Source: Devosia sp. ZB163 | GTDB taxonomy: Bacteria > Pseudomonadota > Alphaproteobacteria > Rhizobiales > Devosiaceae | Direction: 5' to 3' | DNA: 64,000 bases | Assembly (NCBI RefSeq): GCF_028613635.1 | Contig: NZ_JAQRMY010000002.1 | Span: 744,001 to 808,000 of the forward strand | Shown: positions 1-64,000 of the stretch, in pieces | Position numbering within the stretch: the stretch's first letter is position 1 | Layout: every line of letters begins with the position of its first letter | The notes under the pieces: model-generated | The model's database searches: none | The model's input: the letters and a program-made list of their open reading frames with translations, nothing else | Told to the model about the DNA's origin: nothing | Made by a program: the position numbers and the translations under genes

Positions 1-945
1 TTGGCGCAGCTCTACTTCAAGAACCACGCCTATCGCGAAGGCTTCATCACCGTGCGCGAGGCGGCAGCCAGCTTTCCGGACAGCACGGTCATCGACAGCC
101 TGCTGACGGATGCACAGGCCACCTTCGAAGACCTCTACCTGAACGGCGCCGCGGACAAGCTCGCCGATCTCGATGCCCTCGCGCTCTTCTACGACTTCCG
201 CCAGCTCACCCCGCCCGGCACCCGGGGCGACGAAATGATCCGCAACCTCACGCGCCGGCTGGTGAAGGTCGACCTGCTGCAGCAGGCGGGGGACCTCCTC
301 GAGTACCAGGTCGACAGCCGTCTCACCGGCGTGGCGCAGGCGCAGGTCGCGACCGACCTGGCGCTGATCCGCATTGCCGACCGGCATCCCGAGGAGGCGC
401 TCAAGGTGCTGGCGCGCACCCGTCTCGCCGACCTGCCGCCCCAACTCGAGCGGCAGCGCCGCATCCTCGAGTCCCGCGCGCTGATCGATGCCGGCCGCCA
501 GGAACTGGCCCTCGACCTCATTTCCAAGCTCGAAGGCCGCGACGCCGACTACCTGCGCGTCGATGGCTACTGGAAGGCGAGGAACTATGCCCAGGCCTCG
601 GAACTGCTGGAGGTGCTGAGCACGCCGGCCGCACGGACCGACAAGATGAACCAGGACGAGCGCATGAGCGTGGTCAAGGCGGCCGTCGGTTTCGTGCTGG
701 CTGGCGACAAGCTCGGCCTGTCGCGCCTCCGCTCGAAATTCTCCGACCAGATGGCCAACTCGGCCGAGTGGCCGCTCTTCGAATACGTGACCCGCGATAT
801 CGCCCCGCAATCGGTCGAGTTCCGCAAGGTAGCGCAGGAGATCGCCAGCCAGGATTCGCTCAACGCGTTCATCGCGTCCTACCGCGAACGCTATGGCGAG
901 GCGGCAGCGGTGACGCCCGACAAGGCTGTCGCGCCGGCCGCCTAG
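1..945 (+). CDS. C-terminal part of an alpha-helical repeat (TPR-like) protein, 5' end outside window
   Basis: The reading frame is open from the first base, so the true start is probably upstream; the TTG at base 1 is unlikely to be the initiator. The visible 314 residues are almost all helical and rich in Ala, Leu, Asp and Arg, with short paired helices that resemble tetratricopeptide repeats. The tail is Ala/Pro/Val-rich and looks disordered. I see no catalytic motif. Its stop overlaps the fliP stop by four bases on the opposite strand. Helical-repeat proteins of unknown role are common in rhizobial flagellar and motility loci, so a motility role is possible by context only. Confidence 0.75.
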   Translation: MAQLYFKNHAYREGFITVREAAASFPDSTVIDSLLTDAQATFEDLYLNGAADKLADLDALALFYDFRQLTPPGTRGDEMIRNLTRRLVKVDLLQQAGDLLEYQVDSRLTGVAQAQVATDLALIRIADRHPEEALKVLARTRLADLPPQLERQRRILESRALIDAGRQELALDLISKLEGRDADYLRVDGYWKARNYAQASELLEVLSTPAARTDKMNQDERMSVVKAAVGFVLAGDKLGLSRLRSKFSDQMANSAEWPLFEYVTRDIAPQSVEFRKVAQEIASQDSLNAFIASYRERYGEAAAVTPDKAVAPAA

Positions 946-1736
946 ATTGCGGTGAAACTTCGGATCAGCGAGCCGGCGACGAGGTGCCAACCGTCGACGA
1001 GCACGAAGAAGATCAGCTTGAACGGCAGCGAGATCACCACCGGTGGCAGCATCATCATGCCCATGGACATCAGCACCGACGCCACGACCATGTCGATGAT
1101 GACGAAGGGCAGGAAGAGCAGGAAGCCGATCTCGAAGGCGCGCCTCAGCTCCGAGATCATGAAGGCCGGGATGAGCGTCTGAAGCGGCGTCGCCGCCGGA
1201 TCGGCGGGCGGCTGGGTGTTCGACATGTCGAAGAACAGCCGCAAATCCTGCTCGCGCACGTTGGCCAACATGAACTCATGGATCGGCGCAGAGGTGCGGG
1301 CGAATGCCTCCTCGATCGGAATGGTCCCCGCCACGAGCGGCGCGATACCGTTGTCGTAGCTCTGCTGCAGTGTCGGACCCATCACGAAGAGCGTGAGGAA
1401 GAGCGCGAGGCTCACCATCACCGAGTTGGGCGGCGCGGTCTGCAGGCCGATCGCGGTGCGGAGCAGCGACAGCACCACGACGATGCGCGTAAAGCTCGTC
1501 ACCATCACGAGAATGGACGGCGCCAGCGACAGCAGCGTGATCAGGCCGACGATCTGCACCGCACGTTCGGTAATCGTCGTGTCGTCGCCGAAATCGATCG
1601 AAACGTCCTGCCCGAAGGCGAGGGCAGGGATCAGCAGCGCTGCGAAAAACGCAAGGTAGGCGAGGGCGCGCCGAAGCGATGGCCGGTCAGTGCGACTCCG
1701 CCGTCGTTCCGTCACCGAGGGTTCGCTGAGCCCCAA
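942..1736 (-). CDS. fliP: Flagellar type III export gate protein FliP
   Basis: FliP is an inner-membrane core subunit of the flagellar protein export gate, assembling with FliQ and FliR. The 264 residues begin with a basic stretch and a cleavable-looking hydrophobic segment (about 24-42, ending near AFGQ). Membrane spans follow near 60-80, 107-122, 203-222 and 230-252. Hallmarks are TSFTRI at 80-85, RTAIGLQTAPPN at 93-104 and the Met-rich MMMLPP at 227-232. The gene start overlaps the end of fliO by 50 bases, so the two are probably co-translated. An in-frame GTG at 1713-1715 is an alternative start. The stop overlaps the convergent upstream gene in a CTAG tetranucleotide. Confidence 0.96.
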   Translation of the reverse strand: MGLSEPSVTERRRSRTDRPSLRRALAYLAFFAALLIPALAFGQDVSIDFGDDTTITERAVQIVGLITLLSLAPSILVMVTSFTRIVVVLSLLRTAIGLQTAPPNSVMVSLALFLTLFVMGPTLQQSYDNGIAPLVAGTIPIEEAFARTSAPIHEFMLANVREQDLRLFFDMSNTQPPADPAATPLQTLIPAFMISELRRAFEIGFLLFLPFVIIDMVVASVLMSMGMMMLPPVVISLPFKLIFFVLVDGWHLVAGSLIRSFTAI

Positions 1737-2304
1737 CCGCAGTCCGCCCGTTGTCCTTGCCTTCGGGGGTTGTAGCTGAGTCGGCTCTGGCGCGGCCGGA
1801 GTTATCCCCAGCCATCGGAGGCATGGGGATCACGGCGGGCTCCATGGTGCTGACCGGACGCAGCAAACCGGTCTGCCGCAGGGTCGGCGACTTCCGCTGA
1901 GCGCCCGAGCGCACGAACTCGCGCAGCTTGTCCAGTTCGGGCTTGGTGAGCGTCGGTGTCGGCGCCGGCGGAACTTCCTTCTCGACGGGGCGGCGCGCTG
2001 CGACCGGCGGACGCTCCACGGGAATGCCCGCCTCGACGACGAGGTCCTGGGGGCCGCCGGTCAGGATCAGGTGCTCGACGTCGTCGCGCCGAACGATGAG
2101 GAGCTGGCGCTTGGCGTCGACCTGCATGTGGTCGATGACGCTGAGCCGCCGGTTGCGACCGCGGCCCACGCTCGCCGTGGAGCGGGTGACCAGCTTGAGC
2201 AGCCATAGACCGAGGACGACGAGGACGAGGACGATGCCGAGTGCAAGGACCGAGGTGACGATCATGCCCGCCGACTCACCGAGCAAACTGGTCAGGAACT
2301 GCAT
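1687..2304 (-). CDS. fliO: FliO-like flagellar biosynthesis membrane protein
   Basis: FliO helps assemble the FliP ring of the flagellar export gate. The protein (205 aa from this start) has one strong membrane span at about residues 12-36, then a basic cytoplasmic region containing SVIDHMQVDAKRQLLIVRRD, typical of the FliO domain. A long low-complexity Pro/Ala/Arg-rich tail follows. A longer in-frame start exists at 2340, but a perfect GGAGGT lies 8 bases before the ATG at 2302-2304, so I chose that one. The gene is divergent from flgB and shares with it the 186-base region that holds a CtrA box. The tail is poorly conserved in this family, so identity rests on the N-terminal half and on position before fliP. 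Confidence 0.85.
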   Translation of the reverse strand: MQFLTSLLGESAGMIVTSVLALGIVLVLVVLGLWLLKLVTRSTASVGRGRNRRLSVIDHMQVDAKRQLLIVRRDDVEHLILTGGPQDLVVEAGIPVERPPVAARRPVEKEVPPAPTPTLTKPELDKLREFVRSGAQRKSPTLRQTGLLRPVSTMEPAVIPMPPMAGDNSGRARADSATTPEGKDNGRTAVGAQRTLGDGTTAESH

Positions 2305-2427
2305 GGCCGGGCACCTCCAACGCCGGTCCGGTGTGGCCATCCGAACCGATAAGAGTGGAACTTGTTGCCGAGTAATGCGCCCAGATTATGCAAAATGCGA
2401 GACATCGGGCGCCTCAAACCTTCGTGG

Positions 2428-2443
2428 TTAACACTTCGTTAAC
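2428..2443 (+). promoter_or_regulatory. CtrA binding box upstream of flgB
   Basis: The sequence reads TTAA, seven bases, TTAAC, an exact match to the full CtrA consensus TTAA-N7-TTAAC known from Caulobacter and rhizobia. It is also a 7-base inverted repeat (GGTTAAC/GTTAACC). It ends 47 bases before the flgB start and lies in the divergent fliO/flgB region, so it could serve one or both promoters. Confidence 0.75.
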
Positions 2444-2490
2444 CGAAGATCGGCAACATTTACCTAGTTGCCTAAGGGACTCGGCGGAAC

Positions 2491-2889
2491 ATGAAGCTCG
2501 GACTGCTGGACGCGATCAGCGAGAAGATGCGCTGGCACCAGACTCGGCAAACCCTGCTCGCCGAGAACGTCGCCAACGCCGACACCCCCGGCTATCGGGG
2601 CCGCGACCTCAAGGCCTTCGGATTCGAAGAGCATATGAAGATGCGCTCGCGGGTGGAAGTCGCCACCGTCGCGACGCAGCCGGGCCATATCTCGGTGCGT
2701 GGCACCGGCCCAGACGGCTTCGGGGCGCGCGATCTGAACAGCTTCGAGATCACCCCCGAGGGCAACGGCGTCACGCTCGAGGACGAGATGATGAAGGTGG
2801 CCGGCAACCAGCTCGACTACCAGTCCATCACGGCGCTCTACACGCGCTCGGTGAAGCTCCTGAAGACCGCCCTTGGCAAGCAGGCATAA
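2491..2889 (+). CDS. flgB: Flagellar basal-body proximal rod protein FlgB
   Basis: FlgB forms part of the proximal rod of the flagellar basal body and is exported through the FliP/Q/R gate. At 132 residues it has normal family length. The N-terminal rod signature is clear: AENVANADTPGYRG at residues 24-37, the segment shared by rod and hook proteins. The C-terminal helix (about 95-130) carries the LDYQ and ALYTRSVKLLKTAL pattern used for helical packing. It is the first gene of a rightward six-gene run and sits just behind the CtrA box. flgC begins three bases after its stop. Confidence 0.96.
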   Translation: MKLGLLDAISEKMRWHQTRQTLLAENVANADTPGYRGRDLKAFGFEEHMKMRSRVEVATVATQPGHISVRGTGPDGFGARDLNSFEITPEGNGVTLEDEMMKVAGNQLDYQSITALYTRSVKLLKTALGKQA

Positions 2890-2892
2890 GCG

Positions 2893-3306
2893 ATGAACGA
2901 TTTCCTCTCCTCCCTCAAGATCGCGGCCACGGGCCTCCACGCCCAGTCGGCTCGCATGCGCGTGATCGCCGAGAACCTTGCCAACGCCGACTCTGCCGGC
3001 AAGACGCCGGACGAGGACCCGTACCGGCGCAAGATCCCGACCTTCAAGGCCGTGATGGACCGCGAGCTCGGGGCCACCAAGGTCGAGATCGGCCGTATCG
3101 CCTACGACCAGTCCGACTTCTCAGACCGCTACGAGCCCGGCCACCCGGCTGCCGACGCCAGCGGCTACGTCCGCTACCCCAACGTGAACTCGCTCATCGA
3201 GACGATGGACATGCGCGAGGCGCAGCGGAGCTACGAGGCCAACCTCAACGTCGTCACCGTCACCCGGCAGATGCTGGGCGCCACCCTCGACATCCTGCGC
3301 GGCTGA
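2893..3306 (+). CDS. flgC: Flagellar basal-body rod protein FlgC
   Basis: FlgC is a proximal rod subunit stacked with FlgB and FlgF. The 137-residue protein has the rod signature RVIAENLANADSAG near residues 22-35 and the expected acidic and aromatic middle region with YEPGHPAADASGYV. The C-terminal helix contains MDMREAQRSYEANLNV, the usual coiled-coil end. It follows flgB with a 3-base gap and precedes fliE by 23 bases, so it is almost certainly in the same transcript. Confidence 0.96.
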   Translation: MNDFLSSLKIAATGLHAQSARMRVIAENLANADSAGKTPDEDPYRRKIPTFKAVMDRELGATKVEIGRIAYDQSDFSDRYEPGHPAADASGYVRYPNVNSLIETMDMREAQRSYEANLNVVTVTRQMLGATLDILRG

Positions 3307-3329
3307 CGCGCCACTAGCCGGAGAGCATC

Positions 3330-3653
3330 ATGGCCATTCCCGTGAACGCCGCCACGAACGCCTATGCCAGCGCAGCCAAGCTCCTGCAGCAGGCACGGCC
3401 CAGCGCGCTGAACCAGGTTGCCGAAGCAGGGCAGGGCGACGACTTCGCCAAGATGCTGGGCCAGGCCGTGCAGGGCGTGGTCGATAGCGGCAAGGTCGCC
3501 GACACCAAGGCCATGGAGATGGTCAATGGCCGCGGCGACATGGTCGACGTGGTGACGGCCATCAGCCAGACCGAACTCGCCATGGATACGATGGTGACAG
3601 TCCGCGACCGCGTGATCTCGGCATACGAGGAAATCATGCGGATGCCGATCTGA
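3330..3653 (+). CDS. fliE: Flagellar hook-basal body junction protein FliE
   Basis: FliE links the MS ring to the proximal rod and is among the first exported flagellar substrates. The protein is 107 residues, the expected size. The C-terminal half shows the FliE pattern DMVDVVTAISQTELAMDTMVTVRDRVISAYEEIMRMPI in shortened form: a helix ending in YEEIMRMPI at the extreme C-terminus. A GGAGAG lies a few bases before the ATG. It sits between flgC and fliQ, a common gene order in rhizobia. Confidence 0.95.
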   Translation: MAIPVNAATNAYASAAKLLQQARPSALNQVAEAGQGDDFAKMLGQAVQGVVDSGKVADTKAMEMVNGRGDMVDVVTAISQTELAMDTMVTVRDRVISAYEEIMRMPI

Positions 3654-3732
3654 GTCACCACCGACTCGCGTTAGGACTGGGCCAGAAGGTCCGTAAGATG
3701 CACCAGCCGATCCAATCCACCGAGATGCGCCC

Positions 3733-3999
3733 GTGACCGGCGACATGGTCCTCGACATTGCCCGAGAGGGCATCTGGGTCATGATCCTGATTGGCGGCCC
3801 GATCATGATCGTGGGCCTGATCGTTGGCGTGGTGATCGCGCTGTTCCAGGCGCTGACGCAGATCCAGGAAATGACGCTGGTCTTCGTGCCGAAGATCCTC
3901 GCCATCTTCGTCACCATGCTGCTGACGCTGCCGTTCATGGGGGCCGTGCTGGGCGGTTACATGACCCGGATTGCCGACATGATCATATCCGGCAACTGA
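3733..3999 (+). CDS. fliQ: Flagellar type III export gate protein FliQ
   Basis: FliQ is a small inner-membrane subunit of the export gate. The 88 residues form two membrane hairpin helices (about 16-40 and 52-76), with GPIMIVGLIVGVVIALFQAL in the first and the conserved QIQEMTL loop between them. The start is GTG at 3733, which gives the usual family length of 88. An in-frame ATG four codons later is possible. It is separated from fliE by 79 bases with no visible terminator and from fliR by two bases. Confidence 0.95.
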   Translation: MTGDMVLDIAREGIWVMILIGGPIMIVGLIVGVVIALFQALTQIQEMTLVFVPKILAIFVTMLLTLPFMGAVLGGYMTRIADMIISGN

Positions 4000-4001
4000 C
4001 C

Positions 4002-4769
4002 ATGATTTCGCTGAACTGGCTGCCGGAGACCGCTTACACCTACCTCGTCATCTTCTCGCGCGTCGGGGCGATGATGATGCTGATCCCCGCGCTTGGCGAA
4101 ATGACCATCCCGTCCCGCATGCGGTTGAGCTTTGCCCTGATGATGGCCGGGGTGCTCTACCCGATCGTCGCCGACCAGATCCCGCCGCTGCCGACGGACC
4201 TTCTTGGCATCGTCGTCATAGTACTCCATGAGATCGCCGTCGGCCTCATTCTTGGCTCCATCGCGCGGCTGGCCGTTTCGGGCACCCAGACGGCCGGCGC
4301 GGTCATCGCCTCGGCCTCGGGTCTCTCGCTTGCGCAGGCCGCCGACCCCACCAACGGCGGCGTGCAGGGCGCGCTCATCGGCGCCTTCCTCAGCTTCCTC
4401 GGCATCGCGCTGATCTTTGCCACCGATCTGCACCACGTGGCCCTGTCGGCGGTTCACGACAGCTACATGATCTTCACGCCGCGCGAACCGCTGATGTTCG
4501 GCGACGCGGCCCAGACAGTCATCGACGTCGTGTCCGGCGCCTTTGTGGTCGGCGTCCAGATGTCGGCGCCGTTCATCGTTTTCGGGCTGGTGTTCAACCT
4601 TGGCATGGGCATCCTCAGTCGGCTCATGCCGCAGTTGCAGGTGTTCTTCATCGCCATGCCGGCGACCGTGGGCGTCGGCCTCGTGCTGATGGCGCTGCTG
4701 CTCACGATGATGATGGGGCTCTACCTCACGCACTATGAAGGCGTGCTCGCCATGTTGCGGGGCGTCTAG
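4002..4769 (+). CDS. fliR: Flagellar type III export gate protein FliR
   Basis: FliR completes the FliP-FliQ-FliR export gate in the inner membrane. The 255-residue protein has about six hydrophobic segments and the conserved N-terminal region FSRVGAMMMLIPALGE, followed by HEIAVGLILGSIARL and the C-terminal GLVFNLGMGILSRLMPQLQVFF. The stop codon overlaps the GTG start of flhB by one base (TAGTG), so the two are translationally coupled. Confidence 0.96.
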   Translation: MISLNWLPETAYTYLVIFSRVGAMMMLIPALGEMTIPSRMRLSFALMMAGVLYPIVADQIPPLPTDLLGIVVIVLHEIAVGLILGSIARLAVSGTQTAGAVIASASGLSLAQAADPTNGGVQGALIGAFLSFLGIALIFATDLHHVALSAVHDSYMIFTPREPLMFGDAAQTVIDVVSGAFVVGVQMSAPFIVFGLVFNLGMGILSRLMPQLQVFFIAMPATVGVGLVLMALLLTMMMGLYLTHYEGVLAMLRGV

Positions 4770-5857
4770 TGAGCGACGACGCCCCCGATCAGGAACAAAA
4801 AACCGAAGACCCTTCGGAAAAAAAGCTCCGCGACGCCCATGAGCGGGGCGACGTGGTCAAGAGCCAGGAGGTCAACACCTGGTTCATCCTGTCCGGCTCG
4901 GCCCTCGTTTTCGCCATGATGGCGGGCCCCACGAGCGCCAGCCTCATGGAGAGCCTCCGCCAGATCCTCGACAATGCCGAGAAGTTCGAGGTCGGCAGCC
5001 AGGCGTTGCAGGCCTTCTGGGGCAATCTTGCCGGCTCGATCCTCCTCGTCGCGATCATCCCGTCGATCATTCTTGCGGGCTTCGGCGTTGCAGCCAACCT
5101 CGTCCAGCACCGGCCGCTACTCTCGCTCGATCCGATCAAGCCGAAGCTCTCCAAGATCAATCCGATCGAAGGTGCCAAGCGGCTCTTCGGCATGGATGCG
5201 CTGGTCAACTTCGGCAAGGGCCTGATCAAGCTCTCGATCGTCTCGGCGGTGCTCTGGTTCGTGCTGGCGCCCGAGATCGACAGCCTCGAGAACATGATCA
5301 ACCTCGAGCCGGGGATGATCCTCCAGGACTTCATGGACCTGAGCCTGAAGATCTTCGGCGCCGTGCTCGCGGTCGTCACGATCATCGCCATCGCCGACTA
5401 TCTCTATCAGCGCAACCGCTGGTGGAAGCGGCTGCGGATGACGGTCCAGGAAACGCGCGACGAGTACAAGCAGCAGGAAGGCGACCCCAAGGTAAAGGGC
5501 CGCATCCGCCAGATCCGCATGGAGCGCAGCCGCAAGCGCATGATGGCGGCGGTGCCCGAGGCCACCGTGGTCATCACCAACCCGACCCACTTCGCGGTGG
5601 CGCTCAAGTACGACAGCACGATGGGCGCCCCCCAGTGCGTCGCCAAGGGCGCCGACGCCATCGCTTTTCGCATCCGCGAGCTCGCCAAGGAGCACGACGT
5701 TCCCATCGTCGAGAATCCGCCGCTCGCCCGTGCGCTCTACGCCTCGGTCGACATCGACGACGTCATCCCGACCGAGCACTTCAAGGCAGTTGCCGAGGTC
5801 ATCGGCTTCGTCATGCGCCTGAAGCGCTCCGGCGGCAGCAATTGGAAGGCGAACTGA
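4769..5857 (+). CDS. flhB: Flagellar export switch protein FlhB
   Basis: FlhB is the export-apparatus component that switches substrate specificity from rod/hook to filament proteins. The 362 residues comprise a charged N-terminus, four membrane spans (about 30-200) and a cytoplasmic domain. The autocleavage motif NPTH is at about 271-274, directly preceded by VVIT. The start is GTG overlapping the fliR stop. It is the last gene of the rightward flagellar run and faces the leftward SRPBCC gene across nine bases. Confidence 0.97.
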   Translation: MSDDAPDQEQKTEDPSEKKLRDAHERGDVVKSQEVNTWFILSGSALVFAMMAGPTSASLMESLRQILDNAEKFEVGSQALQAFWGNLAGSILLVAIIPSIILAGFGVAANLVQHRPLLSLDPIKPKLSKINPIEGAKRLFGMDALVNFGKGLIKLSIVSAVLWFVLAPEIDSLENMINLEPGMILQDFMDLSLKIFGAVLAVVTIIAIADYLYQRNRWWKRLRMTVQETRDEYKQQEGDPKVKGRIRQIRMERSRKRMMAAVPEATVVITNPTHFAVALKYDSTMGAPQCVAKGADAIAFRIRELAKEHDVPIVENPPLARALYASVDIDDVIPTEHFKAVAEVIGFVMRLKRSGGSNWKAN

Positions 5858-5866
5858 TCGTCGGCG

Positions 5867-6337
5867 CTAGTGGCTCGTCGCCAGTTCCCGCTCGAGCACC
5901 AGTGCCAGCCGGTCGAAACCGCCCGCGGTCCCTGACTGGCGCTCGGCGACCACTGCCGCATCCCGGAAAGCCGCTTGCTCGGTGAACGTCATCAGCGTGC
6001 CCTTGTCGGCAAGGCTGAACTCCACCGTGACGAGCGAGCTGGAGAGAGGTTCGCCGCCGATTTGCATCGCGTAGGCGTAGATAATGCGCTCGCGCGGCTG
6101 GATATCGAGATAGTGCGCCGCAAAGACCTGCTCGACGCCATCGGCGGTGCGCCATCGCATCGTCTCTGCCCCGCCGACGCGAAAATCGAAGGCGTCCTCT
6201 AGCACGGTCCAGTCCGGGTGGCAGCTGTTCCACTGGCGCTTGAGCTGGTGCTCGGACCAGAAGCGATAGGCGTGACGGGGGCTTCCCGGCAGGTCCCGCT
6301 CGATCGTGAAAGTCGTATGGTGCACCGGCAATCCCAT
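5867..6337 (-). CDS. SRPBCC (AHSA1-type) ligand-binding domain protein
   Basis: This 156-residue protein has the START-like fold pattern of the AHSA1 group: N-terminal TFTIERDLPGSPRHAYRFW, a central FDFRVGGAE segment, then YAMQIGGEPLSSSLVTVEF and a C-terminal helix with GGFDRLALVLERELA. Such proteins bind hydrophobic ligands, and the precise ligand is usually unknown. The start codon overlaps the arsR stop by one base (TGATG), so the pair is co-translated. The ArsR plus SRPBCC pairing is very common in bacteria and suggests a small stress-response or detoxification cassette. Confidence 0.88.
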   Translation of the reverse strand: MGLPVHHTTFTIERDLPGSPRHAYRFWSEHQLKRQWNSCHPDWTVLEDAFDFRVGGAETMRWRTADGVEQVFAAHYLDIQPRERIIYAYAMQIGGEPLSSSLVTVEFSLADKGTLMTFTEQAAFRDAAVVAERQSGTAGGFDRLALVLERELATSH

Positions 6338-6672
6338 CAGCTCTCCTCCTCGGGCATGGCTTCCATGGCCGCCGCCAGCCGGTCGAAACCCTTCGCCAAC
6401 TCGGCCTCGCGCCCGCTCACCCAGTCCCTGATGATATCGAGCGCCTGCGGCTGCATGCGATAGGTCCGGACACGCCCGACCTTCTCGGACAGCACGATGC
6501 CGCCGTCCTCCAGCACCCTCAGGTGCTTCAGAGCAGAGGGCAGGCCGAGCCCGTCCGGCTCGGCCAGTTCCGTCACCGAAGCCGGTCCCCGGCTCAGCCG
6601 CTCCACCATCCGGCGGCGCGAGCCGTCCGCAAGGGCGTGGAACAATCGGTCGAACTGCTGCGAAGCGTGCAA
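6337..6672 (-). CDS. ArsR-family winged-helix transcriptional regulator
   Basis: The 111-residue protein has an ArsR-type fold: FDRLFHALADGSRRRMVERLSR, then SVTELAEP, a recognition-helix region LPSALKHLRVLEDGGIV and the wing VGRVRTYRMQPQAL. No metal-binding cysteines (such as CxC or CVC) are visible, so it is probably a non-metal sensor like most ArsR proteins paired with SRPBCC partners. It lies 13 bases downstream of the GST gene and is coupled to the SRPBCC gene. It is the best local candidate to bind the two palindromes at 7377-7450 and control its own operon. Confidence 0.93.
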   Translation of the reverse strand: MHASQQFDRLFHALADGSRRRMVERLSRGPASVTELAEPDGLGLPSALKHLRVLEDGGIVLSEKVGRVRTYRMQPQALDIIRDWVSGREAELAKGFDRLAAAMEAMPEEES

Positions 6673-6685
6673 CGGGCGGAGTTCC

Positions 6686-7366
6686 CTAGAGGTTCAGATA
6701 TCGCTCCGGCATAGCATCCCGGTAGGGAAACATCGAGAAGTAGGGCTCGGCTTCCCTGAGGGCCCGGCGCACCGATGGCCGCTCGAGCAACCGGTCGAGA
6801 TAGGCGCTCAAGTTGCCGTGCTCCGGCGGAAACGGCTCGACGATCGAGGCGAAGAACAGTGCCGGCGCCGCGGCGCAGTCGGCGAGCGTGAAGGCTTCGC
6901 CCATCGCCCATTGGCCAGCCCACAACTGTCCCTCGATCATGCCATAGGCGACCCGCAGTGTCGCCCGGGCCTCCTCGACGCCGTACGGGTCCTTCGCGTC
7001 CGCTGGCCGGATGCGGTCGATGACGATCTTCTGCATGGGAACGTTCACGTAGAGGTCGAAGAACCGGTCCCACTGCCTTGTTTCCAGGCTCAGCTCGTCG
7101 TTCTCGGGAAGGAGGCGAACCGGTCCTGGATAGTGGGCCTGGAGGTACTCGATGATGATGCTGGTCTCGGGCACCACCCGTCGGTTCTCGCTGTCATGCA
7201 GCACCGGGATCTTGCCCACGGGCCAGCGGGCCAGATGTGCCGCGGCCGCGCCCTCGTCGTTGAGGTCCACCATCTGCGGTGTGAAGGGCGTTCCGTTCTC
7301 GTAGAGCGCGATCAGTACCTTGTGGCAGAACGAGGCGAGCGGATGGAGGTAGAGCGTGAGTGACAT
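6686..7366 (-). CDS. Glutathione S-transferase family protein
   Basis: The protein (226 aa from this start) begins MSLTLYLHPLASFCHKVLIA, the thioredoxin-fold N-terminal domain of GSTs with a Ser/Cys active-site region. It continues with KIPVLHD, then SIIIEYL where Glu-Ser-type residues contact glutathione. The C-terminal domain is all-helical with GEAFTLADCAAAPALF. An in-frame ATG at 7405 is available, but it lies inside the operator palindrome, so I prefer the ATG at 7364-7366. It is the first gene of the gst-arsR-SRPBCC operon. The substrate cannot be told from sequence. Confidence 0.92.
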   Translation of the reverse strand: MSLTLYLHPLASFCHKVLIALYENGTPFTPQMVDLNDEGAAAAHLARWPVGKIPVLHDSENRRVVPETSIIIEYLQAHYPGPVRLLPENDELSLETRQWDRFFDLYVNVPMQKIVIDRIRPADAKDPYGVEEARATLRVAYGMIEGQLWAGQWAMGEAFTLADCAAAPALFFASIVEPFPPEHGNLSAYLDRLLERPSVRRALREAEPYFSMFPYRDAMPERYLNL

Positions 7367-7376
7367 CGCCGATCCA

Positions 7377-7450
7377 ATAGTTTCCATTGTCGGAAACAAT
7401 CGCATCAGGCGCCCCTGCGTGCAATATATAGTTTCTGGATTGGAAACTAT
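7377..7450 (-). promoter_or_regulatory. Pair of operator-like palindromes before the gst-arsR-SRPBCC operon
   Basis: Two copies of one dyad are seen. Copy 1 has arms ATAGTTTCC (7377-7385) and GGAAACAAT (7392-7400). Copy 2 has arms ATAGTTTCT (7428-7436) and GGAAACTAT (7442-7450). Centres are about 50 bases apart, near five helical turns. Copy 1 ends 11 bases before the chosen gst start. The symmetry and duplication suit a dimeric repressor, most simply the ArsR protein of the same operon. Confidence 0.65.
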
Positions 7451-7578
7451 CGTCTGGATGCCGCAAATCCGCCGGGCGCGACGGGGATAACGCCTTTGGC
7501 GCTACCCAAGCGATAAACCCATTTGCTAGACCTCTAGAAAGCCGATTCGAAGCGATTTCCCCGAGGCCCCACCAGCGC

Positions 7579-10143
7579 ATGGCCCCTCTGCCACTCGACG
7601 AGGACAACTACCCCAGTCCGCTAGTGAACCGTGGTCGCCCCGCCGCCGGGCTCTGGCGCGTCGTGGCGCTGGCCGGATTCTTCATTCTCGTTGCCGTTCT
7701 CATCGCCACGCTGGGCGATCAGCTCCCGGCCGATCTGATCCTCGTCTTCCTCGGGCTGCTCGCCGTGGTCGGCGTATTCTGCCTCTTCGCCATCGCAGCG
7801 GGCCTGTTCCGGTTCTCGGCCAGCGAGGATACCCAGACGCTGAGCCGCGCCGTGGTCGACAGCCTGCCGTTCGGAGCGGTGGTGACCGACCGGGACGGCA
7901 AGATCAGTTACGTCAACGCCCACTATGGCGAGTTCGCCGGCGGCGTCACGGATGGCGTGCCGGTCTCCGTGCCGCGCTTGTTCGCGGGCGAGCCGGAAGC
8001 CGCCGAAGCCATCTACCGCCTGGCGCGTGCCGCACGTGATGGCCGACCTGCGCTGGAGGACCTCCGTATCATCGGCGGCCTCGGCGGCTCGGTCGGCGGT
8101 TCGACCAAGCCCTTCTGGTACCGGGTCGGCGTCCGCGCGCTGCCCTCGATCGGCGAGGGTGGCAAGCCGCTCGTGCTTTGGACGGTCGAGGACATCACCC
8201 GCGACCGCGAACGGCAGGACCACGCCTTCATCGAGCTGCAGCGGGCTATCGACTACCTCGATCACGCGCCGGCCGGCTTCTTCTCGGCCGATGCGAAGGG
8301 CAGGGTGCAGTACCTCAACTCGACCCTGGCCGACTGGCTGGGCTATGACCTCGCCGAGTTCGAATCCACCGCCATCCGGCTCGACGACATCGTGCGCGGC
8401 GATGGCTCGACGCTGCTGATGCGCGGCCGCTCGGACGGCGAGATTCGCACCGAGATCATCGACATCGACCTCGTGCGCCGCAACGGCACCAGCTTTCCGG
8501 TTCGCCTGATGCATCGCGCCGCCCGCCTTGCCGATGGCGAGCTTGGCGAGACCCGGACTCTGGTTCTCGATCGCCGCCAGGGGGCGGACACGGAAGAGGC
8601 CCTGCGCGCTTCGGAAGTGCGTTTCTCGCGCTTCTTCAACGACACGCCGTTCGCCATTGCGACGCTCGACCAGTCGGGCCGCATCATCCGCACCAATGCG
8701 CCGTTCGGGCGCATCTTCGATTGGCATGGCGGCGAGAAGTCCATCGACATGCAGCCCATGGTGGAGCTGCTTGCCGAGGGCAACCGCGACGCCCTCCAGA
8801 AGGCCATAGCCGCCGCGCTCGCCAGCCGCTCGGAGATCGAGCCGGTGGACGCCCTCCTGGCCGGCACCAGCGATCACGCAGTCCGGCTCTATGTCTCCGG
8901 TTCCGAGACAGCCGAGGGCTCAGCCGAGCGGATCAACGTCTACGCACTGGATATGACCGAGCAGCGCAAGCTCGAGGCGCAGTTCGCCCAGGGCCAGAAG
9001 ATGCAGGCCGTCGGCCAACTCGCGGGCGGCGTGGCACACGACTTCAACAACGTGCTCACCGCCATCATCGGTTTCGCCGACCTGCTGCTGTTGAAGCACA
9101 AGCCGGGTGATCCGAGCTTTGCCGACCTCATGTCGATCAAGAACAGCGCCAACCGCGCTGCCGGCCTGACGCGCCAGCTCCTCGCCTTCTCCCGCCGGCA
9201 GACGCTGCGCCCGCAGGTGCTCGAGGTGCCGGGCCATCTCGACGACCTGACGGTGCTGCTAAAGCGCCTGATCGGGGAGCAGATCACGCTCGGCGTCGAG
9301 CATTCGACGAACGTCTGGCCCGTGAAGGCCGATCTCGTGCAGCTCGAGCAGGTGGTGGTGAACCTCGTCGTCAACGCCCGCGACGCCATGCCGAACGGCG
9401 GCACCATCACGCTGCGCACCCGCAACGTCACCGAGCAGGAAGCGCAAGGTTTCACCTACACGGGCATGCCGCCGGCCGACTACGTGCTGATCGAGGTCGA
9501 GGATACCGGCACCGGCATGTCGCCCGAGATCCTCGAGAAAATCTTCGAGCCGTTCTTCTCGACCAAGGAACTCGGCAAGGGCACCGGCCTCGGTCTCTCG
9601 ACGGTGTACGGCATCGTCAAGCAGAGCTCGGGCTTCATCTACACCGACTCCGTCGTCGGCAAGGGCACGACCTTCCGTATCTTCCTGCCGCGCCACGTGC
9701 CGACGGAAGGGGAAGTGCCGGTCAAGCAGGTCGCCGCCCCGGTCAAGGACCTTACGGGTCACGAGCGCATCCTGCTGGTCGAGGACGAGGACAGCGTCCG
9801 TGCCTTCTCCGCCCGTGCCTTGCGCACCACGGGCTACGAGGTCTTCGAGGCCGATTCCGGCGACGAGGCGCTCGATGTGCTCGACGAGCTGAACTACGAG
9901 ATCGACCTCATGATCTCGGATGTTGTAATGCCCGAAATGGATGGGCCGACCCTGCTCACCAAGGTCCGCGAGCGCGTCCCCGACCTCAAGGTCATCTTCG
10001 TCTCCGGCTATGCCGAGGAGAATGTCCGCCAGGATATCGCGGACAACCAGAGCGTCGAGTTCCTGCCCAAGCCCTATTCGCTCGACCAGATCAACACCAA
10101 GGTGAAGGACGTGCTGGGCAAGGTGGATCTGGGCCAGGAGTAG
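7579..10143 (+). CDS. cckA: Hybrid sensor histidine kinase CckA
   Basis: CckA is the membrane kinase/phosphatase that feeds phosphate through ChpT to CtrA in alphaproteobacteria. The 854 residues contain two membrane spans (about 26-46 and 52-76), PAS-like sensor regions (about 85-215, 225-335 and 345-450) and a dimerisation box [12 protein letters not shown] with His487. An HATPase domain with DTGTGM and [16 protein letters not shown] follows. A C-terminal receiver domain starts ILLVEDE and has Asp781 within [11 protein letters not shown]. The domain order TM-PAS-HisKA-HATPase-REC and the length match CckA closely. It lies near flagellar genes carrying a CtrA box, consistent with the pathway. 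Confidence 0.95.
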
Positions 10144-10187
10144 CTGGGCGGTAGCGTTTCGGGCCGACCGGGCCTATATGGCTGGGC

Positions 10188-11366
10188 ATGGATACCAGCC
10201 TGCCCAAACTCGACCAGTTTCTCGCCGCCGTCGAAGCCGCCACTACCGATGGTTCACTCGTGCGGCTGGCGCTGCGCATGCCGTTCGGCGCCGACGAGAC
10301 GCTGAAGAGCGTCGATATCAAGCCCGCGACCATCCGCGATGCGCTGAAGCTCAGCTTTACCTTCCACCACAAGACCCGCGACCTGACCCAGAACCATCCG
10401 CCGGATGGTGCCATCGGGCAGCTCAAGCGCTTGATCGAAAAGGACTTTCGGCAGGCGTTCCTGTTCACGACCGGGTTCGACCTGGCCTATGACGCGCAGG
10501 GCAAGCAGCCCCGCCTGAAGCAGACCGAGGCGACGAGCAAGGCCCCCGCCACGCTGGAGCATGACCGCGAAAAGGCGAGGCCGATCAAGGCTGTAGAAGC
10601 GAACTGGCTGGCAGCGTTGGGCGTCACCGGCGCCGATGGGCAGGTGCTCAAGGCGGCGGGCGACAAGTTTCGGCAGATCAACCGCTACGTCGAGATTCTT
10701 GGACCATTGCTGAAGGCGATCCCGCCGGACCGGTTGAAGCGGGTGGTCGATATGGGGGCCGGCAAGGGCTACCTGACCTTCGCGGTCGCGGACTACTTGT
10801 GCCAGTTGGACCGGCAATCCACCGACGTTGTCGGTGTCGAATTCCGGCAGGATCTGGTGGACTTCTGCAACCGCACCGCGCAGGACTCAGAGATCGGCAA
10901 CCTGAGCTTCGCGCAGGGCACGATCGAGAGCTTCGACTCAACCGGCGCCGACGCGCTGATCGCCCTCCATGCCTGCGACACGGCCACCGATGATGCCATC
11001 GCCAAGGGCATCGCCGCCGGAGCAGAGCTGATCGTCGTCGCGCCGTGCTGCCACAAGCAGATCCGCCGCGAGATGGAAGCGGCGCACCAGGGCACCGACC
11101 TCGATTTCGTCACCCGCCACGGCATCTTCCTCGAGCGCCAGGCCGAGATGGTCACCGACGCCATGCGCGCCATGATCCTCGAGCACTTCGGTTACTCGAC
11201 CAAGGTCTTCGAGTTCATCTCGGACGTCCATACGCCCAAGAACGTCCTGATCGTCGGCACGAAGACGCGGCGTGGCAAGGATGCCGGCGCCCTCAAGCGC
11301 CTCGAGGCGGCGAAGGCCTATTTCGGCATCCGCCGCCACCATCTCGAGGACGCGCTCGGGCTGTAG
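10188..11366 (+). CDS. Class I SAM-dependent methyltransferase, function unknown
   Basis: The 392-residue protein has a variable N-terminal half (about 1-170) and a Rossmann-type methyltransferase domain. Motif I is VVDMGAGKGYLT near 186-197, followed by VVGVEFRQDLVDFCN. Further on is ALHACDTATDDAIAKGI and VVAPCCHKQIRREM, a pattern found in the METTL25/GSTCD-like group. The C-terminus has a helical cap ending AYFGIRRHHLEDALGL. The substrate is not evident; RNA or small-molecule methylation are both possible. The gene starts 44 bases after cckA and is convergent with the aldo/keto reductase. Confidence 0.88.
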   Translation: MDTSLPKLDQFLAAVEAATTDGSLVRLALRMPFGADETLKSVDIKPATIRDALKLSFTFHHKTRDLTQNHPPDGAIGQLKRLIEKDFRQAFLFTTGFDLAYDAQGKQPRLKQTEATSKAPATLEHDREKARPIKAVEANWLAALGVTGADGQVLKAAGDKFRQINRYVEILGPLLKAIPPDRLKRVVDMGAGKGYLTFAVADYLCQLDRQSTDVVGVEFRQDLVDFCNRTAQDSEIGNLSFAQGTIESFDSTGADALIALHACDTATDDAIAKGIAAGAELIVVAPCCHKQIRREMEAAHQGTDLDFVTRHGIFLERQAEMVTDAMRAMILEHFGYSTKVFEFISDVHTPKNVLIVGTKTRRGKDAGALKRLEAAKAYFGIRRHHLEDALGL

Positions 11367-11378
11367 CGCCCGGGAGTC

Positions 11379-12425
11379 TCAGGCCACGCGTCCGTTCGGT
11401 AACGGTGTACCCGCAACGACCAGCTTCTTGTCGGCCAGCGCGTCCCAGAAGGCGGCCGGGATCGACGTGTTCCACCACTTGAGGATGCCTTCGAGCTCGG
11501 CGGGCGATTTCGGACCGGTGAGGACCGAGACCACGACGTCGTCGGCGAGGCCGAACTGCAGCGCGGCGGCGCCGAGCGGGATATTGAACTCGTCGCAGAC
11601 GGCGCGGAGGCCGCTGACCTTCTCGACGATGTGCGGCGGCGCCTTCTGGTAGGCGCCGTTGCTGGGCCCCCATACGTCCGTGCCCGCGAGAATGCCGGCA
11701 GCGAACGGACCGGCCGCGATCACCGACGTGCCGTGCGCCTTGCAGAGCGGGAACAGCGTCTCGAGCGGCGACTGCTCGATGAGGTTGTAGCGGTTGGCGA
11801 TGAGGAATACGTCCCAGTTGCCGATGTCGAACGACTGGACGAGGGCCGGCACCTCGTTGACCCCGAGGCCGATGGCCTTGGCATCGCCGTTGCGCCGCAG
11901 CTCCTCGAGCGCCTTGTAGCCACCGCTCGCGAGGTCGGCCCAGTGCTTCTTGTTGCCTTCCTCGCCGTGGCTCTGCACGCCGATATCGTGGACGAGGAGG
12001 ATTTCGACGTGTCCGAGGCCGAGGCGCTGCAGGCTCGCCTCGTAGGAGCGCATGACCCCGTCATAGGTGTAGTCGTACTTGATCTCGAACGGGAACGGAT
12101 AGGTCCAGCCGCGCGGCACGGTACGGTCCGCTTCGGAACGGAGGGGACGCAGCAGGCGGCCGACCTTGGTGGAAATCGCGACGCCGTCCTGCCGGTAGCG
12201 CAGGGCATCGCCCATCAGGCGCTCGGAGCGTCCGTCGCCATAGTGGGGAGCAGTGTCGTAGTAGCCGATGCCGGCATCGAGCGCCGCCGTGACCGTGGCG
12301 CGCGCCTGATCGTCGGGAACCTCGTTGCCCATCATTCCGGCCAGCGTGGCGCCGCCGAGGCCAAGCTCGGTCATTTCGAGGTCGGTCCGTCCGACGCGGC
12401 GCTTCCTGAAGGCACTGGCGGTCAT
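11379..12425 (-). CDS. Aldo/keto reductase
   Basis: This 348-residue TIM-barrel oxidoreductase uses NAD(P)H to reduce or oxidise sugars or aldehydes. The catalytic tetrad is visible as Asp57 and Tyr62 (in YYDTAPHYGDGRSE), Lys87 (ISTKVG) and His146 (LLVHDIG). The cofactor region is GPFAAGIL plus VLTGPKSPAEL near the C-terminus. Overall it resembles the D-threo-aldose 1-dehydrogenase / pyridoxal 4-dehydrogenase subgroup. A GGAGAG lies before the ATG. It follows the secretion genes on the same strand after 141 bases, but nothing links it to them functionally. Confidence 0.92.
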   Translation of the reverse strand: MTASAFRKRRVGRTDLEMTELGLGGATLAGMMGNEVPDDQARATVTAALDAGIGYYDTAPHYGDGRSERLMGDALRYRQDGVAISTKVGRLLRPLRSEADRTVPRGWTYPFPFEIKYDYTYDGVMRSYEASLQRLGLGHVEILLVHDIGVQSHGEEGNKKHWADLASGGYKALEELRRNGDAKAIGLGVNEVPALVQSFDIGNWDVFLIANRYNLIEQSPLETLFPLCKAHGTSVIAAGPFAAGILAGTDVWGPSNGAYQKAPPHIVEKVSGLRAVCDEFNIPLGAAALQFGLADDVVVSVLTGPKSPAELEGILKWWNTSIPAAFWDALADKKLVVAGTPLPNGRVA

Positions 12426-12566
12426 TCGTCTACTCTCCTTGGCGCCGTCCGGCCGGCGGCGGAAACTGACATGTTAGTTGGAAGGGGTAAAGCAGCCAGA
12501 GCGCCAAGTGGCAAGAGCGGCTGCGTTTTTCCCACCGGGAGACAGGCGGGATGCCCGCCGCAGACC

Positions 12567-13865
12567 TCAATCCTCGCGGAACGCGTGGCTCAGCTGCGCA
12601 GTCAGCGGTCCGAGCAGGTAGCTCAGCACTGTCCGGTCGGCCGTCCTGAGGAAGGCCTCGGCCGGCATGCCGGCGACGAGGTGCTGGCCTCGCGGCAGGC
12701 GACGCACCTCGGACTCCGGCAAGCCGATGCGCACCGAGAAATAGGCGATGCCGGTCGCCGGATCGCGAGACAGGTCCGGCGAGACGGAGTCGACCCGCGC
12801 CACGAGCTCGGGCGTGGTCCGCGCGTCGAGGCCGAGGAGACGGATCGTTGCTGTCTGGCCGATGGCGAGCTTGTCGACATCGAGTGGCGAGGCGCGTGCC
12901 TCGAGGACCAGCCGGTCGTTATTGGGAACCACCAGCATCAGCGTTTCGCCGGCCGACACGACCCCACCGACGGTGCGGACGATCGACTCGTGGACGGTGC
13001 CGGATTGCGGCGCACGGATCTCCAGCCGGGCCAATCGATCCTCGGCGGCGATCTTCTGCTGCATCAATTCGGCGACCTGCAACCCGACATCGCGCATCTC
13101 CTCGAGCACTCCGGAACGGAAAGTGGCGACCGTCTCGGCAAGTCTCGCGCGGTTGGCGGCAATGGCGGCGCGGGCAGACGCGATCTCGGCCGCGAGGCTG
13201 CCTGCCTCGCCTTCGAGCTGCGCAAGATCACGCTTCGCCGTCGTGACCTTGGCCTCGGGGACGAGGCCATCGCTGAAGAGCGTCTCGGCATCCGCCAGCT
13301 CGCCGGCGACAATGTCCGCCTGCGCCTTGACCGAAGCCTGCTGCGCTTCGAGGCCGGTGATCTGCTCGCCCAGTTGCGCGATCTGCTCCTCGATCTGGCC
13401 GTTGAACCCGGCCTGTGCCGCGGCGCGGCTCTGGCGCAGAGTGTCCTGTTCGACGACCAGCCGCCGCAGCGTATCGCGGTCGGGCCAGTCGTCCAGCGAT
13501 CGCGGAAGCGTAACGGACGCGTTCCCGGTGCTCTCGGCGCGCAGGCGCGCTTCGAGCGCGAAGGCGCCGCTGAGTTGCGAGACGATCACGGCGAGGTTGG
13601 CCGCAACGGTCGTTCCGTCGAGGCGGAGCAGCGGCTGGCCGGCGCTGACCGGATCGCCGTCTTTCACCAGGATCTCGGTGACGACGCCCCCCTCGGGATG
13701 CTGCACGCGCTTGGTGCCCTCGATGGGGACGATGCTGCCCTGGGCGATCACCGCGCCCGCGATTTCGGTCGTGCCGGCCCAGCCTCCGAGCGCGGCGACG
13801 AAGATCGCGATTGCGGCGAGGCCGACGAGCGCATGGCGGCGGAGACTTCGGAGAGGATCAGCCAC
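12567..13865 (-). CDS. Type I secretion periplasmic adaptor (HlyD/PrtE family)
   Basis: The 432-residue membrane-fusion protein bridges the ABC exporter in the inner membrane and a TolC-type channel. It has one N-terminal membrane span (about 13-31), a lipoyl/barrel-sandwich half near 38-75 (VIAQGSIVPIEGTKRVQHPEGG, shown here in part), long helical hairpins at about 95-280 and a second half with IRAPQSGTVHE. The start is GTG, overlapping the permease gene by 8 bases, so they are translationally coupled. Together with the upstream exporter and RTX protein it forms a type I secretion unit of the PrtDE type. Confidence 0.94.
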   Translation of the reverse strand: MADPLRSLRRHALVGLAAIAIFVAALGGWAGTTEIAGAVIAQGSIVPIEGTKRVQHPEGGVVTEILVKDGDPVSAGQPLLRLDGTTVAANLAVIVSQLSGAFALEARLRAESTGNASVTLPRSLDDWPDRDTLRRLVVEQDTLRQSRAAAQAGFNGQIEEQIAQLGEQITGLEAQQASVKAQADIVAGELADAETLFSDGLVPEAKVTTAKRDLAQLEGEAGSLAAEIASARAAIAANRARLAETVATFRSGVLEEMRDVGLQVAELMQQKIAAEDRLARLEIRAPQSGTVHESIVRTVGGVVSAGETLMLVVPNNDRLVLEARASPLDVDKLAIGQTATIRLLGLDARTTPELVARVDSVSPDLSRDPATGIAYFSVRIGLPESEVRRLPRGQHLVAGMPAEAFLRTADRTVLSYLLGPLTAQLSHAFRED

Positions 13866-15573
13866 TGACGCGGACCCCTTCGATACGTGCGGCCGGCGTC
13901 GTCACCTGTCGCAGCACCTCGTCCTTGGCGCCGAAGGCCGCCTGCCGTCCTCCGACGAGGTAGAGCAGCCGGTCGCAGACCGCGATCGCGCTCGGCCGGT
14001 GGGCGATGACGATGACGATTGCCCCGCGCTCCCGGGCCTGGCGCAGTCCGGCGGTCATGGCATCGTCGCCGGCGAAGTCGAGGTTGGAGTTGGGCTCGTC
14101 GAGGACGAGGAGGAAGGGATCGCCGTAGAAGGCGCGGGCGAGCCCGATGCGCTGGCGCTGGCCGGCCGAGAGCGCGGCGCCACGGCTGCCGATCCGCGTC
14201 TCGTACCCGTCGGGCAGGGCGGCGATCATGTCGTGCACACTGGCCAGCCTCGCGGCCTTGAGGATGGTCTCGCTGTCTGCGTCGGACCGGAAACGGGCGA
14301 TGTTTTCGGCCACCGTGCCATCGAACAGACCCACGGATTGCGGGAGGTAGCCGACGCGACGGCCAAGAAGACCGGGCTCGTAATGCGCGAGTTCCGAACC
14401 ATCGAGCCGGATCTCGCCTGTGTATGCCGGCCACACGCCGACCAGCGCGCGTGCCAGCGATGTCTTCCCCGAACCCGACAGCCCGAGCACACCCATGGCC
14501 TCACCGGCCGCGAGTGAGAAGCTGACGCCTGAAACCAGTGGCGGGGCCTCCGGGCCGGGGCCGGTCGCGAGGTTGCGCACGTCGAGTCGCCGGTGCGGAT
14601 CGGGCAGGGCCAATGCTCGCGGTGCGGCACTGGAAGACGCGACCACCGGTCCGATCCGCTTCAGCGCCTGTGTCGCGCTCACGAGCCCGCGCCAGTGCGC
14701 CACCACCTGCTCCACTGGAGCGAGCGCCCGCGACGTTACGATGGATGCTGCAATCATCAGGCCGGCCGAGAGCTCGCCGCGGATCACCAGCCACGCCCCG
14801 AGCGCGAGCACCGCCGACTGGAGCAGCAGGCGGAACGACTTGGTTACCGATGCATAGAGCGCGCCGATGTCCGCCGAGCGGTATTGCAGGCCGGAGACGA
14901 CGGCCGACCGTGCCTGCCAGCGCGCCTTGATATCCTCGATCATGCCCATCGCGAAGATCGGCTCGGCATTGATGCGGGCGTCCTCGGCGAAGGCCTGCCG
15001 TGCGACCTGCGCCGTAGTGGCTTCGCTCGCCGGCCGCGCCGTAAGGCGCTCGTTGAAGACGAGCAGCAGGATGGCCGCCACCGCGCCACCAGTCGCCAGC
15101 CAGCCAAGCGCCGGATGGAAGAGGAAGACGATCAGCAGATAGACGGGCAGCCAGGGCAGGTCGAGCAGCGCCATCGGACCGGGGCTCGCCACATACTGCC
15201 GGATGGTATCGACGTCCCGCACCGGATCGGACCGCAGCCCCAGCGGCGAAAGGGCGAGCCTCAGCGAGGCCCGGAACGCCTCCGGCGCGAGATCCGCCTC
15301 GATCACCCCGGCGAAGCGCGCCGCCATGCGCGAGCGCAGCAGATCGATAAGGGCAAGAAAGCCATAGGTCGCAGCGACGAGCAGGAACAGGGCCACCAGC
15401 GTCGGCACCGAGCGGCTCGCCAGCACGCGGTCGTACACCTGCAGCATGAAGAGCGGGCCGGTGAGAACCAGGAGGTTCGCGGCAAAGCTCAGCACGCCCA
15501 GTGCAAGGATGGGAAGGCGGGTGCGCCTCACGAGGGCGCGGACGACGCTCGTCCGCCGGGCGCCGTTCGGCAT
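13858..15573 (-). CDS. Type I secretion ABC exporter, PrtD-type permease/ATPase
   Basis: The 571 residues hold an N-terminal six-helix exporter domain (about 20-300) and a nucleotide-binding domain with Walker A GLSGSGKT at 364-371, signature LSAGQ at 468-472 and Walker B LLVLDEP at 488-494. It lacks an N-terminal peptidase or peptidase-like extension, as in PrtD/AprD exporters that handle RTX substrates with an uncleaved C-terminal signal. It is coupled to the adaptor gene and lies 237 bases downstream of the RTX gene, after that gene's terminator. No TolC homologue is in the window. Confidence 0.95.
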   Translation of the reverse strand: MPNGARRTSVVRALVRRTRLPILALGVLSFAANLLVLTGPLFMLQVYDRVLASRSVPTLVALFLLVAATYGFLALIDLLRSRMAARFAGVIEADLAPEAFRASLRLALSPLGLRSDPVRDVDTIRQYVASPGPMALLDLPWLPVYLLIVFLFHPALGWLATGGAVAAILLLVFNERLTARPASEATTAQVARQAFAEDARINAEPIFAMGMIEDIKARWQARSAVVSGLQYRSADIGALYASVTKSFRLLLQSAVLALGAWLVIRGELSAGLMIAASIVTSRALAPVEQVVAHWRGLVSATQALKRIGPVVASSSAAPRALALPDPHRRLDVRNLATGPGPEAPPLVSGVSFSLAAGEAMGVLGLSGSGKTSLARALVGVWPAYTGEIRLDGSELAHYEPGLLGRRVGYLPQSVGLFDGTVAENIARFRSDADSETILKAARLASVHDMIAALPDGYETRIGSRGAALSAGQRQRIGLARAFYGDPFLLVLDEPNSNLDFAGDDAMTAGLRQARERGAIVIVIAHRPSAIAVCDRLLYLVGGRQAAFGAKDEVLRQVTTPAARIEGVRVSG

Positions 15574-15708
15574 GTCGTTACCCCGTCGCTAACCCGTTTC
15601 GGGCAACCGGCCACAGTCTCGGCATCGCAGGCGGCGGCCTGAACCGGTGACGGAGCGAGGGCAGCCATGTGCGCCATGCATGCGTGAACAGGCGCCGCCC
15701 ACTAAAAA

Positions 15709-15733
15709 GCCCCGGAACGCGGAGTTCCGGGGC
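15709..15733 (-). terminator. Rho-independent terminator of the RTX gene
   Basis: A perfect 10-base stem (GCCCCGGAAC with GTTCCGGGGC, 5-base loop) is followed on the minus strand by TTTTTAGT. It lies 78 bases after the RTX stop and before the exporter gene, so secreted-protein and exporter mRNAs are at least partly separated. Confidence 0.9.
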
Positions 15734-15810
15734 CAGTGACGGCACGGTGGCTGTGCCGCATTTTTCAGCAGGCGAGGTTTGGGGATCCCGCTGCCGAATT
15801 CGAATGCACG

Positions 15811-17910
15811 TCAGACGATCCAGTCAGAGGACGAAAGCAGCGACTCAAGTGTGGCGCCATTGAGTCCCAGCCGCAGGCTTTCCCCAGCCGCATCGGCCAC
15901 CCGGATCTCGACGTGATAGCCGCTGCCATCCACATCGATGCCGAGGCTGTCGAACGTGTCGCCGCCCGTCGTTGCAGCCTCGTTGAAGGCAGCGAGGAAG
16001 GCGGAGGCTGAGGCAAAACGGGTGAGGCCGATATCGAGCCGGTCCCCCGACTTGAGCGAGAAATCCTCGATCGTGTCGCGCCCCGCCGAGAATACGAAGG
16101 TGTCCGCGCCGGAGCCGCCGTTGAGGAGATCGGTGCCGTCGCCGCCGAACAGCCGGTCGTTGCCCGCCTGTCCATAGAGCTCGTCGTCGCCTTCGCCGCC
16201 GGAGATGTAGTCGTTGCCGCCGCGCGCGAAGAACCGGTCGTCGCCTCCGAGGCCATAGAGCGAATTGGCCGCCTCATTGCCGGTGAAGCTGTTGGCCCGC
16301 TCGTTCCCGGTGCCGGTGGTGGCGGCGCTACCGGTGAGCTCCAGCGCCTCGCTGTCGGTGCCCAGCCTGAAGCTGTAGTCGGAGACGACGCGGTCGTAGC
16401 CATCGCCCGAGAGCACCACGTCGCGCGAGGAGCTGACGATGATGCGGTCGGCATCGTCAGTGCCGAAGTAGGTCGTCGGCAGGTCGGTGAGCGTCGAGGC
16501 CGCGACCGTGCCGTCCTTGAAGCGGAAGGCCTCGATGCCGCCGACGACGTCATAGGCGTCGCCCGGCTTGTGGACGACGAAGCGGCCGGAAATGTCGCGG
16601 GTGATGAGGTAGTCGTCGCCCTTGCCGGCATAGGAGAGGACATCCGTCCCCAGCCCGCCGTCGATCGTGTCGTTGCCGCCCGAGCCGATGACGAGGTCGT
16701 CGCCCTTTTCCGCATAGAGCAGGTCGCAGCCCTTGCCGCCGATGAGGATGTCGGCGCCGGCGCGGGCGCGGAAATAGGCGCCGTTGTCGGAAGCGACGAG
16801 CACCTCGCTCTTGTTGGTGCCGGCGACGGTCTGGAACGTGACCTTGTTCCCGTCCGGATAGGTCGGTGCGCCGTAGCTCGTGCCCTCGTCGTTGATGAAC
16901 AGCGTTGGCGACAGGTAGGTGGCTTCGAGTTCGGTTCGGACCGAGCTCAGCACCTCGATGACGTTGCCGTGGTCGGGGCCGCCATGCAGGTTGATGTCGC
17001 GGTTGGTCTCGCGCAGCTGGATCCGGTTGTTGGCCTCGCTGGTCCAGCTGGCGAAGAGCACGGCGTGGCGGGTGTCGAAGGCCTCGAGGCCGACGAGTTC
17101 GCTGTCGTAGGTGGCCTTGAGCTGGAAGGCATAGCCGTTGCCGCCGTCGCCCTTGTTGACCGCGCCGTCCACCGAGAGGTTCGAGGCCTCGAGGAAGATC
17201 GACTGCGCCACGGTGAAGCCGTTGGAGGGCGCGTTGTCGACGGCGATGTCGAACAGCTTCGCATGGCTGGTACCGGACAGCGAGATGACGTTCGAGCGGC
17301 CGAAGCTCGAGCTGACGTTGCTGAAGTCGCCGGGGTCCTGCTCGGCGAGGCCGGATTCCACCGAGAAGCCGCCGAGCCGCACGTTCTCGGCGACCTCGAT
17401 CTTCTGGATCGAGGCGATGGTGGAGAAGTCGAAGGCGAGGCCGTTGGTCAGCCGCACGGTATTGCCGTGGACCGAGGCCACTTCCACCATCGAGGTGCGC
17501 AGCGGCTTGTCCTCGCGCCACTCGGTGTCGCCGATCGAGTCGAGATATTCGTCCGTGTTCTCGAGCTCGACCCACAGCACGTCGCCGGTCTCGATACCCG
17601 TGGCATCGTCGAGCCGGAGGTACATCGAGCCTTCCGCGGCGGATTCGGAGAGGCCGAACTCGCCCGAGTAGCGCGGCACGTCGATCTCGCCGCCGACCTG
17701 GAAGGCGCCGCCGGAACGGGCGCTGCCCACGAGGTTGATGGTGGTGTGCCCGGAGCCGGTGCCCATCACGGTGACGTCGTCGCGGTCGATGACCACGGTG
17801 CGGTCGAACTCGAACTGCCCGGCACCGAGAAGGATGGTTTCGCCCGCCGGAGCGGAGTCAATAATGGCCTGCAGCGCGGCTGCGCTGGTCGATGCGGATA
17901 CGGTGATCAT
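15811..17910 (-). CDS. Secreted RTX calcium-binding protein with beta-helix domain
   Basis: This 699-residue protein is a probable type I secretion substrate. The N-terminal ~380 residues look like a right-handed beta-helix (pectate-lyase-like fold), starting with AGETILLGAGQFEFDRTVVI and rich in Asn, Val and Gly. RTX-type nonapeptides appear in two blocks: about 388-440 (GGKGCD, GSGGNDTIDGGLGTD) and about 552-607 (GGDDRF, GGNDYISGGEGDDELYG, GGDGTD, GGSGAD). There is no N-terminal signal peptide. The C-terminus ends SSDWIV, matching the Asp plus hydrophobic end (DFIV-type) of PrtD-exported proteins. I start it at 17910 because the upstream frame has no protein-like character. No enzymatic residues can be assigned, so lyase, epimerase and adhesin all remain possible. 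Confidence 0.9.
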   Translation of the reverse strand: MITVSASTSAAALQAIIDSAPAGETILLGAGQFEFDRTVVIDRDDVTVMGTGSGHTTINLVGSARSGGAFQVGGEIDVPRYSGEFGLSESAAEGSMYLRLDDATGIETGDVLWVELENTDEYLDSIGDTEWREDKPLRTSMVEVASVHGNTVRLTNGLAFDFSTIASIQKIEVAENVRLGGFSVESGLAEQDPGDFSNVSSSFGRSNVISLSGTSHAKLFDIAVDNAPSNGFTVAQSIFLEASNLSVDGAVNKGDGGNGYAFQLKATYDSELVGLEAFDTRHAVLFASWTSEANNRIQLRETNRDINLHGGPDHGNVIEVLSSVRTELEATYLSPTLFINDEGTSYGAPTYPDGNKVTFQTVAGTNKSEVLVASDNGAYFRARAGADILIGGKGCDLLYAEKGDDLVIGSGGNDTIDGGLGTDVLSYAGKGDDYLITRDISGRFVVHKPGDAYDVVGGIEAFRFKDGTVAASTLTDLPTTYFGTDDADRIIVSSSRDVVLSGDGYDRVVSDYSFRLGTDSEALELTGSAATTGTGNERANSFTGNEAANSLYGLGGDDRFFARGGNDYISGGEGDDELYGQAGNDRLFGGDGTDLLNGGSGADTFVFSAGRDTIEDFSLKSGDRLDIGLTRFASASAFLAAFNEAATTGGDTFDSLGIDVDGSGYHVEIRVADAAGESLRLGLNGATLESLLSSSDWIV

Positions 17911-18134
17911 GAGGGAGGTGCCTTTCGCTAAGCTGTTGGACTTGTGGCGCGAATGCCTCCCTTTGCATCGCGACGGCAGTGTTCCCACGGAGCGCGCTAA
18001 TCCCGGCTGAGGCCGATGGTTTGGATTTTCGGCAAATGCCGACGATCCGCGGAACACCCGAAGCACGCCCGCCAAATCGGGCGAGGAGGGGGCGAGCGGA
18101 GAAATCGGCTGGGGAAAGGTCGTCGGAAACGAAA

Positions 18135-18158
18135 CGAGCCGGGCAGGGGCCCGGCTCG
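18135..18158 (-). terminator. Rho-independent terminator of the AraD1-family gene
   Basis: A perfect 10-base stem, CGAGCCGGGC with GCCCGGCTCG around a 4-base loop, is followed on the minus strand by TTTCGTTTCC. It lies 29 bases after the stop of the gene at 18188-19180. Confidence 0.88.
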
Positions 18159-18187
18159 CTGGATGCTTCGTGCTGTGACGCTTGCGC

Positions 18188-19180
18188 CTAGAGCTGGCGC
18201 ACCGCGAACGGCTTGTCCTTGTCCCAGGCCACCGAGTTCCTGAGCGGCAGGCCGAACTGGGCCTCCTCGATCTCGAACACGTCGCCGGCCTCGGTCTTGA
18301 TGCCGTCGGCAAAGCTCAGCGTCGCCGTGCCGAACATGTGCACGTGGATGTCGCCGGGCTGGCGGAACAGGTCGTACTTGAAGTGGTGATGCTCGAGGTT
18401 GGCGATGGTGTGGCTCATGTTGTCCTCACCCGAGAGGAACGGCTTCTCCCACAGCACCTTGCCGTCGCGCAGGATGCGCGACATGCCCGAAACGTTCCGC
18501 GGCAGCTCGCCGACGCGCAGTTCGGGTCCGAACGAGCACCAGCGCAGCTTCGAATGGGCGAGGAACAGATAGTTTACCCGCTCGGTCACGTGGTCCGAGA
18601 ACTCGTTGCCGAGTGCGAAGCCGAGCCGGAAGGGCGTGCCGTCCTTGCCGATATAGTAGATGCCGGCGATCTCGGGCTCCTCGCCCGCGTCCTTGGCGAA
18701 GGCCGGCGACGGAATCGGCTGGCCCGGCCCGGCGACGATGTTGCCGTTGCCCTTGTAGAACCACTCCGGCTGCACGCCGGTCTGTCCCGGAGCGGGCTTG
18801 CCGCCCTCGAGGCCCATGCGGAACATCTTCATGGAGTCGGTCAGCGGCGCCTCGGCGGCCTGCTGGTTCGACTTGTGCATGGCGTCGCGGGTCGAGGCCG
18901 AACCCAGATGGGTGAGCCCGGTGCCGGTGACGTAGAGATGCGCCGTATCCGGATGATCGACGGGGGCGAGCAGGCGGCCTTCGGCGGCCAGCTTCTGCTT
19001 GTCCACGGTGGCGCCCAGGCCCTTCTCGATCACCACTTCGCGCAGGGAGAGGCCGCGTTCGGCGGCTTCCTTGGCCAGCGCGTAGACGCTGGGCGCCCCG
19101 GTGACGACGCTGGTCGTGCCGCCTTCGGTCACGGCCACGGCCCGGCTGCCGCGCTCGTCGGTGAACTGGATCAGATGCAT
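18188..19180 (-). CDS. AraD1/GguC-family enzyme of the fumarylacetoacetase fold
   Basis: The 330-residue protein has the FAH-type core: YVTGTGLTHLGSAS (about 83-96), GIYYIGKDGTPFRLGFALGNEFSDH with the conserved Gly-Asn-Glu-x-Ser-Asp, and a C-terminal GDIHVHMFGTATLSFADGI. Members act on 2-keto acids or sugar acids using a divalent metal; AraD1/GguC relatives are tied to sugar-acid catabolism. The start is preceded by GAGGGGACGAGG. It is transcribed away from recA and has its own terminator. Nothing nearby identifies the substrate. Confidence 0.85.
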   Translation of the reverse strand: MHLIQFTDERGSRAVAVTEGGTTSVVTGAPSVYALAKEAAERGLSLREVVIEKGLGATVDKQKLAAEGRLLAPVDHPDTAHLYVTGTGLTHLGSASTRDAMHKSNQQAAEAPLTDSMKMFRMGLEGGKPAPGQTGVQPEWFYKGNGNIVAGPGQPIPSPAFAKDAGEEPEIAGIYYIGKDGTPFRLGFALGNEFSDHVTERVNYLFLAHSKLRWCSFGPELRVGELPRNVSGMSRILRDGKVLWEKPFLSGEDNMSHTIANLEHHHFKYDLFRQPGDIHVHMFGTATLSFADGIKTEAGDVFEIEEAQFGLPLRNSVAWDKDKPFAVRQL

Positions 19181-19338
19181 GACGTCCTCGTCCCCTCGCT
19201 GTCAGGTCGGCGCCCTATAGCGCGCCTCGCCGCCGAATGCATTTGGATTTTGGATGTAGATCACCAAGACGGGTGATTAAGCGGCGTCCGTCGCGAATCG
19301 CGTACTGCCGGTGAGTAAGGCACAGCGAATTTACCCCC

Positions 19339-19376
19339 TTGACGATTTGGAAACGAAATGAGAACAAAGTAAGCAC
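19339..19376 (+). promoter_or_regulatory. recA promoter with SOS (LexA) box-like half-sites
   Basis: A -35-like TTGACG is at 19339-19344. Three half-site-like tetramers follow at exact 11-base spacing: AAAC (19351), GAAC (19362) and GCAC (19373). The alphaproteobacterial LexA consensus is GAAC-N7-GAAC (GTTC-N7-GTTC on the other strand), so each neighbouring pair is one mismatch off. The middle half-site falls where the -10 should be, a position suited to repression. Confidence 0.6.
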
Positions 19377-19438
19377 ATTAGATGGACATTAATCGGTTTG
19401 CGCGGCGCGGACCGAAGTGGAATAAGGGGAGACCTGTT

Positions 19439-20515
<1,077 letters not shown>

Positions 20516-20540
20516 TCGGTTCGCCGCAGGCTAGGGTTCA

Positions 20541-20568
20541 AGGGCGCCTCCGGGCGCCCTTTGCTTTT
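20541..20568 (+). terminator. Rho-independent terminator of recA
   Basis: AGGGCGCC and GGCGCCCT form a perfect 8-base stem with a TCCG loop, followed by TTGCTTTT. It begins 26 bases after the recA stop. Confidence 0.9.
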
Positions 20569-20664
20569 GGGCCTTCTCCGGAATGACGGCCGATAGGTTG
20601 AACTCAATCCGACCCATCCACGGCCGGTAGCTTGAACGCGAACCGCGCCCCACGCTCCTCTGCA

Positions 20665-20950
20665 CCTCCCCCTGGACGGGGGAGGCCGGGTGGGGGTGCG
20701 CACCACGCTCATGGCCCGCAGCAGGCACGCTCGCCCCACCGACTTATCCCCACGCACAACCACCCGGCCTATCCTCCCCAACGCGCAACCAGCGCCAGCG
20801 GAGAGATGGGTCCGCGGGTCAAGCCCGCGGATGACGGCGCGTTTTTTGCCGGCATCGCGCGTATTGCCCGCAGACTTTGCATCAGCCTCGCACCGAACAA
20901 GCCTCCACCCTCCGTCGTCCCCGGGCTTGACCCGGGGACCCATGCGATGG
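20665..20950. repeat. Dispersed extragenic palindromes between recA and alaS
   Basis: Three GC-rich dyads are seen in this mostly non-coding 480-base gap. One is a CCTCCCC...GGGGAGG hairpin at about 20665-20685. The other two are copies of one element in opposite orientation at about 20806-20838 and 20913-20950; each pairs a ...GGGTCAAGCCC... core with flanking ATGGGTCC and GACGACGG-type ends. Such 'CCCGGGCTTGACCCGGG' elements recur between genes in many rhizobial genomes. I see no convincing gene between 20569 and 20995. Confidence 0.7.
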
Positions 20951-20995
20951 TGCGGCTCCGTCACTGCTCGAAGCGCCGGCCCACGCCACCGCCCC

Positions 20996-21190
20996 CTAGA
21001 TGCTCCCCGTATGCTCTTCCGGTGTCTCGATCGTGCGGAGCCATTTGACCGACTTGATCTCCCAGGCCGGGTCCTTGGACCGCAGCAGTGCGAGCAGGCC
21101 GGGCGGGTGGCCGGCGCCGTAGTGGCCGGGCAGGACGGCGAACTTCGCGGCAAATCTGTCGGCGCTGCCGGTACGTGTGCTGGACATCAC
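20996..21190 (-). CDS. Possible small protein of unknown function (about 63-64 aa)
   Basis: This short leftward frame lies between recA and alaS. Its C-terminal half (PAWEIKSVKWLRTIETPEEHTGSI) has a balanced amino-acid composition with Lys, Trp and Ile, unlike the Arg/Ala/Pro-rich shadows common in GC-rich DNA. A GGGGG run precedes the GTG-ATG pair at the start. It is divergent from alaS with an 80-base gap. I recognise no family, and it may be spurious. Confidence 0.35.
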   Translation of the reverse strand: MMSSTRTGSADRFAAKFAVLPGHYGAGHPPGLLALLRSKDPAWEIKSVKWLRTIETPEEHTGSI

Positions 21191-21270
21191 GGCAACCCCC
21201 GCGATAGAAGGCGTTTCCTGTTTTTGCTGGCGAGGCGCAGGCCTCGCCTTTTCTCTGTAAGAGACCCGTC

Positions 21271-23919
21271 ATGACGAGCATGAACGATATCCGGTCGAGC
21301 TTCCTCTCCTACTTCGTGAAGAACGGCCATGAGGCAGTCCCTTCGAGCCCGCTGGTTCCGCGGAACGATCCGACGCTGATGTTCACCAATGCCGGCATGG
21401 TGCAGTTCAAGAACGTCTTCACCGGCGTCGAAAAGCGCGACTATGTGCGCGCGACGACGTCGCAGAAATGCGTGCGGGCCGGCGGCAAGCACAACGACCT
21501 CGACAATGTCGGCTACACCGCCCGCCACCACACCTTCTTCGAGATGCTCGGCAACTTCTCGTTCGGCGACTACTTCAAGGAGCACGCGATCGAACTGGCC
21601 TGGAACCTGCTCACCAAGGAGTGGGGCCTGCCCAAGGACAAGCTGACCGCGACGATCTACGAAGACGACGACGAGGCCATGGCGCTCTGGAAGAAGATCG
21701 CCGGCCTGCCCGAGGATCGCATCGTGCGGCTCGGGGCCAAGTCGAACTTCTGGCAGATGGGCGACACCGGCCCCTGCGGTCCGTGCTCGGAAATCTTCTA
21801 CGACCACGGCGACAAGTACTGGGGCGGCCCTCCGGGCTCGCCCGAGGAAGACGGCGATCGCTTCGTCGAGATTTGGAACCTCGTGTTCATGCAGTACGAG
21901 CAGTTCGCCGACGGCTCGCGCGTCAGCCTGCCCAAGCCATCGGTGGATACCGGCTCGGGCCTCGAGCGCGTCGCCGCGGTGATGCAGGGCACGAACAACA
22001 ACTACGAGATCGACCTGTTCCGCTCGCTCATTTCGTCGACGCAGAACGCGGTCGGCTACAATGACGACCCCAAGAACCCGAGCCTGCGCGTGATCGCCGA
22101 TCACCTGCGCTCGATGAGCTTCCTCATCGCCGAAGGCGTGCTGCCCTCGAACGAGGGTCGCGGCTATGTGCTGCGCCGCATCATGCGCCGTGCCATGCGC
22201 CACGCGACGCTGCTCGGGGCCGAGGAGCCGGTGATCCACAAGATCGTCCCGACGCTGGTCAAGGAGATGGGCCAGGCGTACCCCGAACTCGTCCGCGGCG
22301 AGCAGATGATCGAGGAGACGGTGCGTCTCGAGGAGCAGCGCTTCCTCAAGACGCTGAGCCGCGGCCTCCAGATCCTCGACGAGGCGAGCGCCGATCTCAA
22401 GCAGGGCGACATGCTCGAGGGCGTCACCGCCTTCAAGCTCTACGACACCTACGGCTTCCCGCTCGACCTCACGCAGGACGCGCTGCGCAACCGCGGCATC
22501 AATGTCGACCTCTCGGGCTTCGAGGACGCGATGGCCCGCCAGCGCGCCGAGGCGCGCAAGAGCTGGGCTGGCTCCGGCGAGGTCGGCGAAGACAAGGTGT
22601 GGTTCGCGGTCGCCGACAAGGTCGGCCCGACCGAGTTCCTCGGCTACGAGACCGAAACGGCCGAAGGCGTGGTCACCGCGCTGGTCAAGGGCGGCCAGAT
22701 CGTCGACGAGCTCAAGGCCGGCGACGAGGGCTATGTCGTCGTCAACCAGACGCCGTTCTATGGCGAGAGCGGCGGCCAGGTGGGCGATACCGGTGTGATC
22801 ACCGGCGACGGCAGCGCCGCCGACGTGCTCGACACGGTCAAGAACAGCGGCGTCTTCGGTCACCGCGTGAAGGTCACGGCCGGCTCGCTCAAGGTAGGGG
22901 CGCCGCTCCTCCTCGTGGTCGATCACTCGCGCCGCAGCGCCATCCGCGCCAACCACTCGGCGACGCACCTGCTGCACGAGGCGCTCCGCCTGGTGCTGGG
23001 CGATCACGTCGCGCAGAAGGGCTCGCTGGTTTCGCCCGATCGGCTGCGCTTCGACTTCGTCCACACCAAGCCGCTCACGCCGCAGGAACTTGCCGAAGTC
23101 GAGGACATCGCCAACGACATCGTGTTGCAGAACTCGGCTGTCGAGACGCGCCTGATGGGCGTCGAGGAAGCCAAGGAATCCGGCGCCCGCGCTCTGTTCG
23201 GCGAGAAGTATGGCGACGAAGTGCGCGTCGTCTCGATGGGCGACCCGACGGGTAACGCGGTCGGCTGGTCGGTCGAGCTCTGTGGTGGCACGCATGTGCG
23301 CCGCACCGGCGACATAGGGCTCATCACCGTGCTCAGCGATTCCGGCGTTGCCGCCGGCGTGCGCCGCCTCGAGGCGCTGACCGCCAAGGGTGCGCGCACC
23401 CATGCCCGCGCCAACGCCAACATCGTCGGCAGCGCCGCCGAAGTGCTGCGCGTCGGCCCGCACGAACTCATCGGCCGCATCGAGGTGCTGCAGGACAACC
23501 TCAAGAAGTCCGAGCGCGCCCTGAGCGAGGCCAACAAGAAGCTGGCGCTCGGCGGCGGCACCGCTGGCGCAGGCGCCGCGGCCCCGGCGGACGAGACCGT
23601 GAACGGCATCATCTATGTCGGCCGTACCGTCGAGGGCGTTTCGCCCAAGGACGTGAAGGGCCTCGTGGATGCCGAAAAGAAGCGGATCGGTTCGGGTGTC
23701 GTTACGGTCGTGCTGAAGGGCGAGGATGGTCGCGGCACCGTGGCCGTGGGCGTCACCGACGACCTGACGGGCAGGTACTCGGCCGGCGACCTGATCAAGC
23801 TCGCGACGGCAGCGCTGGGTGGACAGGGCGGCGGCGGCCGTCCCGACATGGCCCAGGGCGGCGGACCGGACGGCGCCAAGGCTGCCGACGCCATCGCCGC
23901 GGTGCGCGGCGGGCTCTAG
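21271..23919 (+). CDS. alaS: Alanine-tRNA ligase
   Basis: AlaRS charges tRNA-Ala and edits misacylated Ser and Gly. The 882 residues include the class II catalytic core at the N-terminus ([13 protein letters not shown], then [16 protein letters not shown]), a tRNA-recognition middle, an editing domain with NHSATHLLH at about 561-569 and CGGTH at 671-675, and a C-terminal DHHA1/oligomerisation region ending in a Gly-rich tail. The length and motif order are normal for a bacterial enzyme. It reads away from the small leftward frame upstream, and a methyltransferase pseudogene lies 17 bases downstream. Confidence 0.98.
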
Positions 23920-23936
23920 TCGCAAGGGCCGTCGCC

Positions 23937-24294
23937 GTGGCCACGCTCGATCGATCCTTCGGTCGGGAAGCGTTCGGCGACGACCCGGCGAACTACGACG
24001 CGGCGCGTCCGGGCTATCCGGATGCGACCTGGCACGCCCTGTCTCGACGCCGCGGCCCGTACGAGCGACTTCGCTGCGGCCGGCTTTCGAGCCGACGAAC
24101 CGGAGATGATCCAGGACGCTGGCGCTCGACCCGGAGGCGGTGCGGCGGCTCTATGCACCTACTCGAACGTCACGGCGCTGCCATCGGTCGATCGTGAACA
24201 GTTGCTCGATGGCCTCGCGGAGGTGGCGCAGCGGCAGTTCGGCGGGTGCGTCGAGCGCAACCTCTCGACCGCCATCTACACGGCGCGGCGCTAG
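23937..24294 (+). pseudogene. Decayed class I SAM-dependent methyltransferase
   Basis: The first frame starts SFGREAFGDDPANYDAARPGYP, the N-terminus of a well-known family of small methyltransferases. The Gly-rich SAM-binding core that should follow is absent. Homology resumes near the family C-terminus in other frames: ALDPEAVRRLYA at about 24121-24156, then SNVTALPSVDREQLLDGL and VERNLSTAIYTARR to the stop at 24294. Keeping the family pattern requires a large internal deletion and at least two frame changes, one close to the RRLYA/SNV junction. The intact parent would be around 250 residues. The remnant overlaps the stop of the downstream leftward transporter gene by four bases. Confidence 0.8.
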
Positions 24295-25250
24295 ACCGGA
24301 TCAGGGCCGGGGCCGTCGAACCCGCTCGGCTCGGGCTGGTCGCGCCGCGCACGGTATTCGGCCCAGCGTCCTGCGATACGGGCCCGCGCTCCGTCGATGA
24401 AGATGTTGCCGATGCCGGCGGCGACGACCAGGGTGAGGCCCACCAGCCCGACAGCGTCCGGCGCCTCCTCGAAGAACAGCGCCCCGAACAGCAGTGCCCA
24501 GACGATCTGGCTGTACTGCATCGGCGCCACGCGGCTCGCTGGCGCGAGGGTAACCGCCGCGATCTGCAGCAGGTAGCCGATGCCGCCCAGCACGCCGCAG
24601 ACGAGGAGGCCGCCGAGCAGCATCCAGCCGGGCCAGATGGCGCCAAAGATGACGAGGCCGATGGCATTGGCGATCAGCGTGAGCAGGCCGGGAAGGGCGA
24701 ACAGCGTGACCTTGCGCTCCTCGCCCGAGATAAGGCGCATCGCCGTCACCGAGATGGCGGCACTGATGGCGCAGCCGAAGGCGGTGATGTGGCCCAGCTC
24801 AATCTCCTTGAACCCCGGGCGGACGACGATCAGGACGCCGACGAAGCTGATGATGGCCAGAGCCCAGCGCTCTAGACCAACGCGTTCGCGCAGAACGACC
24901 ACGGAGAGGACGATCGTCATCACCGGGATGAGGAAGACGAGGCTGTAGGCTTCAGCCAGCGGAATGGTGACGAAGGAATAGGTGATCAGCATCGCGCTGG
25001 CGGTGCGGCAGACGGCGATGAGGCCCATCAGCCACGGGCGGCGCAGCTTGAACGTATCGCGCCAGCGCTCATCGGCGGGCTTGGAGAACAGCGCAGGGAT
25101 TACCGAGAACAGCGTGGTGAAGAAGCCGATCTCGAACACGCTGAGTTCGCCGCCGAGCCCTTTCACCATGGCATCGGCGATCGAATAGACGGCGTAGGCG
25201 GTGAGGGCGGTGAGCACCCCCAGGGACGTAGGCGACAAGGAACGAAGCAT
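24291..25250 (-). CDS. EamA/DMT-family transporter (second of a tandem pair)
   Basis: The 319-residue inner-membrane protein has ten predicted spans in two EamA repeats. Recognisable parts are SVFEIGFFTTLFSVIPALF, IPLAEAYSLVFLIPV and VRPGFKEIELGHI. DMT exporters move metabolites or amino acids, and the substrate is not predictable here. Its ATG touches the stop of the upstream gene (TAG-ATG), and the two proteins align over their whole length, so this is a recent or maintained tandem duplication within one operon. Confidence 0.92.
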   Translation of the reverse strand: MLRSLSPTSLGVLTALTAYAVYSIADAMVKGLGGELSVFEIGFFTTLFSVIPALFSKPADERWRDTFKLRRPWLMGLIAVCRTASAMLITYSFVTIPLAEAYSLVFLIPVMTIVLSVVVLRERVGLERWALAIISFVGVLIVVRPGFKEIELGHITAFGCAISAAISVTAMRLISGEERKVTLFALPGLLTLIANAIGLVIFGAIWPGWMLLGGLLVCGVLGGIGYLLQIAAVTLAPASRVAPMQYSQIVWALLFGALFFEEAPDAVGLVGLTLVVAAGIGNIFIDGARARIAGRWAEYRARRDQPEPSGFDGPGPDPV

Positions 25251-26228
25251 CTACTTGCTGGCCACCGTCGCGTCGTTCTTGGCCACAGCGGACGGAAGCT
25301 TCGCATCTTCCCCGAGCGGCGGACTGACCTCGGAGACGGCGCTCGCCGGCCCGAAGACCGACAGTCGCGAGAAGATGCGGATCCGGGTCTCGTCCGACAT
25401 CACGTTGAGGATGCCGCCAAAGGCGACGACGACGAGGCCGCAATAGCCAATGGCGTCAGGATACTCGGCGTAGAACAGGGCGCCGAAGGCGATGGCCCAG
25501 GCGATCTGGCTGTATTGCGCCGGCGCGATCAGGCTTATCGGCGCGCTGCGGGTGGCGGCAATGAAGATGATGTTTCCGGTGCCGCCCAGGGCGCCGATCA
25601 GCAGCAGGAAGGCGAACTCCTGCGGGCTCGGCCAGTTGAAGCCGGCGACCACCATCAGGACGGAATTCACCACCACGACATAGCCCAATGGCAGGCCGAG
25701 CAGGGTGACCCGCTTCTCGACCGGCGCCACCTTGCGCAGCGCGGTGGTGGCGATACCGCCCATCAGCGCGGCGCCCAAGGCTGCCAGATGGCCGAGCTGC
25801 AGCTCACGGAAGCCCGGCCGGACGACCAGCAGCACACCGCAGAAGGTTGCACCCAGGAAGAGCCAGCGCTGCCACGTGACCGTCTCTCCGAGATAGGTGC
25901 GGGAGAGCGCTACCACGAAGATCGGCGCGAGGAAGGCGATGGAATAGGCCTCGGCCAGCGGAATGTGGGTGAAGGCGTAGATGATGCAGAGGTTGCCGAT
26001 CACACCCGCGATGCTGCGCAGATGCACGAGGTAGGGATGGCGCATGCGATGCATGTGCCGCCAGTGCTCGCCCTTGGGCTTGGTGAAGATCGCCGGAATG
26101 AAGGAAAACAGCGCCGTCCAGAAGGCTATCTCGAAGACGGAAAGGCTGGTGCCGAACCCTTTGATGATGGCGTCGCAACAGGAATAGAGGAAATAGGCAA
26201 AAAGCGCGTACGCGACGCCGACGGGCAT
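25251..26228 (-). CDS. EamA/DMT-family transporter (first of a tandem pair)
   Basis: This 325-residue protein with ten spans is a paralogue of the next gene. Matching blocks include SVFEIAFWTALFSFIPAIF, IPLAEAYSIAFLAPI and VRPGFRELQLGHL. It starts MPVGVAYALFAYFLYS without a clear Shine-Dalgarno. The C-terminus carries an extra cytoplasmic tail of about 35 residues absent from its partner. The two genes abut without a gap and are surely co-transcribed; hetero-oligomers are possible, since some DMT/SMR transporters work as pairs. Confidence 0.92.
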   Translation of the reverse strand: MPVGVAYALFAYFLYSCCDAIIKGFGTSLSVFEIAFWTALFSFIPAIFTKPKGEHWRHMHRMRHPYLVHLRSIAGVIGNLCIIYAFTHIPLAEAYSIAFLAPIFVVALSRTYLGETVTWQRWLFLGATFCGVLLVVRPGFRELQLGHLAALGAALMGGIATTALRKVAPVEKRVTLLGLPLGYVVVVNSVLMVVAGFNWPSPQEFAFLLLIGALGGTGNIIFIAATRSAPISLIAPAQYSQIAWAIAFGALFYAEYPDAIGYCGLVVVAFGGILNVMSDETRIRIFSRLSVFGPASAVSEVSPPLGEDAKLPSAVAKNDATVASK

Positions 26229-26338
26229 CTCAATGGGAATCCGAAGAGGGAGGAGCGGGCAGCTAGTATGTTAGTTACGTCGTATACGCTGGCCGCCCGG
26301 GGCCGTCGATGGGCGCGGAAGCCACACTGGCTAATTAT

Positions 26339-27322
26339 TTAGTCTCTATTGAAGCGGTCGCGTGCGAGCGGGCCGATTGTCTCGATCTTGTTGGTCCAGA
26401 TGTAGCCGGCAAAAACATCGGGCACCTGGGCCAGTAATTCCGGCGTGTCTATGCCTGCGGTGCCCGGGTCTCCGGCGGAATAGGGCCCGAGCAGGATCAC
26501 CTCCGACCCCGCAGCTTTCATGCGCTCGAGGAACAGGTTAGGCCAGCCCCAGACGAAGGGGGCGACGTTGATCGGCAGCATCACCTTGGTGTTCCGGCAC
26601 GCCTCGGGCATGAACCCCGTCCAGCCCAGCCCCTCGTACTGCAACAGGCAGTCGACGAGGCTGCGACGCGACCAGACGTTGAGCCCTTCGATGAGTTCCG
26701 CCGCGCGGAAGGTCGGCGGATCGCCGCCATAGGCGCCCCACACCCCCTTGCGCCAGTCCGGATGCTCCGCCAGCACGGCAGCGACCATGTCGCCCTCGCG
26801 CGCCTCGTTGCTCTTGAAGTTCACGAGGAAGCGGCCCTCGGGCATGGCTGCGAACACCTGCTTGAACTCGGGCATCATGCCGACGCCCTTGCCGCGGAAG
26901 GGCAAAGTCGCGCCGCCGTCGGCGGTGTAGCCGTAACCGATGTCGAGCGCCCTCAGGTAAGCCATGTCGTGGCTGCGGGTCGTGCCGGTACCCTCGGTGC
27001 GGCAGTCGATGGTCCAGTCGTGCATCACCGCAAGCTGGCCGTCGGTGGTGGGGTGGACGTCGAGCTCCACGATATCCGCGCCGGCCGCGAAGGCGGCCTG
27101 CATCGAGGGCAGGGTGTTCTCGAGGTAGTCGTGGGTCGGCGCAAAGATGCGTTCGGCCGTGCAGGTGTCGTTATCGAGTCCTTCGCGGTTGAAGGTCTGG
27201 TGCACGCCGCGATGGGCGATCAGTTGCACCTCGCCCTCGGGCGGTGCGACGCGCCAGGACGCGTTGAACACGTAGATGGCGGCGCTAACCACCACCAGCA
27301 CCAGCACAATCCTGCGAAACAT
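26339..27322 (-). CDS. Glycerophosphodiester phosphodiesterase family protein
   Basis: GDPD enzymes hydrolyse glycerophosphodiesters to glycerol 3-phosphate and an alcohol. The 327 residues begin with a signal anchor (about 4-20), placing the TIM-barrel domain outside the inner membrane. Catalytic and metal residues are visible as His37 (AHRG), Glu68 (YLENTLPSMQ), Glu86 and Asp88 (VELDVH) and His101 (MHD). An insertion with two cysteines (53 and 107) precedes and follows the core. It stands alone between the transporters and the VOC gene. Confidence 0.9.
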   Translation of the reverse strand: MFRRIVLVLVVVSAAIYVFNASWRVAPPEGEVQLIAHRGVHQTFNREGLDNDTCTAERIFAPTHDYLENTLPSMQAAFAAGADIVELDVHPTTDGQLAVMHDWTIDCRTEGTGTTRSHDMAYLRALDIGYGYTADGGATLPFRGKGVGMMPEFKQVFAAMPEGRFLVNFKSNEAREGDMVAAVLAEHPDWRKGVWGAYGGDPPTFRAAELIEGLNVWSRRSLVDCLLQYEGLGWTGFMPEACRNTKVMLPINVAPFVWGWPNLFLERMKAAGSEVILLGPYSAGDPGTAGIDTPELLAQVPDVFAGYIWTNKIETIGPLARDRFNRD

Positions 27323-27408
27323 CGAGCCCCCCGGAATCGGCGGCCAGATTTTGCAGCGTTGATGGCTTCATTGTGACGCGCGGCGTCCCGACGTTGCGGG
27401 ACGCGGCG

Positions 27409-27780
27409 TCAGCCGCCGCGTCGCATCTCCTGGATGGCCCAGCGGTTGCCGTCGGGATCGGCGAAGAAGATGAACCGGCCCCAGGGGAAATCCTGCACCT
27501 CGCCGACATCGACGCCGCGGCCGCTGAGTTCGGCCCGCGCCGCGTCGACATCGGAAACCACGAGCTGGAGGCCTTCCACCGACCCCGGTTGCGCGTTGGT
27601 GATCCCCTTGCCCAAAGCGATCGAACAGGCCGAGCCTGGGGGCGTCAGCTGCACGAACCGGATGTCGTCACTGACACGGTGGTCATGATCGGCATTGAAG
27701 CCGACGCGGTCGACATAGAACGACTTGGCACGATCGACGTCGCTGACGGGTACGGCAACCAGTTCGAGCTTCATGTCCAT
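27409..27780 (-). CDS. VOC (glyoxalase/bleomycin-resistance) family protein
   Basis: The 123-residue protein has two beta-alpha-beta-beta-beta modules: VPVSDVDRAKSFYVDRVGF near the N-terminus and LVVSDVDAARAELSGRGVDV in the second half, ending FFADPDGNRWAIQEM. Metal ligands are not obvious in every expected place, so it may bind a small molecule rather than act as glyoxalase. The start at 27778-27780 has GAGAGGAG at the right distance; the frame upstream has no protein-like sequence. It lies downstream of icd, beyond that gene's terminator. Confidence 0.88.
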   Translation of the reverse strand: MDMKLELVAVPVSDVDRAKSFYVDRVGFNADHDHRVSDDIRFVQLTPPGSACSIALGKGITNAQPGSVEGLQLVVSDVDAARAELSGRGVDVGEVQDFPWGRFIFFADPDGNRWAIQEMRRGG

Positions 27781-27857
27781 GGCCTTGCTCCTCTCGGCAG
27801 GGGGCTGCCGGGGTACCAGCCCATTGGGGCGGAGGTACGGAGGGGCAGAAACGAAAA

Positions 27858-27884
27858 CCGCGCCGGCCCGGACGGGCGGCGCGG
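27858..27884 (-). terminator. Rho-independent terminator of icd
   Basis: CCGCGCCG and CGGCGCGG form a perfect outer stem with inner pairing of GCCC/GGGC. On the minus strand it is followed by TTTTCGTTTC. It begins 26 bases after the icd stop. Confidence 0.9.
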
Positions 27885-27910
27885 CTTCGAATGTCGGCAA
27901 AAGAGCCGGA

Positions 27911-29128
27911 TCAGGCGGCGGCCATGGCCTTCTGCAGGTTGGCATCGACCGCGTCGAGGAAGCCCAGCGTCGAGAGCCACTTCTGGTCGGGACCGACGAG
28001 CAGCGCAAGGTCCTTGGTCATCTGGCCGGACTCGACCGTATCGATGCAGACCTGCTCGAGCGTCTCGGCGAACTTCGCCAGCTCGGCATTGTTGTCGAGC
28101 TTGGCACGATGCTGCAGGCCACGCGTCCAGGCGAAGATCGAGGCGATGGAGTTGGTCGAGGTCTCCTTGCCCTGCTGGTGCTGGCGATAGTGGCGGGTCA
28201 CGGTGCCGTGGGCTGCCTCGGCCTCGACGATCTTGCCATCGGGGGTCATCAGCACCGAGGTCATCAGGCCGAGCGAGCCGAAGCCCTGGGCCACGATGTC
28301 GGACTGCACGTCGCCGTCGTAGTTCTTGCACGCCCAGACATAGCCGCCGGACCACTTCAGCGCCGAGGCGACCATGTCGTCGATCAGGCGGTGCTCGTAC
28401 CAGATCTTCAGCTCGTCGAACTTCGCCTTGTAGTCGCGGTCGAAGATCTCCTGGAAGATATCCTTGAAGCGCCCGTCATAGGCCTTGAGGATGGTGTTCT
28501 TGGTCGAAAGGTAGCACGGGACCTTGCGGTTGATCGCGTAGTTGAACGACGCGTGGGCGAAGTCGGCGATCGAGTCGTCGAGGTTGTACATGCCCATGGC
28601 GACGCCGGCGGACGGGGCATCGAACACGTCGTATTCCTGCACGGTGCCGTCATCGCCGACGAACTTCATCGTCAGCTTGCCCTTGCCCGGGAACTTGAAG
28701 TCGGTGGCGCGGTACTGGTCGCCGAAGGCGTGGCGGCCGACGATGATCGGCTGGGTCCAGCCCGGCACGAGGCGCGGCACGTTGCTCATGATGATCGGCT
28801 CGCGGAAGATCACGCCGCCCAGGATGTTGCGGATGGTGCCGTTGGGCGACTTCCACATCTTCTTGAGCTTGAACTCTTCGACGCGCTGCTCGTCGGGGGT
28901 GATGGTGGCGCACTTGATGCCGACGCCGTGCTTCTTGATGGCGTTGGCGGCATCGACCGTCACCTGGTCGTCGGTGGCGTCGCGGTTCTGCACCGAGAGA
29001 TCGTAGTACTCGATCTTGAGATCGAGGTACGGGAGGATCAGCTTGTCCTTGATCGCCTGCCAGATGATGCGGGTCATCTCGTCGCCGTCGAGATCGACGA
29101 CAGGGTTGGCAACTTTGATCTTGGCCAT
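27911..29128 (-). CDS. icd: NADP-dependent isocitrate dehydrogenase
   Basis: The enzyme oxidises isocitrate to 2-oxoglutarate and CO2 in the TCA cycle, making NADPH. At 405 residues it belongs to the homodimeric eukaryote-like subfamily usual in rhizobia. Motifs include [10 protein letters not shown] near the start, [22 protein letters not shown] with the substrate-binding Ser/Asn, [10 protein letters not shown]-type [21 protein letters not shown] in shortened form, and [10 protein letters not shown] for NADP binding. GGAG lies before the ATG. A strong terminator follows. Confidence 0.97.
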
Positions 29129-29317
29129 GCGTAAGCTCCTCAGCGGCGCGGAAAATCTGATGCCGCGGCTAATAGCATGAAATTTGGCGGGAGGAAGCGG
29201 GCGGCGGCCATTTGGCTCAGGGAGAGGGCGCGCGGGTGAGGGGGACTGGCGAAGAGGGCACAGGGGCTGTCCGCGCTCTCTCCGATAGCTAAACCCGATT
29301 TACGGATGACACGTCCT

Positions 29318-30016
29318 CTAGAACCGGAAGTTCAGCCCGGCCTGCACTGTCCCGAGATCGTGCGTGTATTCGTAGGTCCAGTTCGACGGATAGGCTGAGC
29401 CATAGTCGAAGGTGGCGCTGCCCGTCTCGAACCGCACGTAGGTGTATTCGGTGAACATGGAGACGTTCTCGGTCACGCGGTACTCGACGCCCGCGCCGAT
29501 GCCCCAGCCGGTGCGGGTTGCGTCGAGGCTGTCGTCCACGAGGCCCCAGCGCTCGTCGACGCTGGCATAGTTGAACTGGCCCGCAACGACGCTGGCGCTG
29601 ACATAGCCGAGCAGTTGCGGCTGGAACAGGTAGCCGGCACGGGCCGACAGGCTGGTGAGCGCAACGGCGTTGGACGACACCAGTTCGTCCACCTTCATGA
29701 AGGAATCACCGTCGGAATTGGTGACCGCGTGCTGCAGCTTGAGGCCGAGCACCGTGCTGCCCAGCTGCAGGTCCAGCCCTCCCTGGATGCTTCCATAGGG
29801 ATGCCAGCCCGCGTAGTCGGCGGCCGCATAGCCGCCATAGCTCAGCTGGGGCGGAGAATACTGATCGGTCGAGAGATGCCCGGCGCCGAGCCCGGCTCCG
29901 ACATAAGCGCCAGTCCACGACGGCCCAGCGGGCGCCTCCTGGGCCAGAGCTGGAATCGCAGCCAGCACCACAAGCGCCGACAGCGCGGCCAGTGCCGTTG
30001 ATAAGCGGATAGTCAT
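29318..30016 (-). CDS. Outer-membrane beta-barrel protein (small porin-like)
   Basis: The 232-residue protein begins with a typical signal peptide (about 1-25, cleaved near ALAQ). The mature part has alternating polar/aromatic strands (WTGAYVGAGLGAGHLS, WGIGAGVEYRVTENVSMFTEYTYV) and ends LNFRF, with the C-terminal Phe needed for barrel insertion. It resembles the Omp25/31-like 8-strand barrels of rhizobia. I prefer the ATG at 30014-30016, which has a GGGGG before it, over the in-frame ATG four codons upstream. Function is probably structural. Confidence 0.88.
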   Translation of the reverse strand: MTIRLSTALAALSALVVLAAIPALAQEAPAGPSWTGAYVGAGLGAGHLSTDQYSPPQLSYGGYAAADYAGWHPYGSIQGGLDLQLGSTVLGLKLQHAVTNSDGDSFMKVDELVSSNAVALTSLSARAGYLFQPQLLGYVSASVVAGQFNYASVDERWGLVDDSLDATRTGWGIGAGVEYRVTENVSMFTEYTYVRFETGSATFDYGSAYPSNWTYEYTHDLGTVQAGLNFRF

Positions 30017-30147
30017 GGCAGCCCCCATTCACAGGGCGCCTTGCGACTCCACTGTTGCACTTAGGTAGGGGCCCGCCGCCGACATGGTCAAGCGCATCGC
30101 GGCAGGAGCGGCCTATCCGTTGGTAGTGCTGCAGGCAGAGGGCGACC

Positions 30148-30621
30148 TCACCAGAGGTCAGGCTTGGCGACCATCAGCCAGAACGTGCCTGCAAGCCCGA
30201 TGAAGGCGGGCCATCCCAATGCGAACCAAAGCCGCATCACGCGGAAGTACTCTGGAGGCAGCTCGCCTTTCGCCGCCGCTGCGGCCGAAGCGAGGTCGCG
30301 AGCCCGTATCCGCAGCCAGACCACCGGCGCCCAGCACGCGAAGGCGATCGCATAGAGTATGTAGGTGGCGACGAGCCAGCTCGCGCCGAGGTCATATCCG
30401 GCGCTGACCGCGAGCAGGAGGCCGGAGACTGGCTGCACGATGCCGCTGGTGCCGGTGAAGATCCAGTCCGCGGTGACCACCATGCTCCCGACGGTGGCGA
30501 TGGTGCGGGCATCGCGGCTCAGATGCGCCATCCAGAAGTAGTAGGCCGTTCCGGCACCGAGGCCGAACAGCACGGTCGAGCTCAGGATGTGGACCCACTT
30601 GAGAACGAGGTACGGGTCCAT
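30148..30621 (-). CDS. DUF2269-family membrane protein
   Basis: The 157-residue protein has four predicted spans. It starts MDPYLVLKWVHILSSTVLFG, with a His in helix 1 typical of DUF2269, and continues MVVTADWIFTGTSGIVQPVSG. Its ATG overlaps the stop of the upstream SDR-DoxX gene by one base (TGATG). DUF2269 proteins commonly occur beside SDR/DoxX-like proteins, and the biochemical role is unknown. Confidence 0.88.
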   Translation of the reverse strand: MDPYLVLKWVHILSSTVLFGLGAGTAYYFWMAHLSRDARTIATVGSMVVTADWIFTGTSGIVQPVSGLLLAVSAGYDLGASWLVATYILYAIAFACWAPVVWLRIRARDLASAAAAAKGELPPEYFRVMRLWFALGWPAFIGLAGTFWLMVAKPDLW

Positions 30622-31889
30622 CAGCGCGACTCGGAAAGAGCTGCGTTGACCGCGATTAGGGCAAGGATGGGCACGTTCTTGAGCAATGCGCCAAAAGGAT
30701 CGGCCCAAAGCCCGGGCAGGGCGATGGTGAGGCCAATGGTGTAGCCGAGCACCAACGCGAGCTGGAGCGTCAGGGCCAGCCGCCACCGGCGTGTCAGCAG
30801 AAGCGCGGCTGCCACCAGATCCAGAAGGACGGTGACGACTATGAGCGGCTCCACCAGCGCCGCGGGCAGACCAATCGCGGCTGCAAACGCATCGGCCTGG
30901 GCGCGGCCGAACAGCAGGCCGCTCAGGGCAGACGCCAGCCAGAGAAAAATGAGGCTCGCCCGCACCGCTATGGCGAGGAAGAACAGTCGGGCATGCCAGC
31001 GGTCCTGAACGCCCGCGGGTTCCGCTTCGAGGACAGCAGTGAGCTCACGCGGCGCAAAGCCTGTCGCGGTGGTGAAGGCCGCAGCGTCACCGGCATTGCC
31101 AGCAGCGAGCTGGCGCATGGTGGTGGTCGATATTGGCCCACCGAGCCATTCGCCCATCCGGGCCACAGGTGCGACCAGTGCCTCCGAAAGCCGGAGCTGA
31201 CGGGAGGCGCCGTACCCGAGCCAGCGCCGATAGACGGCGACGAGTTCGCCAAGCGAGTAGGTTTCCGGACCGCATGGCTCAAGTGTCTGCCCCATCAAGC
31301 GGTCGTCGCCGCCGACGCGGGCAATGATCCGCCCCAGGTCGCTGGCATGAAGGGGAGAGAAGCGGGCGTCGTTGGACGGAAGAACGGGAGTCAGGAATGG
31401 CAACCCCGCAAGGCCGCGCAGGACCGAGCTCCCTCCGAAGCTGTCCCCGGCGACGACCAGTGAGGGGCGGAGAATGGTCCAGGCGACGCCGCTGCTGCGC
31501 AGGACTTCCTCACCCTCCAGCTTGGTGCGGGCGTAGTCGGTGTCCACATCCGGCCGTGCACTGATGGCGGAGATGAGGATGATGCGGCGCACCCCAGCCG
31601 CGAGCGCGGCACGATAGAGCGCAGCGGGGCCATCCACGTGCACGTTCCGCAACTGCCGGTTCAACTGGCCGGCCGCGTTCACGACCACATCGATGCCGGC
31701 GAGCGCAGTGCACCAATCCTCATCGGTGGTGGAACTGAAGTCCGCTCGCAGTGCCGTGATGGACGGGAATATCTGCTTGAGCCTGTCAGCATCGCGCGCG
31801 GTACCCGTGACCCGATGGCCCTCGGCCAGGAGCGCGGCAACGATGTGCCGGCCGATGAATCCGGCAGCGCCGACGACCAGAAAGTGCAT
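30621..31889 (-). CDS. NAD(P)-binding SDR-like domain fused to a DoxX-like membrane domain
   Basis: The 422-residue protein starts MHFLVVGAAGFIGRHIVAAL, an extended/atypical SDR Rossmann fold with GxxGxxG at 7-13. It follows with VVNAAGQLNRQ, ISAISARPDVDTDYARTKLEGE in two parts (the YxxxK pair) and LRPSLVVAG. From about residue 300 there are four membrane spans of the DoxX-like type. A GGAGGGC precedes the ATG. The DUF2269 gene is coupled behind it and marR is divergent in front. The group is probably a membrane redox or quinone-related module controlled by MarR, but no substrate is known to me. Confidence 0.9.
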   Translation of the reverse strand: MHFLVVGAAGFIGRHIVAALLAEGHRVTGTARDADRLKQIFPSITALRADFSSTTDEDWCTALAGIDVVVNAAGQLNRQLRNVHVDGPAALYRAALAAGVRRIILISAISARPDVDTDYARTKLEGEEVLRSSGVAWTILRPSLVVAGDSFGGSSVLRGLAGLPFLTPVLPSNDARFSPLHASDLGRIIARVGGDDRLMGQTLEPCGPETYSLGELVAVYRRWLGYGASRQLRLSEALVAPVARMGEWLGGPISTTTMRQLAAGNAGDAAAFTTATGFAPRELTAVLEAEPAGVQDRWHARLFFLAIAVRASLIFLWLASALSGLLFGRAQADAFAAAIGLPAALVEPLIVVTVLLDLVAAALLLTRRWRLALTLQLALVLGYTIGLTIALPGLWADPFGALLKNVPILALIAVNAALSESR

Positions 31890-31942
31890 TTCGAGCCCTC
31901 CGGATTCGAGCTTAGCCGAAACGGCAGGGTCGCCAAGGCCGA

Positions 31943-31970
31943 TTGACACCGTGCATATACACACTATCTT
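31943..31970 (+). promoter_or_regulatory. marR promoter with overlapping operator; leaderless transcript likely
   Basis: TTGACA (31943-31948) and TATCTT (31965-31970) are 16 bases apart. Between them is the near-perfect dyad GTGCATATACAC (31951-31962). Transcription would start about 7 bases after the -10, at or next to the marR ATG at 31978, and no Shine-Dalgarno is present. The divergent SDR-DoxX start is 54 bases to the left, so one MarR site could control both directions. Confidence 0.6.
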
Positions 31971-31977
31971 CCTGCGC

Positions 31978-32391
31978 ATGGATGATTTCAGCCGGTGCAT
32001 GGTTTCGAATACGCGGATGGCGGCGCGGGCGATCACGCGGCGGTATGATGCCTATGTGCGGCCGTTCGGCATTACCTCCACGCAGTATTCGGTGCTCGGG
32101 CTGATCGTTGCGTCGGGTGAGCGGAACGTCAGCGAGCTGGCGGAGAAGCGCGGGTTCGAGCGGACGACGCTGACGCGGAACCTCGATCGGCTCGAGAAGA
32201 TGGGGCTGATCGCTTCGCGGCCGGCCGAGCATGGCAATGGCCGCATCTGCTCACTGACGCCGAAGGGCAGGGCGCTGGTCGATGAGCTCTTGCCGCTGTG
32301 GCGTAAGGCGCAGGCGGAGATCCGCGATGAGCTGGGCGCCGACGGCTTTGAAGACACCCTGATGAAATTGCAGCGGCTCGCCACCATCTGA
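31978..32391 (+). CDS. MarR-family transcriptional regulator
   Basis: The 137-residue protein has the MarR winged helix: FGITSTQYSVLGLIVASGE, then VSELAEKRGFERTTLTRNLDRLEKMGLI and the wing RPAEHGNGRICSLTPKG. Two cysteines (8 and about 90) might sense oxidants or electrophiles. The ATG follows a -10 element directly, with no ribosome-binding site, so translation is probably leaderless. It is divergent from the SDR-DoxX/DUF2269 pair, its likely target. fabF follows 64 bases downstream. Confidence 0.93.
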   Translation: MDDFSRCMVSNTRMAARAITRRYDAYVRPFGITSTQYSVLGLIVASGERNVSELAEKRGFERTTLTRNLDRLEKMGLIASRPAEHGNGRICSLTPKGRALVDELLPLWRKAQAEIRDELGADGFEDTLMKLQRLATI

Positions 32392-32455
32392 ACCGGACGC
32401 GGGCGGCGGCAGTTTCCGCTCCAACCCGTGTAACTACACGAAAGGAAGAATACCG

Positions 32456-33727
32456 ATGGCAACCCAGTCCGATCCGATCGTCGTCACCGGCATGGGCGTC
32501 GTCAGCCCGCTGGGAACCGGCGTCGACACAGTGTGGTCGCGCCTCATCGCGGGAAAGAGCGGCATCGTGAGGAATACGCGCTTCGACGTGACCGACTATG
32601 CCGCGAAGGTCGCGGGGCTCGTGCCGACGACGGAGACGGACCCGCAGGGCTTCGATCCGCTTGTGGCTATCGACCCCAAGGACATCAAGAAAATGGACCT
32701 GTTCATCCAGTACGGGCTGGTGGCGGCGCAGGAAGCGATCGCGCAGTCGGGCTGGGTGCCTGAGACCGAGGACCAGAAGGCGCGGACCGCCACGGTGATC
32801 GGCACCGGCGTCGGCGGCTCGCCGGTGATGGCGGCGGCGGTCGAGACCATCATCGAGAAGGGGCCGCGGCGGCTGTCGCCGTTCACGGTGCCCAGCTTTC
32901 TCGCCAACCTCGCGGCGGGCTGGATCTCGATCCGCTATGGCTTCAAGGGCCCGATCGGCGCGCCGGTTACCGCTTGCGCCGCCTCGGGCCAGGCGATCGG
33001 CGACGGCATGCGGCTGATCCTCACCGGCGAGGCGGATGTAGCCATCGTCGGCGGCGCGGAAGGCTCGGTCGATCCGATCTCGGTCGGCGGGTTCGGTGCG
33101 GCGCGGGCTCTGGCCACGGCGTTCAACGATGACCCGGAAGGCGCGTCGCGGCCGTTCGACCGGAAGCGCGACGGGTTCGTGCTGGCGGAAGGCGCGGCGG
33201 TGCTGGTGATCGAGCGGCTGAGCCACGCCAGGGCACGCGGCGCGACGCCCCTCGCGATACTTGCCGGTTACGGAACGTCGGCGGATGCCTACCACCTGAC
33301 GGCAGGCGAGCCAGGCGGCGCCGGGGCGCAGGCGGCGATGCGCGGCGCACTGCGGATGGCCGGGCTGTCGCCGGGCGAGATCGACTACATCAACGCCCAC
33401 TCGACCTCGACGCAGGTCGGCGATGCGGCGGAACTGGCCGGCATCGGGGCGGTATTCGCCAATCGCGGCAAGGACCTCGCGATTTCCTCGACCAAGTCGG
33501 CGACCGGGCACCTGATGGGCGCCGCCGGCGCCATCGAGGCAGTGTTCTCGGTGTTGGCGATCCGCAACGGTATCGTGCCGCCGACCCGCAATCTCGATGA
33601 CCCGGACGTGGGCGAGCAGTTCAACCTGGTGCCCAAGGTGGCGCAGGAGAAGGCCGTACGCCACGCGCTGTCGAACGCCTTCGGCTTCGGTGGGGTCAAC
33701 GCGACATTGGTGTTTTCGGCCGTCTAG
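32456..33727 (+). CDS. Beta-ketoacyl-ACP synthase, FabF type
   Basis: The 423-residue thiolase-fold enzyme condenses malonyl-ACP with an acyl-ACP. The triad is visible: Cys174 in TACAASGQAIG, His315 in NAHSTSTQ and His352 in KSATGHLMGAAGA. The usual NAHGTST has Ser in place of Gly here. It stands alone, with no acpP, fabG or fabZ near it, so it is probably an accessory paralogue of the housekeeping fabF. An AAAGGAAG precedes the ATG. Its stop overlaps the convergent TfoX gene's stop in a CTAG tetranucleotide. Confidence 0.9.
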   Translation: MATQSDPIVVTGMGVVSPLGTGVDTVWSRLIAGKSGIVRNTRFDVTDYAAKVAGLVPTTETDPQGFDPLVAIDPKDIKKMDLFIQYGLVAAQEAIAQSGWVPETEDQKARTATVIGTGVGGSPVMAAAVETIIEKGPRRLSPFTVPSFLANLAAGWISIRYGFKGPIGAPVTACAASGQAIGDGMRLILTGEADVAIVGGAEGSVDPISVGGFGAARALATAFNDDPEGASRPFDRKRDGFVLAEGAAVLVIERLSHARARGATPLAILAGYGTSADAYHLTAGEPGGAGAQAAMRGALRMAGLSPGEIDYINAHSTSTQVGDAAELAGIGAVFANRGKDLAISSTKSATGHLMGAAGAIEAVFSVLAIRNGIVPPTRNLDDPDVGEQFNLVPKVAQEKAVRHALSNAFGFGGVNATLVFSAV

Positions 33728-34116
33728 GAACGGTCCCTGGGTGTTTTCGGCGATCTGGGCTTTTTCGGTTTCTGGACCTTGAGCGGGCGCTGGACGACCG
33801 CCGCTTCGGCAAAGCGGACCCAATCCTCCAGCGCCTCGTCGTCCTCGATGGCGTCGCCGTCGATCCAGAAAAAGCCCGACATCACCCGGCCGTTTTGAAC
33901 CAACTCGGTGGTACCCGGCCGGGCCTTTGCCGCCTCGTGATTGTCCTTGCCGACCGAAATCAGGATGCCGCCATCCTTCCTGCAGCCGACGAGGATGTGG
34001 CCGTTGAGGAGGAAGGTGAGGCCGCCGAACATGTACTTTTCGGTGATGCGCGGATCGTCGCCCACCAGCATGCGGACGCGCTCGGCCAGGTGATTCATCG
34101 TCTCGGAGTTCTTCAT
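33724..34116 (-). CDS. TfoX N-terminal domain protein (tandem copy 2)
   Basis: The 130-residue protein has the TfoX/Sxy N-terminal fold: ITEKYMFGGLTFLLNGHILVG, then the cis-facing region of small strands with ILISVGKD and a C-terminal helical part WVRFAEAAV. The very basic Lys/Pro/Arg tail (about 108-130) is unusual. It overlaps the upstream TfoX gene by four bases (ATGA). Such stand-alone N-terminal domains are widespread; a competence role is not implied. Confidence 0.88.
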   Translation of the reverse strand: MKNSETMNHLAERVRMLVGDDPRITEKYMFGGLTFLLNGHILVGCRKDGGILISVGKDNHEAAKARPGTTELVQNGRVMSGFFWIDGDAIEDDEALEDWVRFAEAAVVQRPLKVQKPKKPRSPKTPRDRS

Positions 34117-34445
34117 TTCGGGGGCAGGGTCTCCGCGAAGCCGAGGGCGTAGGCGATCCAGCGGTTGAGCGCGGCATCGTCGGACGTGCCGGTGGCATCG
34201 ACGGCAATGAAGCCGGTCATCGGGCGCGGGCCCATGTGCATCTGGTAAGCGCCGGACCGGTCGAGGGCTTCGGCTTGCTTCGCCGGATTGATGCGCACGA
34301 GTAGCTCACCCTTGGCGGTGGTGCCGATGGCCATGTTGCCCCGGAGCATGAAGCCGATGCCCCCGAACATCTTCTTTTCGACGAGTTCACGGGAGGCGAG
34401 CAGGGGCCTGAGCCGCGCCGCGAGCTCGTCGGACGCAATGGACAT
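34113..34445 (-). CDS. TfoX N-terminal domain protein (tandem copy 1)
   Basis: The 110-residue protein starts MSIASDELAARLRPLLASRE and has the family core KKMFGGIGFMLRGNMAIG, followed by LLVRINPAK and MGPRPMTGFIAVDA. It is a paralogue of the next gene, sharing the MFGG...L.G pattern. Its start overlaps the GFA gene stop by one base, giving a tightly coupled GFA-TfoX-TfoX operon. Function unknown. Confidence 0.88.
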   Translation of the reverse strand: MSIASDELAARLRPLLASRELVEKKMFGGIGFMLRGNMAIGTTAKGELLVRINPAKQAEALDRSGAYQMHMGPRPMTGFIAVDATGTSDDAALNRWIAYALGFAETLPPK

Positions 34446-34888
34446 CAGTGGCCTCCCTCGTTGCGATAGGTGGCGTGATGGGGGAGGTCCGGCGCGACAA
34501 TGTCCCAGTCGCGATGGCTCCGCGCAAAGATAAGCTGGTTGGGCACGAACCAGTCCGCAGCAGCACCGAACAGGCCGACCGGCAGCATGGCGAGAGCCGG
34601 TGCGCGGCTCGAGGCGGCATAAATCGGCGTGCCGCAGCGCGGGCAGAACCAGCGCGTCAGTGTCGCGCCGGAGTTGGCCGGTCGGGCGAAGCTGGCGACG
34701 TCTCCCGTAACTGTGACGTCACCAATGGCAACGAGCGCGACGGCCGAGTGCCCCGTGCCGGTGGCGCGCTGGCAGTCCTCGCAGGAGCACAGGAACATGG
34801 AGCGGACACGACCGCGCACGGATAGCGTCACGCCCCCGCAAGCGCAGGCGGCGGTGAGGTCAACCTGCGGCTTTTCGTTGTTGGTCAT
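34445..34888 (-). CDS. GFA (glutathione-dependent formaldehyde-activating-like) zinc protein
   Basis: The 147-residue protein has the GFA/CENP-V zinc-binding set: Cys15 and Cys17 (CAC), Cys34, Cys36 and Cys39 (FLCSCEDCQR), and Cys82 and Cys85 (FCPRCGTPIY). Two zinc ions are expected. Family members bind S-hydroxymethylglutathione or related thiols, but many lack proven activity. It leads the operon with the two TfoX genes and is divergent from a GNAT gene. Confidence 0.92.
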   Translation of the reverse strand: MTNNEKPQVDLTAACACGGVTLSVRGRVRSMFLCSCEDCQRATGTGHSAVALVAIGDVTVTGDVASFARPANSGATLTRWFCPRCGTPIYAASSRAPALAMLPVGLFGAAADWFVPNQLIFARSHRDWDIVAPDLPHHATYRNEGGH

Positions 34889-34967
34889 GACGGCGAGCAG
34901 ACATCAGCGCCTGCCGATCCGCAAGCAGTCGTATTGATCGCGGTTGGCTCTGCCTCTATGCGAAGGC

Positions 34968-35537
34968 ATGGTCTACGCACCCCGCTATCCCATCGAAACG
35001 GATCGGCTACGGCTGCGCCCCTTCACGCGCGGCGACGTCGATGCAGTATTCGCCTATCGCCAGCGCGCCGATGTCGCCCGCTACCTGTCGGATGGGCCCA
35101 TGACCCGCGAGAGCGTGGCCGAGGCGCTGCAGATGCGCGTGGGTCAGGAAGCGCTGCGGGTCGAGGGGGACAAGATCTTCCTCGCCGTCGAGACCAAGGA
35201 GCGCTCCGGCGTCATCGGCGAGCTGTCGCTGATCCTGCGCGACGAAGCCGGGCGGCAGGGCGAGATCGGCTACATCCTCGATCCCGGTTACCACGGACAG
35301 GGCTACGCCACCGAGGCCGGCGCAAAGCTGCTCGAGATGGGGTTCGACGGCGCCGGTCTCCACCGCATCTATGCCCGCTGCGCCGCAGCCAACCATGCGT
35401 CCTGGCGCGTGATGGAGCGTCTCGGCATGCGGCGCGAGGCACACTTCCGTGAGCACGCCTTCGTGAAGGGGGCATGGGACGAGGAGTTCGTCTACGCCGT
35501 GCTCGAGGACGAATGGCGAACGGCAGAGCGCCGCTAA
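34968..35537 (+). CDS. GNAT acetyltransferase, RimJ/RimL type (tandem copy 1)
   Basis: The 189-residue protein begins IETDRLRLRPFTRGDVDAVF and has the acetyl-CoA loop GYHGQGYATEAGAKLLEMGF, followed by HRIYARCAAANHASWRVMERLGM. These are the hallmarks of the RimJ/RimL/Acetyltransf_3 group, which acetylate N-termini or small amines. I chose ATG 34968, preceded by GAAGG, over an in-frame TTG at 34944. A paralogue follows 129 bases downstream on the same strand. Confidence 0.9.
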   Translation: MVYAPRYPIETDRLRLRPFTRGDVDAVFAYRQRADVARYLSDGPMTRESVAEALQMRVGQEALRVEGDKIFLAVETKERSGVIGELSLILRDEAGRQGEIGYILDPGYHGQGYATEAGAKLLEMGFDGAGLHRIYARCAAANHASWRVMERLGMRREAHFREHAFVKGAWDEEFVYAVLEDEWRTAERR

Positions 35538-35666
35538 CGATTTGAATCGTAAGGCATTATTCGCGGACAAAGGTCCGTCGGGCAGGATTTTTCTGACCTG
35601 TTGCCGGAACCGCCGTATGGGCACCACGTTCCCGCCGTATGAGTTCTTTCGGGGAGGAACGGGAAG

Positions 35667-36260
35667 ATGCCGATGCCTGAACTACCTATCGAGACGGACC
35701 GGCTTTTACTTAGGAATTTCCAGAAGTCGGACCTGGACGCCGTAATGTCCTACCACGCTCTGCCCGACGTGCAGCGCTACCTCGACTGGAAGGCGCGGGA
35801 CAAGGTAGAGGTCCAGGCAGCTCTGGATACCATGATCCAGGAGCACCGCATGCACCGTCCAGGCGACGCCATTTCGCTCGCCGTGGTGCGCAAGAGCGAC
35901 AACGCGCTGATCGGGCAGGTGTCTCTGCGCTGGACCGACGCCACGGCCGGCCAGGCCGAACTCCGCTTCATCGTGGGACCGACCTATCGCCGGCAGGGCT
36001 ACGCACGCGAAGCCGCCCGCGCCATGCTCGACCTGGGCTTCGACAAGCTGAGCATGCACCGCATATTCGCGCGCTGCGCCGCCCGCAACGAGGCGTCGGC
36101 GAAGATGCTGAGGGACCTGGGCATGCGCCTCGAGGCGCATTATCGCGAGCACGCCATGTTCCAGGGGGAATGGGACGAGGAACTGCATTTCGCACTCCTC
36201 GACCGCGAGTGGCTGCGCGGAAGCAAAGTGAAAGAGCTGCGCCGGCATATGGTTGCGTAA
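35667..36260 (+). CDS. GNAT acetyltransferase, RimJ/RimL type (tandem copy 2)
   Basis: The 197-residue protein is a paralogue of the preceding gene. It starts ELPIETDRLLLRNFQKSDLD and has the cofactor loop YRRQGYAREAARAMLDLGFD and HRIFARCAARNEASAKMLRDLGM. A GGGGAGGA lies well placed before the ATG. The acceptor is unknown. The two genes share order, spacing of motifs and C-terminal WDEE.. segments, indicating duplication. Confidence 0.92.
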   Translation: MPMPELPIETDRLLLRNFQKSDLDAVMSYHALPDVQRYLDWKARDKVEVQAALDTMIQEHRMHRPGDAISLAVVRKSDNALIGQVSLRWTDATAGQAELRFIVGPTYRRQGYAREAARAMLDLGFDKLSMHRIFARCAARNEASAKMLRDLGMRLEAHYREHAMFQGEWDEELHFALLDREWLRGSKVKELRRHMVA

Positions 36261-36467
36261 GTCTCACGCGCGCGAAATGCTAGTTGTCGAGTAGTCGGCC
36301 GTCGACTTGCGAAACCGCATGGCTGGCCTGCAATAGTTCCTGACGCGAAGCACTGTGCGTGGTCTACTGCCGACGTTGAGGGCATCGCGGCAGATGCCGG
36401 GTGCTGATTGAGGGGTCAGGTGCCCGGGTGCGATGTCCAAGGTTGGATGCACGCGCAGGGGACCCCC

Positions 36468-37925
36468 ATGGACTTCACTCCGGCGGCCGGAGACGGCGAA
36501 GGCCGCAGCCGTCTGTTTTCTTTTTCCCCTCGCGACATCCTGATCGTCGCCGTTCTCGTCTTTCTGGCCGCGATTGCCGGCAGCATGTCCCGCCCGGCCG
36601 GCTTCCTTGCCGCGTTCTGGCCGGCCAACGCCATTCTGGCGGGCGTGCTGGTGCGCGACCCGCGGCTGCGCACCGTACTGGTGCTCACCGGTGCGGCCCT
36701 GGGCTATGTCGCGGCAGGGCTGGTGATGGGCGACAGGCCACACATGGTCATCGTGCTGACCATCGCCAACCTCGTGGGCGTGCTGGCCTTCACACTGCTC
36801 TTCGGTGCTTTGGAACCCGAGGATCGTGCGCTGTCGCGGCCTCAGGGGGTGATCTCGCTCCTGCTCATGGCGTGCGCAGGCTCGGCGGCAGCAGGCGTGG
36901 TCGGCGGTCTGGCGATAAGCGAGCTGACTGGGCGGAGTTATTTCGAAGGCTGGGCCGGCTGGTTCGCCGCGGAGCTGGTAAACTATCTCGCGCTGCTGCC
37001 GGTGATCCTGACGCTGCCGACGCCGGCGAAATGGTGGCCGCCGCCGCGTCTCGACACACGGGCGAAGCAGGCGCTCCTGCCGATGGCGGTGGTGATCGTG
37101 GCGATCGCCCTGTCGCTGCTGGTGCGGCATCCGGTGTCGATGGTGTTCCCCGTGCCGGCATTGATCTGGTGCGCCCTCACGCTGCCGCTCGCCGCATCGG
37201 CCGTCCTCGTAATGCTCTACTCGGGCCTGACGATGATCGGCATCAAGCTCGGGTTGTTCAACCTGGGAGTTGGGGCCGAGGTGGTCGGCGACTCGATCAC
37301 GGCGGTACACCTGGGCGTAGCGCTGGTGGCGCTGGGTCCGATGGTCATCGCCAGCGTCAATTCCGAGCGCCGCCGCCGCATCGAGCATCTCGAGCGGCTG
37401 GCGCGCCACGACTCGCTGACCGATGCGCTGACGCGCAGCACCTTCATGGAGCAGGGGGCCGGGTTGCTGGTCCAGTTGCAGCAGGAGCAGGCGGCGACAG
37501 CGGTGTTGGTGCTGGATGCCGACCACTTCAAGCAGATCAACGATGTGCACGGCCATCCGTCGGGCGACCGGGTGCTGGTGGCGGTGGCAGCGGCGATCCG
37601 CACCGCGATACGCCAGGGCGACCTGTTCGGCCGCATCGGCGGGGAGGAGTTCGCACTGGTGCTGCCGCGGGTCACGCGGCGCGAGGCGCAGGCGGTGGCC
37701 GAGCGGATGCGGAAAGCAGTCGCCAATCTTGCGGTGGTGCTGGAGACCGGCAGCCTGCAGCGCATCACGGTGAGTATCGGAGTGGCGTTTGACGCAACGA
37801 GCGGGGCCGGGCTCTCCGAAATGGTTTCGCTCGCCGACCGCGCGATGTATGAGGCCAAGCGGGCGGGGCGCGACCAGGTGGTGGTCTGCGACTTCGGAGA
37901 GCCGGAGCGCCCGCCGATGCACTGA
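36468..37925 (+). CDS. MASE1-type membrane diguanylate cyclase
   Basis: The protein (485 aa from this start) has about eight membrane spans (roughly 20-300) of the MASE1 type, starting RDILIVAVLVFLAAIAGS and including AAFWPANAILAGVL. A C-terminal GGDEF domain follows, with the active-site variant GGEEF at about 391-395. An inhibitory-site RxxD (RQGD) lies five residues before it. Both are compatible with active c-di-GMP synthesis under product inhibition. The start is uncertain: GGGGAC precedes the ATG at 36468, and in-frame ATGs lie at 36408 and 36447. It ends 8 bases before the TrmJ-like gene. Confidence 0.92.
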   Translation: MDFTPAAGDGEGRSRLFSFSPRDILIVAVLVFLAAIAGSMSRPAGFLAAFWPANAILAGVLVRDPRLRTVLVLTGAALGYVAAGLVMGDRPHMVIVLTIANLVGVLAFTLLFGALEPEDRALSRPQGVISLLLMACAGSAAAGVVGGLAISELTGRSYFEGWAGWFAAELVNYLALLPVILTLPTPAKWWPPPRLDTRAKQALLPMAVVIVAIALSLLVRHPVSMVFPVPALIWCALTLPLAASAVLVMLYSGLTMIGIKLGLFNLGVGAEVVGDSITAVHLGVALVALGPMVIASVNSERRRRIEHLERLARHDSLTDALTRSTFMEQGAGLLVQLQQEQAATAVLVLDADHFKQINDVHGHPSGDRVLVAVAAAIRTAIRQGDLFGRIGGEEFALVLPRVTRREAQAVAERMRKAVANLAVVLETGSLQRITVSIGVAFDATSGAGLSEMVSLADRAMYEAKRAGRDQVVVCDFGEPERPPMH

Positions 37926-37933
37926 AAGGGCTT

Positions 37934-38731
37934 GTGGCGCCGATGGCCGGAACCGACAAATCGCAGGAGTTCACGCTCCGGCCGAGCCCGGCCATCATCC
38001 TGTGCGAACCGCAGCTGGGCGAGAACGTGGGGACCACGGCACGCGCCATGGCCAATTTCGGGCTCTGGGACCTGCGGCTCGTCAACCCGCGCGACGGCTG
38101 GCCGAACGAGCGGGCGATCGCCGCGGCATCGCGCGCCGACCACGTGATCGAGCAGGTGCGTGTCTTTGATACCGTCGAGGCCGCCGTGGCCGACCTCTCG
38201 CTGGTCTTCGCCACCACGGCGCGCCGGCGCGACATGCAGAAAACCGTCTACGGACCGGAAGAGGGCGCCCAGCGCATCATCTCGCACATCGCGGGCGGCG
38301 CGAAGGCGGGGCTGCTGTTCGGCCGCGAGCGCTGGGGCCTTTACAACGAGGAAGTGGCGCTCTCGGACGCCATCGTCACCTTCCCGGTCGAGGCGGCCTT
38401 CGCCTCACTCAACATCGCCCAGGCCGTGCTGCTGATGTCCTACGAATGGCGCCGGCAGTACGACAAGGGCGAAGTGCTCCCGTTCACCGGCGGGCTCGAT
38501 CCGGCCGCGCCGCGCGAGGAACTGATCGGGCTCTTCCACCACCTCGAGGAGACGCTCGACCGCACCGGCTTCTTCAAGACGGCCGACAAGCGCCCCACCA
38601 TGGTCGACAACCTGCGCAACGCCTTCACCCGGGCCCAGCTCTCCACCCAGGAAATCCGCACCTTGCGCGGCGTGATCTCGTCGATCGATCGCGCCCACCT
38701 GAGGCAGGGGCGGCTGGCCAAGAAGGACTAG
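37934..38731 (+). CDS. TrmJ-like SPOUT RNA 2'-O-methyltransferase
   Basis: The ~265-residue protein has the SPOUT knot motifs: IILCEPQLGENVGTTARAM near the N-terminus, LLFGRERWGLYNEEV in motif 2 and FPVEAAFASLNIAQAVLL in motif 3. This pattern matches the TrmJ group, which 2'-O-methylates position 32 of tRNAs. A helical C-terminal extension with FHHLEETLDRTGFF is also typical. The start may be GTG 37934 or ATG 37943. Confidence 0.9.
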   Translation: MAPMAGTDKSQEFTLRPSPAIILCEPQLGENVGTTARAMANFGLWDLRLVNPRDGWPNERAIAAASRADHVIEQVRVFDTVEAAVADLSLVFATTARRRDMQKTVYGPEEGAQRIISHIAGGAKAGLLFGRERWGLYNEEVALSDAIVTFPVEAAFASLNIAQAVLLMSYEWRRQYDKGEVLPFTGGLDPAAPREELIGLFHHLEETLDRTGFFKTADKRPTMVDNLRNAFTRAQLSTQEIRTLRGVISSIDRAHLRQGRLAKKD

Positions 38732-38736
38732 GCCGC

Positions 38737-39255
38737 CTATCGCCCCATAGCCATCGCCAACCGCGCCTTCAGCAGGCGCCAGACGAAGCTGAACGGAAAG
38801 CTGCGGTAGCTCGGCACGTCGTTGGGCACGCTGGTCCCCGCGGGAACGAAGCGCGTGTTGACCCGCATCTCCACCGGCGGCGCATCGGCGCCGAGGCGCC
38901 CGCGATAGACCGGGTTCCAGTGGAGCGCGTTGTCGAAGGTCACCAGCATCGCCGAGTTGCAGCAGGTCGTGACCATGCGATTGGTCGGGGACTCCGGCTT
39001 GAGCTTGAGGCTGCGCAGGCGCTCGGCACCACGGAGGATCCGGACCCGGTCCTTGCGGTAGTGGACATAGGCGGTCCCGGCAGCCGCATCGAGCACAGTC
39101 GGAGAACCGGGCAGGGCCTCGATCATCCGCGAGCCCGCCTGGCAGTCGTCGCAGTGGCAGGTGGCAGCGAGGATCGGAGCTCCGGCCAGCTCGATCTCCA
39201 CCTCGCCGCACAGGCACCGGGCGGTTCTCACGGATGTCGGCGACCCAGACGGCAT
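38737..39255 (-). CDS. GFA-like cysteine-rich protein (DUF6151-like)
   Basis: The 172-residue protein opens with TARCLCGEVEIELAG and has ATCHCDDCQAGSRM, so the first half of a GFA-type zinc site is present. The second CxxC expected in GFA proteins is replaced by VTTCCNSAML. The long C-terminal part contains FVPAGTSVPNDVP and a hydrophobic FSFVWRLLKARLAMAM end. A GGAGGAC precedes the ATG at 39253-39255. It is convergent with the TrmJ-like gene and divergent from an MFS gene. Activity unknown. Confidence 0.82.
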   Translation of the reverse strand: MPSGSPTSVRTARCLCGEVEIELAGAPILAATCHCDDCQAGSRMIEALPGSPTVLDAAAGTAYVHYRKDRVRILRGAERLRSLKLKPESPTNRMVTTCCNSAMLVTFDNALHWNPVYRGRLGADAPPVEMRVNTRFVPAGTSVPNDVPSYRSFPFSFVWRLLKARLAMAMGR

Positions 39256-39378
39256 GCGATGTCCTCCAAAAAAGACGGAGTGTTGGAAGATCGGCCGGCA
39301 ATGTCCAGTCCCGGGGCCGGGCCAGCACAAAGTAGCCTTTGACCGCGGGTCGACCGGCGTGCCATCTGAGCGCCCATC

Positions 39379-40623
39379 ATGAGCGCCCACGCCCCCTCCG
39401 AGCCATCGAAGCTCGCCTTCAGCTACCGCAGCTTCCGCTTCTTCTGGGCCACGACCCTGCTCGTGAGCTTTGCCGTGCAGATCATGTCGGTCTCCATCGC
39501 CTGGCAGATCTACGATGTGACGGGCGAGCCGTTCCTGCTCGGTCTGGTGGGGCTGTCGCTGTTCCTGCCGGCGCTGGTGCTGATCCTCGTGACCGGGCTG
39601 GCAGCCGACCGGTTCAACCGTCGTGGCATCATGGCCGTGTGCCTCGGTGTGGAACTCCTCTGCGCGCTGGGCTTCCTCGCCTTCGTCAACGCCCAGGCGC
39701 ACGAGGTCTGGCCGATCTTCGGCATCCTCGTCGTCCTCGGCACGGCCCGGGCCTTCTGGGGGCCGGCCGCCCAGTCGCTGGCGCCCAATCTCGTGCCGCC
39801 CGAGGCGCTCTCGAACGCCATCACGGTCAATGCCTCGGCCTGGCAGTTCGCCTCGATCATGGGGCCGGCCGTCGGCGGGCTGCTCTATGGCATCAATCCG
39901 TCGGTCGCCTTCGGCACCGGCGCTGTGCTGCTGGTCGCGGCCATGGGCTCGGTGCTGATGATCGCGCGGCCACCCAAGCGCGAGTCGCACCAGGCGACGA
40001 GCCTTGCCACCATGCTCGCCGGCTTCCGCTACATCTTCTCCAACAAGGTCGTCCTCGGCGCTATCTCGCTCGACATGTTTGCCGTGCTGATGGGCGGCGC
40101 CGTGGCCCTGTTGCCGATCTACGCCAAGGACATCCTCCACGCCGGCCCGGCCGAACTCGGCTTCCTGCGCGCTGCACCCGGCGTTGGCGCCATCGTCATG
40201 GCGCTCGTCCTCACGCGGTTCCCGATCCGCGACCATGCGGGCAAGCTGCTGTTCCTGTTCGTGGGGCTGTTCGGCGCGTTCACGGTGCTGTTCGGATTGT
40301 CGACCACGGTGTGGATTTCGATACCTGCGCTGGTGCTGGTCGGTGCCTCGGACATGGTGAGCGTCACCATCCGCGAGACCATCATGCAGCTCTGGACGCC
40401 CGAGGAGGTCCGCGGCCGGGTCAACGCGGTGAACTCGGTCTTCATCGGCGCCAGCAACGAGTTGGGCGAGTTCCGCGCCGGCTCCGTCGCACACCTCATA
40501 GGGCCGGTCCCGGCCGTGGTGCTGGGCGGTATCGGCTCAGTCGCCATCGCCGTGATCTGGAGCCAGGTATTCCCGGGTCTGCGCGACCAGCGCACGCTCG
40601 ACAGGAAGATGGTCGAAGCCTAG
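39379..40623 (+). CDS. MFS transporter (EntS/MFS_3-like)
   Basis: The 414-residue inner-membrane protein has about 12 spans. The MFS motif A equivalent is VTGLAADRFNRRGIM between helices 2 and 3. It starts YRSFRFFWATTLLVSFAVQIMS, typical of the MFS_3 (EntS-like) group of exporters. The substrate is unknown. It stands between the GFA-like gene and rpsD, with a separate promoter for rpsD behind it. Confidence 0.92.
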   Translation: MSAHAPSEPSKLAFSYRSFRFFWATTLLVSFAVQIMSVSIAWQIYDVTGEPFLLGLVGLSLFLPALVLILVTGLAADRFNRRGIMAVCLGVELLCALGFLAFVNAQAHEVWPIFGILVVLGTARAFWGPAAQSLAPNLVPPEALSNAITVNASAWQFASIMGPAVGGLLYGINPSVAFGTGAVLLVAAMGSVLMIARPPKRESHQATSLATMLAGFRYIFSNKVVLGAISLDMFAVLMGGAVALLPIYAKDILHAGPAELGFLRAAPGVGAIVMALVLTRFPIRDHAGKLLFLFVGLFGAFTVLFGLSTTVWISIPALVLVGASDMVSVTIRETIMQLWTPEEVRGRVNAVNSVFIGASNELGEFRAGSVAHLIGPVPAVVLGGIGSVAIAVIWSQVFPGLRDQRTLDRKMVEA

Positions 40624-40686
40624 AGCCGCACGGTCACCTTGCGCTACCGGGCCCGAACAGACGGCCGCCCGGTGGGCCGTTCGAGC

Positions 40687-40715
40687 TTGACATGCCGGGA
40701 TCGCACCTCTATCAC
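40687..40715 (+). promoter_or_regulatory. Likely rpsD promoter
   Basis: TTGACA (40687-40692), a 17-base spacer and TATCAC (40710-40715) make a good sigma-70-type promoter. It lies 131 bases before the rpsD start, leaving a leader of roughly 125 bases in which I recognise no riboswitch. Confidence 0.65.
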
Positions 40716-40846
40716 GCGGCCACTTGTTGAGCCCTAGGGCTCCTCGAGCGCACCCGGGATTCCCCAAATCGTGGAATCTGTCGGTCCGTTCCGCAAGGAC
40801 GGGCAGAGGAGGGCGCAATCACTTTCGACAACCTGAAAGGATTACG

Positions 40847-41464
40847 ATGTCGAAGCGCATTCAGTCTAAGCACAAGATCGACCGCCGTCTTGGCGAAAAC
40901 CTGTGGGGCCGTCCGTCCTCGCCGCTGAACAACCGTGCCTACGGCCCCGGCCAGCACGGCCAGCGCCGCAAGGGCAAGACTTCGGACTACGGCCTGCAGC
41001 TCCGCGCCAAGCAGAAGCTCAAGGGCTACTACGGCTCGATCACCGAGAAGGCGTTCAAGAAGCTCTACTCCGAGGCCGCCCGCGTGAAGGGTGATACCGG
41101 CGAGAACCTGATCGGCCTGCTCGAGAGCCGTCTCGACGCCATCGTTTACCGCGCCAAGTTCGTGCCGACCGTGTTCGCCGCGCGTCAGTTCGTGTCGCAC
41201 GGCCACATCCTGGTCAACGGCAAGCGCGTGAACATTCCGTCCTATCAGGTGAAGGTCGGCGACAAGGTCGAGATCAAGGAGCGTTCGAAGCAGCTCGGCA
41301 TCGTGCTCGAAGCCAACCAGCTCGCCGAGCGCGACGTTCCTGAATACGTCGAGGTCGACCACTCCAAGCAGACCGCAACCTACGTCCGCGTCCCGGCTCT
41401 CGCCGACGTGCCGTACCCGGTCCAGATGGAACCGAACCTGGTCGTCGAATTCTACTCGCGCTAA
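40847..41464 (+). CDS. rpsD: 30S ribosomal protein S4
   Basis: S4 nucleates assembly of the 30S body by binding 16S rRNA. The 205-residue protein starts [20 protein letters not shown] and has the S4 RNA-binding domain with [34 protein letters not shown] in part and EFYSR at the end. The zinc-type N-terminal cysteines are absent, as in most alphaproteobacteria. A GAAAGG lies 6 bases before the ATG. It is transcribed alone with its own terminator. Confidence 0.98.
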
Positions 41465-41491
41465 TCGCGCGGTACACCACACAGTTCTCGA

Positions 41492-41517
41492 ATGGGCCGT
41501 CCGCAAGGGCGGCCCAT
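41492..41517 (+). terminator. Rho-independent terminator of rpsD
   Basis: ATGGGCCGTCC pairs with GGGCGGCCCAT (one G-T pair) around a GCAA loop, followed by TTGCTTT. It begins 27 bases after the rpsD stop. Confidence 0.88.
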
Positions 41518-41598
41518 TTGCTTTGGGGCGATCGATGATGTCGGTCGGTCGTCGGGGGCGATGGGCCGTTCTCGTCAGCCTATCTCGACATCGAGAAG

Positions 41599-41620
41599 AG
41601 GCCGCCCCGAGGGGCGGCCT
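41599..41620 (-). terminator. Hairpin terminator after sbmA/bacA
   Basis: AGGCCGCCCC and GGGGCGGCCT form a 9-10-base stem. On the minus strand it lies 5 bases after the stop at 41626 and is followed by a weak CTCTTCTC tail. Confidence 0.7.
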
Positions 41621-41625
41621 TGTTG

Positions 41626-42978
41626 CTAGACGGCGGCGCCGCTGAAGGACTCCTTGATCGGCTCCTGGTCCGGCGGGATGAAGGACTCGAAGCGCCTGAG
41701 GCGAGCGTAGACCGAGATCAGCTCGACGATGGTCGTCCAGGCCCGGGCAAAGAACTGGAACGAGCTCGAGACCTGGCCGAAGGCGTTCTGCACCTGCTGG
41801 TAGATACCCAGCGTCAGCGTGCCGGCGAGGATCGACGGGGCCATGGCCAGCAGCGGGATGTAGCCGGCCAGCTGCAGGTACCCGTACCGGGCGAGGTTGA
41901 AGTACGTGTAGTGGAAATACAGCCTGAAGTAGTTCCTCTGCACGCCCGCGAACAGCTCGCGCACGGTCGGAGGATCGGCCCTCGTGGGGTTATCCTCGCC
42001 GTACACCAGCTCCTTGCGATAGGCGGCCTCGACCAGCTGGTTCTGGAACTGCAGGCCCGGCAGCTTGAATCCCACGACGCCCAGGAGAACCGTGCCGAGG
42101 GCGGCGGAGATCAGGGCGACGAAAACGAGGCTGCCCGGAATTGAGCCTATCAGCGGCAACTCCGTGATGTGGTGCGAAAGCCCCCACAGGATGGGCAGGA
42201 ACACCACCAGGGTGATCAGCGAGCTGAAGAAGCTGGTCCCAAGGTCCTCGAGGATCTGGGCCAGGCGCATCGTATCTTCCTGAACACGCTGTGCGGCGCC
42301 TTCGGTGGTCCGGATGTTCTGCCAGTACGCCATGTAGTAGGAGTTCATCGCCTTGCGCCAGCGGAACACATAGTGCGAGGTGAAGAAGCTCAGCACGATC
42401 AGGAACAGGATGTTGGGTACGGTCACGGCAATGATGGTGACCACGTACGGCCAGAACTCCTCAGGCGTTACAGAGCCAGGCTGCGACAGGGCCTTTTGCA
42501 GCACGTTGAAGAATGCGCCCTGCCAGTCGTTGATCCAGGCATCGACCTGCACCTGCGCGTAGATGCAGAGAAGGATGGCGGTCGAGGCCACGACGGACCA
42601 CCAGTACCAGTCGTTGCGCTTGTAGAAGTACCAGAAGACGCAGAACAGCGCCGCGACCATCAGGATGTACTGATACTCCCAGAGCTTGGCGCCGTTGAGG
42701 AAGTTGGTGTCCTCCGCAACGCAGCCTGCCGTCGCCGAAGCTGGCGGGGGAGCGCTCTCCGCGGCGCCAGTGGCCTCGGGCGTAGGAGTGGCGGGCTGTG
42801 CCTCGGCGGCCGGTGCTCCCTCGCCAGGGGCACAGATCGCCGGGGCGAAGAAGCGGTCAAGGCTGATGGCCGACCGGATCGGCCCGCCGGCGAAGAAGAA
42901 GATCAAGGTCGCGGCCAGCATCCAGAGGATGGCTGACGTGAAGAACAGCTTGGGTTCAGGGAAGAATGAGCGGAACAA
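41626..42978 (-). CDS. SbmA/BacA-family peptide antibiotic transporter
   Basis: The 450-residue inner-membrane protein matches SbmA/BacA, which imports peptides such as microcins, bleomycin and host NCR peptides. It has the N-terminal MFRSFFPEPKLFFTSAILW, the middle WRKAMNSYYMAYW and the C-terminal FQFFARAWTTIVELISVYARL in shortened form. A low-complexity Pro/Ala/Glu insertion at about 50-90, in the first periplasmic loop, is longer than in typical BacA. The start is TTG at 42976-42978 with AAGGAG well placed before it. It is divergent from ttcA. Confidence 0.93.
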   Translation of the reverse strand: MFRSFFPEPKLFFTSAILWMLAATLIFFFAGGPIRSAISLDRFFAPAICAPGEGAPAAEAQPATPTPEATGAAESAPPPASATAGCVAEDTNFLNGAKLWEYQYILMVAALFCVFWYFYKRNDWYWWSVVASTAILLCIYAQVQVDAWINDWQGAFFNVLQKALSQPGSVTPEEFWPYVVTIIAVTVPNILFLIVLSFFTSHYVFRWRKAMNSYYMAYWQNIRTTEGAAQRVQEDTMRLAQILEDLGTSFFSSLITLVVFLPILWGLSHHITELPLIGSIPGSLVFVALISAALGTVLLGVVGFKLPGLQFQNQLVEAAYRKELVYGEDNPTRADPPTVRELFAGVQRNYFRLYFHYTYFNLARYGYLQLAGYIPLLAMAPSILAGTLTLGIYQQVQNAFGQVSSSFQFFARAWTTIVELISVYARLRRFESFIPPDQEPIKESFSGAAV

Positions 42979-43117
42979 GGGTAAACTCCTTGCAGTTCCG
43001 TGGGGTCGCGGTCATCTAACTGACTAAGTTCGGAACCGGCAAGGAATCCGCGCTCACCTTGCCATGATGTAATGTGGCGCGCTTCCTGTCGGGCGCGCGG
43101 TTTGCTATCAGGCAGCC

Positions 43118-44014
43118 ATGAACGAGATCGCCACGCCCGCCCTGTTCGAAGCCCATGCCGATCCCCTGGCAGAGGACCTCTCGGGCGCACATCCGCTGTT
43201 TGCCATGGCTCCCCGGTCGGTTGAGTTCAACAAGCTCAGGAAGCGCCTCATCCGCAACATGCGCGAGGCGATCGAGAAGTTCGGCATGGCCCGGCCCGGG
43301 GAGCGCTGGCTGGTCGCCATTTCGGGCGGCAAGGACAGCTACGGCATGCTGGCGCTGCTGCTCGACCTCAAGTGGCGCGGCCTGCTGCCGGTCGAACTGC
43401 TCGCCTGCAACCTCGACCAGGGGCAGCCGAACTTCCCCAAGCACATCCTGCCCGAGTGGCTGACCGCCAGCGGCATCGCGCACCGCATCGAGTACAAGGA
43501 CACCTACTCGATCGTCACCGACAAGCTGCCGCAGGGCGCGACCTACTGCTCGCTCTGCTCGCGCCTGCGCCGCGGCAACCTCTATCGGATCGCGCGCGAG
43601 GAAGGCTGCTCGGCGCTGGTGCTGGGGCATCACCGCGAGGACAGCCTCGAGACGTTCTTCATGAACCTCTTCCACGGCGGCAAGCTCGCCGCCATGCCGC
43701 CGCGGCTGATGAACGACGACGGCGACATCGAGGTGCTGCGCCCGATGATCTACTGCGCCGAGCCCGACCTCGAGAAGTTCGCCGAGCACATGCAGTTCCC
43801 GATCATCCCCTGCGACCTCTGCGGATCGCAGGAGGGGCTCGAGCGCAACGCCATGAAGGCGATGCTCAACGATATCGAGAAGCGCATGCCGGGCCGCAAG
43901 GACGTGATGATCCGCGCTCTGGGCAACGTGAACGCCAGTCATCTGCTCGACCCCAGGCTGTTCGATTTCCTCGGCCTTCAGAAGGCCTCGACCGGGACGG
44001 GTGCCGGCGCCTGA
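43118..44014 (+). CDS. ttcA: tRNA 2-thiocytidine(32) synthetase TtcA
   Basis: TtcA thiolates C32 of certain tRNAs using ATP and an iron-sulfur cluster. The 298-residue protein has the PP-loop SGGKDS at 69-74, CSLC with Cys144 and Cys147, and CDLC with Cys232 and Cys235. The cluster would be bound by the conserved cysteines. The C-terminus [16 protein letters not shown] is typical. Its last 37 bases overlap the convergent MFS gene. Confidence 0.96.
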
Positions 44015-45213
44015 TCGCGCCCGAACATGCGGCCCCGCTCGGCGATGGCGAAGCAGCCGAAGGCGCAGATGCCCATCACGCCCATGCCGACGAGCAGCGG
44101 AATGACGGTGCCGTCATAGGCCTGGGCAATGCCGAAGCCGAGCAGCGCCCCGAACACCATCTGGAACAGGCCGAAAACAGCGGCAGCCGTGCCGGCGACC
44201 TCGCCCAGGGGCTCCATCGAGAGCGCGCCGCTGCCGGCGAAGGACGGGACGATGCAGGGCGCGAGCAGTACCATCGCAAGCAGGAAACCCCAGTCGGGTA
44301 GTCCCGGGCCGAGACTGACGAGGGCAGCACCGAAGGTGATGACGGGGATGAGGATCGAGCCCCCATGCGAGCAGCGCCTCAGCCCGATGCGGCCGAGCAC
44401 CCGCGAGGCAATCAGCGAGGTGATCGCCGCCGATCCGGCTATGATGACCATCGAGAGGGGGTAGAACACGCCCCAGGGGTAGATCTCGGTGAAGATCTGC
44501 TGCGTCGTGACGACCATGCCGAGGATGGCGCCCTGGAGGAACACCGCCGCGACGCCGTAGAAGAAGGCGCGCCGGTTGCGCAGCACGATCAGGAAGCCCT
44601 CGGCGACCACGCCGAAGTCGAGCGAGCGCCGGTCTTCCGGCCGCTGCGTTTCACCGAGGCGCAGGAAGGTCCAGACCCACGTGGCCGCGGCAATGGCCGC
44701 CATCGCGACGAATATGTACTGCCACGGCGCCGCGAGGATGATGAGCTGTCCCACCGTGGGCATGATGATGGGGACGAGCAGGAAGATGGAAAGGACCAGC
44801 GACAGCACCTCGGCCATTTCCTTGCCGCTGTATCGGTCGCGAATGGTCGCGTTCAGGCCGACACGCACTGCTGCGGCGGCGGTGCCCTGCAGGAAGCGCA
44901 GGATCAGCAGCCACAGGAAGCTGGGAGCGACGGCGCCGGCGAGCGCGCAGACGATATAGGCCGCCAGCCCCCACAGGATCGGCCGGCGTCGCCCGAAACG
45001 GTCGACAAGCGGGCCGAAGAATATCTGCGGCAGCCCGAAACCGATGATGAAGACGGTGATGACGAGGGAACGGTCGTTCTCGCGCAGCACGGCGAAGGTA
45101 TCGCCGATGTTGGGCAGGGCCGGCAGCATGATGTCGATCGCCAGCGCGTCGACAATCATGAGCGCTGCAACGATCGCGACAAATTCCGGCTTCGATAGCG
45201 GGTGACTGCTCAT
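43978..45213 (-). CDS. Bcr/CflA-type multidrug efflux MFS transporter
   Basis: The 411-residue protein has 12 predicted spans and begins [20 protein letters not shown], the conserved Bcr/CflA helix 1 with an intramembrane Asp. [14 protein letters not shown] is motif A and [21 protein letters not shown] is typical for helix 4 (each given in part). It probably exports hydrophobic drugs by proton antiport. A second family member lies at 46959-48221. Its C-terminus overlaps ttcA. Confidence 0.93.
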
Positions 45214-45379
45214 GGCTCGATCGCGTCCGACGAAGAACAGTATTAAGGTCAGGTTATACTGTTATTCACGTCATGGTCAAAGACGTTGAGTGCGAACCGG
45301 CCGGCTCGACGTTTTGGTGGGAGACGCCGCCGTCGCAATCAGTGCATATGAAGGCATCACCAGCAGACCCGGGACCATC

Positions 45380-46201
45380 ATGACCACGATCGATATCACC
45401 CGCCTCGCCAACATTCTGAGGGACGCGGCCAAGGCCGAAGTCCTGCCGCGGTTCCGCCGGCTCGATCAGGGCATGGTGCGCCAGAAATCCGAGGCCATCG
45501 ATCTCGTCACCGAAGCCGATGAGCAGGCCGAGCACCGCATCAAGGCCGAGGTGTCGGCAGCCTGGCCGGACGCGCTGTTCGTGGGCGAGGAATCGGTCGC
45601 CGCCGATCCGGCGCTGCTGGACCGGTTGGACGATGCAGACCTCGCCATCGTGGTCGATCCCGTCGACGGCACGGCCAACTTCGCGGCCGGGCTGCCGCTC
45701 TTTGCCACCATGGCCAGCGTTGTCGTCAAAGGCGAGACCGTCGCGGGCATCATCTACGACCCGATGGGTGACGACTGGGTGCTGGCCGAAAAGGGCTCTG
45801 GCGCCTGGCAGCGTCGCCCCGATGGCTCCGACTGGCGCCTGCAGGTGGCCAAGGCGCCCGCACTCGACCAGATGGTCGGTCACGTCTCGATCACGTTCCT
45901 GCCGGCCGACAGCAAACCGAAGGTGCTCGCCAACCTCGCCAAGGTCCGGGTGGCTGCGAACTACCGCGTGGCGGGCCACGACTATCGCACCTTCGCCTCG
46001 GGTCACTGCCACTTCGTCATGTTCAACAAGCTGATGCCCTGGGATCACCTGGGCGGCACGTTGATCTGCCAGGAGGCCGGAGGCCATGTGGCCCGTTTCG
46101 ACGGAAGCCCCTACCTGCCGTCGCATCGCGCCGGCGGTTTGCTGATGGCCCCCGACGCCGACGCGTGGAATTTGCTGCGTGCAGAGGTGTTTACGGTATA
46201 G
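45380..46201 (+). CDS. Inositol monophosphatase family phosphatase
   Basis: The 273-residue protein carries the IMPase metal and catalytic motifs: VGEE with Glu70, DPVDGTANF with Asp93, Asp96, Gly97 and Thr98, and a C-terminal PWDHLGGTLICQEAGG. Substrates in this family include inositol phosphates, fructose 1,6-bisphosphate, histidinol phosphate and 3'-phosphoadenosine 5'-phosphate; sequence alone does not decide. The upstream frame to 45290 is probably untranslated. A methyltransferase gene follows after 33 bases. Confidence 0.9.
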   Translation: MTTIDITRLANILRDAAKAEVLPRFRRLDQGMVRQKSEAIDLVTEADEQAEHRIKAEVSAAWPDALFVGEESVAADPALLDRLDDADLAIVVDPVDGTANFAAGLPLFATMASVVVKGETVAGIIYDPMGDDWVLAEKGSGAWQRRPDGSDWRLQVAKAPALDQMVGHVSITFLPADSKPKVLANLAKVRVAANYRVAGHDYRTFASGHCHFVMFNKLMPWDHLGGTLICQEAGGHVARFDGSPYLPSHRAGGLLMAPDADAWNLLRAEVFTV

Positions 46202-46234
46202 TCGGGGTCACAACCGTCGAGGGAGGGCTTCGGT

Positions 46235-46951
46235 TTGGATCCGCTGAACTACTGGGCTATCGCCGAGCGCGACATCGAAATCCAGAACCCCATCACCGAC
46301 CGCAAACTGAGGCTGCTCGACGACTATTGTGATGTGGCCGATGGCCTCAGCGTCCTGGATATCGGCTGCGGCAAGGCGTGGCTGATGCGGCAGTGGGCCG
46401 AGCGCCATGCCATCGAGGGCGTCGGCATCGACGTCAATGCCCGCTTCCTCGAGGTCGCACGTCGCAAGGCCCCGGCGCGGGGGCGGCTCACCTTCCACAA
46501 TTCATCGGCCAAGCGCTTCCCGGTCGCGATGGAGAGCTACGACATCGTCCTCTGCCTGGGAGCCTCGTTCGCCATCGGCGACGTGCCCGCAGCGCTCGAG
46601 TGGATGGTCGCAGCGACCAAGCCGGGCGGGCGTGTGGTGATCGGCGACCTGGTGCTCAAGCACCCGCCCGTGGTGTCGAAGGGCGATATCCTGCCGCCCG
46701 ACACTATCGGGATGATGGGCATCGTCGAGCGCCACGGTGCCGAGGTGTCGGCAACGATCAGCGCCTCCGAGGCCGATTTCGAGCGCTATGCCAGCCATCA
46801 CCGGCACGCGACGCTCACCTGGGCCCGGGCGAACCCGCAGCATCCGGACCACGATGAAGTGCTGGCCAAGAGCCGGACGGATTGGCTCTACTACCAGCGG
46901 ACCATCCGCCCGATGCTGGGCTGGACGATCTTGGTGGGACGCAAGGGCTAG
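46235..46951 (+). CDS. Class I SAM-dependent methyltransferase
   Basis: The 238-residue protein has motif I VLDIGCGKAWL at about 40-50, then GVGIDVNARFLEVA and the motif IV region YDIVLCLGASFAIGD. The C-terminus has GWTILVGRKG. It resembles the UbiE/Methyltransf_25 group acting on small molecules; the substrate is unknown. The start is TTG at 46235 with GGAGGG at the right distance. The gene follows the IMPase gene closely and is convergent with an MFS gene. Confidence 0.9.
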   Translation: MDPLNYWAIAERDIEIQNPITDRKLRLLDDYCDVADGLSVLDIGCGKAWLMRQWAERHAIEGVGIDVNARFLEVARRKAPARGRLTFHNSSAKRFPVAMESYDIVLCLGASFAIGDVPAALEWMVAATKPGGRVVIGDLVLKHPPVVSKGDILPPDTIGMMGIVERHGAEVSATISASEADFERYASHHRHATLTWARANPQHPDHDEVLAKSRTDWLYYQRTIRPMLGWTILVGRKG

Positions 46952-46958
46952 CGGCGGG

Positions 46959-48221
46959 TCAGTGCCCGCCGTCGCCGTGATGCGCGTATTGCGGGCTGAC
47001 ACCGAACAGCCGGCCCTTCTCGGCGATCAGCACGCAGCCCAGCGTCAGCAGCCCCATGATGAGGTAGCCGGCGGCGGTGGGGGTCACCGTGCCGTCGAAC
47101 ATCTGGCCGAAAGCGGTACCGATCACCACGCCGCCAACCGTCTGGGTGAAGCCGAACACCGATGCCGCGGTGCCGGCGACCGCGCCGAGCGGTTCCATGG
47201 ACAGCGAATTCATGTTCGAGGCCGCCCAGCCGAACATCCACTGCACGACCAGCAGCAGGCCGAAGAACAGCCATAGCGGCATGAAGCCGGCGAGGCTGAA
47301 GGCAACGAGCAGCGCCGCCGCTCCTACATAAACGATGATGGAGAAGTGGCTGAGCCGGCGCATGCCGAAGCGACTGACGATGCGCGAATTGGTAAAGGCG
47401 CCGATCGACATTGTGCCGGCCATCAGCGCGAAGGCGACAGGGAACAGCGCCCCCAGCCCGTAAATCTCGACGAAGATCTGCTGGCTGGTGGAGATGAAGC
47501 TGAACAGCCCGGCGAACAGGAACATGCCGGCGAGGCCATAGAACAGCGCCGAGCGGTTGGTGAGCACGAGGCGGAAGCCCTCGGCGATGGCGCTGAGCGT
47601 CAGCGGCCGGCGGTACTCCGGACGCAGCGTTTCGGGCAGGCGGAAGAAGGCCCAGATGCTGATGAGCGTGGCGAGGCCGCCCATGAACAGGAAGATGTAC
47701 TGCCACGGCCCCGACAACAGGATCACCTGGCCAATGCCCGGCGCGAGGATCGGGACGACCATGAACACCATGAAGGTCAGCGACATCACTTCGGCCATGG
47801 CGCGGCCCGAGTATTTGTCGCGCACGATCGAGGTGGCGATCACACGGGTGGCGGCGGCGCCCAGTCCCTGGGTGAAGCGGATGGCGAGCAGGATCGCGAA
47901 TGTCGGCGCAAACACGGCTGCGAAGGCGCAGATCACATAGATCGCGAGCCCGATCAGCAGCGGCCCGCGCCGGCCGAAACGATCGGACAGCGGCCCGAAA
48001 GCGAGCTGGGCAAAGCCGAAGCCAAGCATGTAGACGCCGACGACGAACTGACGCTCGTTCTCGTGGCTTATGCCGAGTGCTTCGCCCATGTAGGGCAGCG
48101 CGGGAAGCATGACGTCGATGGCCAGCGCATTGAGCGCCATCAAGGCAGCGACAAGGGCAATGAACTCGACGCGGGACAGCTCCCGCGTTGAATGGGCAGT
48201 ATCGGACATGTGGTAGCTCAT
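46959..48221 (-). CDS. Bcr/CflA-type multidrug efflux MFS transporter
   Basis: The ~420-residue, 12-span protein is a paralogue of the gene at 43978-45213. It has EFIALVAALMALNALAIDVML, GPLSDRFGRRGPLL and RFTQGLGAAATRVIATSIVRD (each shown in part). The C-terminus has a His-rich tail (YAHHGDGGH), which might bind a metal but is unproven. The start is uncertain: ATGs at 48221 and 48209 are both possible, and neither has a strong ribosome-binding site. Confidence 0.92.
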   Translation of the reverse strand: MSYHMSDTAHSTRELSRVEFIALVAALMALNALAIDVMLPALPYMGEALGISHENERQFVVGVYMLGFGFAQLAFGPLSDRFGRRGPLLIGLAIYVICAFAAVFAPTFAILLAIRFTQGLGAAATRVIATSIVRDKYSGRAMAEVMSLTFMVFMVVPILAPGIGQVILLSGPWQYIFLFMGGLATLISIWAFFRLPETLRPEYRRPLTLSAIAEGFRLVLTNRSALFYGLAGMFLFAGLFSFISTSQQIFVEIYGLGALFPVAFALMAGTMSIGAFTNSRIVSRFGMRRLSHFSIIVYVGAAALLVAFSLAGFMPLWLFFGLLLVVQWMFGWAASNMNSLSMEPLGAVAGTAASVFGFTQTVGGVVIGTAFGQMFDGTVTPTAAGYLIMGLLTLGCVLIAEKGRLFGVSPQYAHHGDGGH

Positions 48222-48309
48222 GATGGCCGGGGAGGCGGCCGGAAAGGCCGGCAACATGCTCCCACGGCTTGGATTTGGCAACCCGTTAGGGTCCTAATAG
48301 TTCCGTGGT

Positions 48310-49533
48310 TCAGGCCGACTTCAGTGCGAAGGACGGGGCGCTCCGCTCCTTGATCGGCAGGTGTACGGCAGCCGAGGCGAGCCCGAGCAGGATACCCAGG
48401 TACCACACGAGACTGTACGAGCCCGTGTGGTCGTAGACGAAGCCGCCCAGCCATACGCCGACGAACGAGCCGACCTGATGGCTGAGGAAGGCGATGCCGT
48501 AGAGCATGCCCATGTACCGCGCCCCGAAGAACAGCGTCACGAGGCCGGCGGTAGGCGGCACCGTGGAGAGCCACAACAGGCCCATCGCGCCGGCGAAGAC
48601 ATAGGCGCTGAGTTCGGTCACCGGCAGCAGCACGAACAGGCCGATGGCGACGGCGCGACTGAAGTAGATCGTCGCCAGCAGCATCTGCTTGGGCACGCGG
48701 CCGCCGAGGTACCCGGCGAGCAGCGAGCCGACGATGTTGAACAGCCCGATCACCGCGATGGCCCAGCTACCCACTTCCGGCGGCAGGCCGCACTGCACGA
48801 GGTAGGCGGGCATGTGCACGTTGACGAAGGCAAGGTGGAAGCCGCAGACGAAGAAGCCGATGACCAGCAGCCGATATGAGCTGAAGCCCCAGGCCCGGCG
48901 CAGCGCCTCCATGAAGGGCAGGTCGATCTGGTCGGGCGCGCGCTCGGTACGGCCGCGCAGCGCAAAGGTCAGCGGGATCGTCAGTGCGAGGAGCACCGCT
49001 GCGTAGAGCAGGGCAGTCTGCCAGCCAAAACCGGTGATGACGGCCTGGCCGATCGGCGCGAACAGGAACTGGCCGAAGGACGAGGCTGCCGTGGCGATGC
49101 CGAAGATGAGGGTGCGCTTCTCCTGCGGCACGCTGCGCCCGAACGCGATCATCACGATCGAGAAGGACGAGGTGGCGATGCCGACACCGGTGATCACGCC
49201 GGCCGTGAGGTTGAGCAGCGTCCCCGTCGGCGAGACGATCATCAGCAGAAGGCCCGCGGCGTAGATCAGGAGGCCCCCGACGATCACCTTGGCCGTCCCG
49301 TAGCGATCCGCAAGACCACCGGCGAACGGCTGGGCGACGCCCCAGGCGAGGTTCTGGATGGCCATGGCCATGCCCCAGGCCTCGCGCGTCAGCCCCAGGT
49401 CACCGGCCATGGGCAGCGTGAGCAGCCCGAAACTCGTGCGGATACCGTTCGTCACCGCGGCGATGGCGCAGCCGGCAACGATCAGGAGGAGGAGCGGCAT
49501 CGCGATGGAGCGGGGTGCGGCAATGGAGGACAT
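48310..49533 (-). CDS. MFS transporter (monocarboxylate/oxalate-formate-like)
   Basis: The 407-residue protein has 12 predicted spans and the pattern AVTNGIRTSFGLLTLPMAGD in helix 1, FAGGLADRYGTAKVIVGG as motif A and GGRVPKQMLLATIYFSRA in the second half. This resembles the MFS group containing oxalate/formate and monocarboxylate carriers. The substrate is not predictable. Frame upstream of 49533 looks untranslated. It lies on the same strand as the preceding Bcr/CflA gene, 88 bases apart. Confidence 0.9.
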   Translation of the reverse strand: MSSIAAPRSIAMPLLLLIVAGCAIAAVTNGIRTSFGLLTLPMAGDLGLTREAWGMAMAIQNLAWGVAQPFAGGLADRYGTAKVIVGGLLIYAAGLLLMIVSPTGTLLNLTAGVITGVGIATSSFSIVMIAFGRSVPQEKRTLIFGIATAASSFGQFLFAPIGQAVITGFGWQTALLYAAVLLALTIPLTFALRGRTERAPDQIDLPFMEALRRAWGFSSYRLLVIGFFVCGFHLAFVNVHMPAYLVQCGLPPEVGSWAIAVIGLFNIVGSLLAGYLGGRVPKQMLLATIYFSRAVAIGLFVLLPVTELSAYVFAGAMGLLWLSTVPPTAGLVTLFFGARYMGMLYGIAFLSHQVGSFVGVWLGGFVYDHTGSYSLVWYLGILLGLASAAVHLPIKERSAPSFALKSA

Positions 49534-49700
49534 CGTGAGGACTCGATGAGAATTGTCTGCCGTGTACTTACACGTGCGAGCGTCCGGCGAGAAACGCATT
49601 TCGGTGATGCCGGCGATCACCCAAAGTGATTGCGAGGCTATGCCGCAGTTGACCCGCCGCGACGGAGGACTATCTACGGGGGAGCATCGGAGCCAGCCAC

Positions 49701-50021
49701 GTGATCCGCCATATCGTCTTCTTCACCGCCAAGGATCCCGCCGATCTCGAGAGGATCGTCGAGGGGCTCGAACTGCTCGGCCAGATCCCCCATTCGCAGC
49801 ACTTCGAGGTGACGCGGAACACCAAGGTGGACCAGTTCGGCAACGACGTGGACGTCGTGGTCTATGCCGAGTTCGCCGACGAGGCGGCGCTCGCCGCCTA
49901 CAAGGCGCACCCGATCTATGCCGAGGCCACCCGGCGCGTCCGGCCGCTGCGCGAGCTGCGTTTCGCGGCCGATGTCACCGCGCTGGAAGCCGACGTCGCG
50001 ATGGTGCGGCGCTCCGCCTGA
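49701..50021 (+). CDS. Dabb (stress-responsive alpha-beta barrel) protein
   Basis: The 106-residue protein begins MIRHIVFFTAKDPADLERIVEGL and contains VVVYAEFADEAALAAYKAHPIYAEATRRV in shortened form, the hallmark of the Dabb domain with its HP..Y motif. These proteins form dimeric ferredoxin-like barrels, and only some are enzymes. The start is GTG at 49701 with GGAGC upstream. It is a single gene, divergent from the MFS gene. Confidence 0.9.
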   Translation: MIRHIVFFTAKDPADLERIVEGLELLGQIPHSQHFEVTRNTKVDQFGNDVDVVVYAEFADEAALAAYKAHPIYAEATRRVRPLRELRFAADVTALEADVAMVRRSA

Positions 50022-50144
50022 CCGGGTAGATTATTCTCACATCGCTGCAAGAACCCCTCCCGAACGGATGAATATTCTCGCGCTTTGGTTGCGTCCGGAC
50101 TGAGCGCGGCTCAGTTTGCCCCAACTAAGCGAGGGGCGAGTGCC

Positions 50145-50603
50145 GTGGAGATCAAGGAAACCGAGCCGATGCTGGTGCTGAGCGCCACGCGCCGGCTCAC
50201 CATCCCGCAGATACGGCAGGTCAGTCCCGAGCTCACTGGCGAGATCGACGCCGAGATCGAGCGATGCGGCTTCGGCATGGCCGGACCGTGGGTGTTCATC
50301 TCGCACCACCTCCCCAGGGACAGCAGGACCGCGTTCGACATTCGCTTCTGCCGGCCCGTGGCGAACCTCGATGGCTATGATGGCCCGTTCGAGGTGCAGC
50401 AGCTCGAGCCGATCATGGTAGCGAGCGCGCTCCACCAGGGATCGATGCGGACCCTGTTCACGCAGGGCTACGCGCCTCTGGTACAGGCGATCGAGTTCTC
50501 ACGGCACACCTTCTCGGGCGAAAGCCGCGAGATCTATCATCAGTGGGCCGGGCAGGGCGCCCGTTACCATCGCATCGAAATCCAGTTCGGACTGGCTTCG
50601 TAG
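50145..50603 (+). CDS. GyrI-like effector-binding domain protein
   Basis: The 152-residue protein has the pattern of stand-alone GyrI-like (AraC/MerR effector-binding) domains. It opens VEIKETEPMLVLSATRRLTI, then GPWVFISHH and FDIRFCRPV, and ends HQGSMRTLFTQGYAPLVQAI and SREIYHQW. The domain binds small cationic or hydrophobic molecules; no DNA-binding part is present. The start GTG at 50145 has GAGGGGCGAG upstream and is preferred over an in-frame codon at 50085. Confidence 0.82.
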   Translation: MEIKETEPMLVLSATRRLTIPQIRQVSPELTGEIDAEIERCGFGMAGPWVFISHHLPRDSRTAFDIRFCRPVANLDGYDGPFEVQQLEPIMVASALHQGSMRTLFTQGYAPLVQAIEFSRHTFSGESREIYHQWAGQGARYHRIEIQFGLAS

Positions 50604-50777
50604 GCCGCGGTAGGTTACGTGCCATGTCCGCAATCACTGCGCAGTCGGGGGGAACACACATGACAGCACTCATCGCCGAGCGCCGGCGGGCCCATGCCGG
50701 TATGTGTGCGAGCGGTTTCTCCGCTCTTTCGATTGTCTGCGGTGCTCCGCACGCCGCGATTGCAGGATCCTTGCTTG

Positions 50778-51803
50778 ATGCAACTCCTCAACGAGACTGC
50801 CTATGAGGCCGTCCGCCCTCTGCTGACAGAGACCATCTCACGCCACGCCCCGGTTGCCGCGATACTCGCCGGCACACTTGAGGGGGTGATCTGGACCGAC
50901 GACCCCGCCCAGCCGACCGTAGTGCTGGTATCCGATGGGGAGGCCAGCTTCCTCGCCGGTGATCCCGACCGACTGGTGCAGCCCGCCGTGCTGCGAGCGC
51001 TCATCCCTGCCTGGACTTACCTCCTACCGGATGACAACTGGATCCACCGGTTGTCCGAGGTCTGGGACAACCCGTTCGCGCGACCGCATCCGAGGCTGCG
51101 ATTTGCCCTGGAGCAGCCGCCGACCGGGTCGACGCTGCCGCCTGGATTCGAGCTCGTACGCATCGACCGGGCCGGTGTGGCGGAGCACCCCGCACTGCAC
51201 GATCTCGCGGGCGATGGCTGGCGATCCCGCGATGACTTCCTCGAACTGGGCATCGGCTACGCTGTGCTGCACGAGGGTGCCGTGGTGAGCCATTGCACCG
51301 CCGACTGCGTCGTCGACGGTCGTGCCGAGCTTGGTGTCGGCACTGAGGAGGGCTTCCGCCGGTTGGGGCTGGCGCGCGCAGCGGCCACCGCGGCAGTCGG
51401 CGAATGCCTGCGGCGCGGCGTCGCCGATGTTGGCTGGCACTGTCATGCCTCGAACGCCGGCTCGATCCGCATCGCTGAAGCCGTCGGCATGCGGCGGCAA
51501 GCGGCCTATTTCGGCTATTCGAGCAATCTGCCGGCCGAGAACGTCGGCGATCTGAGCCCGGAACAGTGCCGCGACTGGGCCGCGCACCTCGAAGCCGCCG
51601 CGGCGAAGGTGATCTGGCACGGCTTCCACGCCGCCGGAGCCTGGGCGCTGGCTGGTGAACCCGACCGGGCCCTGCGCTGCCTCGAACGGCTGGTGGGGAG
51701 CGGCTGGCAGGGCCGAGCCGAATGGCTCGAGGACCACTGGGCCTTCGCCGCGATCCGCGACAGCGCCGCATTCAAGGCCATCGTGGCCCGGCAGCGTGGA
51801 TAG
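50778..51803 (+). CDS. GNAT-family N-acetyltransferase (ZmaR/PF12746-like)
   Basis: The 341-residue protein has an N-terminal region (about 1-130) with WTDDPAQPTVVLVSDGEASFLAG and a C-terminal GNAT core with LGVGTEEGFRRLGLARAAATAAV followed by WHCHASNAGSIRIAEAVGM. This matches GNAT proteins of the ZmaR-like group. The last ~70 residues look like a helical repeat (AAGAWALAGEPDRALRCLERL), an uncommon extension. A short frame at 50660-50806 with a strong ribosome-binding site overlaps its start. Confidence 0.85.
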   Translation: MQLLNETAYEAVRPLLTETISRHAPVAAILAGTLEGVIWTDDPAQPTVVLVSDGEASFLAGDPDRLVQPAVLRALIPAWTYLLPDDNWIHRLSEVWDNPFARPHPRLRFALEQPPTGSTLPPGFELVRIDRAGVAEHPALHDLAGDGWRSRDDFLELGIGYAVLHEGAVVSHCTADCVVDGRAELGVGTEEGFRRLGLARAAATAAVGECLRRGVADVGWHCHASNAGSIRIAEAVGMRRQAAYFGYSSNLPAENVGDLSPEQCRDWAAHLEAAAAKVIWHGFHAAGAWALAGEPDRALRCLERLVGSGWQGRAEWLEDHWAFAAIRDSAAFKAIVARQRG

Positions 51804-51819
51804 TCACGAGAAAAAGCAA

Positions 51820-51843
51820 AGGCCGCGCCTGTTGGCACGGCCT
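51820..51843 (-). terminator. Rho-independent terminator of grxD
   Basis: AGGCCGYGCC-type arms make a 10-base stem with one G-T pair and a 4-base loop. On the minus strand TTGCTTTTTC follows. It starts 23 bases after the grxD stop. Confidence 0.9.
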
Positions 51844-51866
51844 GTCTGCTCGTCTGCGAGATGGTG

Positions 51867-52202
51867 TCAGGCGGTCTGCTTGACCGCGATGCCCTTCTCG
51901 GCGAGGTGTGTCTGCAACTCGCCCGCCTGGAACATCTCGGTGACGATGTCGGCGCCGCCGACGAACTCGCCCTTGACGTAGAGCTGCGGAATGGTCGGCC
52001 AGTTGGCATAGGCCTTGATGCCCTCGCGCAGTTCCTGGTTCTCCAGCACGTTGGCGCTCTGGTAGTCGACGCCGAGATAGCCGAGAATCTGCACGACGCG
52101 GCCCGAGAAGCCGCACATCGGGAAGTCGGGCGTGCCCTTCATGTAGAGGAACACGTCGTTGTTCTTCACCTGCTCGTCGATCAGTGCGTTGATGTCGCTC
52201 AT
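51867..52202 (-). CDS. grxD: Monothiol glutaredoxin Grx4/GrxD
   Basis: GrxD carries [2Fe-2S] clusters bound with glutathione and partners with BolA. The 111-residue protein has the monothiol CGFS motif with Cys30, preceded by YMKGTPDFPM, followed by WPTIPQLYVKGEFVGGADI. The start at 52200-52202 has GAAAGGC upstream. In alphaproteobacteria grxD usually sits right next to bolA; here two HAD genes lie between them. Confidence 0.97.
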   Translation of the reverse strand: MSDINALIDEQVKNNDVFLYMKGTPDFPMCGFSGRVVQILGYLGVDYQSANVLENQELREGIKAYANWPTIPQLYVKGEFVGGADIVTEMFQAGELQTHLAEKGIAVKQTA

Positions 52203-52287
52203 ATGCATGCCTTTCAGGCCGGAGAACGTGCCGGCTGCGTTACCCGTTAGATAGTCCTGCAATGCGGCGCTGTCGAGGTGGTCATCG

Positions 52288-52923
52288 TCATTTGACGATG
52301 CTTAGCCGCTCCGCGATCCAGGAATGGCCGCTGCAATCGGTCACGTCGGTGAACAGCACACCTTCCCAGCCATGGGCGTTGGCGGCGGCGATGACTTCTG
52401 CGGAATCGTCGAAGAGCAATGGCGGCTGCTCAAGCGGGCCGATGAACGCTTCGGCGCGACGGAAGAACTCCGGGTTCGGCTTGGCTGCTCCGAAACGTGC
52501 AGCGTAGAACATGTCGTCGAACAGATGACGCAGCTTCAATTCGTTCCAGAGATATGTAGCGCGGATGTGCTCCTGGTTCGTCGCCACGTAGAGCCTTACG
52601 CCGCGCGCAGACCGGAGCTGCTTGATTACCTCGAGCAGCTGGAAGTTGAGGTGGCTGTCCCGCGCGATCCAGTAGCCGATGAAATCCATCGTGCTGCCGC
52701 GGTAGCCGACCGTGGGCAGGAACTCGTCGAGCGCGGCCACCAGCGATTTCTGGCCGGTCAGAACACGTTCGAAGGATGGGTCGAACAGCGCCTGGAAGCG
52801 GGAGGGCTCGACACCCATGTCCGCCAGCAGGTGTTCATCCCAGTATCGCCGCGCCGCCTCGTCAGCGTGAAAGCGGCTATGGACCAACACCCCGTCTACG
52901 TCGAAAAGCACTGCCCGCGTCAT
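52288..52923 (-). CDS. HAD-superfamily hydrolase (tandem copy 2)
   Basis: The 211-residue protein has HAD motif I FDVDGV (Asp8 and Asp10), motif II YVATNQE, motif III Lys in GAAKPNPEFF and motif IV LLFDDSAEV. The helical cap lies between motifs I and II. Its closest relative in the window is the gene just upstream, sharing MTR.VLFDVDGVLVH, ATNQEH and GYW.. segments. The substrate is unknown. Confidence 0.92.
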   Translation of the reverse strand: MTRAVLFDVDGVLVHSRFHADEAARRYWDEHLLADMGVEPSRFQALFDPSFERVLTGQKSLVAALDEFLPTVGYRGSTMDFIGYWIARDSHLNFQLLEVIKQLRSARGVRLYVATNQEHIRATYLWNELKLRHLFDDMFYAARFGAAKPNPEFFRRAEAFIGPLEQPPLLFDDSAEVIAAANAHGWEGVLFTDVTDCSGHSWIAERLSIVK

Positions 52924-52935
52924 CGCTGCTCCAGA

Positions 52936-53562
52936 TCACTGCAGTTGGCGGATCACCCACGGATGTCCGGTGACGTCCTCGATCGCCTCGTACTGCACCG
53001 CCTCCCAGCCGTGGGCACGGGCGGCCTTCACGATGTCCTCGCGGTCGTCGAAGAAGAGCGGCGGCTCGGCCTGCGGACCGAGGCGGTTGCTCACCCAGTC
53101 GAAATAGGGCTTGGCCGGCTTGGCATGCCCGATGCGGGCGGAGTGGAACATGTCCTCGAACAGCTCGCCGAACCTGAGCTGCTGCCACAGCCATTGGGCC
53201 CGCATGTGCTCCTGGTTGGTGGCGAGATAGAGCGTCGTGCCGGCCGCCTTCAGCCGCGCCACGACGTCCAGCAGCGGCTGGTTGACGTTGCTGTCATGGC
53301 TCAGCCAGTAACCGGCAAAGGCCATGCTCGGCCCGCGATAGCCGAGGCCGGGCAGCGTCCGATCCAGTGCCTCGAGCAACGACATTTGCCCGACGATGAC
53401 CTTCTTGACGAAGACGTCGTAGATGAACTCGTGGTTGAACCGGTCGGGGTCGACCCCGAGATCGGCCAGCAGGTTCTCGTTCCAGCGGACATGCTTCTCA
53501 GGCCGGCCGTGATAGCCGTGGACGAGCACGCCATCGACGTCGAAGAGAACGGTGCGGGTCAT
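52936..53562 (-). CDS. HAD-superfamily hydrolase (tandem copy 1)
   Basis: The 208-residue protein is the paralogue and operon leader of the next HAD gene, 12 bases apart. Motif I is FDVDGVLVHGYHG, motif II LATNQEHMRAQ, motif III Lys in GHAKPAKPYF and motif IV LFFDDREDI. Both proteins end in a conserved GH(S/P)W(I/V) segment. I chose ATG 53562; the upstream frame runs through a dispersed repeat. Function unknown. Confidence 0.92.
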   Translation of the reverse strand: MTRTVLFDVDGVLVHGYHGRPEKHVRWNENLLADLGVDPDRFNHEFIYDVFVKKVIVGQMSLLEALDRTLPGLGYRGPSMAFAGYWLSHDSNVNQPLLDVVARLKAAGTTLYLATNQEHMRAQWLWQQLRFGELFEDMFHSARIGHAKPAKPYFDWVSNRLGPQAEPPLFFDDREDIVKAARAHGWEAVQYEAIEDVTGHPWVIRQLQ

Positions 53563-53577
53563 GGTGCCGCCCCCGAT

Positions 53578-53646
53578 CCTCCCCCGCGGGGCGGGGGAGG
53601 GGCTTCGAGCCGTCCCGAAGGGCAAATCGCTCCAGTGGAGCGATTT
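53578..53646. repeat. Two extragenic hairpins between bolA and the HAD pair
   Basis: The first is CCTCCCCC...GGGGGAGG at 53578-53600. The second has perfect 10-base arms AAATCGCTCC and GGAGCGATTT around AGT at 53624-53646. Neither is followed by a T run, so they look like dispersed intergenic repeats rather than terminators. Similar C-rich elements occur at 20665 and 54658. Confidence 0.65.
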
Positions 53647-53701
53647 GAGGCGAGAAGGCCTTGAGAGCTATGCTCGAAAGGCCCGGCGGCCCCATGCCCC
53701 A

Positions 53702-53935
53702 TCAATCCGGCGCCTTCGTCTGCAGGGCCAGCGAGTGCAGCACGGTGCCCATGTCGGACCCGAACGCCGCGTTCACCATCTGGTGCTGCTGGACGCGGGT
53801 CTTGCCGCGGAAGGCCTCGGAGATGACGGTCGCTGCGTAGTGGTCACCGTCGCCGGCGAGGTCGCGGATTTCGATCTTGGCGTCGGGAAGCGCCGCGAGG
53901 ATGCGTTTTTCGATTTCGTGTGCAGCCATGGCCAT
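53702..53935 (-). CDS. bolA: BolA-family protein
   Basis: The 77-residue protein has the BolA fold: HEIEKRILAALPDAKIEIRDLAGDGDHYAATVIS (in part), then the helix-turn FRGKTRVQQHQMVNAAF with its conserved His, and ALQTKAP at the end. BolA-like proteins pair with CGFS glutaredoxins such as GrxD for iron-sulfur cluster handling. GGGAG lies 8 bases before the ATG at 53933-53935. It lies between msrA and the HAD genes. Confidence 0.95.
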   Translation of the reverse strand: MAMAAHEIEKRILAALPDAKIEIRDLAGDGDHYAATVISEAFRGKTRVQQHQMVNAAFGSDMGTVLHSLALQTKAPD

Positions 53936-54006
53936 GGCACGTCTCCCGAGAAATAGTTGAGCCCGTTGGACATATGGCACGTGGGGCGGGGCGCTTCAAC
54001 GGAAGC

Positions 54007-54031
54007 GGGCGCCGGTTTCCCCGGCGCCCGT
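54007..54031 (-). terminator. Hairpin terminator of msrA
   Basis: A perfect 10-base stem CGGGCGCCGG/CCGGCGCCCG with a 5-base loop lies 5 bases after the msrA stop. The minus-strand tail CTTCCGTTG is only weakly T-rich. Confidence 0.7.
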
Positions 54032-54036
54032 TGCAG

Positions 54037-54552
54037 TCAGGCGGCCTCGCGCTTGGGCAGCTTCCAGTTGGGCCGCACCCAGTGGCAGGTGTAGCCATTG
54101 GGTATACGCTGCAGGTAGTCCTGGTGCTCGGGCTCGGCCTCCCAGAACGGGCCGACCGGCTGCAGCTCGGTCACGACCTTGCCGGGCCAGAGGCCGGAGG
54201 CGTCGACATCCTTGATGGTGTCCTCGGCCACGGCCTTCTGGTCGGCGTTCTCGTAGAAGATCGCGGAACGATAGGCGCGGCCCACGTCGTTGCCCTGCCG
54301 GTTCTTCGTCGACGGATCGTGGATCTGGAAGAAGAACTCCAGGATGTCGCGATAGCTGATGCGGCTCGGATCGAAGATGATCTCGACGGCCTCCGCATGG
54401 TCCCCATGATCGCGATAGGTGGCGTTCGCCTTGCCATCGTCGCCGGAATAGCCGACGCGGGTGGAGATGATCCCGTCCTTGTGGCGCAGCAGCTCCTGCG
54501 CGCCCCAGAAGCAGCCGCCAGCGAGCACCGCCCGCTCGGTATTGGTCGTCAT
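54037..54552 (-). CDS. msrA: Peptide-methionine (S)-S-oxide reductase MsrA
   Basis: MsrA reduces methionine S-sulfoxide in oxidised proteins. The 171-residue protein has the GGCFWGAQE motif with catalytic Cys14, RVGYSGDD and [11 protein letters not shown], all typical. The C-terminal part contains [18 protein letters not shown] with a possible resolving Cys. GGAGAGC precedes the ATG. The gene lies between bolA and purL, an insertion relative to the usual purL-bolA order. Confidence 0.96.
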
Positions 54553-54657
54553 GATGCGCTCTCCATGTTGGGATGCTCAGTATATACGTATTCCGGGCGC
54601 CGATTGTTACAGCGGCTCACGGAAACGGTACTGGAGGCAGTCACCGGGCCCTCCGCG

Positions 54658-54758
54658 CCCCTCCCCCTTGAGGGGAGGGGTTGGGGTGGGGGTCGTGAGG
54701 CGATCACGGTGATCCCCGCGCCACCCCCTCCCTCTGTCCCTCCCCTCAAGGGGGAGGG
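54658..54758. repeat. Inverted pair of C/G-rich elements between purL and msrA
   Basis: Left arm 54658-54693 and right arm about 54721-54758 both contain the CTCCCC(C)TTGAGGGGAGGGG-type core in opposite orientation, so together they could form one long hairpin. Each also has its own smaller dyad. They fill most of the 231-base gap and look like dispersed extragenic repeats. Confidence 0.65.
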
Positions 54759-54783
54759 AAGCGAGGCGGCGACATCGAGTCCC

Positions 54784-57015
<2,232 letters not shown>

Positions 57016-57090
57016 CGAAGAATCCGGGGAGGGGCAGGGGTTCAGGCTCGCTATAACCCAAGCCTTCCCGGGACGACAGGAGAAATCGGC

Positions 57091-57561
57091 TCAGATCTCT
57101 CCGCCGACAAGCATGGCCAGGCTGGAGTTGTAGTATTGGGGGTCGCCGGTCACCTCGTCACCCAGCCAGTCGGGTAGCGTCAGTGGTGCGTTGGGGCTGT
57201 CGAGCTCGACCTCGGCAAGCACCAACCCGCTGTGGTGGCCGAGGAACTCGTCGACCACCCAGTCGCCGCCGCCCAGGTCGAGGGTGTGCCTGGTCTTCTC
57301 GATCCGCGCCCCGCGCCCAAGGGCGAGCAGCTGTCGCGCATCCGTGATCGGCACCTCGTACTCGAACTCGGCCCGGGCCAGTGCCGAGCCGCCGCTCTTG
57401 ATGGTGATGTAGCCGCGAGCGTCGTCGATGGTCCGGACGCGCACCGTGACGCCGGAGCCGCCTGTGCTGAGATATCCCTGTCGCAGCGTCTGGCTGCGCT
57501 TCACCAGGGGCCGCCATCGGTCCGTCGCCACGAGGAATTTGCGCTCGATCTCGATGGCCAT
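57091..57561 (-). CDS. CYTH-domain (triphosphate tunnel) protein
   Basis: The 156-residue protein starts MAIEIERKFLV with the ExExK signature (Glu4, Glu6, Lys8) that binds metal-triphosphate. Alternating charged strands follow (VRVRTIDDARGYITIKSG, GLVLAEVELDSP). Bacterial relatives hydrolyse tripolyphosphate or thiamine triphosphate. It starts one base after the stop of the CHAD gene; the CYTH and CHAD domains are often fused in one protein, so the pair probably works together on polyphosphate. Confidence 0.92.
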   Translation of the reverse strand: MAIEIERKFLVATDRWRPLVKRSQTLRQGYLSTGGSGVTVRVRTIDDARGYITIKSGGSALARAEFEYEVPITDARQLLALGRGARIEKTRHTLDLGGGDWVVDEFLGHHSGLVLAEVELDSPNAPLTLPDWLGDEVTGDPQYYNSSLAMLVGGEI

Positions 57562-58440
57562 CTACTCGGCCGCCTCGCGCGTCGACCAGCCCGAAAGGTA
57601 GGCGTCGAACCGCGCCTTCAGTGCCTTGGGTGTCTCGGCGAAGACCTGCCGGCCGAGCTCGTCGATGCGGCCTTCAAACTCCTGCTGCCGACGCTGGATC
57701 GCGTCTCGCGCAAATGCCAGGTCGATGTCGAGGCCCAGCACCGCGACGGCCTCGTCCAGGTTGCCTTCCAGCAGAGCGAGGTCGTGGTGCAGCCCAAGTG
57801 TGTCGGCGAGGTCTCCCGCCGTCTTGTGGGCCGGCGGCAGGATGTCCTCGGCGCATTCCTCGAGCAGGCCGAGCTGGTTCCAGTAGTACTTGGCGTACTT
57901 GCGCCACTCGTGGAATGCCTCGTCCGTGCGCTGTCTCTCGGCGTGCCGGCGGGTCCAGCGGCCTCGGCGGTAGGTGTGCTTCAGCCCCCGCGTGAGCGTC
58001 CGGGCGTCGATGTCATCGGTCGACCAGTGGGTGCTGCGCGCCTCGAGTTCCCGCATTCGTCCGGCAAAGACCCGCAGCACATCGGCCTCGACCGCGGCTT
58101 GGTCGTCGCCGGCCTTGTCCGAACGCGGCAGAGGCCGCCCGGCCCAAGCCAGCAGTTCGGCCAGCGTCTGGCCCAGGACGCGGGCGTCGCGGGCGCCCGA
58201 CAGGTCCCGGGCCGCGTCGCGGACGAACGCGTTCTCTTGCTTGTAGCTGTCGAAGTCCGTCCGGATCAGGCGGAACAGCGCCCTCAGCTTCTTGCAGCGA
58301 CGGCGCGCCTCATGCACGCGGCGCTCCGGGCTGGTCGACACGTCCTCGGCGTCGGAGATCGCCTTCGCCAGCTGCTCACGGACGATCCTGACGAACCCAT
58401 CCCCGATGGTCGTGTCGCTCCGGGACCACTGAAAACTCAT
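57562..58440 (-). CDS. CHAD-domain protein
   Basis: The 292-residue helical protein has conserved histidines and basic residues of the CHAD domain: RVHEARRRCKKLRALFRLIR (about 43-62) and DEAFHEWRKYAKYYWNQLGLL in part (about 175-195), forming two four-helix bundles. CHAD domains bind inorganic polyphosphate. It is the first gene of the CHAD-CYTH pair inserted between purQ and purL. Confidence 0.93.
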   Translation of the reverse strand: MSFQWSRSDTTIGDGFVRIVREQLAKAISDAEDVSTSPERRVHEARRRCKKLRALFRLIRTDFDSYKQENAFVRDAARDLSGARDARVLGQTLAELLAWAGRPLPRSDKAGDDQAAVEADVLRVFAGRMRELEARSTHWSTDDIDARTLTRGLKHTYRRGRWTRRHAERQRTDEAFHEWRKYAKYYWNQLGLLEECAEDILPPAHKTAGDLADTLGLHHDLALLEGNLDEAVAVLGLDIDLAFARDAIQRRQQEFEGRIDELGRQVFAETPKALKARFDAYLSGWSTREAAE

Positions 58441-58517
58441 AGACGCTCCACCCGTTCGGGCCAGCGCAAGACTACCGGTTGCTCGATGTCACAAACAAGC
58501 CGTCAGGTGGCAGTCGC

Positions 58518-59165
58518 TCAGGCCGGGCGCTGTCTCCGCGCGAACCATCGGTCGCCCGCCACGATGATCACCGAAAAGACCGATACCGCCACCAGCAATA
58601 CGCCGACCCCGATCGCCACTGCCAGGTAGCCGAACCTGCCGGCATCGAGGATGTCGTAGGGGTACTCGTTGACGAAGGCGCCGCGGACCAGCACCCAGGC
58701 GACGTAGCCGATGCCCGGCAGCAGCATCAACGGGATGTATGTGAACCGCAGGCGGCCGTGGGGCGCGAAGGCCGTCCACCACACGAGATAGAGGATCGGC
58801 GCGATGTAGTGGAGCAGATACGTGGCGACGCCGAGGGCACCCTCGAGCCTGAGGCCCGGCGCCAGCATGAAGTGGTAGTAGAGCATAACCAGCGTGATGA
58901 ACGCTGCAGCCGAGCCCATCATCACGGGCGTCCGGAACCAGGCCAGCCAGCGCCAGCCAGACAGCACCGCCACGTAGGTGACGATCAGCCACAGGTTGGT
59001 CAGGTGGGTGAAGTAGGTCCAGAAGTAGATGAACGCGTCCGGGAACGACCGCGCCACCGGGTTGGCTTCCGAAACGGTCATCACCGATGGAAAGATGGCG
59101 GACCAGTCCAGCGCAAGGCCGGTAACCCCGACCAGCACTGCGGCCCAGGCAAGCACAATCCGCAA
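58518..59165 (-). CDS. Pr6Pr-family membrane protein
   Basis: The 215-residue protein has six predicted spans, with PDAFIYFWTYFTHLTNLWLI, LYYHFMLAPGL and TYLLHYIAPILYLVWW. These match the Pr6Pr (FAR-17a/AIG1-like) group, whose bacterial members have no settled function. It stands 92 bases downstream of purQ and 77 bases upstream of the CHAD gene. Confidence 0.85.
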   Translation of the reverse strand: MRIVLAWAAVLVGVTGLALDWSAIFPSVMTVSEANPVARSFPDAFIYFWTYFTHLTNLWLIVTYVAVLSGWRWLAWFRTPVMMGSAAAFITLVMLYYHFMLAPGLRLEGALGVATYLLHYIAPILYLVWWTAFAPHGRLRFTYIPLMLLPGIGYVAWVLVRGAFVNEYPYDILDAGRFGYLAVAIGVGVLLVAVSVFSVIIVAGDRWFARRQRPA

Positions 59166-59257
59166 AGCACTGCCTCAACGAACCAGACGCAATGAGCAAC
59201 AGACTAGAGCGCGCCGCCGCGCGCCGCTACCGCTAGTTAGGTCGACTTCGCTTCAAA

Positions 59258-59929
59258 TCAGGCTGCGTTGAGCAGGCCGGAGAACAGCTGACGGCCGTCG
59301 GAGCCGCCATGCGCCGCCTCGATCAGGTTCTCGGGGTGCGGCATCAGGCCGAGCACGTTCTTCTTCTCGTTGAACACGCCGGCGATGTCGTTGATCGAGC
59401 CGTTCGGGTTTGTGCCGTCGGCGTAGCGGAAGGCAACCTGGCCCTGACCTTCTACGCGTGCCAGCGTCTCGGCATCGGCAAAATAGTTGCCGTCATGGTG
59501 GGCGACGGGGCAGCGGATGATCTGGCCCTGCTTGTAGCCGCGCGTGAACGGCGTCGAAGCGTTCTCGATCTGGAGCTTCACCTCGCGGCAGACGAACTTC
59601 AGCGAGGCATTCCGCATCAGCACGCCCGGCACGAGCCCGGCCTCGCTGAGAATCTGGAAGCCGTTGCAGACGCCCATCACCTTGACGCCATGGGCGGCGC
59701 GATCGCGGATGGTGTCCATCACCGGCGAGCGGGCAGCGATAGCGCCGACGCGAAGGTAGTCGCCGTAAGAAAAGCCGCCCGGGATGACGATGAGGTCGAC
59801 CTTGGGGATCTCGGCATCCTTGTGCCAGACCACTGCCGGCGCCTCGCCCCCGATCTTGGTCAGGGCGGCGATCATGTCGCGGTCGCGGTTGAGACCGGGG
59901 AACACGACGACGGCGGCTTTCATCGGCAA
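59258..59929 (-). CDS. purQ: Phosphoribosylformylglycinamidine synthase, glutaminase subunit PurQ
   Basis: PurQ releases ammonia from glutamine for PurL. The 223-residue protein is a class I amidotransferase with the triad Cys88 (GVCNGFQIL), His198 and Glu200 (MPHPENLIE). The N-terminus [16 protein letters not shown] is typical. It is downstream of an acyltransferase gene that carries its own terminator, so purQ may have a separate promoter in the short gap near 59930-59979. Confidence 0.97.
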
Positions 59930-59979
59930 CTCCTCAATGGCGTCGCCGATCCTTTGGTGAGTCTTGATGGCAAAAGCAA

Positions 59980-60001
59980 GAGCGGAGCCGTGGCTCCGCT
60001 C
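59980..60001 (-). terminator. Rho-independent terminator of the acyltransferase gene
   Basis: GAGCGGAGC and GCTCCGCTC form a 9-base stem with a 4-base loop. On the minus strand TTGCTTTTGCC follows. It lies 10 bases after the stop at 60012 and 50 bases before purQ. Confidence 0.88.
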
Positions 60002-60011
60002 AATGAGGCGC

Positions 60012-61091
60012 CTACTCCGCCGGCACCGCAGCCGGCTTGACGTAGCTGCGGCTGCCCGGCGCGCCGGGGATGTGGGCCCAGGCGGGGCGCTCGAACAGGA
60101 ACTTGCCCCATCCGGTGCGCTTGATCAGCCAGTAGAGCACCAGCGGCGAGACGAGCGCGATGGTCATCACGAGGACACTGACGACGCTGACGTCATCGAT
60201 GAGCCCGGTCTTGAGAATCAGGGTGCGGCTCGCGGCCATCGGGATGGAGAAGCTGAGGTAGATCACGATCGAGCGCTCGCCGAGCCAGCGCAACCAGCTC
60301 ATCCACGGCAGTTTCACGAGCAGGGCCGCCGTGACGCAGACTGCGAGCGCACCCACGAAGGCCAGTACGAGGTGGACGACCGGCAGGGCCGCATAGCCCA
60401 TGTACATGTGACGCGGCGCGACGGTGGCGCCGCCGGAAAAGACGAGGATGCCCTCGATGACGGCGGAGGCCAGCAGCGCGACAGTCGACAGCGCCGGCCG
60501 TTCCTGCGCCGCCGCGACGATGCGGAACACCAGCGGTGCGAACGCATATCCGGCGTAGAAGTACACGGAGTAGGCTGCGAAGTGGTCGACCAGCGGGATG
60601 CCGGTGGTGACCGGGAATATCTGGAGGAGCGCGGCGGCGCCGAAGGCGGCCCAGTGCGGCACCTTCAGCGAGTAAAGGACCTTCGCCACCAGCGAATAGA
60701 CCGCGAGCATGTAGATGAACCACAGCACGCCATAGGGCTCGACGACGGCCCACAGGATCTGCGTCGCAACGCCACCGACGTCGCCGGTGCCGAGGCCGAC
60801 CTTGAAGGCGATCTGCAGCACGGCCCAGAGCGCATAGAAGTACAGGTAGTGGACCACGCGCCGGTCCGTGTAGTGCAGCCACGGCCGCGCGATGACCTGG
60901 CTGAGGAAGAGGCCCGAGATCAGGAAGAACTCGGGCATCCGGAACGGGGCGGCCCAGCCGATGATGTAGTGCAGGACGCCGACACCGTTGAGATCCTCGC
61001 CGACCCCGTAGGCCGAATGCATCATGACCACGAGGATGATCGACAGACCCTTGGCGGCGTCGACCCAGTCGAGACGATTGGCGTTTGGCAT
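60012..61091 (-). CDS. Acyltransferase-3 (OpgC-like) integral membrane protein
   Basis: The 359-residue protein has about ten spans and begins [21 protein letters not shown] with the catalytic-type His of acyltransferase-3 enzymes. It continues [17 protein letters not shown] with the conserved R. Such proteins O-acylate cell-surface sugars or glucans. The chosen ATG is at 61089-61091. It interrupts the purS-purQ neighbourhood and has its own terminator. Confidence 0.9.
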
Positions 61092-61255
61092 CGCGAGGCT
61101 CCCGGTAACCTGGCCACATATAGCCGGGCGCGTCCGGGATGCCGGAAAAGCCTGCAAATAGGCTTAAGCCAACTGCTTAATAAACAAGGACATATCGAGC
61201 TGGCAGGGGCCGGGACCGGCGGCGCGCCTGGACCCGGTGCAGCCGTCCGCGTGCC

Positions 61256-61339
61256 TTAGAACGGCAGCGACAGGTGCGTGGCGAGGAGGAGGCCGACGGT
61301 CATGAAGAAGAGGGCGGAGAGCGAGAAGGTCTTGAGCAT
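61256..61339 (-). CDS. 27-residue single-span membrane miniprotein (copy 1)
   Basis: The peptide begins MLKTFSLS, continues with a hydrophobic helix (ALFFMTVGLLLAT) and ends LSLPF, then TAA. It is 27 residues, nearly all one membrane span with a single Lys at the N-terminal side. A homologous 27-residue frame lies 415 bases upstream (61755-61838); 16 positions are identical and the rest are mostly hydrophobic swaps. The ribosome-binding site is weak. Similarity of a second frame of the same length, rather than coding statistics, is the evidence that it is translated. It lies 164 bases before the acyltransferase gene. Confidence 0.6.
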   Translation of the reverse strand: MLKTFSLSALFFMTVGLLLATHLSLPF

Positions 61340-61754
61340 CTGAACGGTCGTATTCTGCGCCGGTTCTGGGCGCGTTGGGGTGCGGGTTCTGTAGGTCGGT
61401 TCGCCGCGGGCGGATAGTCCGTGTCCGTGCATGGCTCCAATGCACTGCTTTGGCTGAATGGAGTCTGAACCGGCACGGTTAACGGGCTGAGTGACGCAAC
61501 TCTGCGACTATTCGGTGAGGTCGCCGCGGCGGAATAGTGGCAGCGGATCCATGTGGCGTATGCGCCACAGGCGAGCCAGTCGCGGGACGTGTAGCCAGCC
61601 GCCCTCACTCCCCGGATGCGAAAGCCGGGAGGACGGGCGGCGCAAGACCGCGTGCACCGGGGCAGTGAACAGTTGGGATAAGACCTGTCTGTCCGCGCGG
61701 GGCAATACCCCGCTCGTCAATCGGCCGTCGATTTGCTTGGGGAGTCGCCCGGTC
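61340..61754. other. 415-base stretch between the two miniprotein genes, nothing certain
   Basis: I find no convincing gene here. A 6-base GCGGGG/CCCCGC hairpin lies near 61695-61713, and a lone TTAAC half-site lies at about 61470. The stretch probably carries the leader of the downstream miniprotein gene on the minus strand. Confidence 0.4.
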
Positions 61755-61838
61755 CTAGACCGGAACCGATGCGTACGCCGCGAAGAACAGGCCGAGCGTG
61801 AGGAAGAAGGCGATCGAGAGCGAGAAGGTCTTGAGCAT
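61755..61838 (-). CDS. 27-residue single-span membrane miniprotein (copy 2)
   Basis: The peptide begins MLKTFSLS, has the helix IAFFLTLGLFFAAY and ends ASVPV, then TAG. Relative to copy 1 the first 22 bases are identical and later codons differ partly at third positions, with TxG, L, A, S and P kept at the same places. It begins 62 bases after purS, so it is probably the next gene of that transcript. Both copies share a CAG...GACC...ATG arrangement before the start but lack a classical ribosome-binding site. A membrane-peptide regulator of a larger partner is the simplest guess. Confidence 0.65.
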   Translation of the reverse strand: MLKTFSLSIAFFLTLGLFFAAYASVPV

Positions 61839-61900
61839 CGGCTGGTCTTTACTGGAGCGCGCCCGGCTTGTGCAGGCTGCGCCAACATATGCGGTGATTC

Positions 61901-62143
61901 TTAAGGCGTGATTTCGATCGTGTAATTTTCGATGACCGTATTGGCGAGTAGTTTCTCGCACATTGTACGTACGTTCGCCTCGGCCTGTGACCTATCGGCG
62001 TCACCCAGCTCGAGGTCGAACACCTTGCCCTGCCGCACGGCGCCGACGCCGTCGAAGCCGAGGCTCTTGAGCGAACCCTGGATGGCCTGGCCCTGCGGAT
62101 CGAGGACGCCGGATTTGAGCGTGACGGTGACGCGGGCTTTCAT
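61901..62143 (-). CDS. purS: Phosphoribosylformylglycinamidine synthase subunit PurS
   Basis: PurS is the small structural subunit that joins PurQ and PurL. The 80-residue protein has KARVTVTLKSGVLDPQGQAI at the N-terminus and KSLGFDGVGAVRQGKVFDLEL (in part), then an acidic-to-basic helix and a C-terminal strand IENYTIEITP. It follows purC by 45 bases on the same strand and precedes miniprotein copy 2. Confidence 0.97.
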   Translation of the reverse strand: MKARVTVTLKSGVLDPQGQAIQGSLKSLGFDGVGAVRQGKVFDLELGDADRSQAEANVRTMCEKLLANTVIENYTIEITP

Positions 62144-62188
62144 CGAAAATTCCCGAAAGAGGGCAGGGCGATCGCTCTGCCGAGGGCG

Positions 62189-62953
62189 CTATTGCACGAG
62201 TCGCGGACCAGTGGTCAACGCGTTGTCGGTTTCCACCAGGATCCCGAGGCGCTGGGCCACTTCGCGGTAGGATTCCACCAGCCCGCCGAGGTCCTCGCGG
62301 AAACGGTCCTTGTCGAGCTTGTTGCGCGTCTTGATGTCCCACAGCCGGCAGTTGTCCGGGCTGATCTCGTCGGCGAGCACGATCCGCATCAGGTCGCCAT
62401 CATAGAGGCGGCCGCACTCGATCTTGAAATCGACGAGCTGGATGCCGACACCCATGAACAGGCCGGTGAGGAAGTCGTTGACGCGGATGGCGAGGGCCAT
62501 GATGTCGTCGAGTTCCTGGGGTGTTGCCCAGCCGAACGCGGTGATGTGCTCTTCGCTGACCATCGGGTCGTTGAGCGCATCGTCCTTGTAGTAGAACTCT
62601 ATGATCGAGCGCGGCAGCTGCGTGCCCGGCTCGAGGCCGAGGCGCTTGGTCAGCGAGCCGGCGGCGACGTTGCGAACCACCACCTCGAGCGGGATGATCT
62701 CGACTTCCTTGATCAGCTGCTCGCGCATGTTGAGCCGGCGGATGAAGTGCGTCGGGATGCCGAGGCCGTTGAGCTTGGAGAAGATGAACTCGCTGATGCG
62801 GTTGTTCAGCACGCCCTTGCCGTCGATGATCTCATGCTTGGCGCCGTTGCCGGCGGTCGCGTCGTCCTTGAAATACTGGATCAGCGTACCCGGCTCCGGA
62901 CCCTCGTAGAGTGTCTTGGCCTTGCCGTCATAGATCTTGCGGCGACGGTTCAT
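62189..62953 (-). CDS. purC: Phosphoribosylaminoimidazole-succinocarboxamide synthase PurC
   Basis: SAICAR synthetase joins CAIR and aspartate using ATP in purine synthesis. The 254-residue protein, the family norm, starts [16 protein letters not shown] and has [18 protein letters not shown] and [12 protein letters not shown]. An upstream in-frame ATG would add seven residues; I chose 62951-62953 for family length. It is the first gene of the leftward purine block and is divergent from the zeta-subunit gene. Confidence 0.97.
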
Positions 62954-63200
62954 ATGAGGTCTGCCTCGTGGCAATGTGGGGAATTGCGGGCCTAATGCGC
63001 CAGAATGGTTGCGGAATGCAAGCTATTTCGCCGCCTCACGGCCCGACTCGGGCACGCCCAGGGGCATCCAAAACGAACGCTGGCCGTTGATGAAGCTGAC
63101 CAAATGACGCGACGGACGCCGTTGATTTGACTGTCCGTCCAGCTTATGTCCAAACGCAATCGAGGGCGCCCGGCAAGCGGGCCGAAGAGCGGAGAACATC

Positions 63201-63524
63201 ATGTCGGGTTTCAGCGATCGCGAAAAGGGCCAAGAGGCGAAGTTCGCCCATGACTCGGAACTCCGCTTCAAGGCCGAGGCGCGCCGCAACAAGCTGCTCG
63301 GCCTCTGGGCCGCCGAGCACATGGGCCTTTCCGAAGAGCACGCCCGCCAGTACGCCGCCGAAGTCGTCGCTGCCGATTTCCAGGAAGCCGGCGACGAGGA
63401 CGTGTTCCGCAAGCTTTCGACCGACCTCAAGGCTAAGGGCGCCTCGGTCTCCGACGACATGATTCGCCAGAAGATGGCCGAGCTCGTCCCCGTCGCCCGT
63501 GAGCAGGTTCTCAACGAGGGCTGA
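63201..63524 (+). CDS. F1FO-ATPase inhibitor zeta subunit (DUF1476)
   Basis: The zeta subunit blocks reverse rotation of the F1 motor in alphaproteobacteria. The 107-residue helical protein begins SGFSDREKGQEAKFAHDSEL, the segment that forms the inhibitory N-terminal part in Paracoccus zeta, followed by RFKAEARRNKLLGLWAAEHMGL and the C-terminal four-helix part with MAELVPVAREQVL. A GGAG precedes the ATG. It is placed beside purC, a frequent neighbourhood in rhizobia. Confidence 0.95.
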   Translation: MSGFSDREKGQEAKFAHDSELRFKAEARRNKLLGLWAAEHMGLSEEHARQYAAEVVAADFQEAGDEDVFRKLSTDLKAKGASVSDDMIRQKMAELVPVAREQVLNEG

Positions 63525-63621
63525 TCCCTCGCGGTAAGCCGCCCGAAACCATGACCCTGATTTGCCTTGCGCCCGACGGGCGCGAGGCGTTTCGTGCTGC
63601 GTCATGCACAGGAGATCGAGC

Positions 63622-64000
63622 ATGGACGTGGGCTTGCACGTGGGCCGCCGCGCCGCCACGGCGTTGATCGTCGGCGCCATGTTCGCTTTTGCCGCCGGCG
63701 CAGCGATGGCCAACAGCACGACCGTCACCGGCGCTGTGATCTATCGCGAGCGCATGATGCTGCCGGAGGGCGCCGTGGCCCGGATACGGCTCGAGGATGT
63801 GTCGCTGGCCGACGCGCCCGCGCGGGTCCTGGCCGAGACGACCGTGCCGGCAAGGACCAGCCCGACGGCCTTCACGCTCGCCTACGATCCGGCCGAACTC
63901 GAGGCCGGCCATACCTATGCCTGGCGCGCCACCATCTCGGTGGGTGACGTGCTGCTGTTCACGACGACAGAGCGGCACGCTCTGGATCCGCAGGCCGACC
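63622..64000 (+). CDS. YbaY-like secreted protein, 3' end outside window
   Basis: The frame is open to the window edge (126 residues visible). It begins with a signal peptide (about 1-30; ALIVGAMFAFAAGAAMANS) without a lipobox Cys. The mature part shows the YbaY/YscW-like pattern: VTGAVIYRERMMLPEGAVARI, LEDVSLADAPARVLAE and YDPAELEAGHTYAWRA. Related proteins are periplasmic or lipoproteins of unclear function. GGAG lies 9 bases before the ATG. Confidence 0.8.
   Translation, partial: MDVGLHVGRRAATALIVGAMFAFAAGAAMANSTTVTGAVIYRERMMLPEGAVARIRLEDVSLADAPARVLAETTVPARTSPTAFTLAYDPAELEAGHTYAWRATISVGDVLLFTTTERHALDPQAD

Follow-up and report, generated by a model that had tools for sequence, protein, structure and literature searches.

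Two reading frames of 27 codons that follow purS in Devosia sp. ZB163 are real genes of a family specific to the Devosiaceae. The reading frame is conserved, its place after purS is steady, the protein is under purifying selection, and one genus carries a second copy. The products are probably inner-membrane miniproteins of about 27 residues, each a putative accessory or regulatory subunit, oriented N-in/C-out, of a larger membrane protein. The family consists of lineage-specific members of a known general kind, the membrane miniprotein, and its neighbourhood is unusual and steady. The gene is kept in 124 to 127 of the 129 purS-bearing genomes of the Devosiaceae, yet no Pfam or NCBIfam model matches it over the model's cut-off. 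It offers a simple case, open to testing, of a miniprotein that is conserved and has a steady metabolic neighbourhood.

Two homologous 27-codon frames in a purine locus

The window, which is the whole stretch of 64,000 nucleotides that was analyzed, carries on its minus strand, in this gene order, purC, purS, miniprotein copy 2, miniprotein copy 1, a gene for an acyltransferase-3 family protein, and purQ.

62189-62974, minus strand: purC, SAICAR synthetase (PF01259); frame as listed, from TTG
61901-62143, minus strand: purS (PF02700)
61839-61900, minus strand: leader of copy 2, from the purS stop to the ATG, without a good Shine-Dalgarno sequence (AAAGACC)
61755-61838, minus strand: miniprotein copy 2, stop included; 27 residues, ending AAYASVPV; the type of the single copy of other genera
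61256-61339, minus strand: miniprotein copy 1, stop included; 27 residues, ending ATHLSLPF; the additional copy, found in the window's genus alone
60012-61157, minus strand: acyltransferase-3 family protein (PF01757), downstream of the miniproteins
59258-59929, minus strand: purQ, glutamine amidotransferase (PF13507), named from position and homology

The preliminary description had reported two 27-codon frames in tandem downstream of purS, identical at 16 of 27 residues, and had regarded them as homologous hydrophobic miniproteins. Both points were confirmed. Copy 1 (MLKTFSLSALFFMTVGLLLATHLSLPF) and copy 2 (MLKTFSLSIAFFLTLGLFFAAYASVPV) share 16 of 27 residues (59%) and 60 of 81 nucleotides, and the GRAVY values of the two are 1.63 and 1.47. 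When copy 2 was used as a tblastn query against its own genome, two places were matched, copy 2 itself and copy 1 (E = 1.5e-4). The ATG of copy 2 is 62 nt past the purS stop, the starts of the two copies are 499 nt apart, and the acyltransferase gene sits between copy 1 and purQ. A mechanical list of open reading frames gives longer frames of 58 and 68 residues at the two places, because in-frame start codons are present upstream. The 27-codon start is supported by several relatives, in which the open frame spans just 27-31 residues.

Distribution of the miniprotein in the Devosiaceae

We examined the distribution of the miniprotein in related genomes. Copy 2 alone, used as the query, matched 32 of 61 genomes (its own and those of relatives) at E <= 10. 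For a family-wide search, a profile of 32 rows was compared with 136 Devosiaceae genomes, and 133 of these matched at the loose threshold of E <= 10, chance matches included. A purS search found this gene in 129 of the 136 genomes; the other seven were without it. In 124 of the 129 purS-bearing genomes, a miniprotein frame was located on the same strand and no more than 5.5 kb downstream of purS, with a profile E of 0.0025 or less. A divergent frame of 26-27 residues was found by eye at the purS site of three further genomes (G019, G036, and G158). By contrast, profile search and reading by eye revealed no recognizable miniprotein in two purS-bearing genomes, G138 (2.0 Mb) and G021 (2.3 Mb). 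The miniprotein is therefore dispensable in these two, which counts against an accessory or regulatory subunit.

Since the two genes adjoin, the joint absence of purS and the miniprotein from incomplete assemblies proves nothing. In G017 and G018, members of the window's genus estimated to be 90-91% complete, no purS, strong miniprotein match, or acyltransferase homologue was found; these gaps may reflect either missing contigs or a loss of purine synthesis. Another purS-less genome, G026, contains a miniprotein-like frame, and the 2.5 kb inspected around this frame showed no pur gene. Miniprotein-like peptides (26-35 residues when counted from an inner M) were also seen away from purS in other Devosiaceae genomes (loci L128, L129, L130, L134, and L136), and profile-matching frames unlinked to purS are present in G020, which has two, and in G070.

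Outside the Devosiaceae, a search at E <= 1e-3 that matched all 13 of the Devosiaceae genomes included gave no match in 284 other Hyphomicrobiales genomes. When a broader profile (A4) was compared with 347 genomes of the order, all 17 Devosiaceae matched. Six of the 330 non-Devosiaceae genomes also gave A4 matches at E <= 0.05, and these were rejected as homologues: five lie inside frames of 373-502 residues, and the sixth covers 13 residues of a 32-residue frame.

Among named genomes, 67 miniprotein loci were found, mostly from Devosia, with two from Pelagibacterium and the rest from less precisely named bins; Devosia and Pelagibacterium both belong to the Devosiaceae, order Hyphomicrobiales, and it is these named records that identify the searched family. 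All 67 loci, which were selected for holding the miniprotein, have purS ahead of it on the same strand. The gap between the purS stop and the first ATG ranges from 42 to 2516 nt, with a median of 55 nt, and does not exceed 110 nt in 62 loci. The fetched stretch includes purQ in 61 loci.

Selection on the protein

The preliminary description had inferred selection on the protein from the differences between the two window copies. These differences show a weak synonymous bias (pS 0.30, pN 0.24), and this comparison alone therefore shows no constraint. The claim was instead borne out by the orthologues. Over orthologue pairs that were >75% identical, and that are not independent of one another, dN/dS was 0.12 among copy-2-type sequences as a whole (39 distinct), 0.11 for copy 2 within the window's genus (12 sequences), and 0.29 for copy 1 (nine sequences). 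In copy 2 of the window's genus, the differences are split 0.26/0.03/0.71 over codon positions 1, 2, and 3. In an ungapped comparison of the same genes, identity was 0.84 in the coding region versus 0.38 and 0.30 in the 30-nt flanks; among the orthologues, flanking DNA compared without gaps was 0.27-0.42 identical. These results show that the protein is what is kept and that it is under purifying selection. The genes show the sequence features of a single-span membrane miniprotein, namely a short open reading frame, one hydrophobic stretch, and selection on the protein. The frames are very short, as chance frames or a non-coding repeat might be, but dN/dS, the steady length, and the steady neighbourhood speak against such an origin, which is extremely improbable.

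Duplication in one genus

A second copy linked to purS was detected in 16 of the 17 purS-bearing genomes of the window's genus and in no other genus among the 136 Devosiaceae genomes searched. The remaining purS-bearing member of the genus, G016, has no second copy linked to purS. In G004, G005, G006, and G009, roughly 1.5 kb separates the copies, and an open frame lies in this interval. The copy-1 frame of G007 is interrupted at a homopolymer run of T (L020, minus strand near 1356), which may be due to an assembly error or to decay. Copy 1 would be a diverged duplicate from which Y22 was lost.

Sequence anatomy and predicted topology

We compared 82 distinct sequences, 11 of which were typed from purS sites. 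Their lengths are 26-30 residues, with 53 sequences at 27. F11 is present in 81, P26 in 79, and Y22 in 73 of the 82. The copy-1 type (nine sequences) was defined by the absence of Y22, and Y22 is therefore present in 73 of the 73 remaining sequences by construction. Lysine and arginine occur at positions 2-4 only, and one sequence of the 82 contains an acidic residue. Under the established positive-inside rule, this confinement of K/R suggests that the orientation is N-in/C-out.

On this prediction, a single helix would span the membrane: the N-terminus, with K/R at positions 2-4, would face the cytoplasm, and the conserved Y22-P26 end would reach the periplasmic face. The peptide would serve as a small subunit, accessory or regulatory, packed against some larger inner-membrane protein. 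The most conserved part would thus lie in the membrane and at the outer face, which points to a membrane-protein partner rather than to contact with a soluble purine enzyme. A role as a simple anchor for soluble PurS, PurQ, or PurL is unlikely for the same reason, since only about four residues would reach the cytoplasm. Small residues did not form a significant packing face (helical moment, p = 0.09; i,i+4 pairs, p = 0.8), and this counts against the subunit proposal. A profile search against solved structures matched four chains, all from a single entry for a ligand-gated channel, and nothing else, with E values of 1.6-1.7.

The make-up of the miniprotein resembles that of a Sec signal peptide, which also weighs against a membrane subunit. 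The miniprotein might be such a signal peptide with almost no mature part, from which a signal peptidase I cut after residue 23 would release a short peptide, e.g., SVPV. Among the 73 distinct single-copy or copy-2-type sequences, position 23 is small (A, G, or S) in all, and positions 21 and 23 fit the -3/-1 rule in 69. However, the fit extends to just three of the nine copy-1-type sequences, and Y22, V25, and P26 are conserved on both sides of the putative cut. A signal peptide would not usually be conserved on either side of its cleavage site. For TimP of Salmonella, cleavage is predicted, but no product of it was seen and the protein remains in the membrane, as stated in the available part of its report (PMC7667032). 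We consider release of a short peptide improbable.

Candidate partners and the toxin hypothesis

Regulation of a larger membrane protein, as had been proposed in the preliminary description, is a possible role, but the obvious candidate, the adjacent acyltransferase, is not required. The miniprotein could be an accessory protein of this acyltransferase-3 enzyme, whose gene is within the fetched stretch of 64 of the 67 named loci. However, G016 (98% complete) and G004 (99%) have the miniprotein, and a search at E <= 1e-20 detected no homologue of the acyltransferase in either genome; G021 has the acyltransferase (54% identity) and no recognizable miniprotein. The retention of the miniprotein in G016 and G004 largely rejects the enzyme as an obligate partner, and an accessory role for this enzyme is highly improbable.

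In size, hydrophobicity, and duplication, the miniproteins also resemble type I toxins or similar membrane-damaging peptides under antisense RNA control. E. coli DinQ, for example, is described as a toxic single-span peptide in the available part of its report (PMC3567139). Such a function is very unlikely here: one neighbourhood is kept in 124 of the 129 purS-bearing genomes, and no toxin family model was matched by the members searched (three at E <= 10, 22 at E <= 1). In the 64-kb window, Rfam gave nothing at gathering scores.

Relation to NF041637 and purine synthesis

NF041637 (FGAM_small_mem), an NCBIfam family, is named phosphoribosylformylglycinamidine synthase-associated small membrane protein; in our reading, the name derives from position alone. 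Like the miniprotein, it has one hydrophobic helix, and in some other Hyphomicrobiales its gene follows purS and precedes purQ, but it differs in its consensus core (AIRFMLIKAAIFILIPVV) and in a longer, charged N-terminus. Seven of 27 outgroup purS loci contain a one-helix open reading frame of 35-45 residues between purS and purQ. Six of the seven match NF041637, five of them above the 40-bit cut-off; the sixth scored 37.3 bits as a shortened typed frame and 50.1 bits in the genome search. The seventh (G173) scored 20.6 bits. Among the 136 Devosiaceae genomes, none exceeded the 40-bit cut-off, and no listed weak match fell at a miniprotein place.

The miniprotein could accordingly take part in purine synthesis as its membrane partner or regulator and stand in the Devosiaceae for NF041637, whether through divergence beyond recognition or through independent origin. 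Both proteins are encoded directly after purS and before purQ, and NF041637 was found over the cut-off in 39 of the 284 non-Devosiaceae Hyphomicrobiales genomes. By contrast, the purS-purQ interval lacks a one-helix open reading frame in 20 of the 27 outgroup loci, and the short cytoplasmic part predicted for the miniprotein also speaks against such a role. The Devosiaceae (14 rows) also group by themselves in a rough purC/purS/purQ tree with midpoint rooting, separate from the clade with 16 of 17 NF041637 loci. We regard a purine-synthesis partner as rather unlikely.

Homology to NF041637 was rejected, with the HMM cut-off, hhalign, and the ungapped profile comparison all negative. The hhalign score was 7.9 over one aligned column, versus 8.7 +/- 2.5 for column-shuffled profiles, 55% of which scored as high; the ungapped profile score gave p = 0.32. 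It is doubtful that two unrelated one-helix miniproteins settled independently in the purS-purQ slot in two Hyphomicrobiales lineages; if they did, the FGAM step of purine synthesis in these bacteria would be under unrecognized membrane-linked control or attachment. These data raise the question of why one-helix membrane proteins recur in the purS-purQ intervals of Hyphomicrobiales.

Comparison with known small proteins

No match over a cut-off was obtained for the miniproteins in Pfam or NCBIfam, likely because of their 27-codon length. Three members gave no NCBIfam match at E <= 10. When 22 diverse members were searched at E <= 1, the single sub-threshold match, from one member, was to KdpF (NF011342, K(+)-transporting ATPase subunit F; E = 0.048, 13.9 bits versus a cut-off of 53). 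In both searches, the short length of the query may cause weak matches to be lost at the HMMER filters. KdpF, with a model length of about 29 residues, is similar in size to the miniprotein and belongs to a larger complex as a one-helix subunit.

YohP of E. coli and TimP of Salmonella were compared with the miniprotein by description. According to the available parts of the reports on YohP (PMC7549839, PMC12719787), this protein likewise has 27 residues and one helix in the inner membrane, and its central glycine is at position 15 (16 in the miniprotein). The likeness noted is one of description, and YohP differs in being mostly C-in/N-out and tied to stress. TimP, in the available part of its report (PMC7667032), is also small and hydrophobic, with a signal-peptide-like N-terminus, and stays in the membrane; unlike the miniprotein, it has 38 residues, is toxic, and is paired with an sRNA. 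Titles and abstract starts of the literature on Devosia or purS-linked small proteins gave no description of the miniprotein, and purS and purQ are absent from the main text of a Sinorhizobium Ribo-seq paper (PMC10117765).

Leader and flanking signals

In 39 of the 67 named loci (Devosia group, among L065-L125), a hairpin (GCGCC/GGCGC) directly precedes GG(A), and the latter is about 10 nt ahead of the ATG. This leader element, comprising the hairpin and the Shine-Dalgarno-like GG(A), lies some 40 nt ahead of the start codon of the miniprotein. Across the 39 loci, 195 of 195 cells of the 5-bp hairpin are paired, and eight one-sided changes and one two-sided change keep the pairing. The grouping of loci for this alignment is our own. 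The 28 loci outside it consist of 14 from the window's genus or near it, six from other genera, and eight from the Devosia group, the last being six near-duplicates of aligned rows (L091, L109, L111, L114, L115, and L126) and two loci with atypical leaders (L103 and L124). The window's genus is without the hairpin and GG(A) signal and has AAAGACC or a similar sequence in its place. The window copies have no good Shine-Dalgarno sequence, which counts against our favoured reading of both as miniprotein genes.

Within 61100-62200 of the window, no intrinsic terminator was found, and one weak sigma-70-like site was seen inside purS. A perfect palindrome, TTAAGC-N5-GCTTAA, is present at 61164-61180, before the acyltransferase gene. 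The related pattern TTAAG-N7-CTTAA was observed in 18 of 64 relatives' loci, within 260 nt before the acyltransferase gene, and nowhere else in the 587,357 bases of the same loci. It looks like a putative binding site of some regulator.
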